Position numbers and translations under genes: made by a program. The notes under the pieces were generated by a model that worked only from the letters and a program-made list of their open reading frames with translations, made no database searches and was not told the origin of the DNA. From positions 1 through 39,474 of the forward strand of contig CAMDRP010000017.1 of NCBI GenBank assembly GCA_945906965.1: 39,474 nt of DNA, written 5' to 3'. This DNA is from Opitutus sp. GAS368 (lineage in GTDB: Bacteria; Verrucomicrobiota; Verrucomicrobiia; Opitutales; Opitutaceae). Below, piece by piece: positions 1 to 39,474 of this stretch (position 1 is the first letter of the stretch; each line of letters begins with the position of its first letter).

Positions 1-1
1 C

Positions 2-778
2 GCGCCACGTTATTTTATCCAGAGTGCGATATTCTGGGCGACGCTGGGCGTTTTGATCATCGAAATGAAAGTCGCGCCGGCGCGGTTTTGGCGGATGTGT
101 CTGCCGGTGATCGGGCTCGTGGGCATCTTTAACATTGTGGCGACGCAACGTTACTTGCCGGTGGCGGAACGGTTTTTCCGGCAGCGCTTGGAGGCGATTC
201 GCTATTACGATAAATGGCTGACGTTGGCCGGTGCGCCCTATGCATTGCACCCGGACGCGGCGCTCGCCGATCGCGTCCTCAAGGCCGCCGCCCAACGCGG
301 CATCTTTCGCCTCCAATCGCGTTCATCGCCGCCGATTGCGGTGAGATTGCCTGCTAAAGAGATGGCGATGGATTACTATCTGGATGAAGTCTCTATCGGT
401 AGCGGGCGGATTCATATCCGTGGCTGGATGCTCCCGCGCGGGCCTTGGAAGGACGAATATCGTCCGCACCTTGTTTTCAAAGCGGGGGATAGCGAATTCG
501 TTTTCCGCGGCCGACGTGAGCGTCGATTGGATGTAGCCGAGCTTTATAAACGGCCTGAGGCCGAGGAGGCGGGGTTTCTTTTTGTGATTCGCCGGGTTGA
601 ATTACCGCCCACGGAGCTGCAAGTTTCGCTGGAGTTGCGCTCGACCAAACAAGCGATCTTCACCCACACCGACCATCGCATCAATAATCAGGAGAATTTT
701 AATCCTGCGCCGTTGGCTGCGTTACCGCCTTCGCTTTGGAAGCCATCTCGGCAGATTTTTATTGGGGTGCTACCCTGA
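2..778 (+). CDS. C-terminal part of a membrane protein of unknown function (5' end outside window)
   Basis: The frame is open to the window edge, so the true start lies upstream; TTG at 53 is the first possible start inside but is probably internal. The visible part begins with a hydrophobic stretch (ending around VLIIEMK) and a second one (LPVIGLVGIFNIV), which look like the last membrane helices. A soluble domain follows. Its last ~100 residues read like a beta-sandwich: IRGWMLPRG, then a charged turn and an R-R-LDVAELY...PEAEEAGFLFVI pattern. This resembles the R-x-DVA-x-x-(G/K)-x-PEA...GF motif of small beta domains found attached to bacterial glycosyltransferases and cell-surface polysaccharide proteins; that link is from memory of the pattern and is weak. 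No function is assigned. Confidence 0.6.
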   Translation, partial: APRYFIQSAIFWATLGVLIIEMKVAPARFWRMCLPVIGLVGIFNIVATQRYLPVAERFFRQRLEAIRYYDKWLTLAGAPYALHPDAALADRVLKAAAQRGIFRLQSRSSPPIAVRLPAKEMAMDYYLDEVSIGSGRIHIRGWMLPRGPWKDEYRPHLVFKAGDSEFVFRGRRERRLDVAELYKRPEAEEAGFLFVIRRVELPPTELQVSLELRSTKQAIFTHTDHRINNQENFNPAPLAALPPSLWKPSRQIFIGVLP

Positions 779-811
779 TCCAGCACTGCTGAGTCGAATC
801 TACGCCGACGG

Positions 812-1558
812 TTAGGCCGAATCCGAACTCGCTTGCCGGCGGAGATTATCGAAGACGATTGCGGCGGCGACGCCGGCGTTGAGCGATTCGGCGGCGCCGT
901 AGCGCGGGATCGTCACGCGGCGTGTGATCAACGCCGCGACCGCCGGCGACAACCCGCGGCCTTCACTGCCGATCACGATCACCGCATCGCGCAACGCCGG
1001 GAGCTCATGCACATCGTCGCCGGTCAGATCGCAACCGAGTACGGGCACGTTTAACCCGACGAGTGCGGTCGCGAGTTCCGCGGTGTGCGCACGCACGCGG
1101 GCGAAGGAGCCCATACTGGCGTTGATGACTTTTTGGGAAAAGAGATCGGCGCAATCGGGCGAGAGTACGACGCGCTCCAGCGCAAACCAATCGGCGAGCC
1201 GTAGCAGCGTGCCGACATTACCGGCGTCTTGCACGCCATCGAGGGCGAGCGTGAGACCACGGTTGAGATCGCTTGGCGCGAGCGCGGTGCGCGTGATGGC
1301 GCCGACAGCGAGTACGGACGACGGAGCGGGAAAATGACTGGCTCGCGCCATTTCTTCAGGCGTTAGGCCGTGAGTTTTGTAACCGGTCCAAGCGGGCGTG
1401 CCGTAGATTTCGGAAAACGGAAAGTTGGCCGCGAGGAGTTCGGCAACGACTTTTTCGCCTTCGACAACGTAGAGGCCGAGTGCTTCCCGGTTTTTTTTCT
1501 CGCGTAAGGAGCGGAGGCGTTGGAGATCGGCTTTGGTCGGCATCGCGGATAACACCAT
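812..1558 (-). CDS. TrmH/SpoU-family RNA 2'-O-methyltransferase
   Basis: A 248-residue protein of the SPOUT superfamily, which transfers methyl from S-adenosylmethionine to a ribose 2'-OH in tRNA or rRNA. The N-terminal part (about 20-100) fits the substrate-binding domain (YVVEGEKVVAELL). The catalytic part shows the SpoU signatures in order: LDGVQDAGNVGTLLR (motif 1, with the N and R expected near the active site), VIGSEGRGLSP (motif 2) and IPRYGAAESLNAGVAAAIVF (motif 3, forming the knot and cofactor loop). Length is normal for the family. The start may be the ATG at 1558 or the one at 1543 (MPTKADL); neither has a clear Shine-Dalgarno sequence. It is transcribed divergently from the TPR gene. 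The exact RNA target cannot be read from sequence. Confidence 0.9.
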   Translation of the reverse strand: MVLSAMPTKADLQRLRSLREKKNREALGLYVVEGEKVVAELLAANFPFSEIYGTPAWTGYKTHGLTPEEMARASHFPAPSSVLAVGAITRTALAPSDLNRGLTLALDGVQDAGNVGTLLRLADWFALERVVLSPDCADLFSQKVINASMGSFARVRAHTAELATALVGLNVPVLGCDLTGDDVHELPALRDAVIVIGSEGRGLSPAVAALITRRVTIPRYGAAESLNAGVAAAIVFDNLRRQASSDSA

Positions 1559-1627
1559 GACGGGCTGCGGGGTCGCGGCTCAAGCGCGGGTTTGCGCCCC
1601 GTGGGAGAAAACGTCCACGCTCGGCCG

Positions 1628-3430
1628 ATGAATCGGAGTGCAACGCCCCCTCTTGGAAATAGGCGCGGTCTCGCGCTGGCGCTTGGCGGCCTGCTGGTGG
1701 TGATGGCGTGGGCGGGGAGTTTCGGCGCGCCGTTCGTCTTTGATGACATCGCGGCGGTGCGGGAAAATCCCACGCTGCGCGCATGGGGTAAACTCGGCGA
1801 GGTGCTGGCGCCGCCGGCGGGACTATCGGTGAGCGGCCGTCCGGTGGCGAATGCGTCGTTGGCGTTTAGTTATGCGCTGAGCGGGGAGCAACCGTGGGGT
1901 TATCACGCGGTCAACCTCGCGCTGCATCTGGCGACGGCGGGGTTGTTGGCGGGAGTGGTGCGGCGGACGTTGCGGCGGCCGGGGCTGCGGGAAAAATTTG
2001 GCGCAGCGGCGGATGAACTCGCGCTGCTGGTGGCGGCGGTGTGGGCGCTGCATCCGTTGCAGACGGCGACGGTGACGTACGTGATGCAGCGCACGGAAGG
2101 ACTCGCGGGATTCTTCGCGGTGGCGACGCTTTATGGTTTTTTGCGCGGCGTGGAAGGTGAGCGCGGTGGCCGAGGTTGGTTGGTGGCGGCGATCGTGGCG
2201 TGCGCGCTTGGGATGGGGAGCAAGGAAGTGATGGTCGTGGTACCGGTGATGGTATTTTTCTATGATCGCACGTGGGTCGCGGGAAATTTCGTAGCCGCGT
2301 GGCGAGCGCGGAGACTTTTTTACGCAGGACTGGGCGCAACGTGGCTGGTGCTTGCGGCATGTCTACTGGCGAAGGGCCGCGATGGGTCGGCGGGATGGGA
2401 TGCGGGCATGAGTGTGACGGCGTATGCGCTCACGCAGGGCGAGGCGATTTGGCGTTACCTCGGGCTCGTGGTGTGGCCGGCGCGGCTGGTTTTTGATTAC
2501 GGCACGGAGCTTTCGATCAATTTCGTGGCGGTGGCCGGAGTTGTGGTGTTGATCGGGGCGACGGCGTGGGCGCTGGTGCGGCGGCCGGGGGCGGGTTTTT
2601 TGGGCTTTCTATTTTTCGCGCTGCTCGCGCCGAGTTCGAGTTTCGTACCGGTGGCGACGCAGACGATGGCGGAGCATCGGATGTATCTGCCGCTGGCGGT
2701 GCTCGTGAGCGCGGCGGTGCTCGGGGCCTATGCGTGGCTCGGGCGGCGGAGTCTTTGGCTGTGGGCGGCGGTCGCGCTGGCGGGTGGCGTGGGGACGTGG
2801 GTGCGGAATCTCGATTACCGCAGTGAGCGGGCGATCTGGGCGGACACCGTGGCGAAGCGGCCGGGGAATGCGCGGGCGCACTTTAATCTCGGCGTGGCGT
2901 TGAGCGCGGGCGGCGACAAAGCGGGCGCGCGGGCGGCCTGGGCGGCGACGCTGCGGATCGAACCGGCGCACGTGGGCGCGTCGGCGAAGCTGGCGGAATC
3001 GCTGGCGGAGGCGGGGCGCGCAGAGGAGTCGCTCGGATATTTTGAAACCGCGGCGCGGGGAGGGCGGAGCGATGGAGTTTTTCTGAATAACTGGGGGAGT
3101 GCGTTGCTGGCGGCGGGGCGGGCGGCGGCGGCGCGGGAGAAATTTACAGCGGCGCAAGGGCGCTTGCCGGAGTCGGCGGAGGTGCGGTTCAACGTGGGCA
3201 ACGTGCTGGTGGCGCTCGGGCGCGGGGCGGAGGCGATCGAGGCGTTTCGCGCGGCGGTGCGGCTGCGGCCAGAGTATGGAGAAGCGCACTACAACCTCGG
3301 CGTGGCGCTGAGCGGGGCGGGCCAGTATGGGGCGGCGCTCACGGAATTTGAAACAGCGCTGCGGCTGGTGCCGGCAGATGAATCGGCGCGGCGGAACGTG
3401 GCGGCGTTGCGCGCGTATTTGCGCAAATAA
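1628..3430 (+). CDS. TMTC-like membrane protein with C-terminal TPR repeats
   Basis: A 600-residue polytopic protein from the ATG at 1628; an in-frame TTG at 1592 would add 12 residues of unlikely sequence. Residues ~14-400 are membrane helices and loops in the style of GT-C glycosyltransferases: a first helix, then an external loop with FVFDD (Asp39/Asp40, the place of the GT-C acidic motif) and GYHAVNLALHLATAGLL. A TM-rich region to about 400 follows. The last ~190 residues hold about five tetratricopeptide repeats (ARAHFNLGVALSAGG, VRFNVGNVLVALGR, AHYNLGVALSGAGQ). This is the architecture of TMTC-type (transmembrane and TPR-containing) proteins, whose animal members are O-mannosyltransferases. 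Bacterial relatives are common but mostly uncharacterised. Glycosyl transfer is therefore inferred, and the acceptor is unknown. Confidence 0.75.
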   Translation: MNRSATPPLGNRRGLALALGGLLVVMAWAGSFGAPFVFDDIAAVRENPTLRAWGKLGEVLAPPAGLSVSGRPVANASLAFSYALSGEQPWGYHAVNLALHLATAGLLAGVVRRTLRRPGLREKFGAAADELALLVAAVWALHPLQTATVTYVMQRTEGLAGFFAVATLYGFLRGVEGERGGRGWLVAAIVACALGMGSKEVMVVVPVMVFFYDRTWVAGNFVAAWRARRLFYAGLGATWLVLAACLLAKGRDGSAGWDAGMSVTAYALTQGEAIWRYLGLVVWPARLVFDYGTELSINFVAVAGVVVLIGATAWALVRRPGAGFLGFLFFALLAPSSSFVPVATQTMAEHRMYLPLAVLVSAAVLGAYAWLGRRSLWLWAAVALAGGVGTWVRNLDYRSERAIWADTVAKRPGNARAHFNLGVALSAGGDKAGARAAWAATLRIEPAHVGASAKLAESLAEAGRAEESLGYFETAARGGRSDGVFLNNWGSALLAAGRAAAAREKFTAAQGRLPESAEVRFNVGNVLVALGRGAEAIEAFRAAVRLRPEYGEAHYNLGVALSGAGQYGAALTEFETALRLVPADESARRNVAALRAYLRK

Positions 3431-3456
3431 AAAGGCGGCGCCGGAGAGGCGCCGCC
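3425..3456 (-). terminator. Intrinsic terminator of TonB-dependent receptor 1
   Basis: A 9-bp perfect GC-only stem GGCGGCGCC / GGCGCCGCC (3434-3442 and 3448-3456) with loop GGAGA. On the minus strand it is followed by TTTTTATTT, a classical U-tract. It sits 30 bp past the receptor stop codon. The U-tract overlaps the TAA stop of the convergent TPR gene. Confidence 0.85.
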
Positions 3457-3486
3457 TGAAGGAAGGAACAGATTTCGAGCTGCGGC

Positions 3487-6400
3487 TTAGTTGCGGTCGA
3501 GGAACGGCAACTTGATCGCGTCGAGGTTGGCCGTGAAGGAGAGGACGTAGCTGGCGCCGAAGTCGCGGCGGGTGAGGAGGCGGCCGGAGAGGTAAGTCTT
3601 GAGCGACGGATCTTTTAAGATGTTCGAGCCGGTGAGTTCGAGCGCGTAAGAGCGGTTGAAGCGGTAGCGCATCGTGAAGTCCCAGCGCTGGTGGCGCGCT
3701 TCGATTTGGCGGCGGAGATCAGTGGTCGAGGCGCCTTGGGCCGTGCGGTAACCGCTCGGTTTAATCTCCGTGCGGGCTTGCAGGTAGAAGCCGCGCGCCG
3801 GCGTGGCGTAGCTAACCCCGTAGCTGGCGTTCCAGTCGTAAAAGTTGTTTGCGACGGTAGGTTTTACGATGAGGCCCTGACGGTTGGGGGCTTGGCCTTT
3901 ATAGTTCTTGGTGTAGTTGACGAAGACCTCGATGCCTTGGATGGCTTGGGGTAACGCCTTCAAGTAGGGCTTGAGCGGTTGGCGGCCGCTAATTTCTAGA
4001 CCCTCGAAGAAACCCTTGCCGCCGTTTTCCTGGGTATTGAGGACGTAGCCAGCGTAGGCGCCGTCGAAACCGTTATCGTCACCGGGCTCGACGTACGTTT
4101 GCTCGTTGATGATGTAGTCCTTGATGTTCTTGCGGAACCAACCGACCGAAAGCACGCCGGCCGATGCGGTAAAATATTGGAGTTCGGCGTCGAGATTTTG
4201 AGAATATTGGGGAGTGAGGGCGGTGTTGTTGATGCTGATGTTGGGAATCGCCGCGGTATCATTGACCGTCGTGTTTGGCAGAATCGTTTGTACGCCGGGG
4301 CGAGACATGGAGCGAGTCGACGCGATCCGGAAGACCAGATCCGGCGTGAAGCGGTAGGTGAGCTGCGCATTGGGGAAGTAGTCGAGGTAGTCGCTGGTCG
4401 CGCGCTGGGTCTGGGAGTAGATGGCCTGGAACCACGGTTTGGAATTGGTCACAAGCCCAGTGCCGAGCGAAGTCTTGCGGACGGCGCCACGGGCAAAGTT
4501 CTCCGTCTGCTCGGCACGCACACCGAGGAGGAGCGTGAGGCGGTTGGTGATCTTCACGGTCGCCGAGGTGTAGGCGGAGGTGATGACCTGGGTGATGCTC
4601 TGGGAATTGACGGCTTGGCGCTGGACGTTGGTGGGCTGGATGTCTTGGAACGCGTTCGGGTATTGGCGCATGTAGGCCGCGACTTTGTAGGGATCGATGA
4701 GCGGTGGGGTCTTGATGCCGAAGAGAAATTTGTCGCCGTAGGTGGTGTCGGCAAAGGAGGCGGCGTTGATGAGCTCGTCGCCGCTGGCGGCGATGCCGTC
4801 CGGTCCGCGGAAATCGAGGACGATCTGCCCGGCGGCCTTGCGGCGTTGGATGCGGTAGAGGCCCGCGCCAGACCGGAACTCGACGGGGAAGCGCCATTCC
4901 GCGAAGTTGCCGCGGAGGTCAGTCTTCAAGTTGATCGTTCGGTCGTTTTGAAAACGGGGCGAGGTCTGGAGGCCGAAGCTAGATTGGTCGTAGCTGTTAA
5001 GATTGTAGAGATCGGGGCCGGCCAACTGGGTCAGGTTCGTGGGGGCGGCGCGGTCTGGCGTGCCTTGGATACGGTAGGTGACGCCTTTGGTTGGAATCAG
5101 ATTCCACTGGGCGGATTGGATCATCTCGGGCAGATCAGCGACCTTGGAGTCGGATTTACTGTAGTTGGCTGTGGCGTCGAGTCGCCAGCGACCCAGGGTG
5201 TGGCGAAGGCCGAGGTTGTAGGAAAAATTGGCGCTGGTGTAGTCGGAGTAATCGGCGAAGACATCGACCTGACCGTTTTGTACGGTGGTATCTGTCGCCG
5301 AAGCGCCGGGCAGAAGGGTGCTTTGCGAGGTGCCTGTGGTGATGGGCCTAAGGCGGAACGTATGGCTACGGTTCTGGCTGAGGTAACCATTGTAGGTGAA
5401 GCCGGCGTTAAGTACGGTGCGCGCTCCGAGTTTGTAATCGGCCCGGAGGCTGCCGTTGCGGCGGAACTTAACTTGTGGGCCATCGACGAGGGTAAAGGTG
5501 TCGAGGCGGACTGGCACGGCATCGGTGAGCGGGGCGGCGGTGGTGCCGGTGGCCAGGGCGGTGTAGCCCACGCCGTTGTTGTGGGACGGGTTGATGTTGT
5601 TGGTCTCGGCGTAGGAGAAGGTGAGGCCGAGGGTGTTCCGCAAGAAAGCCTCGGAGTACACGACGCTGGCGCCGGGCTTCAGGCGGTTGGTGGGACGGGT
5701 GCCGGGACCGGCGACGTCTTTGAAGGTGAGCATCTCGCTATTGGCGTTGATCAGCAAAACGGTGCGGAATACGCGGCGCTTTTGGTCGAAGGCGTTTTTC
5801 GTGACGGCGTTGATCACGCCGCCGGTGGAGGGGGCCATCCAGGGGGGCGGGGCTTTGTAGACTTCGACGGACTCGATGTTGTTGATGCTGGCCTGAGTGA
5901 ATTCGAAGGCGCGGCTGGAGGCGTCGGACGAGCCGGTGCTGGAGCGCGGCGGGGAGCCGGCGGCGGCGGGCGTCTGACCGTCGATGGTGAAGAGCGTGGC
6001 CTCGGGATCTTGGCCGCGGACAGACACGGTGGCCGCGTCGGCGTTGGAGTAGTTCACGAGGAGGCCGGGGACGTATTTGAGGAATTCACCGATGTTGCCC
6101 TCGGGGACCTCCCCAAGCATGTCGGCAGAGATGGCGGTCATGAAGTAGTCAGCTTTCTTCTGTTTGTTGACCTGGGCGGCGTTGCCCTCGATCTCGCTGG
6201 CGACGACGAACGCGCCGAGTTTGTAGATACCGGCGGTAAGTGCGAAATCTTGGGCGACGTTTTGTCCGGCGCTGACGGTGACGGTTTGTTTTTGGCTATC
6301 GAGACCCGCGTAAGAGACGGCGGCGGTGTAGGTGCCGGGTTTGACGTTGAGTAAAGTGTAGGAACCGTCGCGGTCGGTGAGGGCTCGGTAGGCGGTGCCC

Positions 6401-6585
6401 TCGAGCAGGACCTCGGCTTCGCCAAGATATTGATTGGTGGCCTGATTGGAGACGCGGCCCGCGAGGTTGCCGGTCGTGGCGGAAGCTTGGGCGCCGAAGG
6501 CCGCAGGCATGACGGCGGCGACGGCCAAGGCAAAGTACGCGAGGTAACGTGAGATTTGGAAACGTTTCATAATGCTATCAATCAT
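3487..6585 (-). CDS. TonB-dependent outer-membrane receptor 1 with carboxypeptidase-regulatory-like N-terminal domain
   Basis: About 1032 residues. A signal peptide (KRFQISRYLAYFALAVAAVMPAAFGAQA) is followed by a CarboxypepD_reg-like beta domain (residues ~38-115: NLAGRVSNQATNQYLGEAEV, DRDGSYTLLNVKPGTY). Then comes the plug (about 130-270: ADMLGEVPEGNIGEFLKYVPG, VSVRGQDPEATLFTIDGQ, ASINNIESVEVYK, STGGVINAVTK) and a large beta-barrel. This is the oar/SusC-like arrangement of energised outer-membrane importers; no SusD partner is nearby. Two starts are possible, ATG at 6585 or ATG at 6570 (MKRFQIS); the second gives a more normal signal peptide. The C-terminus is odd: after a likely last strand (FGASYVLSFTANL) it has eleven more residues and ends in Asn, not the usual aromatic residue. 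The substrate is unknown; the divergent sulfatase suggests a sulfated glycan, which is inference. Confidence 0.92.
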   Translation of the reverse strand: MIDSIMKRFQISRYLAYFALAVAAVMPAAFGAQASATTGNLAGRVSNQATNQYLGEAEVLLEGTAYRALTDRDGSYTLLNVKPGTYTAAVSYAGLDSQKQTVTVSAGQNVAQDFALTAGIYKLGAFVVASEIEGNAAQVNKQKKADYFMTAISADMLGEVPEGNIGEFLKYVPGLLVNYSNADAATVSVRGQDPEATLFTIDGQTPAAAGSPPRSSTGSSDASSRAFEFTQASINNIESVEVYKAPPPWMAPSTGGVINAVTKNAFDQKRRVFRTVLLINANSEMLTFKDVAGPGTRPTNRLKPGASVVYSEAFLRNTLGLTFSYAETNNINPSHNNGVGYTALATGTTAAPLTDAVPVRLDTFTLVDGPQVKFRRNGSLRADYKLGARTVLNAGFTYNGYLSQNRSHTFRLRPITTGTSQSTLLPGASATDTTVQNGQVDVFADYSDYTSANFSYNLGLRHTLGRWRLDATANYSKSDSKVADLPEMIQSAQWNLIPTKGVTYRIQGTPDRAAPTNLTQLAGPDLYNLNSYDQSSFGLQTSPRFQNDRTINLKTDLRGNFAEWRFPVEFRSGAGLYRIQRRKAAGQIVLDFRGPDGIAASGDELINAASFADTTYGDKFLFGIKTPPLIDPYKVAAYMRQYPNAFQDIQPTNVQRQAVNSQSITQVITSAYTSATVKITNRLTLLLGVRAEQTENFARGAVRKTSLGTGLVTNSKPWFQAIYSQTQRATSDYLDYFPNAQLTYRFTPDLVFRIASTRSMSRPGVQTILPNTTVNDTAAIPNISINNTALTPQYSQNLDAELQYFTASAGVLSVGWFRKNIKDYIINEQTYVEPGDDNGFDGAYAGYVLNTQENGGKGFFEGLEISGRQPLKPYLKALPQAIQGIEVFVNYTKNYKGQAPNRQGLIVKPTVANNFYDWNASYGVSYATPARGFYLQARTEIKPSGYRTAQGASTTDLRRQIEARHQRWDFTMRYRFNRSYALELTGSNILKDPSLKTYLSGRLLTRRDFGASYVLSFTANLDAIKLPFLDRN

Positions 6586-6607
6586 CGGTCAGGGTTTGCG
6601 GTCAGGG
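6586..6607. repeat. Pair of CGGTCAGGG direct repeats in the divergent promoter region
   Basis: Two identical 9-mers CGGTCAGGG start at 6586 and 6599, 13 bp apart, immediately upstream of the receptor 1 reading frame. They lie in the 191-bp space shared with the divergent Gfo/Idh gene. They could be a regulator site or chance; I see no confident -35/-10 pair around them. Confidence 0.3.
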
Positions 6608-6776
6608 GACGCAGTCTCGGCGGAGGTTTAGGCCGCGGTTCTGTTGGCCGGTTATTCAACGCTTTGGAGCGGGGTGGGCCGAGATTCATTTCCCTCGGAC
6701 AGTCTGATCTTTCGGCACTCGATGAAACGCGCGGGTTGCACCGGCGCTTAAAACAGCTCAGGTGTGAGCTACCCCC

Positions 6777-8099
6777 ATGAATCGAAGAACCTTCATTCAG
6801 AGCACATTAGCGGTCGGAGCGTTCAGCACGGTGAATTTGCAGCTGCGCGGTGAGGATAAAGTTGTGCGAAAATATCGTACGGCGCTGATCGGCGCCGGTT
6901 GGTGGGGGGGTAACATCGTCGGCGAAGCTATGGCCAGCGGCCAGTGCGAGATCGTCGGAGTGTGCGACGCCGATAGTCGGGCGATCGAACGCACGCGTGA
7001 AAAAATTACTCAGCTCAGCGGCGACCAACCGCGCGGTTATCGTGATTACCGCGAACTCCTCGCCAAGGAGAAGCCCGACATCGTGATCGTGGCCACACCG
7101 GATCATTGGCATGCGTTGCCGACGATCGCGGCGGTGCGCGCCGGTGCTCATGTCTACGTCGAAAAACCCACCGCACACACGATCGCGGAAAGCCAGGCGA
7201 TGGTGAAAGCCGCGCGCGCTTGCGACCGCGTGGTGCAAGTCGGGACTCACCGGCGCACGTCGGCCCACACGATCAGCGCACGCGACTTTATCCGCTCCGG
7301 CCGCCTCGGTAAAATTGGTATGGTGCGTTGTTTTATTAATACCCCCGGCAGTGGTCCGGAAAAACCGATCGATAACGAGCCGGCGCCGCCCGAGCTTGAT
7401 TGGGATTTGTGGTGCGGGCCGGCGCCGCTGCGGCCGTTCAACCGCGGGATTCATCCGCGTGGGCATCGCCAGTACCTCGACTTCGCCAACGGCACGATCG
7501 CCGATTGGGGCGTGCATTGGTTTGACCAAGTTTTGTGGGTCACCGATGAGCGGTGGCCGAAGAGCGTGTTTTCCACGGGCGGTCGTCCGATCAAAGGCAC
7601 TCCGATTTTTACGGCGCAGGCGCAGACGAGTGACGCGCCCGATCACCAAGTCGCGCAATTTGCTTTCGAACAATTTTCGGTCACCTGGGAGTCGCGACTC
7701 TTTGGCGGCAACAACGCCGAGAAAGGCGAAGCGGCTGGCTGTTATTTTTACGGGCCAAAGGGTACGATGCACGTGGGCTACCGCCAAGGTTGGACGTTTT
7801 ATCCTGCCAACAAAGACCCGATCATCCACCAAGAGCCGCAACTCAATCAGCCTGACGGGCAAAATATCCGCGAGCTGTGGGCAGATTTTCTAGATGCGAT
7901 AAAAACCGGCCGGCGTCCGATCAGCGACATCGAGGAAGGCCATCGATCGACCAACTGTTCGTTGCTCGCAATGATCAGCTTCAAGCTCGGTCGCAGCGTC
8001 GAGTGGGACGGCGCGAAAGAAGTGATCCTGGGCGATCCGGCTGCGACGGCGCTGTTGCGCCGCGAGTATCGCAAAGGCTGGGATTATCCTGCGGCGTAA
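6777..8099 (+). CDS. Tat-exported Gfo/Idh/MocA-family oxidoreductase
   Basis: 440 residues. The N-terminus is a twin-arginine signal (NRRTFIQSTLAVGAFS), so the protein is probably folded with its cofactor and exported. The Rossmann domain starts at ~34 with the dinucleotide-binding motif ALIGAGWWGG (Gly39, Gly41, Gly44). VVATPDHWHALP (~105-115) and the hallmark EKP (Glu129-Lys130-Pro131) follow, with Lys130 in the catalytic position of the family. The C-terminal GFO_IDH_MocA-type alpha/beta domain includes ADWGVHWFDQVLW. Family members oxidise or reduce sugars and inositols with NAD(P). Tat-exported forms are abundant in Planctomycetes and Verrucomicrobia, mostly without known substrate. The GH109 glycosidase branch is less likely because EKP is retained. 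It is followed 64 bp later by a sulfatase in the same direction. Confidence 0.88.
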   Translation: MNRRTFIQSTLAVGAFSTVNLQLRGEDKVVRKYRTALIGAGWWGGNIVGEAMASGQCEIVGVCDADSRAIERTREKITQLSGDQPRGYRDYRELLAKEKPDIVIVATPDHWHALPTIAAVRAGAHVYVEKPTAHTIAESQAMVKAARACDRVVQVGTHRRTSAHTISARDFIRSGRLGKIGMVRCFINTPGSGPEKPIDNEPAPPELDWDLWCGPAPLRPFNRGIHPRGHRQYLDFANGTIADWGVHWFDQVLWVTDERWPKSVFSTGGRPIKGTPIFTAQAQTSDAPDHQVAQFAFEQFSVTWESRLFGGNNAEKGEAAGCYFYGPKGTMHVGYRQGWTFYPANKDPIIHQEPQLNQPDGQNIRELWADFLDAIKTGRRPISDIEEGHRSTNCSLLAMISFKLGRSVEWDGAKEVILGDPAATALLRREYRKGWDYPAA

Positions 8100-8163
8100 G
8101 CGCTGCGCTCGGCGCGCACACCTTGCCATAATCCGAACTAGAGACTTGGCTTTGATTTACCCC

Positions 8164-9579
8164 ATGAATGTTTCGCCACGTTTCGTTTCTGTCCTGATAT
8201 CGTTGTTGTTTTCCGCGAGCCTCGCTTGGGCCGCTGCTCCTCGGCCCAATATCATTTTCATTTTGGCCGACGATCTGGGCTACGGTGACCTCGGCTCTTA
8301 CGGACAAAAAATTATCCGCACCCCGCACCTCGACCAATTCGCAGGGGAGGGTATGCGTTTCACGCAATTTTACGCAGGTAACACGGTGTGTGCGCCCTCG
8401 CGCAGCGTGCTGATGACCGGTTTGCACATGGGCCACACGCGCGTGCGCGGCAACGCGGGCGTAGAAAATCCTAAGGCGCAGATGTTGCGCACCGGTGATA
8501 TCACGGTCGCGCGCGTCTTGCAGACGGCGGGTTACACGACTGCGCTCATCGGCAAGTGGGGCCTCGGCAACGCCGGCGACGAGGGCGAGCCCCGCAAACA
8601 CGGTTTCGATTACTCGTTTGGTTTTCTCAACCAATCGCACGCGCACAACCACTACCCGGATTTTCTGTGGCGCAACGGCGAGCGCGTGGCGTTGCCCAAC
8701 GTCGTCACGCAGGTCGGGCCGGTCGCGGGCACCGGCTACGCGACCCAACGGGTGGTGTACGCCAGCGATCTCTTTTTCGATGAGGCGCGAGATTTCATCG
8801 CGCGTAGTAAAACGCGGCCGTTTTTCCTCTACCTCGCGCTCACCGTGCCGCATGCCAACAACGAGCGCGCCCGCGTCCTCGGCGATGGCCAAGAAGTACC
8901 CAGCTACGGCCCTTACGCGGACCAACCTTGGCCTGATCCGCAAAAAGGCCAAGCGGCGATGATCACGCGCATGGATGCCCGCGTCGGCGACCTCATCACG
9001 CAGCTAAAAACGCTCGGACTCGATGACAACACATTGGTGATTTTCTCGAGCGATAACGGCCCGCACCGCGAAGGCGGCCCGTTGCACAACCCCGAGTTTT
9101 TCGCGGCGAGCGGCCCGCTCAACGGCACGAAGCGTGCGCTCACCGACGGCGGCATCCGCGTGCCCTGGATCGCGCGTTGGCCGAGCAAAATCAAAGCCGG
9201 AGCCGTCTCGGCGCACGTCGGATACTTCGGCGACGTGATGGCGACGCTCGTTGAACTCACGGGCGCGACGGCGCCCAAAATTTTGGACAGCATCAGCCTC
9301 GTGCCCGAGTTGCTCGGCCGCGGCGAACAGGCCAAACATCCGTACCTTTACTGGGAATTTCACGAAAAAGGATTCAGCCAAGCCGTGTTGCTCGACGGCC
9401 GCTGGAAAGGCATCCGCTTATTGAAACCGAGCGCGCCGATTCGGCTCTTCGATTTACGGCACGATCTCGGCGAAAAGACGGATCTCGCCGCGCAGCAACC
9501 TGAGCTGGTGGCCCGCGCCGCTGCGGTCATGCGCGAGGCCCACGTGGATAACGAATTTTGGAAAGCACCCAAGTCGTAG
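8164..9579 (+). CDS. Exported arylsulfatase (formylglycine sulfatase family S1)
   Basis: 471 residues from ATG 8164; an in-frame TTG at 8146 lies further upstream but would spoil the signal peptide. A Sec signal (FVSVLISLLFSASLAWAA) precedes PNIIFILADDLGYGDLG, with the two metal-binding Asp at 36-37. The formylglycine motif is C-A-P-S-R at 76-80, so Cys76 should be converted by a formylglycine-generating enzyme. GKWGLG, SDNGPHREGG and TDGGIRVPWIARWP are further family signatures, the SDNG Asp-Asn binding calcium. It hydrolyses sulfate esters, most likely on glycans in the periplasm. Within the operon it stands between the Gfo/Idh gene and deoC. No formylglycine-generating enzyme or sulfatase-maturase gene is in the window. 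Confidence 0.93.
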   Translation: MNVSPRFVSVLISLLFSASLAWAAAPRPNIIFILADDLGYGDLGSYGQKIIRTPHLDQFAGEGMRFTQFYAGNTVCAPSRSVLMTGLHMGHTRVRGNAGVENPKAQMLRTGDITVARVLQTAGYTTALIGKWGLGNAGDEGEPRKHGFDYSFGFLNQSHAHNHYPDFLWRNGERVALPNVVTQVGPVAGTGYATQRVVYASDLFFDEARDFIARSKTRPFFLYLALTVPHANNERARVLGDGQEVPSYGPYADQPWPDPQKGQAAMITRMDARVGDLITQLKTLGLDDNTLVIFSSDNGPHREGGPLHNPEFFAASGPLNGTKRALTDGGIRVPWIARWPSKIKAGAVSAHVGYFGDVMATLVELTGATAPKILDSISLVPELLGRGEQAKHPYLYWEFHEKGFSQAVLLDGRWKGIRLLKPSAPIRLFDLRHDLGEKTDLAAQQPELVARAAAVMREAHVDNEFWKAPKS

Positions 9580-9629
9580 CAGGCGAAAATACGTTTGGCT
9601 TCACTGCCAGCGACCGCGAGGGTGGGTGC

Positions 9630-10571
9630 ATGTTGGTACGTTCTCCGCAGGCCGCGTTGCAGCGGCTCTTTGATGAAGTGGGCTCGGTCGATCAGATCGG
9701 GATCGATGAGCGCGTCGTGAAATACGGCACGCGTTCGGTCAAAAAAGCCGCCAAGCTCTGGGGCTTGCGCACCGCCGTCACGATGGTCGACCTCACGACC
9801 CTCGAGGGCAAAGACACGCCGGGCAAAGTCGCTTCGCTCTGCCAAAAAGCTCTCCGCCCCCACGACGACGCGAGTATCCCGCCCGTCGCCGCCGTGTGTG
9901 TTTATTCCTCGATGGTGCGACACGCCCGTCGGGCGTTGGGCAATAATTCAGCCGTGCGCATTGCCTCGGTCGCGACGGCGTTTCCGAGCGGTCAAGCTCC
10001 CTTGAAAACCCGCCTAGCCGAAGTCAAAGCCGCGGTCGCCGACGGGGCCGACGAGATTGACATGGTGATTAACCGCGGGGCTTTTCTTGCGGGAGAATTT
10101 GACCGCGTGCAGGACGAGATTTCCGCCGTCGTGACCGCGTGCGGCGCCGCCACGCTCAAGGTGATTCTCGAAGTCAGTGAACTCGAAACCTACGATAGTA
10201 TCCGTGCCGCTTCGTTTTTAGCGATGCGCGTGATCCGTCCTGGTGATTTTATCAAAACCAGCACCGGCAAAACCTCGCTCAACGCCACCCTCGGCAACAA
10301 TCAGGTAATGCTCGAGGCGATCCGCGATTTCTACCTCGATACGGGTGTCGCTATCGCGATGAAACCCGCCGGTGGCATTCGCACGGCCAAGCAGGCGCTC
10401 ACGTTCTTGATCGCCGTGAAAGAGACGCTCGGCGATGCGTGGCTCAACAACGCGCGCTACCGTTTCGGCGCGAGTTCGCTACTAAACGACTTGCTCCGCC
10501 AGCTTGAGAAAGAAAAAACCGGCGCGTATCAGGCGCCGTATTATTTTAGCGAAGCCGCTGAAAGTTATTAA
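9630..10571 (+). CDS. deoC: Deoxyribose-phosphate aldolase (DERA)
   Basis: 313 residues from ATG 9630, preceded by a purine-rich GAGGGTGGG; a TTG frame starting at 9558 would overlap the sulfatase. DERA splits 2-deoxyribose 5-phosphate into glyceraldehyde 3-phosphate and acetaldehyde. The class I aldolase residues are all visible: Asp144 in DEIDMVIN, Schiff-base Lys209 in FIKTSTGK and Lys245 in AMKPAGG. It is longer than the ~220-260 residues usual in Bacillus and E. coli, mainly from an N-terminal stretch of about 45 residues. It is followed 27 bp later by a complete and then a half aldehyde dehydrogenase, which would take the acetaldehyde onward. I see no bacterial-microcompartment shell gene nearby. 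Confidence 0.95.
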   Translation: MLVRSPQAALQRLFDEVGSVDQIGIDERVVKYGTRSVKKAAKLWGLRTAVTMVDLTTLEGKDTPGKVASLCQKALRPHDDASIPPVAAVCVYSSMVRHARRALGNNSAVRIASVATAFPSGQAPLKTRLAEVKAAVADGADEIDMVINRGAFLAGEFDRVQDEISAVVTACGAATLKVILEVSELETYDSIRAASFLAMRVIRPGDFIKTSTGKTSLNATLGNNQVMLEAIRDFYLDTGVAIAMKPAGGIRTAKQALTFLIAVKETLGDAWLNNARYRFGASSLLNDLLRQLEKEKTGAYQAPYYFSEAAESY

Positions 10572-10598
10572 ACCAGCCCACTCATTTTTCGTTCGCCC

Positions 10599-12125
10599 AT
10601 GCCCTCCGCACCCGTCGCTAAGAAATCATCCCGCACACCTCAGCGCGTCGCCTCTCGAGCCGGCCGCCGTGCGCCCGAACTTATTTTCGGCGATCTCTGG
10701 GCCTTTGATCCTGCGCCCGAATCGGCCGATCCGAAGCTGAAGCCGCGCTACGATCTTTTCATTAACGGCAAATTCGTCGCACCGAAGGGCGGCAAATATT
10801 TCGACTCCATTAATCCAGCCAACGAGCGGAAACTCGCCGAAATCGCGCTCGCCAGCCCAGCCGATGTCGATGCGGCCTACGCCGCCGCGCAGCGCGCGGC
10901 CAACGGCGTTTGGGGGAAAATGCCCGGCCGTGAACGCGCGAAATATCTCTACCGCATCGCGCGCCTCTTGCAGGATCGCGCGCGGGAATTCGCCGTCGCG
11001 GAGACGCTCGACGGCGGTAAACCGATCAAGGAATCCCGCGACTTCGACGTACCCATGGCCGCCGCGCATTTCTTTTATCACGCCGGCTGGGCCGATAAAC
11101 TCGAGTATGTCGCCCCTGGTCGCCGAGTCGCGCCCCTCGGCGTCGTCGGGCAAGTGATCCCGTGGAATTTCCCTTTGCTCATGTGCGCGTGGAAACTCGC
11201 GCCGGCGCTCGCCATGGGTAACACTGTTGTCCTCAAGCCCGCCGAAACGACTTCGATCACCGCTTTGAAACTCGCGGAGATTTTTCAAGACGCCGGCCTC
11301 CCTCCCGGTGTGGTGAATTTCGTGACTGGCGCCGGCGATGTTGGTGCCGCGGTTTTGAATCATCCCACGCCCGCCAAGATTGCGTTCACGGGCTCGACCG
11401 AAGTCGGGAAAATTATCATGCGCTCGCTCGCGGGCTCCGATAAAAAAATGACCATGGAGCTCGGCGGTAAGGCGGCCAACATCATCTTCGACGACGCGCC
11501 GCTCGATCAAGCTGTCGAGGGCATCGTCAACGGCATCTTTTTTAACCAAGGCCACGTGTGCTGCGCCGGCTCACGTTTACTCGTGCAGGAAGGCATCGCG
11601 GAAAAAGTCCTAGCGAAGCTGAAAGCCCGAATTCGCACGCTGCGCGTCGGTGATCCGCTCGATAAAAACACCGACATCGGCGCGATCAACTCGCGCGAGC
11701 AGCTCACCAGGATTCGCGCGTTGGTCGCGGCCGGTGTGAAGGAAGGTTGCGCGATGTTTCAACCCGATTGCGCGCTCCCGCCGAAAGGTTTTTATTTCCG
11801 CCCCACAATTTTCTCCGGCGTGAGCATGAGCAGTCGCGTCGCGCGTGAAGAAATTTTCGGACCCGTGCTCTCGATCCTCACGTTTCGCACCGTGGATGAA
11901 GCGATCGAGAAGGCCAACAACACCGCCTACGGCCTTAGCGCCGGAGTTTGGACCGACAAAGGCTCACGTATCTTGAAACTTTCGACCGAGCTGAAGGCCG
12001 GCGTCGTCTGGGCGAACACCTATAACAAATTCGATCCCGCCTCGCCCTTCGGCGGCTACAAAGAAAGCGGCTTCGGTCGCGAGGGTGGCCGGCAAGGTCT
12101 GCTCGATTACTGCAAACTCATCTAA
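10599..12125 (+). CDS. NAD(P)-dependent aldehyde dehydrogenase, complete
   Basis: 508 residues of the ALDH superfamily. Catalytic features are intact: [10 protein letters not shown] with the oxyanion Asn190, VVLKPAE for cofactor binding, FTGSTEVGK (the NAD-binding glycine loop), general base Glu287 in MELGGK and nucleophile Cys321 in [20 protein letters not shown] and [15 protein letters not shown] near the end are also standard. The first ~45 residues are an Arg/Ser/Pro-rich extension without a signal-peptide shape. Placed directly behind deoC, it most likely oxidises acetaldehyde. Because CoA-acylating enzymes are a different ALDH branch, acetate is the more likely product (inference). Confidence 0.93.
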
Positions 12126-12140
12126 GCGAAAGCACGCACC

Positions 12141-13007
12141 ATGGCCCGACTTCCCATCACCAAGACCCCGAAAGTTTACGTTGGCGGCGCGTTCATTCGC
12201 TCCGAGAGCGCGCGCGTGTTTGCCTTGCGTGACGCCGCCGGCGAATTTTTCGCCAACATCCCACAATGTACGCGCAAAGATCTGCGCAACGCCGTCGAAG
12301 CCGCCGCCAAGGCCGGCCCCGGCTGGGCCAAACGCACTGCGTACAACCGCGGCCAGATTCTCTATCGCCTCGCCGAAATGATCGAGGCCCGCGCCAGCGA
12401 AATGGCCGCCGCGATCGCGCTTGGTGGCGCCACTCCAGCTGCCGCCGCTCGCGAAGTCGCGGCGGCCGTGGATCGCCTCATCTATTACGCGGGCTGGACC
12501 GACAAATATGAACAGGTGCTCGGCAACGTGAACCCCGTCGCTGCGCCTTATTTTAATTTTACTGTTACCGAGCCGATGGGCATCATTGGTGTGATCGCAC
12601 CCGATGAAGCGCCGCTACTCGCGTTGATTTCGCTCTTCGCGCCCGCGATCACTAGCGGTAACACCGTCGTTGCCCTCGCTTCGACGACGCAGCCATATCC
12701 GGCGATTCTCCTCGGCGAAATGTTGGCAACCAGCGACCTGCCGGGTGGCGTGGTTAATTTGCTGACCGGGTTCCGCGCGGAAATGATTCCCACGTTTGCG
12801 ACGCATATGCATCTGCGGGCGATCAGCGCCGTGGTGAACGCCGCCGAGCGTAAAGCACTCGCCCTCGGTGCCGCTGAAAGCGTCAAACGCACGATCTTGC
12901 TTAAGGCCGAGGAGAAACGCGACTGGTTCGCTAGCGGCGCGCAGAGCGTCGATGCGATCCGCGACACGCTCGAGTTCAAGACCACGTGGCACCCCGTCGG
13001 CGCCTGA
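12141..13007 (+). CDS. Half-length aldehyde dehydrogenase paralogue without catalytic residues
   Basis: 288 residues, 15 bp behind the complete ALDH. It matches the N-terminal ALDH half (KVYVGGAFIRSESARVFALRD, AAAKAGPGWAKRTAYNRGQILYRLAEMIEARA, YYAGWTDKYEQVLG, ISLFAPAITSGNTVVA). The PWNFP position reads APDEAPLL and LKPAE reads ALASTT. The glycine loop, ELGGK and the catalytic Cys domain are absent. The frame is intact with a normal TGA stop, and the sequence after ~240 still looks like real protein, so this is a deliberate short form rather than a frameshift wreck. It probably cannot bind NAD normally or oxidise an aldehyde. A structural or regulatory partner of the complete ALDH is the best guess. 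Confidence 0.85.
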   Translation: MARLPITKTPKVYVGGAFIRSESARVFALRDAAGEFFANIPQCTRKDLRNAVEAAAKAGPGWAKRTAYNRGQILYRLAEMIEARASEMAAAIALGGATPAAAAREVAAAVDRLIYYAGWTDKYEQVLGNVNPVAAPYFNFTVTEPMGIIGVIAPDEAPLLALISLFAPAITSGNTVVALASTTQPYPAILLGEMLATSDLPGGVVNLLTGFRAEMIPTFATHMHLRAISAVVNAAERKALALGAAESVKRTILLKAEEKRDWFASGAQSVDAIRDTLEFKTTWHPVGA

Positions 13008-13031
13008 GTCTGCAATTTGGCCCGCGGCGTT

Positions 13032-13976
13032 TTAACGTTCTAGAAACCGGGCGATCTCTATCTGCGTCGGCATCGACGGAGCGGTGCCGAATTTCGTGAC
13101 GGAGAGCGCGGCGACTGCGTTGCCGAAACGGGCGGCGGCGAGTAGGTCGCCGTTGAATTTCACAAGCCCCGCCGCGAAGCCGCCACAAAACGCGTCGCCC
13201 GCGCCCGTGGTGTCCACGACCTTGACGCGGTGCGACGGAATTAACGTCGGGCCATCGGGGCGCGAGACGAAAACCCCTTTGGCGCCAAGCGTGATGAGGA
13301 CATGGGTCACGCCCAGCGAACGGCACAAGGCGTGAAGTTTCGCGGCGGGTAGTGACGCGACGCGGGCGGCGGAAATTTTTTTCGCACCGCTTGCGGCGCG
13401 GAGATTTATGAGCGCAGCGAATTCGGATTCGTTGGGAATGAGAATATCGACGTGGCGAAGTAACGCGGGTTCGAAGTCGGCGCGCATCGGCGCGGGGTTA
13501 TGGATCGTGACGGCGCCGGCGCGGCGGGCGGCGCGAAGGACGGCGGCGACGGTGCGGAGATCGTTTTCGTGTTGGGTGACGACGACGAGCGCCGAGCGGA
13601 GTGCGGCGACGGGCACATCGGCGGGGCGCAGCGCGGCGTTGGCGCCGAGGGCGACGATGATTTCATTTTGCCCGCAGGCGTTGACGAGGATCGCAGCTGT
13701 GCCGGTGGCGTGCGGCGGTTTTTTGACGAAGCAAGCGGCGATGCCTTCGGCGCGGTAAAATTTCTTCGCATCGGCGGCGAAGGCGTCATGACCCACGGCG
13801 CCGATGAACAGCGTGCGTGCTCCGGCGCGGCCGGCGGCGACGGCTTGGTTGGAGCCTTTGCCGCCAGGACCTGTGACAAAGGTGCCCACGACGGTTTCGC
13901 CGGCGTGAGGAAATGCGGCGCACTGCCACGTGAGATCTTGGACGAAGCTACCGACGACGACGACTTGGGGTTGCAT
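13032..13976 (-). CDS. PfkB-family sugar kinase, ribokinase or deoxyribokinase type
   Basis: 314 residues, convergent with the deoC/ALDH genes. The ribokinase signatures are GPGGKGSNQAVAAGRAG (residues 36-52; the first PfkB pattern) and VVDTTGAGDAFCGGFAAGL (254-272; second pattern), with Asp261 the expected catalytic base in GAGD. NPAP at ~160 and IPNESE at 180 are typical of RbsK. It would phosphorylate ribose or 2-deoxyribose with ATP. The neighbouring deoxyribose-phosphate aldolase makes deoxyribose a reasonable substrate, since its product would feed DERA; ribose is equally compatible with the sequence. Confidence 0.88.
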   Translation of the reverse strand: MQPQVVVVGSFVQDLTWQCAAFPHAGETVVGTFVTGPGGKGSNQAVAAGRAGARTLFIGAVGHDAFAADAKKFYRAEGIAACFVKKPPHATGTAAILVNACGQNEIIVALGANAALRPADVPVAALRSALVVVTQHENDLRTVAAVLRAARRAGAVTIHNPAPMRADFEPALLRHVDILIPNESEFAALINLRAASGAKKISAARVASLPAAKLHALCRSLGVTHVLITLGAKGVFVSRPDGPTLIPSHRVKVVDTTGAGDAFCGGFAAGLVKFNGDLLAAARFGNAVAALSVTKFGTAPSMPTQIEIARFLER

Positions 13977-14014
13977 GAATTAAACCTAGTTCCGGCACCA
14001 ACGCTGACAAGCTG

Positions 14015-14034
14015 CCCGCGAGATTTTTCGCGGG
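14015..14034. other. Hairpin CCCGCGA...TCGCGGG in kinase/AbgT gap
   Basis: A 7-bp perfect stem (CCCGCGA and TCGCGGG) with a six-base loop GATTTT. It lies between the AbgT gene end and the kinase start on the minus strand. No U-tract follows on either strand, so a classical terminator is unlikely. Confidence 0.4.
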
Positions 14035-14055
14035 TCGTATCCTTGTTTATAATTG

Positions 14056-14068
14056 CGGGTCAGACCCG
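14056..14068. repeat. Palindrome CGGGTCAGACCCG
   Basis: A perfect 6-bp inverted repeat around a single central A, 9 bp past the stop codon of the AbgT gene. Short GGGTC/GACCC palindromes occur as dispersed REP-like elements in some genomes; only one copy is seen here. Confidence 0.4.
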
Positions 14069-14076
14069 AGCCTACG

Positions 14077-15606
14077 TTAAGGAATCGACAAAAATAAGGG
14101 TGCGCCCGGGCCGACGGGCCAGCCGAGGAGCACCCACGTGACGAGCAGTAGCGACCAACTCAGCAAGAACGCTAAAGTGTAAGGCAACATTGTCGCGGTC
14201 ATGGTGCCGATGCCGGCCCGCGGCTCGTAGCGTTGGACGAACATGAGCACGAGGGCGAAGTTAGACATCAGAGGTGTGATAATGTTGGTGCAGCTATCAC
14301 CGACGCGATAGGCGGCTTGGGTGAGTTCGGGTGAGTAACCGAGCAGCATGAACATCGGGACAAACACAGGCGCGAGTATGGCCCATTTTCCGGCGGCGGA
14401 GCCGATCATGAGATCGATGCTCGAGGTGAGTAAAACGAGGCCGATGAGTAACGGTACCGGACCGAGATGCAGGCTGCGCAAAACATCGGCGCCGTTGACG
14501 GCGAGAACGACGCCCAGATTCGTCCAGTTAAAGAGATTCACGAACTGGGAGATGAAGAAAATAACCACAAGATAGCCGGCGACGACCTCCATGTTTTTTT
14601 GCATGCCTTCATAGATGGTACGATCGGATCGGATGGTGCCCGCCGCGATTCCGTAGGCGAGGCCGGGGACGAGGCCCACGAGGAAAATAAAAAACACCAA
14701 CCCTTTGACGAAGTACGAGCCGATGAATCCGGGCTTGGCCGGATCTTGCAGGAAGCCGCCCTGAGGCAGCAGGCCCGCGAGGACAAAAACGATGAGCAGG
14801 AGAAGCCCGGCACCGGCCCAACGCAGGCCGCGATGTTCGGCGGGGCTGAGGGGGACGAGAGGTTCGGGTGGGACGTTGCCTTGGTAGCGGCCGAGGCGCG
14901 GCTCGACGATGCGTTCCGTGACGATGGACGCGACGGTGGTGACAAGAAAGACCGACGCGCTGAGGAAAAAATAATTGGCCATCGGCGTGACCGTGTAAGC
15001 GGGATTGATGATGCGGGCGGCTTCTTGAGTGAGGCCGGCGATAATCACATCGGTGGGCGAGATGAGGAGGTTGGCCGCGAAACCACCGGAGACGCCGGCA
15101 AAGGCCGCGGCGATACCGGCCAGCGGATGCCGTCCGACGGTCAGAAAAAGCGCGGCGCTCATTGGCAGGAGCAGCACGTAACCGATGTCGCCGGCCGTGT
15201 GGGACATGGCGCCAGAGAAAACGACGATCCACGTGAGCAGACGGCGCGGAGTCGCATGAACAATTAAGCGCAGCACCGCGCTAAGCAGGCCGCTGTGTTC
15301 GGCGATGGAAAGTCCCAGCAGGCAGACGAGTACGGAGCCCAAGGCCGCGAAATTAATGAAATTAGGCAGGAGTCCCAGAATGATGCGTTGCAGTCCCTCG
15401 ACGGAGAGTAGGTTAGTGACGGCAATGACCTTGTGGGTGACCGGATTTTGAACTGTAACGCCGAGCTGGTGGCATAACCATGAGGCGAGAACCACCAGTA
15501 GGCTTAGAATTACGAAGAGAGAAGCTGGGTGGGGTAGGGCGTTGCCGATGCGCTCGACGCGGTTGAGCAAGCGTTGAAACCAAGGGGCAGGTGCAATCGT
15601 GGTCAT
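14077..15606 (-). CDS. AbgT-family transporter (p-aminobenzoyl-glutamate type)
   Basis: 509 residues, polytopic, with a dozen or so hydrophobic segments. Recognisable AbgT features are the short cytoplasmic N-terminus with a helix ending RVERIGNALPHPASLF, then the reentrant regions HTAGDIGYVLLLPMSAALF and GGFAANLLISPTDVIIAGLTQEAA. SSIDLMIGSAAGKWAILAPVFVPM and VGDSCTNIITPLMSNFALVL follow. Characterised members take up p-aminobenzoyl-glutamate (AbgT of E. coli) or export sulfonamides (MtrF, YdaH). Its start codon overlaps the stop of the upstream N-formylglutamate amidohydrolase-like gene by four bases (ATGA), which suggests an N-acyl-glutamate or similar acyl-amino-acid substrate. The direction of transport is not evident. 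Confidence 0.9.
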   Translation of the reverse strand: MTTIAPAPWFQRLLNRVERIGNALPHPASLFVILSLLVVLASWLCHQLGVTVQNPVTHKVIAVTNLLSVEGLQRIILGLLPNFINFAALGSVLVCLLGLSIAEHSGLLSAVLRLIVHATPRRLLTWIVVFSGAMSHTAGDIGYVLLLPMSAALFLTVGRHPLAGIAAAFAGVSGGFAANLLISPTDVIIAGLTQEAARIINPAYTVTPMANYFFLSASVFLVTTVASIVTERIVEPRLGRYQGNVPPEPLVPLSPAEHRGLRWAGAGLLLLIVFVLAGLLPQGGFLQDPAKPGFIGSYFVKGLVFFIFLVGLVPGLAYGIAAGTIRSDRTIYEGMQKNMEVVAGYLVVIFFISQFVNLFNWTNLGVVLAVNGADVLRSLHLGPVPLLIGLVLLTSSIDLMIGSAAGKWAILAPVFVPMFMLLGYSPELTQAAYRVGDSCTNIITPLMSNFALVLMFVQRYEPRAGIGTMTATMLPYTLAFLLSWSLLLVTWVLLGWPVGPGAPLFLSIP

Positions 15607-16475
15607 GCGGTAGGGGTAGATAACGAGCGGGTGTAACCACAGAAATCTTGGGTGATGGCGGCGAGGGTGGCGCGGAGGGCGTTGAAATTGAGGCTGCGGG
15701 CGCCGACGGCTTCATCGAGATAGAGCGCGCGATTGAGCTCGATTTGCACGCTGTGACGACCGCGCGCGGGTTGACCAAATGTGCCGACGAGATCGCCACC
15801 GCGATACGGGTCGTTGATTTGGACGCTGAGGCCGGCCGTGCGGAAACGCTGGGCGAGCCAGTTTGTAATCGCAGGATCGGTGGTGGTGCCGAGGCGGTCA
15901 CTGACGACGACATCGGGGCGCGGGGCGCCGCCGTCGACGTTCATCTCGTTACCGCGAGATTTCATGGAGTGGAGGTTGAGATGATACGCGACCTGATGGC
16001 GCGTGTGGATCGCATCGAGCGCTGCGGCGAGGGCGGCGCGATAAGGGCGGTAGTGTTGCGTGATGCGCTGCTCGACGGCAGCGACGCTAAGCGGGCGATT
16101 TTCCATCGGAATGCCCGGCAACGCGAGACGGCGAATGAGGCCCATGCCGCGGCGACTGTAATCGGTGGGCGCGAGCGGGCCCGGCCAGGGAGCGTCGACG
16201 AGCGCGGGGTCGAGGTCAGTCTCGGCGCGGTTGGTGTCGATGTAGGCGCGTGGAAATGTAGCGGCGAGTAGCGTAGCCCCGGCGGCCGGAGCATCACTCC
16301 AGAGTTCGTCGACGAACAAATCGCACGCCGTGAGAATCGCCGAGTGGGGCGCGGCGGGCTGAAAATCAGCCGGCCAATCGAAGCCGCTGTGCGGTGAATC
16401 CAGCAACACGGGCGCGGCGATGGCGCTCGCACGGGGTGCCTTGAGGATAAACGAAGGCGCGGCGGATGGAATCAT
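15603..16475 (-). CDS. N-formylglutamate amidohydrolase (FGase)-family protein
   Basis: 290 residues. Family signatures are LLDSPHSGFDWP near the N-terminus, FPRAYIDTNRAETDLDP, NLHSMKSRGNEMN and RHSVQIELNRALYLDE near the C-terminus; the His and Glu residues in these are the expected metal and catalytic positions. Members hydrolyse N-formyl-L-glutamate to formate and glutamate (last step of one histidine-degradation route) or related N-acyl amino acids. No hut genes are near. The four-base overlap with the AbgT transporter implies co-expression, so the substrate is probably what that transporter moves. Length is normal, and no signal peptide is seen. Confidence 0.88.
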   Translation of the reverse strand: MIPSAAPSFILKAPRASAIAAPVLLDSPHSGFDWPADFQPAAPHSAILTACDLFVDELWSDAPAAGATLLAATFPRAYIDTNRAETDLDPALVDAPWPGPLAPTDYSRRGMGLIRRLALPGIPMENRPLSVAAVEQRITQHYRPYRAALAAALDAIHTRHQVAYHLNLHSMKSRGNEMNVDGGAPRPDVVVSDRLGTTTDPAITNWLAQRFRTAGLSVQINDPYRGGDLVGTFGQPARGRHSVQIELNRALYLDEAVGARSLNFNALRATLAAITQDFCGYTRSLSTPTA

Positions 16476-16508
16476 ACGAAGCGGCGCATCGTGATAACGC
16501 CGTTGGTA

Positions 16509-16835
16509 TCAACCGACGGGCAGCGAAGAATCTGCGGGATTGCTCGCCGCTTTGTAGAAAAGCACGGTGTGGCCGACGGCGCCGACGCAGGTGCAGTGAC
16601 CCTGGGTCTCAATCTGCGTGGTGAGTGCGGAACGAGCAGCGCGGTCCGCGTCGCCAACAAAGCGCAGTTTAATGAGATCGTGGGCCCGGAGGGCGCGACT
16701 GAGCTCGGTGAAAAAAGCGGGCGTGAGGCCCTCTTTGCCGACTTTAATGGTCGCTTCGAGTTTCTGGCCGAGGCCGCGGAGCTTGGATTTTTGCGCGCCG
16801 GTGAGGGAAAGGTTTTCCATGTAAGAAAGACGCAT
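16509..16835 (-). CDS. YhbY/CRM-domain RNA-binding protein
   Basis: About 108 residues (or 103 from the second ATG at 16820, MENLSLTG). It is a single CRM domain: LTGAQKSKLRGLGQKLEATIKVGKEGLTPAFFTEL carries the family GKEG loop, and ALRAHDLIKLRFVGD continues the fold. YhbY proteins bind the pre-50S ribosome and assist assembly. The C-terminal tail is longer than usual and ends NPADSSLPVG. It lies 34 bp upstream of the FGase gene on the same strand and 33 bp downstream of the pseudouridine synthase gene. Confidence 0.88.
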   Translation of the reverse strand: MRLSYMENLSLTGAQKSKLRGLGQKLEATIKVGKEGLTPAFFTELSRALRAHDLIKLRFVGDADRAARSALTTQIETQGHCTCVGAVGHTVLFYKAASNPADSSLPVG

Positions 16836-16868
16836 GACAGGCTCGGGCGCCGCTGCAAGCCAGACGAC

Positions 16869-17603
16869 CTAGGCTTCGGAAGCGCCGGCCCCGTCGGCAG
16901 GATTAAAAAAATCGAGCGGCAACACCTGCCATTGACCCGGCGTGAGCGCGCCGAGGTCGAGCGTGCCGAAGTGCGTGCGATGTAGCGCGATCACTTCGTG
17001 GCCTTGGCTGGCGAACATGCGACGAACTTGATGATAACGCCCTTCCGTGAGGGTTAGTTCGGCTTCGCGCATAGAAATCATCGTGAGCCCGGCCGGAGCG
17101 CAGGGCGTTTTTTCCTCGGGCAGCATGAGCGTACCGGTGGCGAATAGAGCGGCAATCTCTGTCGCGCGCGTGGGGCTGAGATTGCTGGCGAGCGTCGCGC
17201 GGTAGCGTTTGGGGATTTTGTGCTTCGGCGAAGTGAGCCGGTGGACGAGCTGGCTTTGGTCGGTGAGGAGAATGAGGCCCGAAGTGTCTTTATCGAGGCG
17301 ACCGATGCTGGTGATGACAGGATTGCGGCGCTGCCAGCGTGCCGGGAGCAGGCTGTAAACGTTGGGCCCTTCGCGGAGTTCGTGGGAGCAGACGAGGCCG
17401 AGGGGTTTATGGAGCAGGAGCAGAAGCCCGTCGGGATGATCTAGGGGTTCGCCGTCGACGAGCACATCGGCCGCATGGGCTTTTTGGGCGGGACCGTCGG
17501 CGGTTTCGCCGCGGATGGTAATGGCGCCCGAATCAATCCAATCGCGAGCTTCGCTCCGGGAGCAGTAACCGAGGTTGGCGAGAAGTTGGTCGAGGCGACG
17601 CAT
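16869..17603 (-). CDS. RsuA-family 16S/23S rRNA pseudouridine synthase
   Basis: 244 residues from the ATG at 17603 (MRRLDQLLANLGYCSR). The frame extends to an ATG at 17690, but those residues run through a palindrome and do not look like protein of this family. The S4 RNA-binding domain is residues 1-50 (LLANLGYCSRSEARDWIDSGAI). The catalytic domain has HKPLGLVCS and GRLDKDTSGLILLT with nucleophile Asp104, followed by KRYRATL and LTEGRYHQVRRMFASQGHEV. Such enzymes isomerise one uridine in ribosomal RNA. The neighbouring YhbY gene fits a ribosome-maturation pair. Which uridine is modified is not readable. Confidence 0.92.
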   Translation of the reverse strand: MRRLDQLLANLGYCSRSEARDWIDSGAITIRGETADGPAQKAHAADVLVDGEPLDHPDGLLLLLHKPLGLVCSHELREGPNVYSLLPARWQRRNPVITSIGRLDKDTSGLILLTDQSQLVHRLTSPKHKIPKRYRATLASNLSPTRATEIAALFATGTLMLPEEKTPCAPAGLTMISMREAELTLTEGRYHQVRRMFASQGHEVIALHRTHFGTLDLGALTPGQWQVLPLDFFNPADGAGASEA

Positions 17604-17681
17604 GTACCGCGTAGTTTGGGCCGTCGCGCACTGGTGGGAAATGTCAAAAATCTGTAAAACAGAAAATTCCGGGCCAGAAAT

Positions 17682-17706
17682 AAGTGTCACCTATTAGGTG
17701 ACACTT
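17682..17706. repeat. Perfect 11-bp inverted repeat, possible REP-like element
   Basis: Arms AAGTGTCACCT (17682-17692) and AGGTGACACTT (17696-17706) are perfect complements around loop ATT, followed by TAATTAG. The element lies in the 187-bp space between the divergent pseudouridine synthase and hydrolase genes. It could be a REP-like mobile hairpin or a regulator site; only one copy is in the window. Confidence 0.6.
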
Positions 17707-17790
17707 TAATTAGTTTTCGAGGCAACTAAGTGGGTGGGGGCGGGAAACTTTTGCCAGATGGGTGGTTTTGGGGTTTGGAGTTACTAGATT

Positions 17791-18924
17791 ATGCTGTGGT
17801 TGCGCGGTTTTATATTTTTATGGGCAGTGGGGTTGCTCACTTTGGGCGTGCTCACGGTGCGGCGCTCGCCGTTGCGCTGGAATTGGAAGTTTGCGCTTCT
17901 GGCGGGCGAATTTGGACACTGGCTGGCGTTGGGGGCCTTGGGGGCGGGTGTGGCGACTTGGGTGTTGCGCGATGGGTGCTTTGCATGGGCTTACGTCACG
18001 TTGAGCTTAATCTTATCCGCGACAGGGCTGTTGTTGCGGCCGACGGTGGAGGCTTGGCGTATAGGCAAGGTCTTGCCGGCGAGGTTGATGTCGGCGTTTG
18101 GTGGGGCGAAGCCGACGAGGGAACCGTTTACGTTATCGGGATATTTTGCGTCGTTGCCGGCGCCGGTGGCGGTGGAGACGCGTGAATATGCGCCGGGCTT
18201 GAGGTTAGATTTTTTCCGGGCGGTGGAGCGAGCGTCTGCGCCGTGCGTGGTGGTGGTTCATGGCGGCGGTTGGGACGGAGGAGACCGACAGCAACTCGCG
18301 GATTTAAATCACTGGTTGGCGCGTCGGGGTTTTGCGGTGGCGGCGATTGATTATCGCTTGGCGCCGCAGTCGATCTGGCCGGCGCAGCGAGACGACACGT
18401 TGGCGGCGATTGATTTTCTTAAACGGCAAGCAGTGGAACTTGGAGTGGATGCAGAACGGTTGGTGCTTTTTGGGCGGAGCGCGGGCGGGCAGATCGCTTT
18501 GGCGGTAGGTTATGGGATGGCCGATCCGGCCATTCGCGGCGTTGTGTCGTTTTACGCGCCGCATGACATGTTTTTCGCTTACAGTTCGGCGCGGGAGGAT
18601 GATTTTTTGAAATCACCGCAATTGATGCGCCAATATCTGGGCGGGCCTCCCTCGGTGGCGACGGCGAACTATGAAAGTGCGAGCGGGCATCAAAAAGTGC
18701 GTGCAGGTTCGCCGCCGACGTTATTGGTTCACGGCCTGATCGATACGTTGGTGTGGAATCAACACAGCGTGCGTTTGCAGGCGCGTTTGGCGGAGGCGCG
18801 GGTGCCGCATGTCTACGTCGAGTTGCCGTGGGCGACGCATGCGTTTGAGTATAATCTCACCGGTCCGGGTGGTCAGCTGGCGACGTATGCGCTGGAACGG
18901 TTTCTCCAGGCGGTGACAAGGTGA
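17791..18924 (+). CDS. Membrane-anchored alpha/beta-hydrolase (carboxylesterase/HSL type)
   Basis: 377 residues. The first ~90 contain three hydrophobic segments (GFIFLWAVGLLTLGVLTV, WLALGALGAGVATWVL, WAYVTLSLILSATGLLL), so the enzyme domain is membrane-anchored. The hydrolase part starts at ~135: oxyanion motif HGGGW (157-161), DYRLAP (~188-192), nucleophile Ser230 in G-R-S-A-G-G, and the likely catalytic His in WATHAFEYN near the end, with an Asp in HGLIDTLVW. The HGGG motif places it with hormone-sensitive-lipase/carboxylesterase-like hydrolases. The substrate is unknown. The gene on the other side of the promoter region is the rRNA pseudouridine synthase, which gives no clue. Confidence 0.87.
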   Translation: MLWLRGFIFLWAVGLLTLGVLTVRRSPLRWNWKFALLAGEFGHWLALGALGAGVATWVLRDGCFAWAYVTLSLILSATGLLLRPTVEAWRIGKVLPARLMSAFGGAKPTREPFTLSGYFASLPAPVAVETREYAPGLRLDFFRAVERASAPCVVVVHGGGWDGGDRQQLADLNHWLARRGFAVAAIDYRLAPQSIWPAQRDDTLAAIDFLKRQAVELGVDAERLVLFGRSAGGQIALAVGYGMADPAIRGVVSFYAPHDMFFAYSSAREDDFLKSPQLMRQYLGGPPSVATANYESASGHQKVRAGSPPTLLVHGLIDTLVWNQHSVRLQARLAEARVPHVYVELPWATHAFEYNLTGPGGQLATYALERFLQAVTR

Positions 18925-18947
18925 AATCGTGTGGGTGAAAGATTCAG

Positions 18948-18965
18948 GCGGCTAAATTTAGCCGC
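18948..18965. other. 18-bp perfect palindrome GCGGCTAAATTTAGCCGC
   Basis: Self-complementary over its full length, between the hydrolase stop codon and the start of the triple-repeat gene. As RNA it would form a 7-bp stem with loop AATT but no U-tract follows. As DNA it has the form of a dimeric-regulator site about 15 bp before the next ATG. Either reading is inference. Confidence 0.5.
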
Positions 18966-18979
18966 GATTAGGCTCGGCA

Positions 18980-20695
18980 ATGTCAGGGCGTTTTGGGATG
19001 GGTAAGTCTCAGCGCGTTAAGCCAAAAAATTTTATGTCACTCTGGGAATACAAGATGATCACGAGCGGCCGAGGCGGATTCGCCTCGCCTGCGCTCATGG
19101 AGAAATTTCTGAACGATCTCGGCAAAGAAGATTGGGAGATCGTTTCGTTCCAAATTCAGCCGGATAATATCCTGGCTTTTAACGGTCTCGCGCGCCGCAC
19201 GACGCAGCGTGACTGGACCTTACAGGACGCCGCCGCGGCCGCGGCTAAACTCGAAGCGGATAAACTGCGCGCCGAGTTTGAATCGAAATTTAAAAATGCG
19301 ACCTCGAGCGCGTCGACGACCGGAACGGATGAGGGGTCGGATCCGACGCTAGCCGACAAGGCCGCGCCCGAAGATGGTTTCCGCAAGCCGCGTGACACTG
19401 AGCGCGATCACGATCCTGAGGCCCACGAGGAAGAACAGGCGAAGGATGAGTGGGACAAGTTGGGCGAAGAGGATGAATTGCCGTCGTTTTTCGATGCGAT
19501 GAAACCGCACATGCGTCGCAATCAGCGCGGCCCAGGCATGTCGGTGGGCGTGGATTTTCTCGCGAAAAAATGGGACTTCAGTGACGCGGATATTATCGGA
19601 GCGCTGCGCGAATGTGGCTTTACGATGCCCGACGACGAAGACTCCGCGCCGGCTTACGTTGAGTACGACGGCGATGTTTATTGGGTAAACATCAACCGCC
19701 GCGGCGAACTCTGGATCAACACAAAGGAGAAGCCGCGTCCGGTGTTTCGCTCGGTCAAGGCCACGCCTTATGCGGCACCCGAGGCCGAGGGTTCGGCCCC
19801 GGCGCATGCGCAACCTCAAGCCCTCGCAACTCAGCGCGATCCGCTCGCGGATGCGCCGGCGCGCCGCCCCGAGGCTCCGGTTTTTGTGCCGAAGCCACGT
19901 GAGACCTCGGCCGCAAAGCCGGTGGCTGAACCGATGTTTCCGATCGAGGGCGCACCTGCGCCTGCGACCACACCCGCCGCGCTGGCGGGTGGACCGCTCG
20001 CGCAAGGCCCGGAGTTACTCGACAACGTTCGTCCGCTCATGCGCCGCAATCGTCGCGGCCCTGGCGGCTCGGGTAGTTTACCGTTCCTGGCGCGCGGCCT
20101 GCGTTGTTCGGATGCCGATTTGATGGCGGGCTTTGCGACGCTCGGGCTCGTCTTGCCGCCCGTGCCGACCGACAAACCTATTTTTGTCGAGATCGGCGAG
20201 CACGTGTGGTGGCTCAATCAGGATTCACGCGGCGGCGTGTGGATCAACGGCCGCGACAAATTAGCCAGCGACACTCCGGCGGCGGACGCGACTCCGAAGA
20301 CGACTACGCCGCCGGAATTTGTCGCTCCGGTCGCGGCGATTCCGCCTCCGCCGGCTCCCGCTAATGTGTTGAGCGGGGTGCGACTGTTGTTGAAGGAGAC
20401 GAAGACGGGCGGCTTTGCTGGCAAACTCGACCGTGTCGCCGAAAATCTCGAAAAATCGCCTGAAGAATTACTCGCCGTGCTTCTCAATGCGGGCCTCAAA
20501 GTCCCCGAAAAAGCCCGCGAGAAGCCGGTTTTTGTCGAGCACGCGGGTGAAATTTTCTGGCTCAACCTCAACGCCAAAGAAGAACTCTGGATCAATGCCA
20601 AGGCCTCGAAATTCACGGCGGCCGAAACCAAGGAAACGGCGTCGGCTGATGGCGATAAAAAAGGGGTTCGACGTCCGCGGCCAAAGAAGAAGTAA
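18980..20695 (+). CDS. Uncharacterised protein with DUF4177-like N-terminus and three copies of a ~80-residue domain
   Basis: 571 residues, no signal peptide. Residues ~21-73 (LWEYKMITSG..., LNDLGKEDWEIVSF) resemble a DUF4177-type domain. An Ala/Lys/Glu helix (84-105) and an acidic linker (130-166) follow. Three related domains come next: 167-249, 344-427 and 462-544. Copies 1 and 2 begin with a basic patch (MRRNQRGPG, MRRNRRGPGG), then a helical part with SDAD and G(F/L)x(M/L)P. All copies end in a strand pair, (Y/F)VE...(Y/W/F)W(V/L)N...(E/V)LWIN or close to it. The helices plus a two-strand wing suggest a winged-helix fold, and the Arg patch nucleic-acid binding; both are inference. Pro/Ala linkers separate the domains and the tail is basic (RRPRPKKK). 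Alternative starts are at 18998 and 19034. I do not recognise the family. Confidence 0.85.
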   Translation: MSGRFGMGKSQRVKPKNFMSLWEYKMITSGRGGFASPALMEKFLNDLGKEDWEIVSFQIQPDNILAFNGLARRTTQRDWTLQDAAAAAAKLEADKLRAEFESKFKNATSSASTTGTDEGSDPTLADKAAPEDGFRKPRDTERDHDPEAHEEEQAKDEWDKLGEEDELPSFFDAMKPHMRRNQRGPGMSVGVDFLAKKWDFSDADIIGALRECGFTMPDDEDSAPAYVEYDGDVYWVNINRRGELWINTKEKPRPVFRSVKATPYAAPEAEGSAPAHAQPQALATQRDPLADAPARRPEAPVFVPKPRETSAAKPVAEPMFPIEGAPAPATTPAALAGGPLAQGPELLDNVRPLMRRNRRGPGGSGSLPFLARGLRCSDADLMAGFATLGLVLPPVPTDKPIFVEIGEHVWWLNQDSRGGVWINGRDKLASDTPAADATPKTTTPPEFVAPVAAIPPPPAPANVLSGVRLLLKETKTGGFAGKLDRVAENLEKSPEELLAVLLNAGLKVPEKAREKPVFVEHAGEIFWLNLNAKEELWINAKASKFTAAETKETASADGDKKGVRRPRPKKK

Positions 20696-20726
20696 CTAGA
20701 TCCACGGGCCTGAGATTTTTCGCGTT

Positions 20727-21437
20727 ATGTTAAACGTCGTCGACCTCACCAAATCATTTACCGCACCCGAAGGCGGGCGGGTGGAGATTGTCCGCGTGCC
20801 GCGGTTTGAACTCGCGGCGGGCGAGCAGCGGGCGTTGCGCGGCGAGAGCGGCTCGGGTAAGACGACGTTTCTTCATTTGATCGCGGGGATTCTCGCGGCG
20901 GATGGTGGGCGCGCTGAAATTGACGGCGTGGATATGGCGGCGTTGCCCGAAGCCAAACGCGATCGACTCCGCGCGGACAAACTGGGGTATATTTTCCAGA
21001 CGTTTAATCTCCTCCAAGGGTACACCGTTTTAGAAAACGTGTTGCTCGGGATGAGTTTCGGGCCCCGCGGCGTGGACCGGGCGCATGCAGTTGAGGTGCT
21101 TGGGCGCGTTGGATTGGCGCATCGCCTTGGACATTTCCCACGGCAGCTCTCCACCGGACAACAGCAGCGTGTGGCCGTGGCGCGGGCCTTGGCCAATCGC
21201 CCCAAACTGGTGCTGGCCGATGAACCCACGGGTAATCTTGACCGCGTGAGTTCGAAAGAGGCGCTCGCGCTGATCCGCGAAGTTTGCCGTGAAAACGGGG
21301 CGGCGCTGTTGCTGGTGAGCCACGACGACGGGGTGCTCGCGCAATTTGAAGGCATGCAAGATTTCGCGGTGATCAACGAGGCCAAGACGGTGCGAGGTGG
21401 GGTCACCCCGCCCACAACAACGGAGGCGGCAAAATGA
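20727..21437 (+). CDS. ABC transporter ATP-binding protein, LolD/MacB type
   Basis: 236 residues. Walker A is GESGSGKT (39-46), the Q-loop is YIFQTFNLLQGYTVLENV, the signature is LSTGQQQRVAVARAL (LSTGQ in place of LSGGQ), Walker B is KLVLADEPTGNLD and the switch His is in LLVSHDD. NLLQGYTVLENVLLGM is typical of the LolD/MacB/FtsE group, which powers mechanotransmission or lipoprotein and peptide export rather than solute import. Its stop overlaps the start of the permease by four bases (ATGA), so the two make one transporter. Confidence 0.93.
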   Translation: MLNVVDLTKSFTAPEGGRVEIVRVPRFELAAGEQRALRGESGSGKTTFLHLIAGILAADGGRAEIDGVDMAALPEAKRDRLRADKLGYIFQTFNLLQGYTVLENVLLGMSFGPRGVDRAHAVEVLGRVGLAHRLGHFPRQLSTGQQQRVAVARALANRPKLVLADEPTGNLDRVSSKEALALIREVCRENGAALLLVSHDDGVLAQFEGMQDFAVINEAKTVRGGVTPPTTTEAAK

Positions 21438-22639
21438 CGCTGCCCCTAATCATTTATCGTTCGTTACGGCAGCACGCTCTCTCGACGCTCATCACGGCGG
21501 GCAGCATTGCGCTCGCGTGCGGGTTGCTCATGACCGTGTGGATGGTGAAGACGCAGGCGCAGGCGGCGTTCGTGTCGACTTCGACGGCGTTTGACGCGGT
21601 GCTCGGTGCGCGCGGGTCGAAATTGCAGCTCGTGCTGAATGGAATTTTCCATCTCGAAGCCTCCCCCGGAAATTTGGCTTGGGCTGACTATGAGTTCATC
21701 CGGAAGCATCCGGCGGTGAAGACAGCGATCCCGATTGCGGTGGGTGATAACCTGCGCGGTTACCGGATCGTCGGTACGGTGCCGGAGCTTTTTTCTAAAG
21801 TGGAATATGCGCCCGGCAAAAAATACGAGTTGCGCGCGGGCGGGAAGATTTTCGCCGACAGTGCCCGGGAGGCCGTGGTGGGAAGTTTCGCAGCCGAGCG
21901 GTTGATGTTGAAGATCGGCGACACGTTTCAGCCGTTTCACGGGCTGGCCTTCGATGAGAAAAATCAGCACGAGGAGACCTTTACGGTGACCGGAATTTTG
22001 GCGCCGACGAATACGCCGGCGGACAAGGTCGTTTGGATTCCGATCAAGGGCGTGCAGACGATGAGCGGGCACGACCCCAAGGCGGCGACGGATGTGAGTG
22101 CGGTGCTGATCCAACTGCGCGCGGCGACGGCGGGCTTCATGCTCGATATGATGATCAACAAGCAGGGTAACCGCATGACGCTGGCGTATCCGGTGGGCGC
22201 GATCATGACCGAGCTGTTTGGGAAAATTTCGTGGTTTGATCGCGTGTTGGCACTGGTCGCCTATCTCGTCGCGTTGGTCGCGGCGGGTTCGGTGTTGGCG
22301 AGCATTTATAATTCGATGAGCGCGCGGCAGCGGGATCTCGCGATCTTGCGGGCGCTGGGGGCGCGGCGACGGACAATTTTCGGGGCGGTTGTGGCGGAGG
22401 CGGCGTGCATCGGCGCGCTCGGCTCGGCGGCGGGATTTGGCATTTATTTCGCATTGATGGCGGGCGTGGCCGAAGTGATCCGCGCGCAGACAGGTGTGGT
22501 CTTGAATGTCACGGCGGGGCACGCGGTGCTTTGGGTGTGCCCGCTGGTGATGACGGCGCTGTGTGCGTTGGGCGGCGCGGTGCCGGCGTTGAAGGCGTAT
22601 CGGACGCCGGTGGCGGAGACGTTGGCGCCGGTTTCTTAA
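21434..22639 (+). CDS. ABC transporter permease, MacB/FtsX (type VII) type
   Basis: 401 residues. One N-terminal membrane helix (LSTLITAGSIALACGLLMTVWMV) is followed by a large periplasmic MacB_PCD-like domain (about 45-260). Three C-terminal helices then follow, with the FtsX signature SMSARQRDLAILRALGARRRTIFGAVVAEA between the first two; it ends AYRTPVAETLAP. This four-helix topology matches MacB and LolC/E. Translationally coupled to the preceding ATPase. The substrate is unknown, and no membrane-fusion protein or TolC partner is next to it. Confidence 0.92.
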   Translation: MTLPLIIYRSLRQHALSTLITAGSIALACGLLMTVWMVKTQAQAAFVSTSTAFDAVLGARGSKLQLVLNGIFHLEASPGNLAWADYEFIRKHPAVKTAIPIAVGDNLRGYRIVGTVPELFSKVEYAPGKKYELRAGGKIFADSAREAVVGSFAAERLMLKIGDTFQPFHGLAFDEKNQHEETFTVTGILAPTNTPADKVVWIPIKGVQTMSGHDPKAATDVSAVLIQLRAATAGFMLDMMINKQGNRMTLAYPVGAIMTELFGKISWFDRVLALVAYLVALVAAGSVLASIYNSMSARQRDLAILRALGARRRTIFGAVVAEAACIGALGSAAGFGIYFALMAGVAEVIRAQTGVVLNVTAGHAVLWVCPLVMTALCALGGAVPALKAYRTPVAETLAPVS

Positions 22640-22922
22640 GGCCTGCTCTCGGCGGACGACTCGGCCGGCGCATGGGCAGGCGGGCTCGAGACTTTCAAAA
22701 AAGGCGTGGGCACTCGGGAGTATGCGGAGGGGGCTCGTCCATTCGGCGACCCTCTTGGTATCGACGCGAGCGATGCGGAGGGCGTGAAGATCCCTGACTA
22801 AACGCCTAAATATTTTCGGGCAGTGGCCCGCGCCCGCTTCAATAATTTGTGCGGCGACAATTCAGTTTAAATGACCCCATCGATCGACGAAGAGAACACG
22901 GCTGGTGGTCGTGATAGATGGC
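22640..22922. other. Intergenic stretch without a recognised gene
   Basis: This is most of the 349-bp gap between the ABC permease and the convergent receptor 2. The first 54 codons after the permease stop stay open in the same frame but have no plausible start and no recognisable motif. A weak 5-bp hairpin CGGGC-AGTG-GCCCG occurs at 22817-22830. I see no RNA gene here. Confidence 0.5.
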
Positions 22923-22954
22923 AAAAAAAAGCGGAGCCCGGTGAGGGGCTCCGC
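22923..22954 (-). terminator. Intrinsic terminator of TonB-dependent receptor 2
   Basis: A 9-bp perfect stem GCGGAGCCC / GGGCTCCGC (22931-22939, 22946-22954) with a 6-nt loop. On the minus strand it is followed by eight consecutive T. It stands 34 bp past the receptor 2 stop codon. Confidence 0.92.
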
Positions 22955-22988
22955 TGGGAGAACTACCCGACGTGAGTCGGGTGGTAGA

Positions 22989-25900
22989 TTAGAACGACAG
23001 GGTCGTCCGGAAGGACCAATTGCGCGCCGGGGAAAGGGCGAACGAGCCTTCGGAGTATTTCTGGTCGGTCACGTTGTAGATACCGAGCGAGCTGTTGACC
23101 TTGTAGCCGAACAGTTCCCAAGGATATCCGACGGTGGCGTCGAACACGAGGTAGTCACCGGCTTGGTAACCGCCAGCGAAGGGATTCCAATCCACCGAGC
23201 GGGAAACAACCGTCTCGGAGGAGTAGCGCATACCGACGCCGAGATTGAGGCCTCGAGCCATGCCGTTAACAACGCCGTCAACAAAGGTGTATTTGTTGAA
23301 GATGTTGAAGCGGAACTCAGGGACGTTCTCGATGCGGGCGTTATAGTAGATGTCCGAGGCGACCTTGGCGGCTGGGGTAGAGGCGTTGTAGACCGTGGTG
23401 CCGGGGGCAGCGCGGGTCTTGTCGTAGACGGTCTTGGCGGTCCACAGCCAGGAACCGTTGATGACGGCCTGATAGTTGCGAATCGGAGTCCAGATGACTT
23501 CGGCTTCGGTGCCCTCGACGCGGTTCATGAGATCGGTCGTGCGCCAGCGCAGCAGGCGGGTATTGCGGTAAGGCGAACCGACGGGAAACAGCGTGGTGCT
23601 GAAGTTGAGCGGCTCTTCAAGATTCGACTGCTTGGCGCCGTCGTCGAGCATCTGGTTTTCGCGTTCGCCGCGGAAGAACGAGAGCGTACCGACGAGCTTG
23701 CCGTCGAACTTCGAGACCTTGGCGCCGAACTCCCAGTTCATGCCCTGTTCGTTCTTGATCAGGTTGTAAACTCCGCGGCTCGTGAGGAGACTTTGGAATT
23801 GGGACAGGGAGGTGACCGTCTGGCCGAGGTAGCTGAAGGAAGCACCGGGAGTGCCGCCGGCACCGAAGGCGCGGGCTTCGTTATACCAGAGAACTTCATC
23901 GCCAACGAACAGGCCGCCGACGCGCCCGGAGTTGAATTTGAAGGTCTTGGAGTTGGAAGCGTAGAGGCTGATCTCTGGGGTGAGGGCGAAGGAAAGGCCG
24001 CCCATCCACGAGGCGCCCTTCTGGTCGGAGGGAATACCGCGTTGGTAGCTGATCGAATGACCCCACTCGTTCTCAGGATAGAGATCGGGGCGGAAGTGCA
24101 TGTCGGGGAAATAGACATACCACGGATAGTTGTTGGACTGGTACTGGCCACGGGCCCAACGCTTCTCTTCGCGGTAACCGGCGAGGAGGGTGAGGCGATC
24201 CTTGAACATGGTCGCCTGGTAGTTGACGTAGGTGGAGAGGATCTCGTCCTTGTAACCGTCGAGGGCGTTGCGGTCCTCTTGGTGATAGGCAGTGATGTCG
24301 GGGTAGATTTCTGCGCCCGGATCGAAGTTGGAGAAGATTTGGCGGACGGGCTTGATGGCACCGTTGCGGTCGCGGATGACCTGATTGACCGGCACAGCGC
24401 CAGCTTCGTAGATCGTGCGGTTGGTGCCAGCGTAGTCCGGATTGGCCGTGGTGTTACGCGCGCCAGGCAGGAACTGCCAGATCGAGTCGGTGACCGTTTG
24501 GCCGCCCAAGAAGGTCTGGTAAGGATCGACCTTTTGGAAGCCCAAGAGGAACTTGCTCTTCACGCCCATGAAATCGAATTTCAAGACGGCGTCGACGGTG
24601 TGGGTCTGGGCGTAGCGGTTGTAACCGGAAAGATTGCCGGTGCCGACGTTCCAGTTGGTGCCGTTGGCGTAGGGCGTGGTGAGCGCGCCGCCTTGGCCGA
24701 TGGAGTAATTCTCGGACTTCTCCTTGAAGAAGTTGTAACGGACATCAACCCAGCTGAATGGGCTGATATCAGCGGTGACCGAGAAGTTCTCGATCAAATT
24801 GTCGAAGCGGGCGCCACGGCTGGTGTAGTTGAACGCTTCATCGTGGAAGCGTTTGCCGCTCTTGTCGGTGATGTAGGCGCCGCGTTCCACGCTTGTGTAA
24901 GCGGGGAGGGACCAGTCGCTGTTCGCGATACGCTTGTTATTGATGTAAGTCGCGTAGGCGAGTGTGGGGGTGGTGGTGGCTTGAACGACGTTGGCCGTGA
25001 GAAGATTGCCAGCGTTGGCGACGATCGTGTTGGCGAGGGTCGCGGTGGTCGAGCCGTAGCGACCGGTGCGGGCGGCTTCATTCCAGCCGTTGAAGTCGCT
25101 GAAAATCCAGTCGTAGTCGTTCTGATTGAAGCTCTCCTTGGTGAATTCGCCTTCGGCGGTGATCTTCAAGATGCCGCTGTCGAAAGGCACGAGCGAGAGG
25201 GACGGATTAATGGTGGTGGAGCGACGGAATTCGTAGCGGCGTTCACCCTGGGTGTCTTCCCACGTTCCAACGACGCGCAGAGCGAGTTTCTTGCTCGCGG
25301 CTACGTTTTGGTCGAGGATGGCTTTCTGCCCGGAGCTGTCGCTGACCTGATAGGTCAACGAGCCGAACGTGCGGCCAAATTGGGGGAGCTTGCTGATGTA
25401 GTTGATGACGCCACCGGGATAACCTTGGCCGAAGAATACGGCCGCGGGTCCCTTGATGACCTCAACGCGCTCGACGGTATCGAGGTTGTAGGCGGTGTAG
25501 CGGAAGATGCCGTTACGCATGAGGCTGTTCACGACGAAACCGCGCATCGTGAAGGTGCCTTGCGGAGTGGCGGAGTTGGCCGGAACGCGCATGGCGAAGC
25601 GGGTGTCGCCGGATGCGGCCGCGGTGTAGCGGAACAAATCGGTGAGCGAGCGGGCGTTCGTGTCGTTCAAGAACTCGCGAGAGATAACGGAGACGTTCAT
25701 CGGGATCTTTTGGATCTCCATGCCGATCTTCGTGGCGGTGGCGGCGTTGGTCTTGAGGTAGCCGTTGTCTTTGTCGGTCTTAACCTCGAACGCGCTGAGC
25801 GCTTGCACGCCTTCATCGGCCTGCATACTTGGACGGGCAGCCGGAGCTACTGGCCCAGACGCTTGACGGGTAGCCTGAGCGGCCGGAGCGGCGGCCTGGG

Positions 25901-26078
25901 TGGAGCTGCCTTCAAGCGCGGCGAGGCGCTTGCGGAGGGCGGCGTTTTCGTCTTGGAGTTTCTTCAAGGCGTCGTTGTCGGCTGCAAAGCCCATGGGGGC
26001 CGAGACAGCCATCAACGCGGCCAAACAGGAAACCAAGTATTTCTTGGTCCTGGGTGCGGTGCTGGTTTCTGATTTCAT
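22989..26078 (-). CDS. TonB-dependent outer-membrane receptor 2 with N-terminal leucine zipper
   Basis: 1029 residues. A signal sequence (KKYLVSCLAALMAVSAPMGFAA) is followed directly by a short coiled coil, 35-57, with Leu38, Leu41, Asn45, Leu48, Leu52 and Leu55 in perfect a/d heptad positions. An Ala/Gln/Pro linker to ~95 follows. The plug then has AFEVKTDKDNGYLKTN (TonB-box region), ATATKIGMEIQKIPMNVSVISREF, TFTMRGFVVN, VERVEVIKGPAAVFFGQGYPGGVINYISK. The barrel ends in ARNWSFRTTLSF with the normal terminal Phe for Bam recognition. It belongs to the FhuA/FepA-like siderophore-receptor style rather than SusC. No SusD is present. It follows lacI at 114 bp on the same strand, so it is probably part of the LacI-controlled sugar locus; an iron-chelate substrate cannot be excluded. 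Confidence 0.93.
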   Translation of the reverse strand: MKSETSTAPRTKKYLVSCLAALMAVSAPMGFAADNDALKKLQDENAALRKRLAALEGSSTQAAAPAAQATRQASGPVAPAARPSMQADEGVQALSAFEVKTDKDNGYLKTNAATATKIGMEIQKIPMNVSVISREFLNDTNARSLTDLFRYTAAASGDTRFAMRVPANSATPQGTFTMRGFVVNSLMRNGIFRYTAYNLDTVERVEVIKGPAAVFFGQGYPGGVINYISKLPQFGRTFGSLTYQVSDSSGQKAILDQNVAASKKLALRVVGTWEDTQGERRYEFRRSTTINPSLSLVPFDSGILKITAEGEFTKESFNQNDYDWIFSDFNGWNEAARTGRYGSTTATLANTIVANAGNLLTANVVQATTTPTLAYATYINNKRIANSDWSLPAYTSVERGAYITDKSGKRFHDEAFNYTSRGARFDNLIENFSVTADISPFSWVDVRYNFFKEKSENYSIGQGGALTTPYANGTNWNVGTGNLSGYNRYAQTHTVDAVLKFDFMGVKSKFLLGFQKVDPYQTFLGGQTVTDSIWQFLPGARNTTANPDYAGTNRTIYEAGAVPVNQVIRDRNGAIKPVRQIFSNFDPGAEIYPDITAYHQEDRNALDGYKDEILSTYVNYQATMFKDRLTLLAGYREEKRWARGQYQSNNYPWYVYFPDMHFRPDLYPENEWGHSISYQRGIPSDQKGASWMGGLSFALTPEISLYASNSKTFKFNSGRVGGLFVGDEVLWYNEARAFGAGGTPGASFSYLGQTVTSLSQFQSLLTSRGVYNLIKNEQGMNWEFGAKVSKFDGKLVGTLSFFRGERENQMLDDGAKQSNLEEPLNFSTTLFPVGSPYRNTRLLRWRTTDLMNRVEGTEAEVIWTPIRNYQAVINGSWLWTAKTVYDKTRAAPGTTVYNASTPAAKVASDIYYNARIENVPEFRFNIFNKYTFVDGVVNGMARGLNLGVGMRYSSETVVSRSVDWNPFAGGYQAGDYLVFDATVGYPWELFGYKVNSSLGIYNVTDQKYSEGSFALSPARNWSFRTTLSF

Positions 26079-26192
26079 TCTTATTGTGTGGGGGTTGGTC
26101 GTTTACCGGTCTTTGCTCAGCGTTGGAGCGCTGTTAAAGGATCGGAAAAAATGAGAAATTAATGCTACAGGGCGAGGCAAAAAAATAAGTCT

Positions 26193-27242
26193 TTACGCAA
26201 TTATCTGGCTATTTTGGCTGGTGGCTACCACCAAGCTCGGGGCTACGGTGATGCCGATACGCCCGATGATCTTAGGGTTATCGATGCGCCAGACAAGGTG
26301 ATCGACGACTTTACGCACCAGCGTGGGCAGGTTGATGTCGAGCGCTGGAGGCAGGTGATCGAGATTGTGGTAGATGACGGGATTGTAATTGCCCAAAATG
26401 GCCTCGAAATCGCGTTCGGATTTCACTCCAGCCAACCGCAGCGAGCGAAAGAGCGAGCCGCAGAAGTGGTCGACAGGTACGTAGATGCCGGTCGGGCGGG
26501 GGCTGATCTGGCAGAATCGTTTGGCGAGGGCATCGCTCTCTTCGTGGACAGGTACGACCTCGAGGAAGTTAACGGGCTTGGTCTTACCCAGGATGCTGTG
26601 GACAGTGAGGCCGAGCTCTTTGGCTTGCTCAAGGAAGGCCTTAACGCGCCAGCCGACGGCGCTGTAACCGGAGTCGGCGGCGATGACGGCGAGCGATTTG
26701 TGGCCGTGCTGGTGAAGGTAGTTGGCGGCCATGCGACCGTTGGCGTCGTTGTCGGGTTCGACGAAGTCGCCAGCATAAGTCTGCGAGCGCCGGGTCATGA
26801 ACCATACGTTGGGCAAGTCGCCGAGTTTGGTGAGGCAGGCCGGGGAAGGTTCCATGCCTTGGATGATCACGCCGTCGACTTGGCGCTCCGCTAGGGCGCG
26901 GGGGAGATCATCGGGCGTATCGGTGAACAATACGCTCAGTTCGAGGCGCTGGCGATCGTTGGAATGCTGGGTCTGTAACAGCTGATCCTGGAACCAATTA
27001 AAACTGGAGTTTTTCTTCGCGCCGACGAACCAGACGGCAATTTTTTTCGGGGTCGCGAGCCGAGATTTGGGTCCGCGCCGGCGATGGAGCGGCGTGGGGA
27101 CGTAGTCGGACTCGGTCATCACCGAACGGACGCGCTCGAGCCGGTCGGGCGCGACCAAATGGGGCTGGTTGATCACGCGCGATACGGTCGCGGGCGAGAC
27201 CTTGGCCTTACGGGCAATGTCAGCGATGAGCAGGGGGGGCAT
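26193..27242 (-). CDS. LacI-family transcriptional regulator
   Basis: 349 residues from ATG 27242 (MPPLLIADIARKAKVSPATVSRVINQ); the longer open frame to 27431 adds an Arg-rich stretch that is not part of the family. The helix-turn-helix and hinge are residues 4-60 (VSPATVSRVINQ is the recognition helix). Next is a periplasmic-binding-protein-like effector domain: VDGVIIQGMEPS, DNDANGRMAANYLHQHGHKSLAVIA, PTGIYVPVDHFCGSLFRSLRLAG and a C-terminal IGITVAPSLVVATS. It should bind a sugar or sugar phosphate as effector. It lies between the isomerase-like gene and receptor 2, and a CTGAAA palindrome directly before its start codon suggests autoregulation. Confidence 0.93.
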   Translation of the reverse strand: MPPLLIADIARKAKVSPATVSRVINQPHLVAPDRLERVRSVMTESDYVPTPLHRRRGPKSRLATPKKIAVWFVGAKKNSSFNWFQDQLLQTQHSNDRQRLELSVLFTDTPDDLPRALAERQVDGVIIQGMEPSPACLTKLGDLPNVWFMTRRSQTYAGDFVEPDNDANGRMAANYLHQHGHKSLAVIAADSGYSAVGWRVKAFLEQAKELGLTVHSILGKTKPVNFLEVVPVHEESDALAKRFCQISPRPTGIYVPVDHFCGSLFRSLRLAGVKSERDFEAILGNYNPVIYHNLDHLPPALDINLPTLVRKVVDHLVWRIDNPKIIGRIGITVAPSLVVATSQNSQIIA

Positions 27243-27252
27243 GCGAGATAAC

Positions 27253-27265
27253 CTGAAAGTTTCAG
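27253..27265. promoter_or_regulatory. Candidate LacI operator CTGAAAGTTTCAG
   Basis: A perfect 6-bp inverted repeat (CTGAAA/TTTCAG) around a central G, 10 bp upstream of the lacI ATG on the minus strand, where it would cover the ribosome-binding region or early leader. LacI-family operators are short palindromes of this type, though usually with an even CG centre. Confidence 0.45.
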
Positions 27266-27278
27266 AAAGAATGCACTG

Positions 27279-27292
27279 AAATCTCGAGGTTT
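27279..27292. promoter_or_regulatory. Second candidate operator AAATCTCGAGGTTT
   Basis: A 14-bp near-palindrome with one mismatched pair and a central CG, as in classical LacI-family operators, 36 bp upstream of the lacI start codon. Preceded by ACTG, so it also contains CTGAAA. Confidence 0.4.
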
Positions 27293-27358
27293 GGTCAAGG
27301 GTTTTGTTACTGAACCTTCGGGCGATGGTTGGACGAAAATGTAGCCTTAATGGGCGAA

Positions 27359-28231
27359 TTAAGGGGCACGTTTGAGGGCGCGGCGCCAGGCGCCGGCGTA
27401 GGCTTTCCGGGCGGCGATGGCGTCGGGCCACGGGTGAGGATTCGTGCTTACGTGGTAGCCGTGGCTCATCCCTAATTCAGGGCACGTCCAAAGCGTGTTG
27501 CCCGGACGTGGCCCTTTCAGCCAGAGCGTGAAAAGGTCTTCGACGAAGGCCAGGTAATCGCAGAATTCGGGGGTGGGGCGCCCGCGACCATCTGTTACCG
27601 GCACCTGGCAATGTTGACTGTTAAATGGACGCAGGTGAAACATTTGAGAATGCTGGATCGACTCCGGCCAGGCGAGTAACCGCGCGGAATAGTCTTTCGG
27701 CATCACGTGCTTGGATATCGCAAAATGTGAATGATCCCAAGTCACGGGCATGATTTCGCGCGTAGCTTTTTGGTAGAGGCGGACGATTTCGGTGAATTTT
27801 TCGGGGGTTTCCGTCGCCGTGTCGCGGTGCACTTCGATATGGACGCCGAGTTCGAGGGAACGGGAAAGTTTGATCAAGCGGACCGCCATGACCGCTGCTT
27901 TTTCTGGCGGTGTATCATGGTTAAGTAGCTGAATGTTAATGAAATGAACGCCCAGTTTTTTCTGCGCTTCGAGTCGCGGTTTGGCGACGGCCAAATCCCC
28001 GCAATCGAAGCCGCTCATCAGCACCAAGCCGCGTTGATCGGCGCCCGCTTTGAGCTCGGGCGTCACATAGGCGCAGACGCCGTCGAAACCGGCGGCGTCA
28101 ATCGCATCGAGCTTTTGCGCGAGCGCCCATTCGCGGCGTCTTGAGGGCCAGTCGTGCATCGACCACGGCGAGGCGCATTGAATGAGGCGAGGGGACTTAG
28201 GGGTGCTTGAAAGCGTCATTTGAAATTTCAT
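27359..28231 (-). CDS. Sugar-phosphate isomerase/epimerase-like TIM-barrel protein
   Basis: 290 residues of the xylose-isomerase-like/AP-endonuclease-2 TIM-barrel superfamily. Barrel signatures are KLDAIDAAGFDGVCAYV (strand 1 and helix), KKLGVHFINIQLL, LGVHIEVHRDTATETPEKF (a conserved Glu and His), MPVTWDHSHFAISKH (a likely metal-ligand Asp-His pair), MFHLRPFNSQHCQVP and TCPELGMSHGYHVS. Such enzymes isomerise or epimerise sugars with a divalent metal. No signal peptide. The ATG at 28231 sits inside TGAAATTTCA; a second ATG is at 28219. It is the first gene of the minus-strand series (isomerase-lacI-receptor) and divergent from GH78. The substrate is unknown. Confidence 0.85.
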   Translation of the reverse strand: MKFQMTLSSTPKSPRLIQCASPWSMHDWPSRRREWALAQKLDAIDAAGFDGVCAYVTPELKAGADQRGLVLMSGFDCGDLAVAKPRLEAQKKLGVHFINIQLLNHDTPPEKAAVMAVRLIKLSRSLELGVHIEVHRDTATETPEKFTEIVRLYQKATREIMPVTWDHSHFAISKHVMPKDYSARLLAWPESIQHSQMFHLRPFNSQHCQVPVTDGRGRPTPEFCDYLAFVEDLFTLWLKGPRPGNTLWTCPELGMSHGYHVSTNPHPWPDAIAARKAYAGAWRRALKRAP

Positions 28232-28277
28232 AGAAAATACTGATTGAAATCTGAAAAATGACTAGAAAATTCTGAAA
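28231..28277. promoter_or_regulatory. Cluster of GAAA..CTGA boxes upstream of the isomerase gene
   Basis: Two 13-mers TAGAAAATACTGA (28231) and TAGAAAATTCTGA (28263) differ by one base and are 32 bp apart, about three helical turns. Between them TTGAAATCTGAAA (28244) repeats the same core. An inverted half-site CTTTCAG is at 28389. The cluster adjoins the isomerase start codon and lies in the 193-bp region shared with the GH78 operon. The half-site CTGAAA equals the arm of the palindrome before lacI. Confidence 0.5.
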
Positions 28278-28424
28278 CGGGCCTTGCACTTCCCCTAGCC
28301 TGCGTTGCTTCTTGTGGGCACCTCATTTTTGGGCGATTTTCTGCGGGTCTACCGGTCCTTTGCTTTAGTTTAATCCCTTACCCCTGCACTTTCAGCCCGC
28401 TTTTATCTCTCTGCCACTTGCCCC

Positions 28425-30899
28425 ATGAAACCGTTTATTGATTCCGCCACGTGGATTTGGTCCGCCGAAGGCTCGCACGGAGCGCCGATGCCTGCGGCTG
28501 CGACGCCTTCGCATTATCAAGTGCGGTTGTTTCGCCGGAGCTTTGAGATCAACGATTTAGCCGCGGCGGCGCTGACGGTGCACGTCTCCGGTGACAGCCG
28601 CTATTTGTTCTATTGTAATGGCGTGTTAGTCGGGCGCGGTCCGGCCAAGGGCGATGTGAATCATCATTTTTACGAGACCTTTGACCTCAAACCGCTTTTA
28701 CGGGCGGGACGCAACGTACTGGCAGCGCTTGTGCAGGATATGTCGCGGGTGGCGCATCGGCCGGCGTTGCTTGGTGCCCCGTGCTCAATTATGACGTACA
28801 CGGGCGGCTGGGTGCTCGAGGGTGCGTTGCGGGATGGTGCCGGCCAAGTCGTGCACGAACTCCGCACGGATGCCGCTTGGCGCGTGGCCGTGGACACGGC
28901 GCATCGGTTTCAAAACGAAAATACGACGTTCGAAGGCTATCTCGGCTATTTCGAACATCGGGTGTCACGTTTATTGCCCGCGGGTTGGAACCTGCCTGAT
29001 TTCGACGACGCCCGTTGGGCGGCGGCGCATGTGCTATTTAAGGCGGAGCTTCTGGAAAATCGCCGCGACCCGACGAGTCCCTACGGCTTGATGCCTCGCA
29101 TGATTCCGATGCTGGAGGAAGAACGCGTGGATCTTTTTAGCGACGTCTTCGGGCCAGGCGGACGCGACGCTTCGCCGGATTGGCTGGCGATGATTACGCA
29201 AGGCCGACCGGTGACCTTGCCCGCGGGCGCAGAGGTGGATCTGATTTTGGATCACGCGAAACTCACCTCGGCGTTTCCGCAATTGGTGATTTCTGGCGGC
29301 GCGGGCGCGAACGTGCGCTTGACCTACGCTGAGGCGTTGCGCCTGCCGTGGGAAACGCCCGGCGCGATGTTGCTTGGTAAGAAACAACCGCTCGCCAATC
29401 TCGCGTCGCATTTCGCCGACGAGAACACGGGTTGGACCTTCGACCGCCGCGGTAAAATCACTGGTTGGTGCGATATCTGGGAGCCCGCCGGTAACGGCAC
29501 GACGGCCGCGCCCGAGCGCTTTGAACCGCTGCATTGGCGCGCCTACCGCTACGTCGGCTTGCGCATCAAGGTCGGCGCGACGCCTCTCACCGTGCATGCC
29601 TGCACGCAACGTTTCACCGCTTACCCGTATCGCATCGCCTCGAGTTTTGTCTCGTCCGATGCGCGGCTCGATCGCGTGTGGACGGCGAGTTTGGAAACGA
29701 TGCGGTTGTGCTCGCATGAGACGTTTGAGGACTGCCCGCATTACGAGCAGATGCAATATGCCGGTGACACGATGATCACCTCGAAGATCGCGATGCTCGC
29801 GACCGGTGATTACCGTCTCAGTAAACAAGCGCTGTATCACTTTGACTGGTCGCGCCTCTCGGATGGACTCACGCAGAGTCGTTATCCGTCACGGCTCGTG
29901 CAAATTATCCCCACGTGGTCATTGCACTGGATTACCAACATCCGCGACTACGTTATGTGCTCCGGCGATGTCGCCACCGTGCACGAATTACTGCCGGGCG
30001 CGCGCGCCGTGCTTGATTGGTATCGCCGCCACACCGATGCGAGCGGCCTGCCCGCCAAGTTGCCTTTCTGGAACATCACCGACTGGTGCCCATGGTGGCC
30101 GCGCGGCGTCGTGCCCGGTGCCGATGCCGGTCCCACGACGATCTTGAGCGCGCAATACATCCAAGGTCTCGCCGAGATGGCCGAGCTCCTGCGCCTGGCC
30201 GACGCCTCGCGCCACGACGCGGAAATCACCGCGCTCGAAGCCGAAGCCGCGCGCCTGCGGCTCGCTTTGCACGCGCTCACGTGGAGCGAAACCGAGGGAC
30301 TTTATTTCGACCGCCCCGGCGGTCCCGAAGTCTCCCAGTACGGCAACGCATGGGCCATCATCGCCGGCCTCGCCGGTCCGCGTGAGATCAAACGCATCTT
30401 TGAGCGTTTCCCGCTCGATGCGAAACTCGCCCCCGGCTCGTTCTTCTGCTGGCACTTTATTTTCACCGCTCTCGCGCGCGCCGGACTCTACGAGCGCATG
30501 CCGACTTATCTCGGCCCGTGGCACGAATCGCTCGATTACGGTCTTACGACGTTCGTCGAGGAAAACTCCTACTGGCGCTCGCTCTGTCATGCGTGGTCGG
30601 CGCATCCCGCCCTCGAGTTTCTCCAACGCATCTTGGGCGTCACTCCGACCGCGCCCGGTTTCGCGCGCGTCACCATTCAGCCGCATCTCTGCGGACTCAC
30701 CCACGCCGCCGGTAGCGTCTGCACGCCGCACGGCCCCATCGAAGTTACCTGGCAGATTTACGCCGGCCAATTCACGCTCAAGATCAACGCCCCCGCCGGC
30801 CTCGACCTCACGGTCATAGCCCCCGACTCGGCTGCGACCACGCGCCGATTCTCCGGCGGCAATTTCCAAGAAACCTTCACCCTCGCTGCTCGCTTATGA
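28425..30899 (+). CDS. Alpha-L-rhamnosidase, GH78 family
   Basis: 824 residues without a visible signal peptide (MKPFIDSATWIW), hence probably cytoplasmic. N-terminal beta-sandwich domains reach to ~400 (FRRSFEINDLAAAALTVHVSGDSRYLFYCNG; LTYAEAL). The (alpha/alpha)6 catalytic barrel then begins, with ETFEDCPHYEQMQYAGDT (432-449) in place of the DCPQRDERxGWxGD motif of other GH78 branches; this variant is common among Bacteroidota and Verrucomicrobiota enzymes. The barrel ends with RSLCHAWSAHPALEFLQRILGVTPTAPGFARVTIQP, the typical junction to the C-terminal beta domain. It removes terminal alpha-L-rhamnose from plant or bacterial glycans. First gene of a three-gene ATGA-overlap operon. A related exo-glycosidase specificity is possible. 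Confidence 0.9.
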   Translation: MKPFIDSATWIWSAEGSHGAPMPAAATPSHYQVRLFRRSFEINDLAAAALTVHVSGDSRYLFYCNGVLVGRGPAKGDVNHHFYETFDLKPLLRAGRNVLAALVQDMSRVAHRPALLGAPCSIMTYTGGWVLEGALRDGAGQVVHELRTDAAWRVAVDTAHRFQNENTTFEGYLGYFEHRVSRLLPAGWNLPDFDDARWAAAHVLFKAELLENRRDPTSPYGLMPRMIPMLEEERVDLFSDVFGPGGRDASPDWLAMITQGRPVTLPAGAEVDLILDHAKLTSAFPQLVISGGAGANVRLTYAEALRLPWETPGAMLLGKKQPLANLASHFADENTGWTFDRRGKITGWCDIWEPAGNGTTAAPERFEPLHWRAYRYVGLRIKVGATPLTVHACTQRFTAYPYRIASSFVSSDARLDRVWTASLETMRLCSHETFEDCPHYEQMQYAGDTMITSKIAMLATGDYRLSKQALYHFDWSRLSDGLTQSRYPSRLVQIIPTWSLHWITNIRDYVMCSGDVATVHELLPGARAVLDWYRRHTDASGLPAKLPFWNITDWCPWWPRGVVPGADAGPTTILSAQYIQGLAEMAELLRLADASRHDAEITALEAEAARLRLALHALTWSETEGLYFDRPGGPEVSQYGNAWAIIAGLAGPREIKRIFERFPLDAKLAPGSFFCWHFIFTALARAGLYERMPTYLGPWHESLDYGLTTFVEENSYWRSLCHAWSAHPALEFLQRILGVTPTAPGFARVTIQPHLCGLTHAAGSVCTPHGPIEVTWQIYAGQFTLKINAPAGLDLTVIAPDSAATTRRFSGGNFQETFTLAARL

Positions 30900-31759
30900 A
30901 AACGCTCCGCCTCGACCACACTCCCGGCTCCGCCGTCACCGTTCACTGCGGCGAAGGCGTTTTACTGCGCTACGTCTACAGTCCGACGACCGCGGCCAAC
31001 GAATCTCCGCGCCCCTACGCGCACCCCGTTAACACGCTCGCCGGCGACACGCTCACCAACTTCCGCCCCAACGATCACCCCTGGCACCACGCGCTCAGCT
31101 TCACGCTAAACAACGTCTCCGGCGCCAACTTCTGGGGCGGCCCCACCTGTCTCCGCGGCGACGGCTACAAATGGCGCGACGATCACGGCTCGCAAAACCA
31201 CCTCGAGTGGACGCGCCTTGAAGCCTCCGGCACGACCGCCACGCTCGTTCACACGCTCGCCTGGCGTCGCCTCGCTGAGACGCTTTTTCGCGAGACGCGC
31301 ACGCTCGTGCTCACCGTCGACGAAGCCGCTCAAGCTTGGTCGCTGCACTGGCGCAGTCATCTCACCAACGTGAGCGGCCGCCCGCTTTCTCTCGGCAACC
31401 CGCACTCTCACGGTGGCCTCGCCGGTTCGCACTACAACGGCCTCCAATTCCGTGGCGCCCGGGAGCTCCTCGACGATCACCTCGACCCGACGATTAAAGT
31501 CACCGCCGAAGGTGGCCTCGACGGTATCCCCGCCGTCCACGGCGCCTCGGCCCGCTGGATGGAATGGCACGGTCAATTCGACGGCACGCTCCGCCGCGTG
31601 AAAATCCGTTTCGAAAATAACCCCGGTCCGCTCCCTTGGTTTGTGCGTCGCAATTATCCCCTCGCGGCTCTACCGGTTCAATTCGACCAAAACCTCGAGC
31701 TCGCGGCCGGCGCGGAACTCCACCTCGACCACACCCTCACGTTTCAATCCATCGCATGA
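30896..31759 (+). CDS. PmoA/DUF6807-family protein
   Basis: 287 residues, start codon overlapping the GH78 stop by ATGA. Family features: PRPYAHPVNTLAGDTLT, then NDHPWHHALSFTLNNVSGANFWGG, HSHGGLAGSHYNGLQFRG and a C-terminal strand pair with FVRRNYPLAALPVQFDQ. The DHPWHHG/A motif followed by NFWGG is the hallmark of the so-called PmoA (DUF6807) proteins, common in Verrucomicrobia, Planctomycetes and Bacteroidetes carbohydrate loci. The several His suggest a metal or sugar-binding site. Despite the old name, no role in methane oxidation is implied. No signal peptide. The activity is unknown. Confidence 0.88.
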   Translation: MKTLRLDHTPGSAVTVHCGEGVLLRYVYSPTTAANESPRPYAHPVNTLAGDTLTNFRPNDHPWHHALSFTLNNVSGANFWGGPTCLRGDGYKWRDDHGSQNHLEWTRLEASGTTATLVHTLAWRRLAETLFRETRTLVLTVDEAAQAWSLHWRSHLTNVSGRPLSLGNPHSHGGLAGSHYNGLQFRGARELLDDHLDPTIKVTAEGGLDGIPAVHGASARWMEWHGQFDGTLRRVKIRFENNPGPLPWFVRRNYPLAALPVQFDQNLELAAGAELHLDHTLTFQSIA

Positions 31760-33048
31760 ACACCGACCGCCGCTCCTTTCTGCAAAATTTTGGGGTCGGC
31801 GCGCTCGGTGCCCTCGCGCTCGGCTCGCCCGCTCACGCCGCCGCGACGGTCAAAACCACGGCAGCTCCGCTCCCGCCGTTTCCGACGGGCAACGCCGAGG
31901 CCTACTGGCGCGCCGTCCGCGCCCAGTTTCCGCTGCTCGATAACCCGACTTACCTCAACGTCGGTGGTCTCGGGCCCACGCCGCAGCCGGTGCTCGACAA
32001 AGTTTTCGCTACGATGCTCCAGCTCCAGGAGCATTCCGAAACCGGATACGCTTTGATCGAGCCGGCCCGCGAGACCCTCGCGCGCTACACCGGCGTCAAG
32101 CCCCACGAAATCTGTTTCACGCGCAACGCCACCGAAGCCACGTCCATCATCGCCGCCGGTCTCAAACTGCGCGAAGGCGACGAGGTTATCTTTGAATCCC
32201 ATGCGCACCCCGGTGGCTCCTTCACCTGGTATAACCAAGCCAATCTGCGCGGCGTGAAGGTGAAAATTTTCGTCCCCGACAACGCCAGCCCCGCCGCTAA
32301 CCTCGCGCGTATCAGCGAACTCGTTACACCCCGCACCCGCGTGATCCAAGTCAGTCACATTACGTGCACCACCGGACTCGTGATGCCCGTGCGCGAGATC
32401 GCGGCCTTCGCCTCGGCCCGTGGCATTTGGTTCCACATCGATGGCGCCCAATCCGTTGGTATGATTCCCGTGAACTTTGCCGCCATCGGTTGTGATTCGT
32501 TCGCGCTCAGCGGACACAAATGGCTCGGCGGACCCCATGAGACCGGTCTGCTCTATCTGCGCCACGATCGCACCGCCGATGTTGCTGTGCCGCTCACCGG
32601 CGCCCATGCCGCCGAGTTGCCTTACTTGCCCGGTGAACTCAAATACGCTCCCGGCGCGCTGCGCCACGAATACGGCACGCGCAACGCCGGCCTCATCGTC
32701 GGTCTCGCCGAGGCCGTGCATTTTCAAGAACGTATCGGCATCGCGCGCATCGCCGCTCACGGACGCGAACTTGCCACGCGGCTATTCGAGGAAATTTCCC
32801 GGATCGATGGTATCATCATGCACACACCTCGGCATGATGAACTTCGTTCCGCGATGACAACGTTTTCTCACCCGCGCGCCGACGCCCGAGCTTTTTTTGA
32901 TTATTTACTGAAGAAACATCAACTCCGCTGCCGGCCTATCACGGAGCAGAAACTCGAAGCGGTGCGTGTATCGACGCACATTTTCAATTCTCACGCCGAG
33001 TGCGAACGCGTCATCACTGGCGTGCGCGCCTCACTGCGCGATTTATAA
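31756..33048 (+). CDS. Tat-exported class V aminotransferase (PLP enzyme)
   Basis: 430 residues from ATG 31756, which overlaps the DUF6807 stop by ATGA; an in-frame upstream extension to 31636 is not needed. The N-terminus is a twin-arginine signal (TDRRSFLQNFGVGALGALALGSPAHA). The PLP domain follows: CFTRNATEATSIIAAGL, FHIDGAQSVG with cofactor Asp229, SGHKWLGGPHETGLLY with the Schiff-base Lys255, and EYGTRN. It belongs to the isopenicillin-N-epimerase/cysteine-desulfurase-like class V group. Export through Tat would carry the folded, PLP-loaded enzyme to the periplasm. Substrate unknown. It converges with an exported RidA-family gene. Confidence 0.9.
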   Translation: MNTDRRSFLQNFGVGALGALALGSPAHAAATVKTTAAPLPPFPTGNAEAYWRAVRAQFPLLDNPTYLNVGGLGPTPQPVLDKVFATMLQLQEHSETGYALIEPARETLARYTGVKPHEICFTRNATEATSIIAAGLKLREGDEVIFESHAHPGGSFTWYNQANLRGVKVKIFVPDNASPAANLARISELVTPRTRVIQVSHITCTTGLVMPVREIAAFASARGIWFHIDGAQSVGMIPVNFAAIGCDSFALSGHKWLGGPHETGLLYLRHDRTADVAVPLTGAHAAELPYLPGELKYAPGALRHEYGTRNAGLIVGLAEAVHFQERIGIARIAAHGRELATRLFEEISRIDGIIMHTPRHDELRSAMTTFSHPRADARAFFDYLLKKHQLRCRPITEQKLEAVRVSTHIFNSHAECERVITGVRASLRDL

Positions 33049-33090
33049 ACCGTCATGGCCATCCGTCCACGTCCACCCTCGGCCTGTGCT

Positions 33091-33108
33091 GCGACCTCGT
33101 TCGGTCGC
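33091..33108. other. Hairpin between convergent genes
   Basis: GCGACC and GGTCGC (6 bp) around loop TCGTTC, in the 69-bp gap between the aminotransferase and RidA-family stop codons. No U-tract on either side; it may be a weak bidirectional terminator or nothing. Confidence 0.35.
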
Positions 33109-33117
33109 GGTCCAACC

Positions 33118-33666
33118 TCAGGGTGCGGCGGACTCCAGCTCGGCGACCAACTCGATCTCCACCGGCGCACCCGCCGGCAACGACGATACGCCCACGGCCG
33201 CGCGGGCGTGCCGACCCTTTTCGCCAAACACGGCGACGAACAGATCGGACGCCCCGTTGATGACCTTAGGCTGCGCGGTGAACTCATCCGTGCAATTAAC
33301 AAAACCAGTGACCTTCACGATGCGTTTCACCCGCGCGAGATCACCGACCTCAGCTTTCAAAACCGCGATGAGTTGCAGCGCACACGTCCGCGCGACGTCG
33401 GCGCCCTGCGCCTCGCTCAGCTCGCGGCCGACTTTGCCGGCGAGAAATTTCCCGTCGGTGCCGCGCGCGATTTGTCCGGCGAGAAATACGAGATTTCCGC
33501 TGCGCACCGCGGGCACGTAGTTGGCGATCGCCGCCGGCACGCTCGGGAGCGTGAGACCCAGCGCCGCGAGTTTCTGCTCGGGTGTAGAGGGATCAGCCGC
33601 ATTCACGACGGCGACCGTGCAAAGGGTGATCAACCAAAGGCGCAGGGATTTTTTTATGGAAGTCAT
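33118..33666 (-). CDS. Exported RidA/YjgF/UK114-family protein
   Basis: 182 residues from ATG 33666 (MTSIKKSLRLWLITLCTVAVVNAA), a good Sec signal peptide; the frame runs on to an ATG at 33732 but with a Lys/Arg-rich start. The RidA-like domain reads SVPAAIANYVPAVRSGNLVFLAGQIAR, GKVGRELSEAQGADVARTCALQLIAVLKAEVGDLARVKRIVKVTGFV, and GRHARAAVGVSSLPAGAPVEIE. GRHARAAVGV takes the place of the classical RPARSCV-type segment that carries the catalytic Arg. It falls in the branch of RidA homologues with F..QPKVINGASDL, whose function is less clear than E. coli RidA (hydrolysis of 2-aminoacrylate and other enamines/imines). It is unusual in carrying a signal peptide. Confidence 0.88.
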   Translation of the reverse strand: MTSIKKSLRLWLITLCTVAVVNAADPSTPEQKLAALGLTLPSVPAAIANYVPAVRSGNLVFLAGQIARGTDGKFLAGKVGRELSEAQGADVARTCALQLIAVLKAEVGDLARVKRIVKVTGFVNCTDEFTAQPKVINGASDLFVAVFGEKGRHARAAVGVSSLPAGAPVEIELVAELESAAP

Positions 33667-33743
33667 CCGCTCACGTCGGAGAAAACTTCTGCTCATCGCA
33701 ACCTTGGAACTTTTTTTTCTGCGCCGTTTCACTTCTTCTTTTC

Positions 33744-34757
33744 ATGAATACTAAAACCCCAGCTTTTATCCTCTTTGGCCTTTTGGCTCTGAGGAGCCTC
33801 GCGGCCGCTGCGCCCGCCTACGATTTTTTTGTCTGCGCTAATATTAATCGAAACTACGTCATCGGCTCCAAAATCGTTACGACCAACGGTATTTTTCAGC
33901 GCGACGCCGCGGGCGAGTGGCAGCACCTCGGTTACAACGACACCGGCATCAGCGCCCTCGCGTTCGATCCACGCGACCGCAACGTCATTTACACCACCGG
34001 CCTTAACGGTCTTTGGCGCAGCCTCGACGGCGGCAAACTTTGGCGCATGTGCAACGACTGGACCATGACGGAGGCGCGCGATGTCGCCGTCGATCCGCAC
34101 GCCCCCGATCACGTTTACCTCGCGCTGCCCGACGGCGTCGCATTTTCCTCGGACCGCGCGCAGACGCTCGTGCGCCGTGAAAATGGTCTGCCCGCCCGCG
34201 GCAAATACACGCAAGTTCTCCAGATCGATCGCACGCGGGTCGGTCGCGTTTTAGCTGGTTGTGAACTCGGCGTCTATCTTACCGAAGACGCCGCGCTCCA
34301 TTGGCGCCAAGTTTTACCAACGAAGGAAATGGTCTTCGACCTCCAGCAATCTCCGCACGACCCACTCGTTTGGCTGGCCGTGACGCAGAGCGCGGGCGCA
34401 TGGCGTTCGGTTGACGGCGGGCAAACATGGAAACAGCTCGCCGCCGTACCGACCACACATCCGCTTTATAACATCACGTTCGATGTCACCAACCCGCAAC
34501 GTCTCGCGATCGGTAGCTGGGGTCTCGGCGCGTTGACGAGCGAAGACGGCGGGCAGACTTGGATAAATCGCAACGCCGGTTTACCCGCACCGCACCGCGT
34601 GTGGCGCGTCGGCGTGGATCCGGCCGGGCAACTTTACGCGAGTGTCGTCGCTGAGACGCTCTTTGTCTCAGCCGACTTCGGCCGTACTTGGAAACCGGAT
34701 TCACTCGCTGGCTCATTGGTGAATAAATTCCTCATCCAGCCCAAGAGCGCTCAGTAA
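33744..34757 (+). CDS. Secreted beta-propeller protein with BNR/sortilin-like repeats
   Basis: 337 residues. A signal peptide (FILFGLLALRSLAAAAPA) is followed by a repeat protein with several Asp-box motifs: WRSLDGGKLW, WRSVDGGQTW, TSEDGGQTW and FVSADFGRTW, and weaker ones (FSSDRAQTL). The spacing of ~45-90 residues fits a 6- or 7-bladed beta-propeller of the VPS10/BNR type. Such proteins may be sialidase-like hydrolases, but the sialidase Arg triad is not recognisable. A binding or scaffold role is possible. It lies 77 bp from the divergent RidA-family gene and 20 bp before the next gene, so it is likely the first gene of a four-gene operon. Confidence 0.82.
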   Translation: MNTKTPAFILFGLLALRSLAAAAPAYDFFVCANINRNYVIGSKIVTTNGIFQRDAAGEWQHLGYNDTGISALAFDPRDRNVIYTTGLNGLWRSLDGGKLWRMCNDWTMTEARDVAVDPHAPDHVYLALPDGVAFSSDRAQTLVRRENGLPARGKYTQVLQIDRTRVGRVLAGCELGVYLTEDAALHWRQVLPTKEMVFDLQQSPHDPLVWLAVTQSAGAWRSVDGGQTWKQLAAVPTTHPLYNITFDVTNPQRLAIGSWGLGALTSEDGGQTWINRNAGLPAPHRVWRVGVDPAGQLYASVVAETLFVSADFGRTWKPDSLAGSLVNKFLIQPKSAQ

Positions 34758-34777
34758 CCCTTCACCTTCTTATCGCC

Positions 34778-36664
34778 ATGAAACGCGCTTTTATTTCTGT
34801 CCTGTTTTTTTCCATCTCCATGCTCTTTGTTGCCGCGCAACCGGCCTTCGAAGGTCCGCCGCCCTCTTCCGTGCCGGTGCTGGATCCGGTGAAGCGTCGC
34901 GCTGAATACCAAGCGCGCGTCAAAGAGATCATTAACTGGGCCGCTGAAGGAGGTCAGGCGAAGACCGACGATCCCGCCAAACTCGATCTCGCCATGATCG
35001 CGGCGAAAATTGTGCTGCGCGAAGATATGCCCGGTTGCTCGCAGCGTGTGATCAACTTGATGAGCGAGCCCGGCACGGGCCCGTTTTGGATGTTCCCCAC
35101 CGTCTGTATCGCGTACTTGGGCCGCGACCATCTCACCCCAGAGGCGCTCGCTTCGATCCGCACCGCTTGGCGCACCACGCGTCAACTGCGTGGCGATACC
35201 GAAAACCACTTCGCGATGTATTATATTTCGCTTTATCTCATGGCCGAGCTTTACCCCAACGAGCCGGCCGAGTCCTGGTATTCGGGTAAAACGTCCGCGG
35301 AAAATCTCGCTGAAGCGCGTTCTTACCTGATCAATTGGATGGATCTCGCGACGACTGTCGGCCAAGGCGAATTCAACCCCACGCACTACATCGGCGAATA
35401 CGTGATCCCGCTGCAGTTCCTCGCCAATTGGGCCAAAGATCCCGAGATGAAGAAACGCGGCGCCATGATGCTCGACTGGCTCTTCGCTGAGCTCGCGGCC
35501 AATACCCTCAACGGTGTCCTGCGTGGCCCCAACGCCCGCACCGATGAAGGCTCCACCATCGAACGCTGGCAGGCGATGGCTTCGTATTTTAGCTGGTTGC
35601 TCTTCGGTAATACGCCCTCGACGGCTGGCTACGGCGGTTGGGGTCTTTATTTCGCCCCGCTCGCGGCGAACTACGAAGTTCCGGAAGTCATTTACCGCAT
35701 CGCGACCGACCGCGCCGGTGATTACCTGCAACGCGACCGCGCGCGTACACGCCGCTTCTGGCGTTATAGTGACGAACTTTCGCCGCCGGTTTATAAGACC
35801 AACTACCTGCGGCGTGATTACGCCGTCGGCTCGACGCGCGGTGGCCTCTTGGATGTCATTCAAGCGCACGTTTGGGACGTAACCTGGGCCGAGTCCGATC
35901 CGCGCGGAAAGCATAACACGATGTTCTCGCTGCATCCGTTCTCATCGATGTGGGCTATGCAGTCCATGTTTGTCACTTACCCGGAGCCCATGATCAAAGC
36001 GGTCGCCTTCGAGGGCAAACCCTCCTACGATTCGCCCGATAAAATTATGGGCAGCTCGCCCTACGAACGCGTATGCCAGGACCTGGATACCGTGATCGCG
36101 CTCTACGATATTCCCGCCGACACACGCTTCCCGCATATCAACGGTTTCTTCTCCAAGGACCTCGTCAACCTCAGCGAAGACCCGTCCGGCTGGATCTTCG
36201 CCCAAGGCGGACAAACTTATTTAGCCTATCGCCCGCTCGCGCCCTATCATTGGGAGAAATATCTTCATCATTCAAGCGGTTGGGCCAAGGTGCGCCGCGA
36301 CTTAGGCGGCCGCTTGCTCGTCAGCCCGCACCTCAAAAACGGCACTATCGTGCAGGCCGCCAGCGCTAGCGAATTTAAAAACTTCGCCGCCTTCAAAGCT
36401 GCCATTAACGCACTCCCGCTCACGTTTCGTCTCGAGCCCACGCCCTCGGTTCAATTCACCAGTCTGCGCGGTAAGAAACTCGCCTTCACTTTCGACCAGG
36501 ACCCGACCGTCAACGGCCGAGCGATCGATTACGCCAAATGGAAATTATTTGAAGGCCCGTATCTCAATTCCGAACTCAACAGCCGGAAACTCACTATCAC
36601 GCACGGCAAACTCGAGCGCGTGCTCGATTTTAATACCCTCACTGTGACCGATCGCGTTAAGTGA
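34778..36664 (+). CDS. Secreted protein of unknown function, possibly an alpha/alpha-toroid carbohydrate enzyme
   Basis: 628 residues with a clear signal peptide (MKRAFISVLFFSISMLFVAAQ). The first ~270 residues are helix-rich (MIAAKIVLREDMPGCSQRVINLM, ENHFAMYYISLYLMAELYP, ARSYLINWMDLATTVGQGEFN, RTDEGSTIERWQAMASYFSWLLFG), which recalls the (alpha/alpha)n toroid of polysaccharide lyases and heparinase-like enzymes. The middle has RGKHNTMFSLHPFSSMW, and the last ~200 residues look beta-rich (WIFAQGGQTYLAYRPLAPYHWE). I could not match it to a named PL or GH family. It lies behind the propeller gene and its stop overlaps a possible GTG (GTGA) of the peptidase frame. Substrate unknown. Confidence 0.78.
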   Translation: MKRAFISVLFFSISMLFVAAQPAFEGPPPSSVPVLDPVKRRAEYQARVKEIINWAAEGGQAKTDDPAKLDLAMIAAKIVLREDMPGCSQRVINLMSEPGTGPFWMFPTVCIAYLGRDHLTPEALASIRTAWRTTRQLRGDTENHFAMYYISLYLMAELYPNEPAESWYSGKTSAENLAEARSYLINWMDLATTVGQGEFNPTHYIGEYVIPLQFLANWAKDPEMKKRGAMMLDWLFAELAANTLNGVLRGPNARTDEGSTIERWQAMASYFSWLLFGNTPSTAGYGGWGLYFAPLAANYEVPEVIYRIATDRAGDYLQRDRARTRRFWRYSDELSPPVYKTNYLRRDYAVGSTRGGLLDVIQAHVWDVTWAESDPRGKHNTMFSLHPFSSMWAMQSMFVTYPEPMIKAVAFEGKPSYDSPDKIMGSSPYERVCQDLDTVIALYDIPADTRFPHINGFFSKDLVNLSEDPSGWIFAQGGQTYLAYRPLAPYHWEKYLHHSSGWAKVRRDLGGRLLVSPHLKNGTIVQAASASEFKNFAAFKAAINALPLTFRLEPTPSVQFTSLRGKKLAFTFDQDPTVNGRAIDYAKWKLFEGPYLNSELNSRKLTITHGKLERVLDFNTLTVTDRVK

Positions 36665-36693
36665 GCCGCGCCGTATCCTCGCCCAACTACACG

Positions 36694-38094
36694 ATGAATT
36701 TACCCCGACTCCTCGCCGCGGTCCTCGCGGCTACTGCGACCCTCGCGGCTCAACCCGCACCTCTACCCGTCGTAACGCAATTACTCACGGATCGTTCTGG
36801 CTACGAATTGCTCGGCCGGCTCTGCGATGATTTCGGCGGTCGACTCACGGGTAGCCCCGCCAGCCGCGCGGCGATGGATGCGCTCGTCAACGAGCTCCGC
36901 GCGCTCGGTTTAAAACCTGAGCGGCAGCATTTCACGATGCCCGGTTGGGTGCGCGGCGACGACGAAGTCACGCTGCTCGCGCCCTTGCCCACGCCGCGCC
37001 GCCTGCGCGTCGCTGCGCTCTCTTACACGCAACCGCACGCGCCCTTCGAGGCCGACGTTGTCGATATCGGCCAAGGTCGGGACGAAGATTTCGCAAAAAT
37101 CGAAGTGCGCGGTAAAATTGGGCTGCTCGCTGCCAACACCACCGTCCCCCGCGGCCTCTATGAAAAGGCGGCCGTCGAGCGCGGCATGCGTGGCGTGCTT
37201 TTTATCAATCGCGAAGCGGGCGGCCAACTCCTCGCGCGCACCGGCGCCTTCAGTGGCGAACCGCTCAAGATTCCGGTCTACAGTCTCGCGCAGGAAGAGG
37301 GTAAATGGATCGGCCGCCTGCTCGCGCGCGGCCAAAACGTGCGCCTGCGGATGCACACACGCTCGCACTGCGCACAGATCGAGACGGAGAACCTCATCGT
37401 GCGTTTCCCCGGCCGCACCGCGGAAAAAATCGTCATCGGTGCGCATTTCGATTCCTGGGATCTCGGCCAAGGCGCGATGGATAACGGTATCGGCCTAGCT
37501 CAACTTTTTGCCCTCGCCAAATACCTTGCCGCCAATCCCGCCGACCGCCTTCGCCCGATCGAATTGATCTGGTATAACGGCGAGGAGCAGGGCCTGTGGG
37601 GTTCACGCCACGCCGCCGCGGTTGCCCGCAAGGAACCCATCGCCGCGATGGTGAATCTCGACATGGTCGGCTACCCACTCTCTGTAAACGCCTGTGGTGA
37701 CGAACGGCTCGTGCCACTGCTGACTCGCTTCGCCGCCACGATGCCGGTCGAGCGCCTCCGCGAAGGGGTGAAAAACGTCGCCTGGCTCGCCAGTGATCAC
37801 ACGCCCTATCAGCTCGACGGCGTGAACGTCTTTACCTTCGGCGCTTACATCGATCGCGAAGTGAACCGCTACTACCACGACGTCGCCGACACCTTCGACA
37901 AGAGCGACCCCAAGCTGATCGCGGAGTCGTCCGCTACCATCGGCGCATTTACACTCTTCCTCGCCGACGCGTCCGATCTTACTGCGACCCGTCGCACCCC
38001 AGCGGAGATCGCGGCCGTCGTGAAAACCCACGGCCTCGCCCCCCGCCTCACCGCGATGGGGCTCTGGCCCTTGCCACCCGTCCCCACGCCTTAA
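36694..38094 (+). CDS. Secreted M28-family metallopeptidase with PA-like domain
   Basis: 466 residues from ATG 36694, giving a normal signal peptide (MNLPRLLAAVLAATATLAAQ); a GTG at 36661 overlapping the preceding stop is less likely. A PA-type insert lies at ~120-210. The M28 two-zinc centre is complete: His251 and Asp253 in GAHFDSWD, Asp263 in GAMDNGIG, Glu297-Glu298 in NGEEQGLWGS, Asp323 in NLDMVG, and a late His in YYHDVADTFDKSD. The family includes aminopeptidases and carboxypeptidases acting on extracytoplasmic peptides. Its place between the unknown secreted protein and a symporter suggests release of amino acids or glycopeptides for uptake (inference). Confidence 0.92.
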   Translation: MNLPRLLAAVLAATATLAAQPAPLPVVTQLLTDRSGYELLGRLCDDFGGRLTGSPASRAAMDALVNELRALGLKPERQHFTMPGWVRGDDEVTLLAPLPTPRRLRVAALSYTQPHAPFEADVVDIGQGRDEDFAKIEVRGKIGLLAANTTVPRGLYEKAAVERGMRGVLFINREAGGQLLARTGAFSGEPLKIPVYSLAQEEGKWIGRLLARGQNVRLRMHTRSHCAQIETENLIVRFPGRTAEKIVIGAHFDSWDLGQGAMDNGIGLAQLFALAKYLAANPADRLRPIELIWYNGEEQGLWGSRHAAAVARKEPIAAMVNLDMVGYPLSVNACGDERLVPLLTRFAATMPVERLREGVKNVAWLASDHTPYQLDGVNVFTFGAYIDREVNRYYHDVADTFDKSDPKLIAESSATIGAFTLFLADASDLTATRRTPAEIAAVVKTHGLAPRLTAMGLWPLPPVPTP

Positions 38095-38122
38095 ACCTTC
38101 TCTGGACTCAACCCCTAATCCC

Positions 38123-39474
38123 ATGACCTTTCTCGGCCTGCATCCCCTCGATGCGTTCATCATCGTACTTTACATCATCGGCGTGCTGGTGATCGGCAAA
38201 GTCCTCTCGCATGGCGTAAAAGGCGAAGGCGATTTCTTCCTCGGCGGCCGCTCGCTCGGCAAGTGGCTCCAGTTCTTCCTGAGCTTTGGCAACATGACCG
38301 ACCCCGGTCAGGCCACGACGACGGCCAGCTCGGTCTATCGCCAGGGCGCCGGAGGCGGCTGGCTTGCGTTGATCACGTTGTTTCTCACGCCTTACTTTTG
38401 GTTCAGTGCCGTGTGGTTCCGCCGTGTGCGGCTCACGACCATGGCCGATTTATTTGAAGATCGTTTCGGCAAGCGCTTCCTTGCGACGTTTTACGCCGTC
38501 ACGACAATTTTGATGTCCATCGTCAGTATCGCCGGCGGCAATGTCGTCGCGCTCAAGACGCTCCAGCCGCTCATGGTGAAGGATGCGGCGATCTACTCGG
38601 TCGCCGAGAAACAGTCCGTCGCCGATTACCACGAATTCGTCAAATTGCGCGAGCAACGGCAGGTCGCGTCCCTCGCGCCCGAGGCCGCGACGCGTTATGA
38701 TTTGCTTAAAGACGCCTACACCCGCGGTGCGCTCCAACCTTACGTGACCTACCTGCGGCCGGTGTTGTTCTACCTCGTTTCCTCTATCCTCGTCGCGATT
38801 TTCGTCATGTTGGGCGGGCTCAAGGCCTCGGCCGTGGTCGACGCCGTGCAGACCGTTTTAGTGATTTTGATATCGGTGATTTTGATTCCGTTTGGCCTGA
38901 TGAAACTCGGCGGTCCTTCCGGGCTGCACGAGAAAGTCCCGGAGGTGATGTTTAACCTCTTCGGTGGCGGCGGCCTGAGTGAATACACGTGGTATTCCAT
39001 CGGGGCGCTCTTCCTGATCCAGGTCGTAGGCATCGTGGGTTCGCAGGCCAATATGACCATCGCCGGATCGGCTAAGGATGAGTTGGCCGCGCGGCTCGGG
39101 CCGGTGACCGGCGGTTTCTGCAAGCGTTTCGTCACGATCGCGTGGTGCTACTGCGGCCTGATCGCCGTTGGCATCTTCGGACCTAATCTCTCTGATCCTG
39201 ATCAAGCCTGGGGTCTGCTCACGCAGGCGCTGCTCCCAGTGGGCCTGATCGGCGTCATGATCATCGGCATTCTCGGTGGTAAGCTGGCTACGCTCGGCGC
39301 GCAATCTGTGGTGCTCTCGGGTCTTGTGGTGAAGAATCTCTATGAGCCGCTTTTCCCCGGTAAATCTCAGGCGCACTACATGGTGGTCGCCCGCCTCACG
39401 GTGCCCGTGGTGCTTGCACTCGGCGTTGGCGTCGGCCTCTACCTCAACAGTGTCGTCGCGCTGCTTAAATTTGC
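38123..39474 (+). CDS. Sodium:solute symporter (SSS family), 3' end beyond window
   Basis: At least 450 residues from ATG 38123, open to the window end. The start MTFLGLHPLDAFIIVLYIIGVLVIGKVLS and the signature FFLGGRSLGKWLQFFLSFG are typical of SSS/SGLT-like carriers with Na+ coupling. GNMTDPGQATTTASSVYRQGAGGGW and FRRVRLTTMADLFEDRFGKR follow. Several hydrophobic helices are visible. A soluble insertion of ~60 residues (about KDAAIYSVAEKQSV to RGALQPYVTYLRP) lies between two helices. The substrate could be a sugar, an acid sugar or an amino acid. It is 28 bp downstream of the M28 peptidase gene. Confidence 0.92.
   Translation, partial: MTFLGLHPLDAFIIVLYIIGVLVIGKVLSHGVKGEGDFFLGGRSLGKWLQFFLSFGNMTDPGQATTTASSVYRQGAGGGWLALITLFLTPYFWFSAVWFRRVRLTTMADLFEDRFGKRFLATFYAVTTILMSIVSIAGGNVVALKTLQPLMVKDAAIYSVAEKQSVADYHEFVKLREQRQVASLAPEAATRYDLLKDAYTRGALQPYVTYLRPVLFYLVSSILVAIFVMLGGLKASAVVDAVQTVLVILISVILIPFGLMKLGGPSGLHEKVPEVMFNLFGGGGLSEYTWYSIGALFLIQVVGIVGSQANMTIAGSAKDELAARLGPVTGGFCKRFVTIAWCYCGLIAVGIFGPNLSDPDQAWGLLTQALLPVGLIGVMIIGILGGKLATLGAQSVVLSGLVVKNLYEPLFPGKSQAHYMVVARLTVPVVLALGVGVGLYLNSVVALLKF

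What the first reader, a model, noticed from the sequence alone, without database searches (positions are those of the whole stretch)
18980..20695. Unrecognised protein with three copies of a ~80-residue putative winged-helix domain
The sequence shows three related segments (19478-19726, 20009-20260, 20363-20611). Copies 1 and 2 have a basic MRRN(Q/R)RGPG patch, and all three end in a tryptophan-rich strand pair ending in (L/V)WIN. A DUF4177-like N-terminus precedes them. The basic patch and wing-like hairpin suggest nucleic-acid binding in tandem. Copy 3 has lost the Arg patch (LLKETKTGGF), so the copies may have diverged in role. I know no named family with this layout. The next two genes are an ABC ATPase-permease pair.
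Basis: partly seen in the sequence, partly recalled or inferred. Interest (0 to 1): 0.6.

Follow-up and report, generated by a model that had tools for sequence, protein, structure and literature searches.

The report
Opitutaceae three-winged-helix protein family
This gene encodes a previously unnamed protein, found in most sampled members of one bacterial family, that carries three copies of a small module predicted to be a winged helix; it probably grips RNA or DNA, but its job is unknown.

Summary
One protein (most likely start 19034, stop 20695; 553 aa) has a DUF4177-like N-terminus, a predicted helix, three related ~85-residue copies on low-confidence linkers, and a K/R-rich tail. I found no Pfam, NCBIfam or PADLOC family that covers the copies. 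Full-length copies were seen only in the window's family (Opitutaceae by record titles): 205 of 252 family genomes match, 179 of these with exactly three matches; six matches outside are weak and partial. The copies group by position, so the triplication predates the split of the 17 loci sampled.

The ABC pair is not a constant partner: it follows the gene in the window's genus-like group but in 0 of 57 other loci. The canonical recognition helix is acidic; positive charge lies in the helix-1/strand-1 loop and around the wing, so classical MarR-like reading looks unlikely. I favour a multivalent RNA-binding protein (0.45), on indirect evidence; a DNA role and a protein scaffold remain open. 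A new, apparently lineage-restricted family built on a known fold.

The parts
19034..20695 (+). whole gene, 553 codons plus stop; conserved start is M19 of the first-reader ORF at 18980
   Evidence: start shared by homologues; 32 of 57 genomes (own included) carry a match
19034..19207 (+). N-terminal DUF4177-like alpha/beta domain
   Evidence: Pfam PF13783 22.6 bits and 26.4 bits; 60 of 61 members at E<=1; model strand-helix-strand-strand, block pLDDT 67-79; VIA rows for residues 1-58 are ribosomal chains at Z 5.1-5.8, weak
19220..19303 (+). Ala/Glu/Lys-rich predicted helix (residues 63-90)
   Evidence: AlphaFold2 full-length model
19481..19744 (+). winged-helix copy 1, the most conserved copy (mean identity 0.75)
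20009..20272 (+). winged-helix copy 2 (mean identity 0.60)
   Evidence: (pLDDT 93.7 with 120 sequences)
20360..20620 (+). winged-helix copy 3; weaker basic patch (mean identity 0.62)
20621..20692 (+). C-terminal tail rich in Lys/Arg (KKGVRRPRPKKK)
   Evidence: at least 5 K/R in the last 15 residues in 58 of 77 homologues

Best explanation
A nucleic-acid-binding protein of the Opitutaceae, most likely an RNA-binding one. Shown by computation: one gene, three winged-helix copies of one origin that keep their order, a DUF4177-like N-terminal domain, low-confidence linkers and a K/R-rich tail. Inferred: the three small domains act as beads on a string, each offering a basic surface made of the end of helix 1, the following loop (RRNxRGPGxSG) and the wing (WLNxxxRGxLWIN), while the acidic helix 3 faces away; together with the tail and the N-terminal domain they give avidity for folded RNA (rRNA, mRNA or a small RNA). 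Copy 1 is the conserved anchor; copy 3 has drifted, at least in the window's relatives.
For: Fold: pLDDT 93.7, helix-strand-helix-helix-strand-strand order. Mean net charge for copies 1/2/3, 77 sequences each: patch +3.0/+3.7/+1.3, wing region +2.7/+1.2/+2.5, helix 3 -2.7/-1.6/-1.0. The Pfam family that most copies resemble is IF2_N, 19 of 120 copies (best E 0.0027); next are Reg_prop 8 and DUF3606 7. hhalign with 15 IF2_N sequences gives 52% for all copies, 78% copy 1, 19% copy 2, 66% copy 3; 20 column-shuffled controls of the all-copy alignment reach at most 6%. PMC2848206 (section 6 read) names IF2_N among RNA-binding domains with a circularly permuted winged-helix fold. All 22 listed VIA rows for residues 1-58 come from ribosomes or ribosome-assembly particles, Z 5.1-5.8; one is titled RPS24, and that the rest are the same protein eS24 is my inference. 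A small DUF4177 protein, YjzH, was among B. subtilis proteins recovered with RNA (PMC12456014, section 10 read). Within 4.5 kb upstream lie an RNA pseudouridine synthase (25 of 55 other loci, 7 of 9 genus-like loci) and a CRS1/YhbY protein (15 of 55, 7 of 9).
Against: All of it is indirect. The IF2_N likeness covers only 25-30 columns of the helix-turn-helix core, is weak in copy 2, and IF2_N is said to be circularly permuted whereas this model has the classical order. VIA Z values (<=6.4) may mean only a common arrangement; Foldseek has no match at E<=0.001 and its top rows are not winged helices but chains of Ragulator, TRAPP and others. The eS24 rows are many entries of few proteins, and the N-domain model is of middling confidence. 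The wing window I used (HMM 69-88) runs past the hairpin and may inflate its charge. The RNA-related neighbours are on the opposite strand, and the alpha/beta hydrolase is about as frequent. Codon adaptation is at the 51st percentile of 204 background ORFs, so no sign of ribosomal-protein-like abundance. Copy 1 as a whole is net acidic (-2.7), and copy 3 has little patch charge.
Confidence: 0.45

Rival explanations
1. A DNA-binding protein: a nucleoid-associated or chromosome-organising protein, or a transcription regulator, whose three winged helices bind DNA through wing and loop.
For: The VIA rows of the single-copy model are mainly DNA-binding MarR/ArsR regulators and Z-alpha domains, Z<=5.6; several DNA-binding modules plus an Ala/Pro-rich linker and K/R tail is a layout seen in nucleoid proteins (recalled, no call).
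Against: Recognition helix net acidic in all three copies; codon adaptation only average; no neighbour gene is constant, the most frequent being within 4.5 kb in 38 of 80 loci. Operator sites were not searched for.
Confidence: 0.25
2. A protein-protein scaffold: winged helices used as interaction modules (as in ScpB-type kite proteins, ESCRT-II and proteasome subunits), with the conserved Trp/Asn hairpin as the contact.
For: Proteasome rows (Z 5.3-5.4), ScpB (Z 5.2-5.4) and ESCRT-II (Z 5.3-5.5) rows; acidic helix 3; copy 1, overall acidic, is the most conserved copy.
Against: The conserved basic RRNxRG patch in copies 1 and 2 and the K/R tail need another purpose; no constant partner gene beside it (largest neighbour cluster 28 of 80 loci).
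Confidence: 0.2
3. A regulator or accessory of the adjacent ABC transporter pair (20727-22639).
For: On the same strand just downstream in the window; among the 8 genus-like loci with at least 2.5 kb of flank the permease is there in 8 and the ATPase in 7 (in the eighth, L052, my ORF call for the ATPase starts inside the gene's end).
Against: Found there in 0 of 57 other loci with enough flank. L129, a distant locus with too little flank to be counted, does have the pair, and L099 has an ATPase homologue on the other strand.
Confidence: 0.03

Closest known systems
IF2_N (PF04760), N-terminal region of translation initiation factor IF-2
   Same: helix-turn-helix core LAxxLgxxxxxLxxxLxxxGLxV; hhalign 52% overall, 78/19/66% for copies 1/2/3
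   Different: similarity stops after 25-30 columns; the Trp-rich hairpin has no counterpart in it; the IF2_N match of this genome lies in another gene (G000:C94)
OST-HTH/LOTUS (PF12872)
   Same: winged-helix domain predicted to bind RNA that can occur in tandem (PMC2848206; abstract, passages and section 6 seen)
   Different: hhalign 0.15% against 6 sequences; no helix-2/helix-3 insert in the model
MarR/ArsR-type and Z-alpha winged helices
   Same: fold order; VIA Z up to 6.4
   Different: acidic helix 3; three copies in one chain
DUF4177 (PF13783), e.g. B. subtilis YjzH
   Same: N-terminal domain, WEYK...LG..(E/D)WEI pattern
   Different: YjzH is 7.7 kDa; here the domain heads a 553-aa protein
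ScpB-type kite proteins
   Same: ScpB rows at VIA Z 5.2-5.4; more than one winged helix per chain (recalled)
   Different: ScpB membership was not tested by profile; layout of three spaced copies

Membership tests
winged helix-turn-helix fold | alpha1-beta1-alpha2-alpha3-beta2-beta3 order with a C-terminal hairpin wing | tested here: met
   AlphaFold2 model of copy 2, pLDDT 93.7; same order in all three copies of the full-length model. A prediction, not a solved structure
winged helix-turn-helix fold | significant structural match to a solved winged helix | tested here: inconclusive
   VIA rows are mainly winged helices but Z<=6.4; Foldseek best E 0.17 and 0.12, top rows not winged helices
MarR/ArsR regulators | DNA read by helix 3 in a dimer (recalled) | tested here: inconclusive
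   helix 3 is net acidic on average in all copies; dimerisation not testable
OST-HTH (PF12872) | profile similarity | tested here: not met
   not among the Pfam families shown for 120 copies (25 of 27 shown); hhalign probability 0.15% against 6 OST-HTH sequences of relatives
OST-HTH (PF12872) | helical insert between helix 2 and helix 3 with a Ghxph motif (PMC2848206) | tested here: not met
   only four residues separate helix 26-32 from helix 37-46 in the model
IF2_N (PF04760) | profile similarity over the domain | tested here: inconclusive
   52% over 27 columns; copies 1/2/3 78/19/66% over 25-30 columns; shuffled controls <=6%; best Pfam E of a copy 0.0027
IF2_N (PF04760) | N-terminal part of an IF-2 GTPase | tested here: not met
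   no GTPase match in the protein (E<=10); this genome's IF2_N match lies in another contig
DUF4177 (PF13783) | Pfam score over 25 bits | tested here: met
   26.4 bits in the genome search, but 22.6 for the whole protein; 60 of 61 members match at E<=1
anti-phage defence (PADLOC) | match to a PADLOC model | tested here: not met
   window protein: 0 families at E<=0.1

The most novel reading that the evidence does not exclude
A clade-specific RNA-binding or ribosome-linked factor that arose once in the Opitutaceae, built from a DUF4177 domain and a triplicated winged helix that binds RNA through the helix-1 loop and wing instead of helix 3: a new RNA-binding domain family.
Probability: 0.35. 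Interest if true: 0.65.

Novelty: new variant of a known kind. Interest (0 to 1): 0.42.

Why it matters
A protein present in 205 of 252 genomes of one bacterial family, with a nearly fixed three-domain layout and not seen at full length outside it in the genomes searched, is a candidate for clade-specific biology that annotation would leave as hypothetical or DUF4177. If the copies bind RNA as proposed, they add a winged-helix module that binds by a face other than the recognition helix. It would also give DUF4177, a domain that rings in 7 of 14 control genomes and has no assigned function in Pfam, a context in which to be tested.

Tried and rejected
ABC-pair partnership: rejected as a general rule on synteny. 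A viral home: 38 pattern hits in viral contigs, none a relative. OST-HTH membership: not met. Matches outside the family: six genomes (G357, G630, G820, G842, G844, G864) gave hits at E 3.3e-4 to 7e-4 covering 38-57 of 93 positions and none past position 68, so without the Trp hairpin; four of them gave a further, weaker hit. The alignments I saw (the printout was cut within the last three of nine proteins) look unrelated, except that by my reading L171 is the start of IF-2, so I counted none as a relative. PDB sequence search of the copies: best E 0.2; of the N-domain: best E 0.23. Foldseek of both models: no match at E<=0.001. High expression: codon adaptation does not support it. Promoter and terminator scan: 1 promoter-like site on the minus strand (shuffles 0.4) and 3 terminator-like sites (shuffles 3.2), close to chance. 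PHROGs was not scanned.

Print: searches for DUF4177 (6 papers; passages of two and one section of one seen), Opitutaceae + winged helix (0), Opitutus terrae + RNA-binding protein (2; abstract, passages and section 6 of one seen), Verrucomicrobia + lineage-specific + winged helix-turn-helix (1, listing only), Opitutaceae + hypothetical protein + nucleoid-associated (0) showed me no description of this protein; four of the six DUF4177 papers were seen in the listing only, and most subscription journals are not held. The OST-HTH paper lists an Opitutus terrae protein; I did not identify which one it is.

Limits: the genome-contig scan kept the best 80 of 183 relatives, so the named set leans to closer relatives and 103 were not seen. 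That scan used two N-terminal patterns, so copies without that N-terminus outside the phylum would be missed. In the phylum and order searches at most 13 first-look candidates a genome were scored, so distant relatives may have been lost. For the structure jobs I gave 117 of 237 copies (after an 80% identity filter) and 60 of 77 full-length homologues, plus the window's own. The tree used 17 of the 77 three-copy loci.

Full report
What is there. The ORF at 18980-20695 most likely starts at 19034, since homologues begin at the same Met (most often M(S/A)LWEYK). The 553-aa product has, in order, a DUF4177-like domain (residues 1-58), a predicted helix (63-90), a linker rich in Asp and Glu by eye, three related copies with two long Ala/Pro-rich linkers between them, and a Lys/Arg-rich tail (at least 5 K/R in the last 15 residues in 58 of 77 homologues).

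The copies are real repeats. Pairwise BLASTP E-values are 2e-23, 3e-16 and 4e-16; local scores lie 25-31 standard deviations above 1000 shuffles. A repeat HMM finds three copies in 77 of 80 named loci and two in the other three. In 252 genomes of the window's family, 205 match (136 of 165 at >=90% completeness and <=5% contamination). By my hand count from that table, 179 of the 205 show exactly three matches, 15 two, 6 one, 4 four and 1 six. Some low counts are broken contigs, but G186, a single-contig genome listed as 100% complete, has two. Twenty-nine of the 165 good genomes have no match, so the gene seems dispensable over evolutionary time.

Spread. Full-length copies were seen only in the window's family. 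In 387 genomes across the phylum, 29 of 30 positives belong to the family; in 372 of the order, 60 of 65. The six others are weak partial hits. The record titles of the 80 named loci say Opitutaceae, Opitutae, Opitutia, Opitutus, Cephaloticoccus, Oleiharenicola or Candidatus Didemnitutus, or only Verrucomicrobia and its spellings; I did not place each by taxonomy. No relative was found in viral contigs.

History. In a tree of 17 diverse loci the copies separate by position, with ultrafast bootstrap 99, 92 and 99: the triplication came before those loci split. Copy 1 is the most constrained (mean identity 0.75 against 0.60 and 0.62). A strict pattern for the arginine patch fits 76 of 77 first copies, 68 of 77 second copies and 0 of 77 third copies; in another set with more distant members, 4 of 29 third copies keep N(K/R)RG. 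Loss in copy 3 is the simpler reading, but I did not reconstruct ancestral states.

Structure. With 120 copies as alignment, AlphaFold2 gives copy 2 a pLDDT of 93.7 and helix 4-12, strand 22-25, helix 26-32, helix 37-46, and strands 62-64, 67-73 and 79-85. The full-length model (mean pLDDT 71.9) repeats this in all three copies with low-confidence linkers. VIA-align rows are mainly winged helices (MarR, ArsR, Z-alpha) at Z up to 5.6 for the copy and 6.4 in the full model. These values alone would not prove the fold: Foldseek found nothing at E<=0.001 and ranked Ragulator, TRAPP and other chains first. The case for the winged helix rests on the model's confidence and element order.

How it may work. 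Helix 3, the reading helix of DNA-binding winged helices, is net acidic on average in all copies, while the helix-1/strand-1 loop and the wing region are basic. That argues for binding by the loop and wing. RNA is favoured over DNA by weak hints: a resemblance to the helix-turn-helix core of IF2_N in copies 1 and 3, hardly in copy 2; ribosomal-protein rows for the N-domain; recovery of the DUF4177 protein YjzH with RNA in B. subtilis (PMC12456014, section 10 read); and RNA-modification and RNA-binding genes nearby in a part of the loci. None is decisive. That method recovers many proteins in bulk, and the section I read does not test YjzH singly. Another paper places a Streptomyces DUF4177 gene near a CRP/FNR regulator and a WhiB gene (PMC13118837, passages seen), which would rather point to gene regulation. 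Codon adaptation (0.490, 51st percentile of 204 ORFs of at least 200 aa from 18 stretches, 10 of 214 dropped as likely shadow ORFs; 16 ribosomal proteins average 0.696) gives no sign of high abundance.

Surroundings. Upstream on the same strand is an alpha/beta hydrolase; further up, on the other strand, an S4/pseudouridine synthase, a CRS1/YhbY protein and an N-formylglutamate amidohydrolase; downstream an ABC ATPase and FtsX/MacB-like permease, then a TonB receptor gene. With enough flank, the hydrolase is near in 9 of 9 genus-like and 22 of 55 other loci; the ATPase follows on the same strand in 7 of 8 and 0 of 57, the permease in 8 of 8 and 0 of 57. The genus-like group of ten loci was chosen by me from high identity to the window.

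Verdict. A new, apparently lineage-restricted protein family built on a known fold.

Noticed in passing
window 20727-22639: LolD/MacB-like ABC ATPase and FtsX/MacB_PCD permease pair, substrate unknown; among loci with enough flank its place after this gene is confined to the window's genus-like group (L129, with little flank, also has it).
   Followed up: partly
window 16509-17690 (-): CRS1/YhbY RNA-binding protein next to an S4-domain RNA pseudouridine synthase; both recur upstream of this gene in part of the family.
   Followed up: partly
L110:472-4332, L029:8364-11033: Long ORFs (1286 and 889 aa) reach upstream of the conserved start of the homologue; probably open upstream sequence in GC-rich DNA, but fusions were not excluded.
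   Followed up: no
G517; genus g2; G186: Departures from three matches: G517 has six (7% listed contamination); 4 of 6 genus g2 genomes have two, and in the one I read (G013, L032) copy 3 is the missing one; complete genome G186 has two.
   Followed up: no
genera g9, g13, g14, g19, g54 of the family: None of the 205 matching genomes belongs to these genera, which would allow a comparison of genomes with and without the gene.
   Followed up: no
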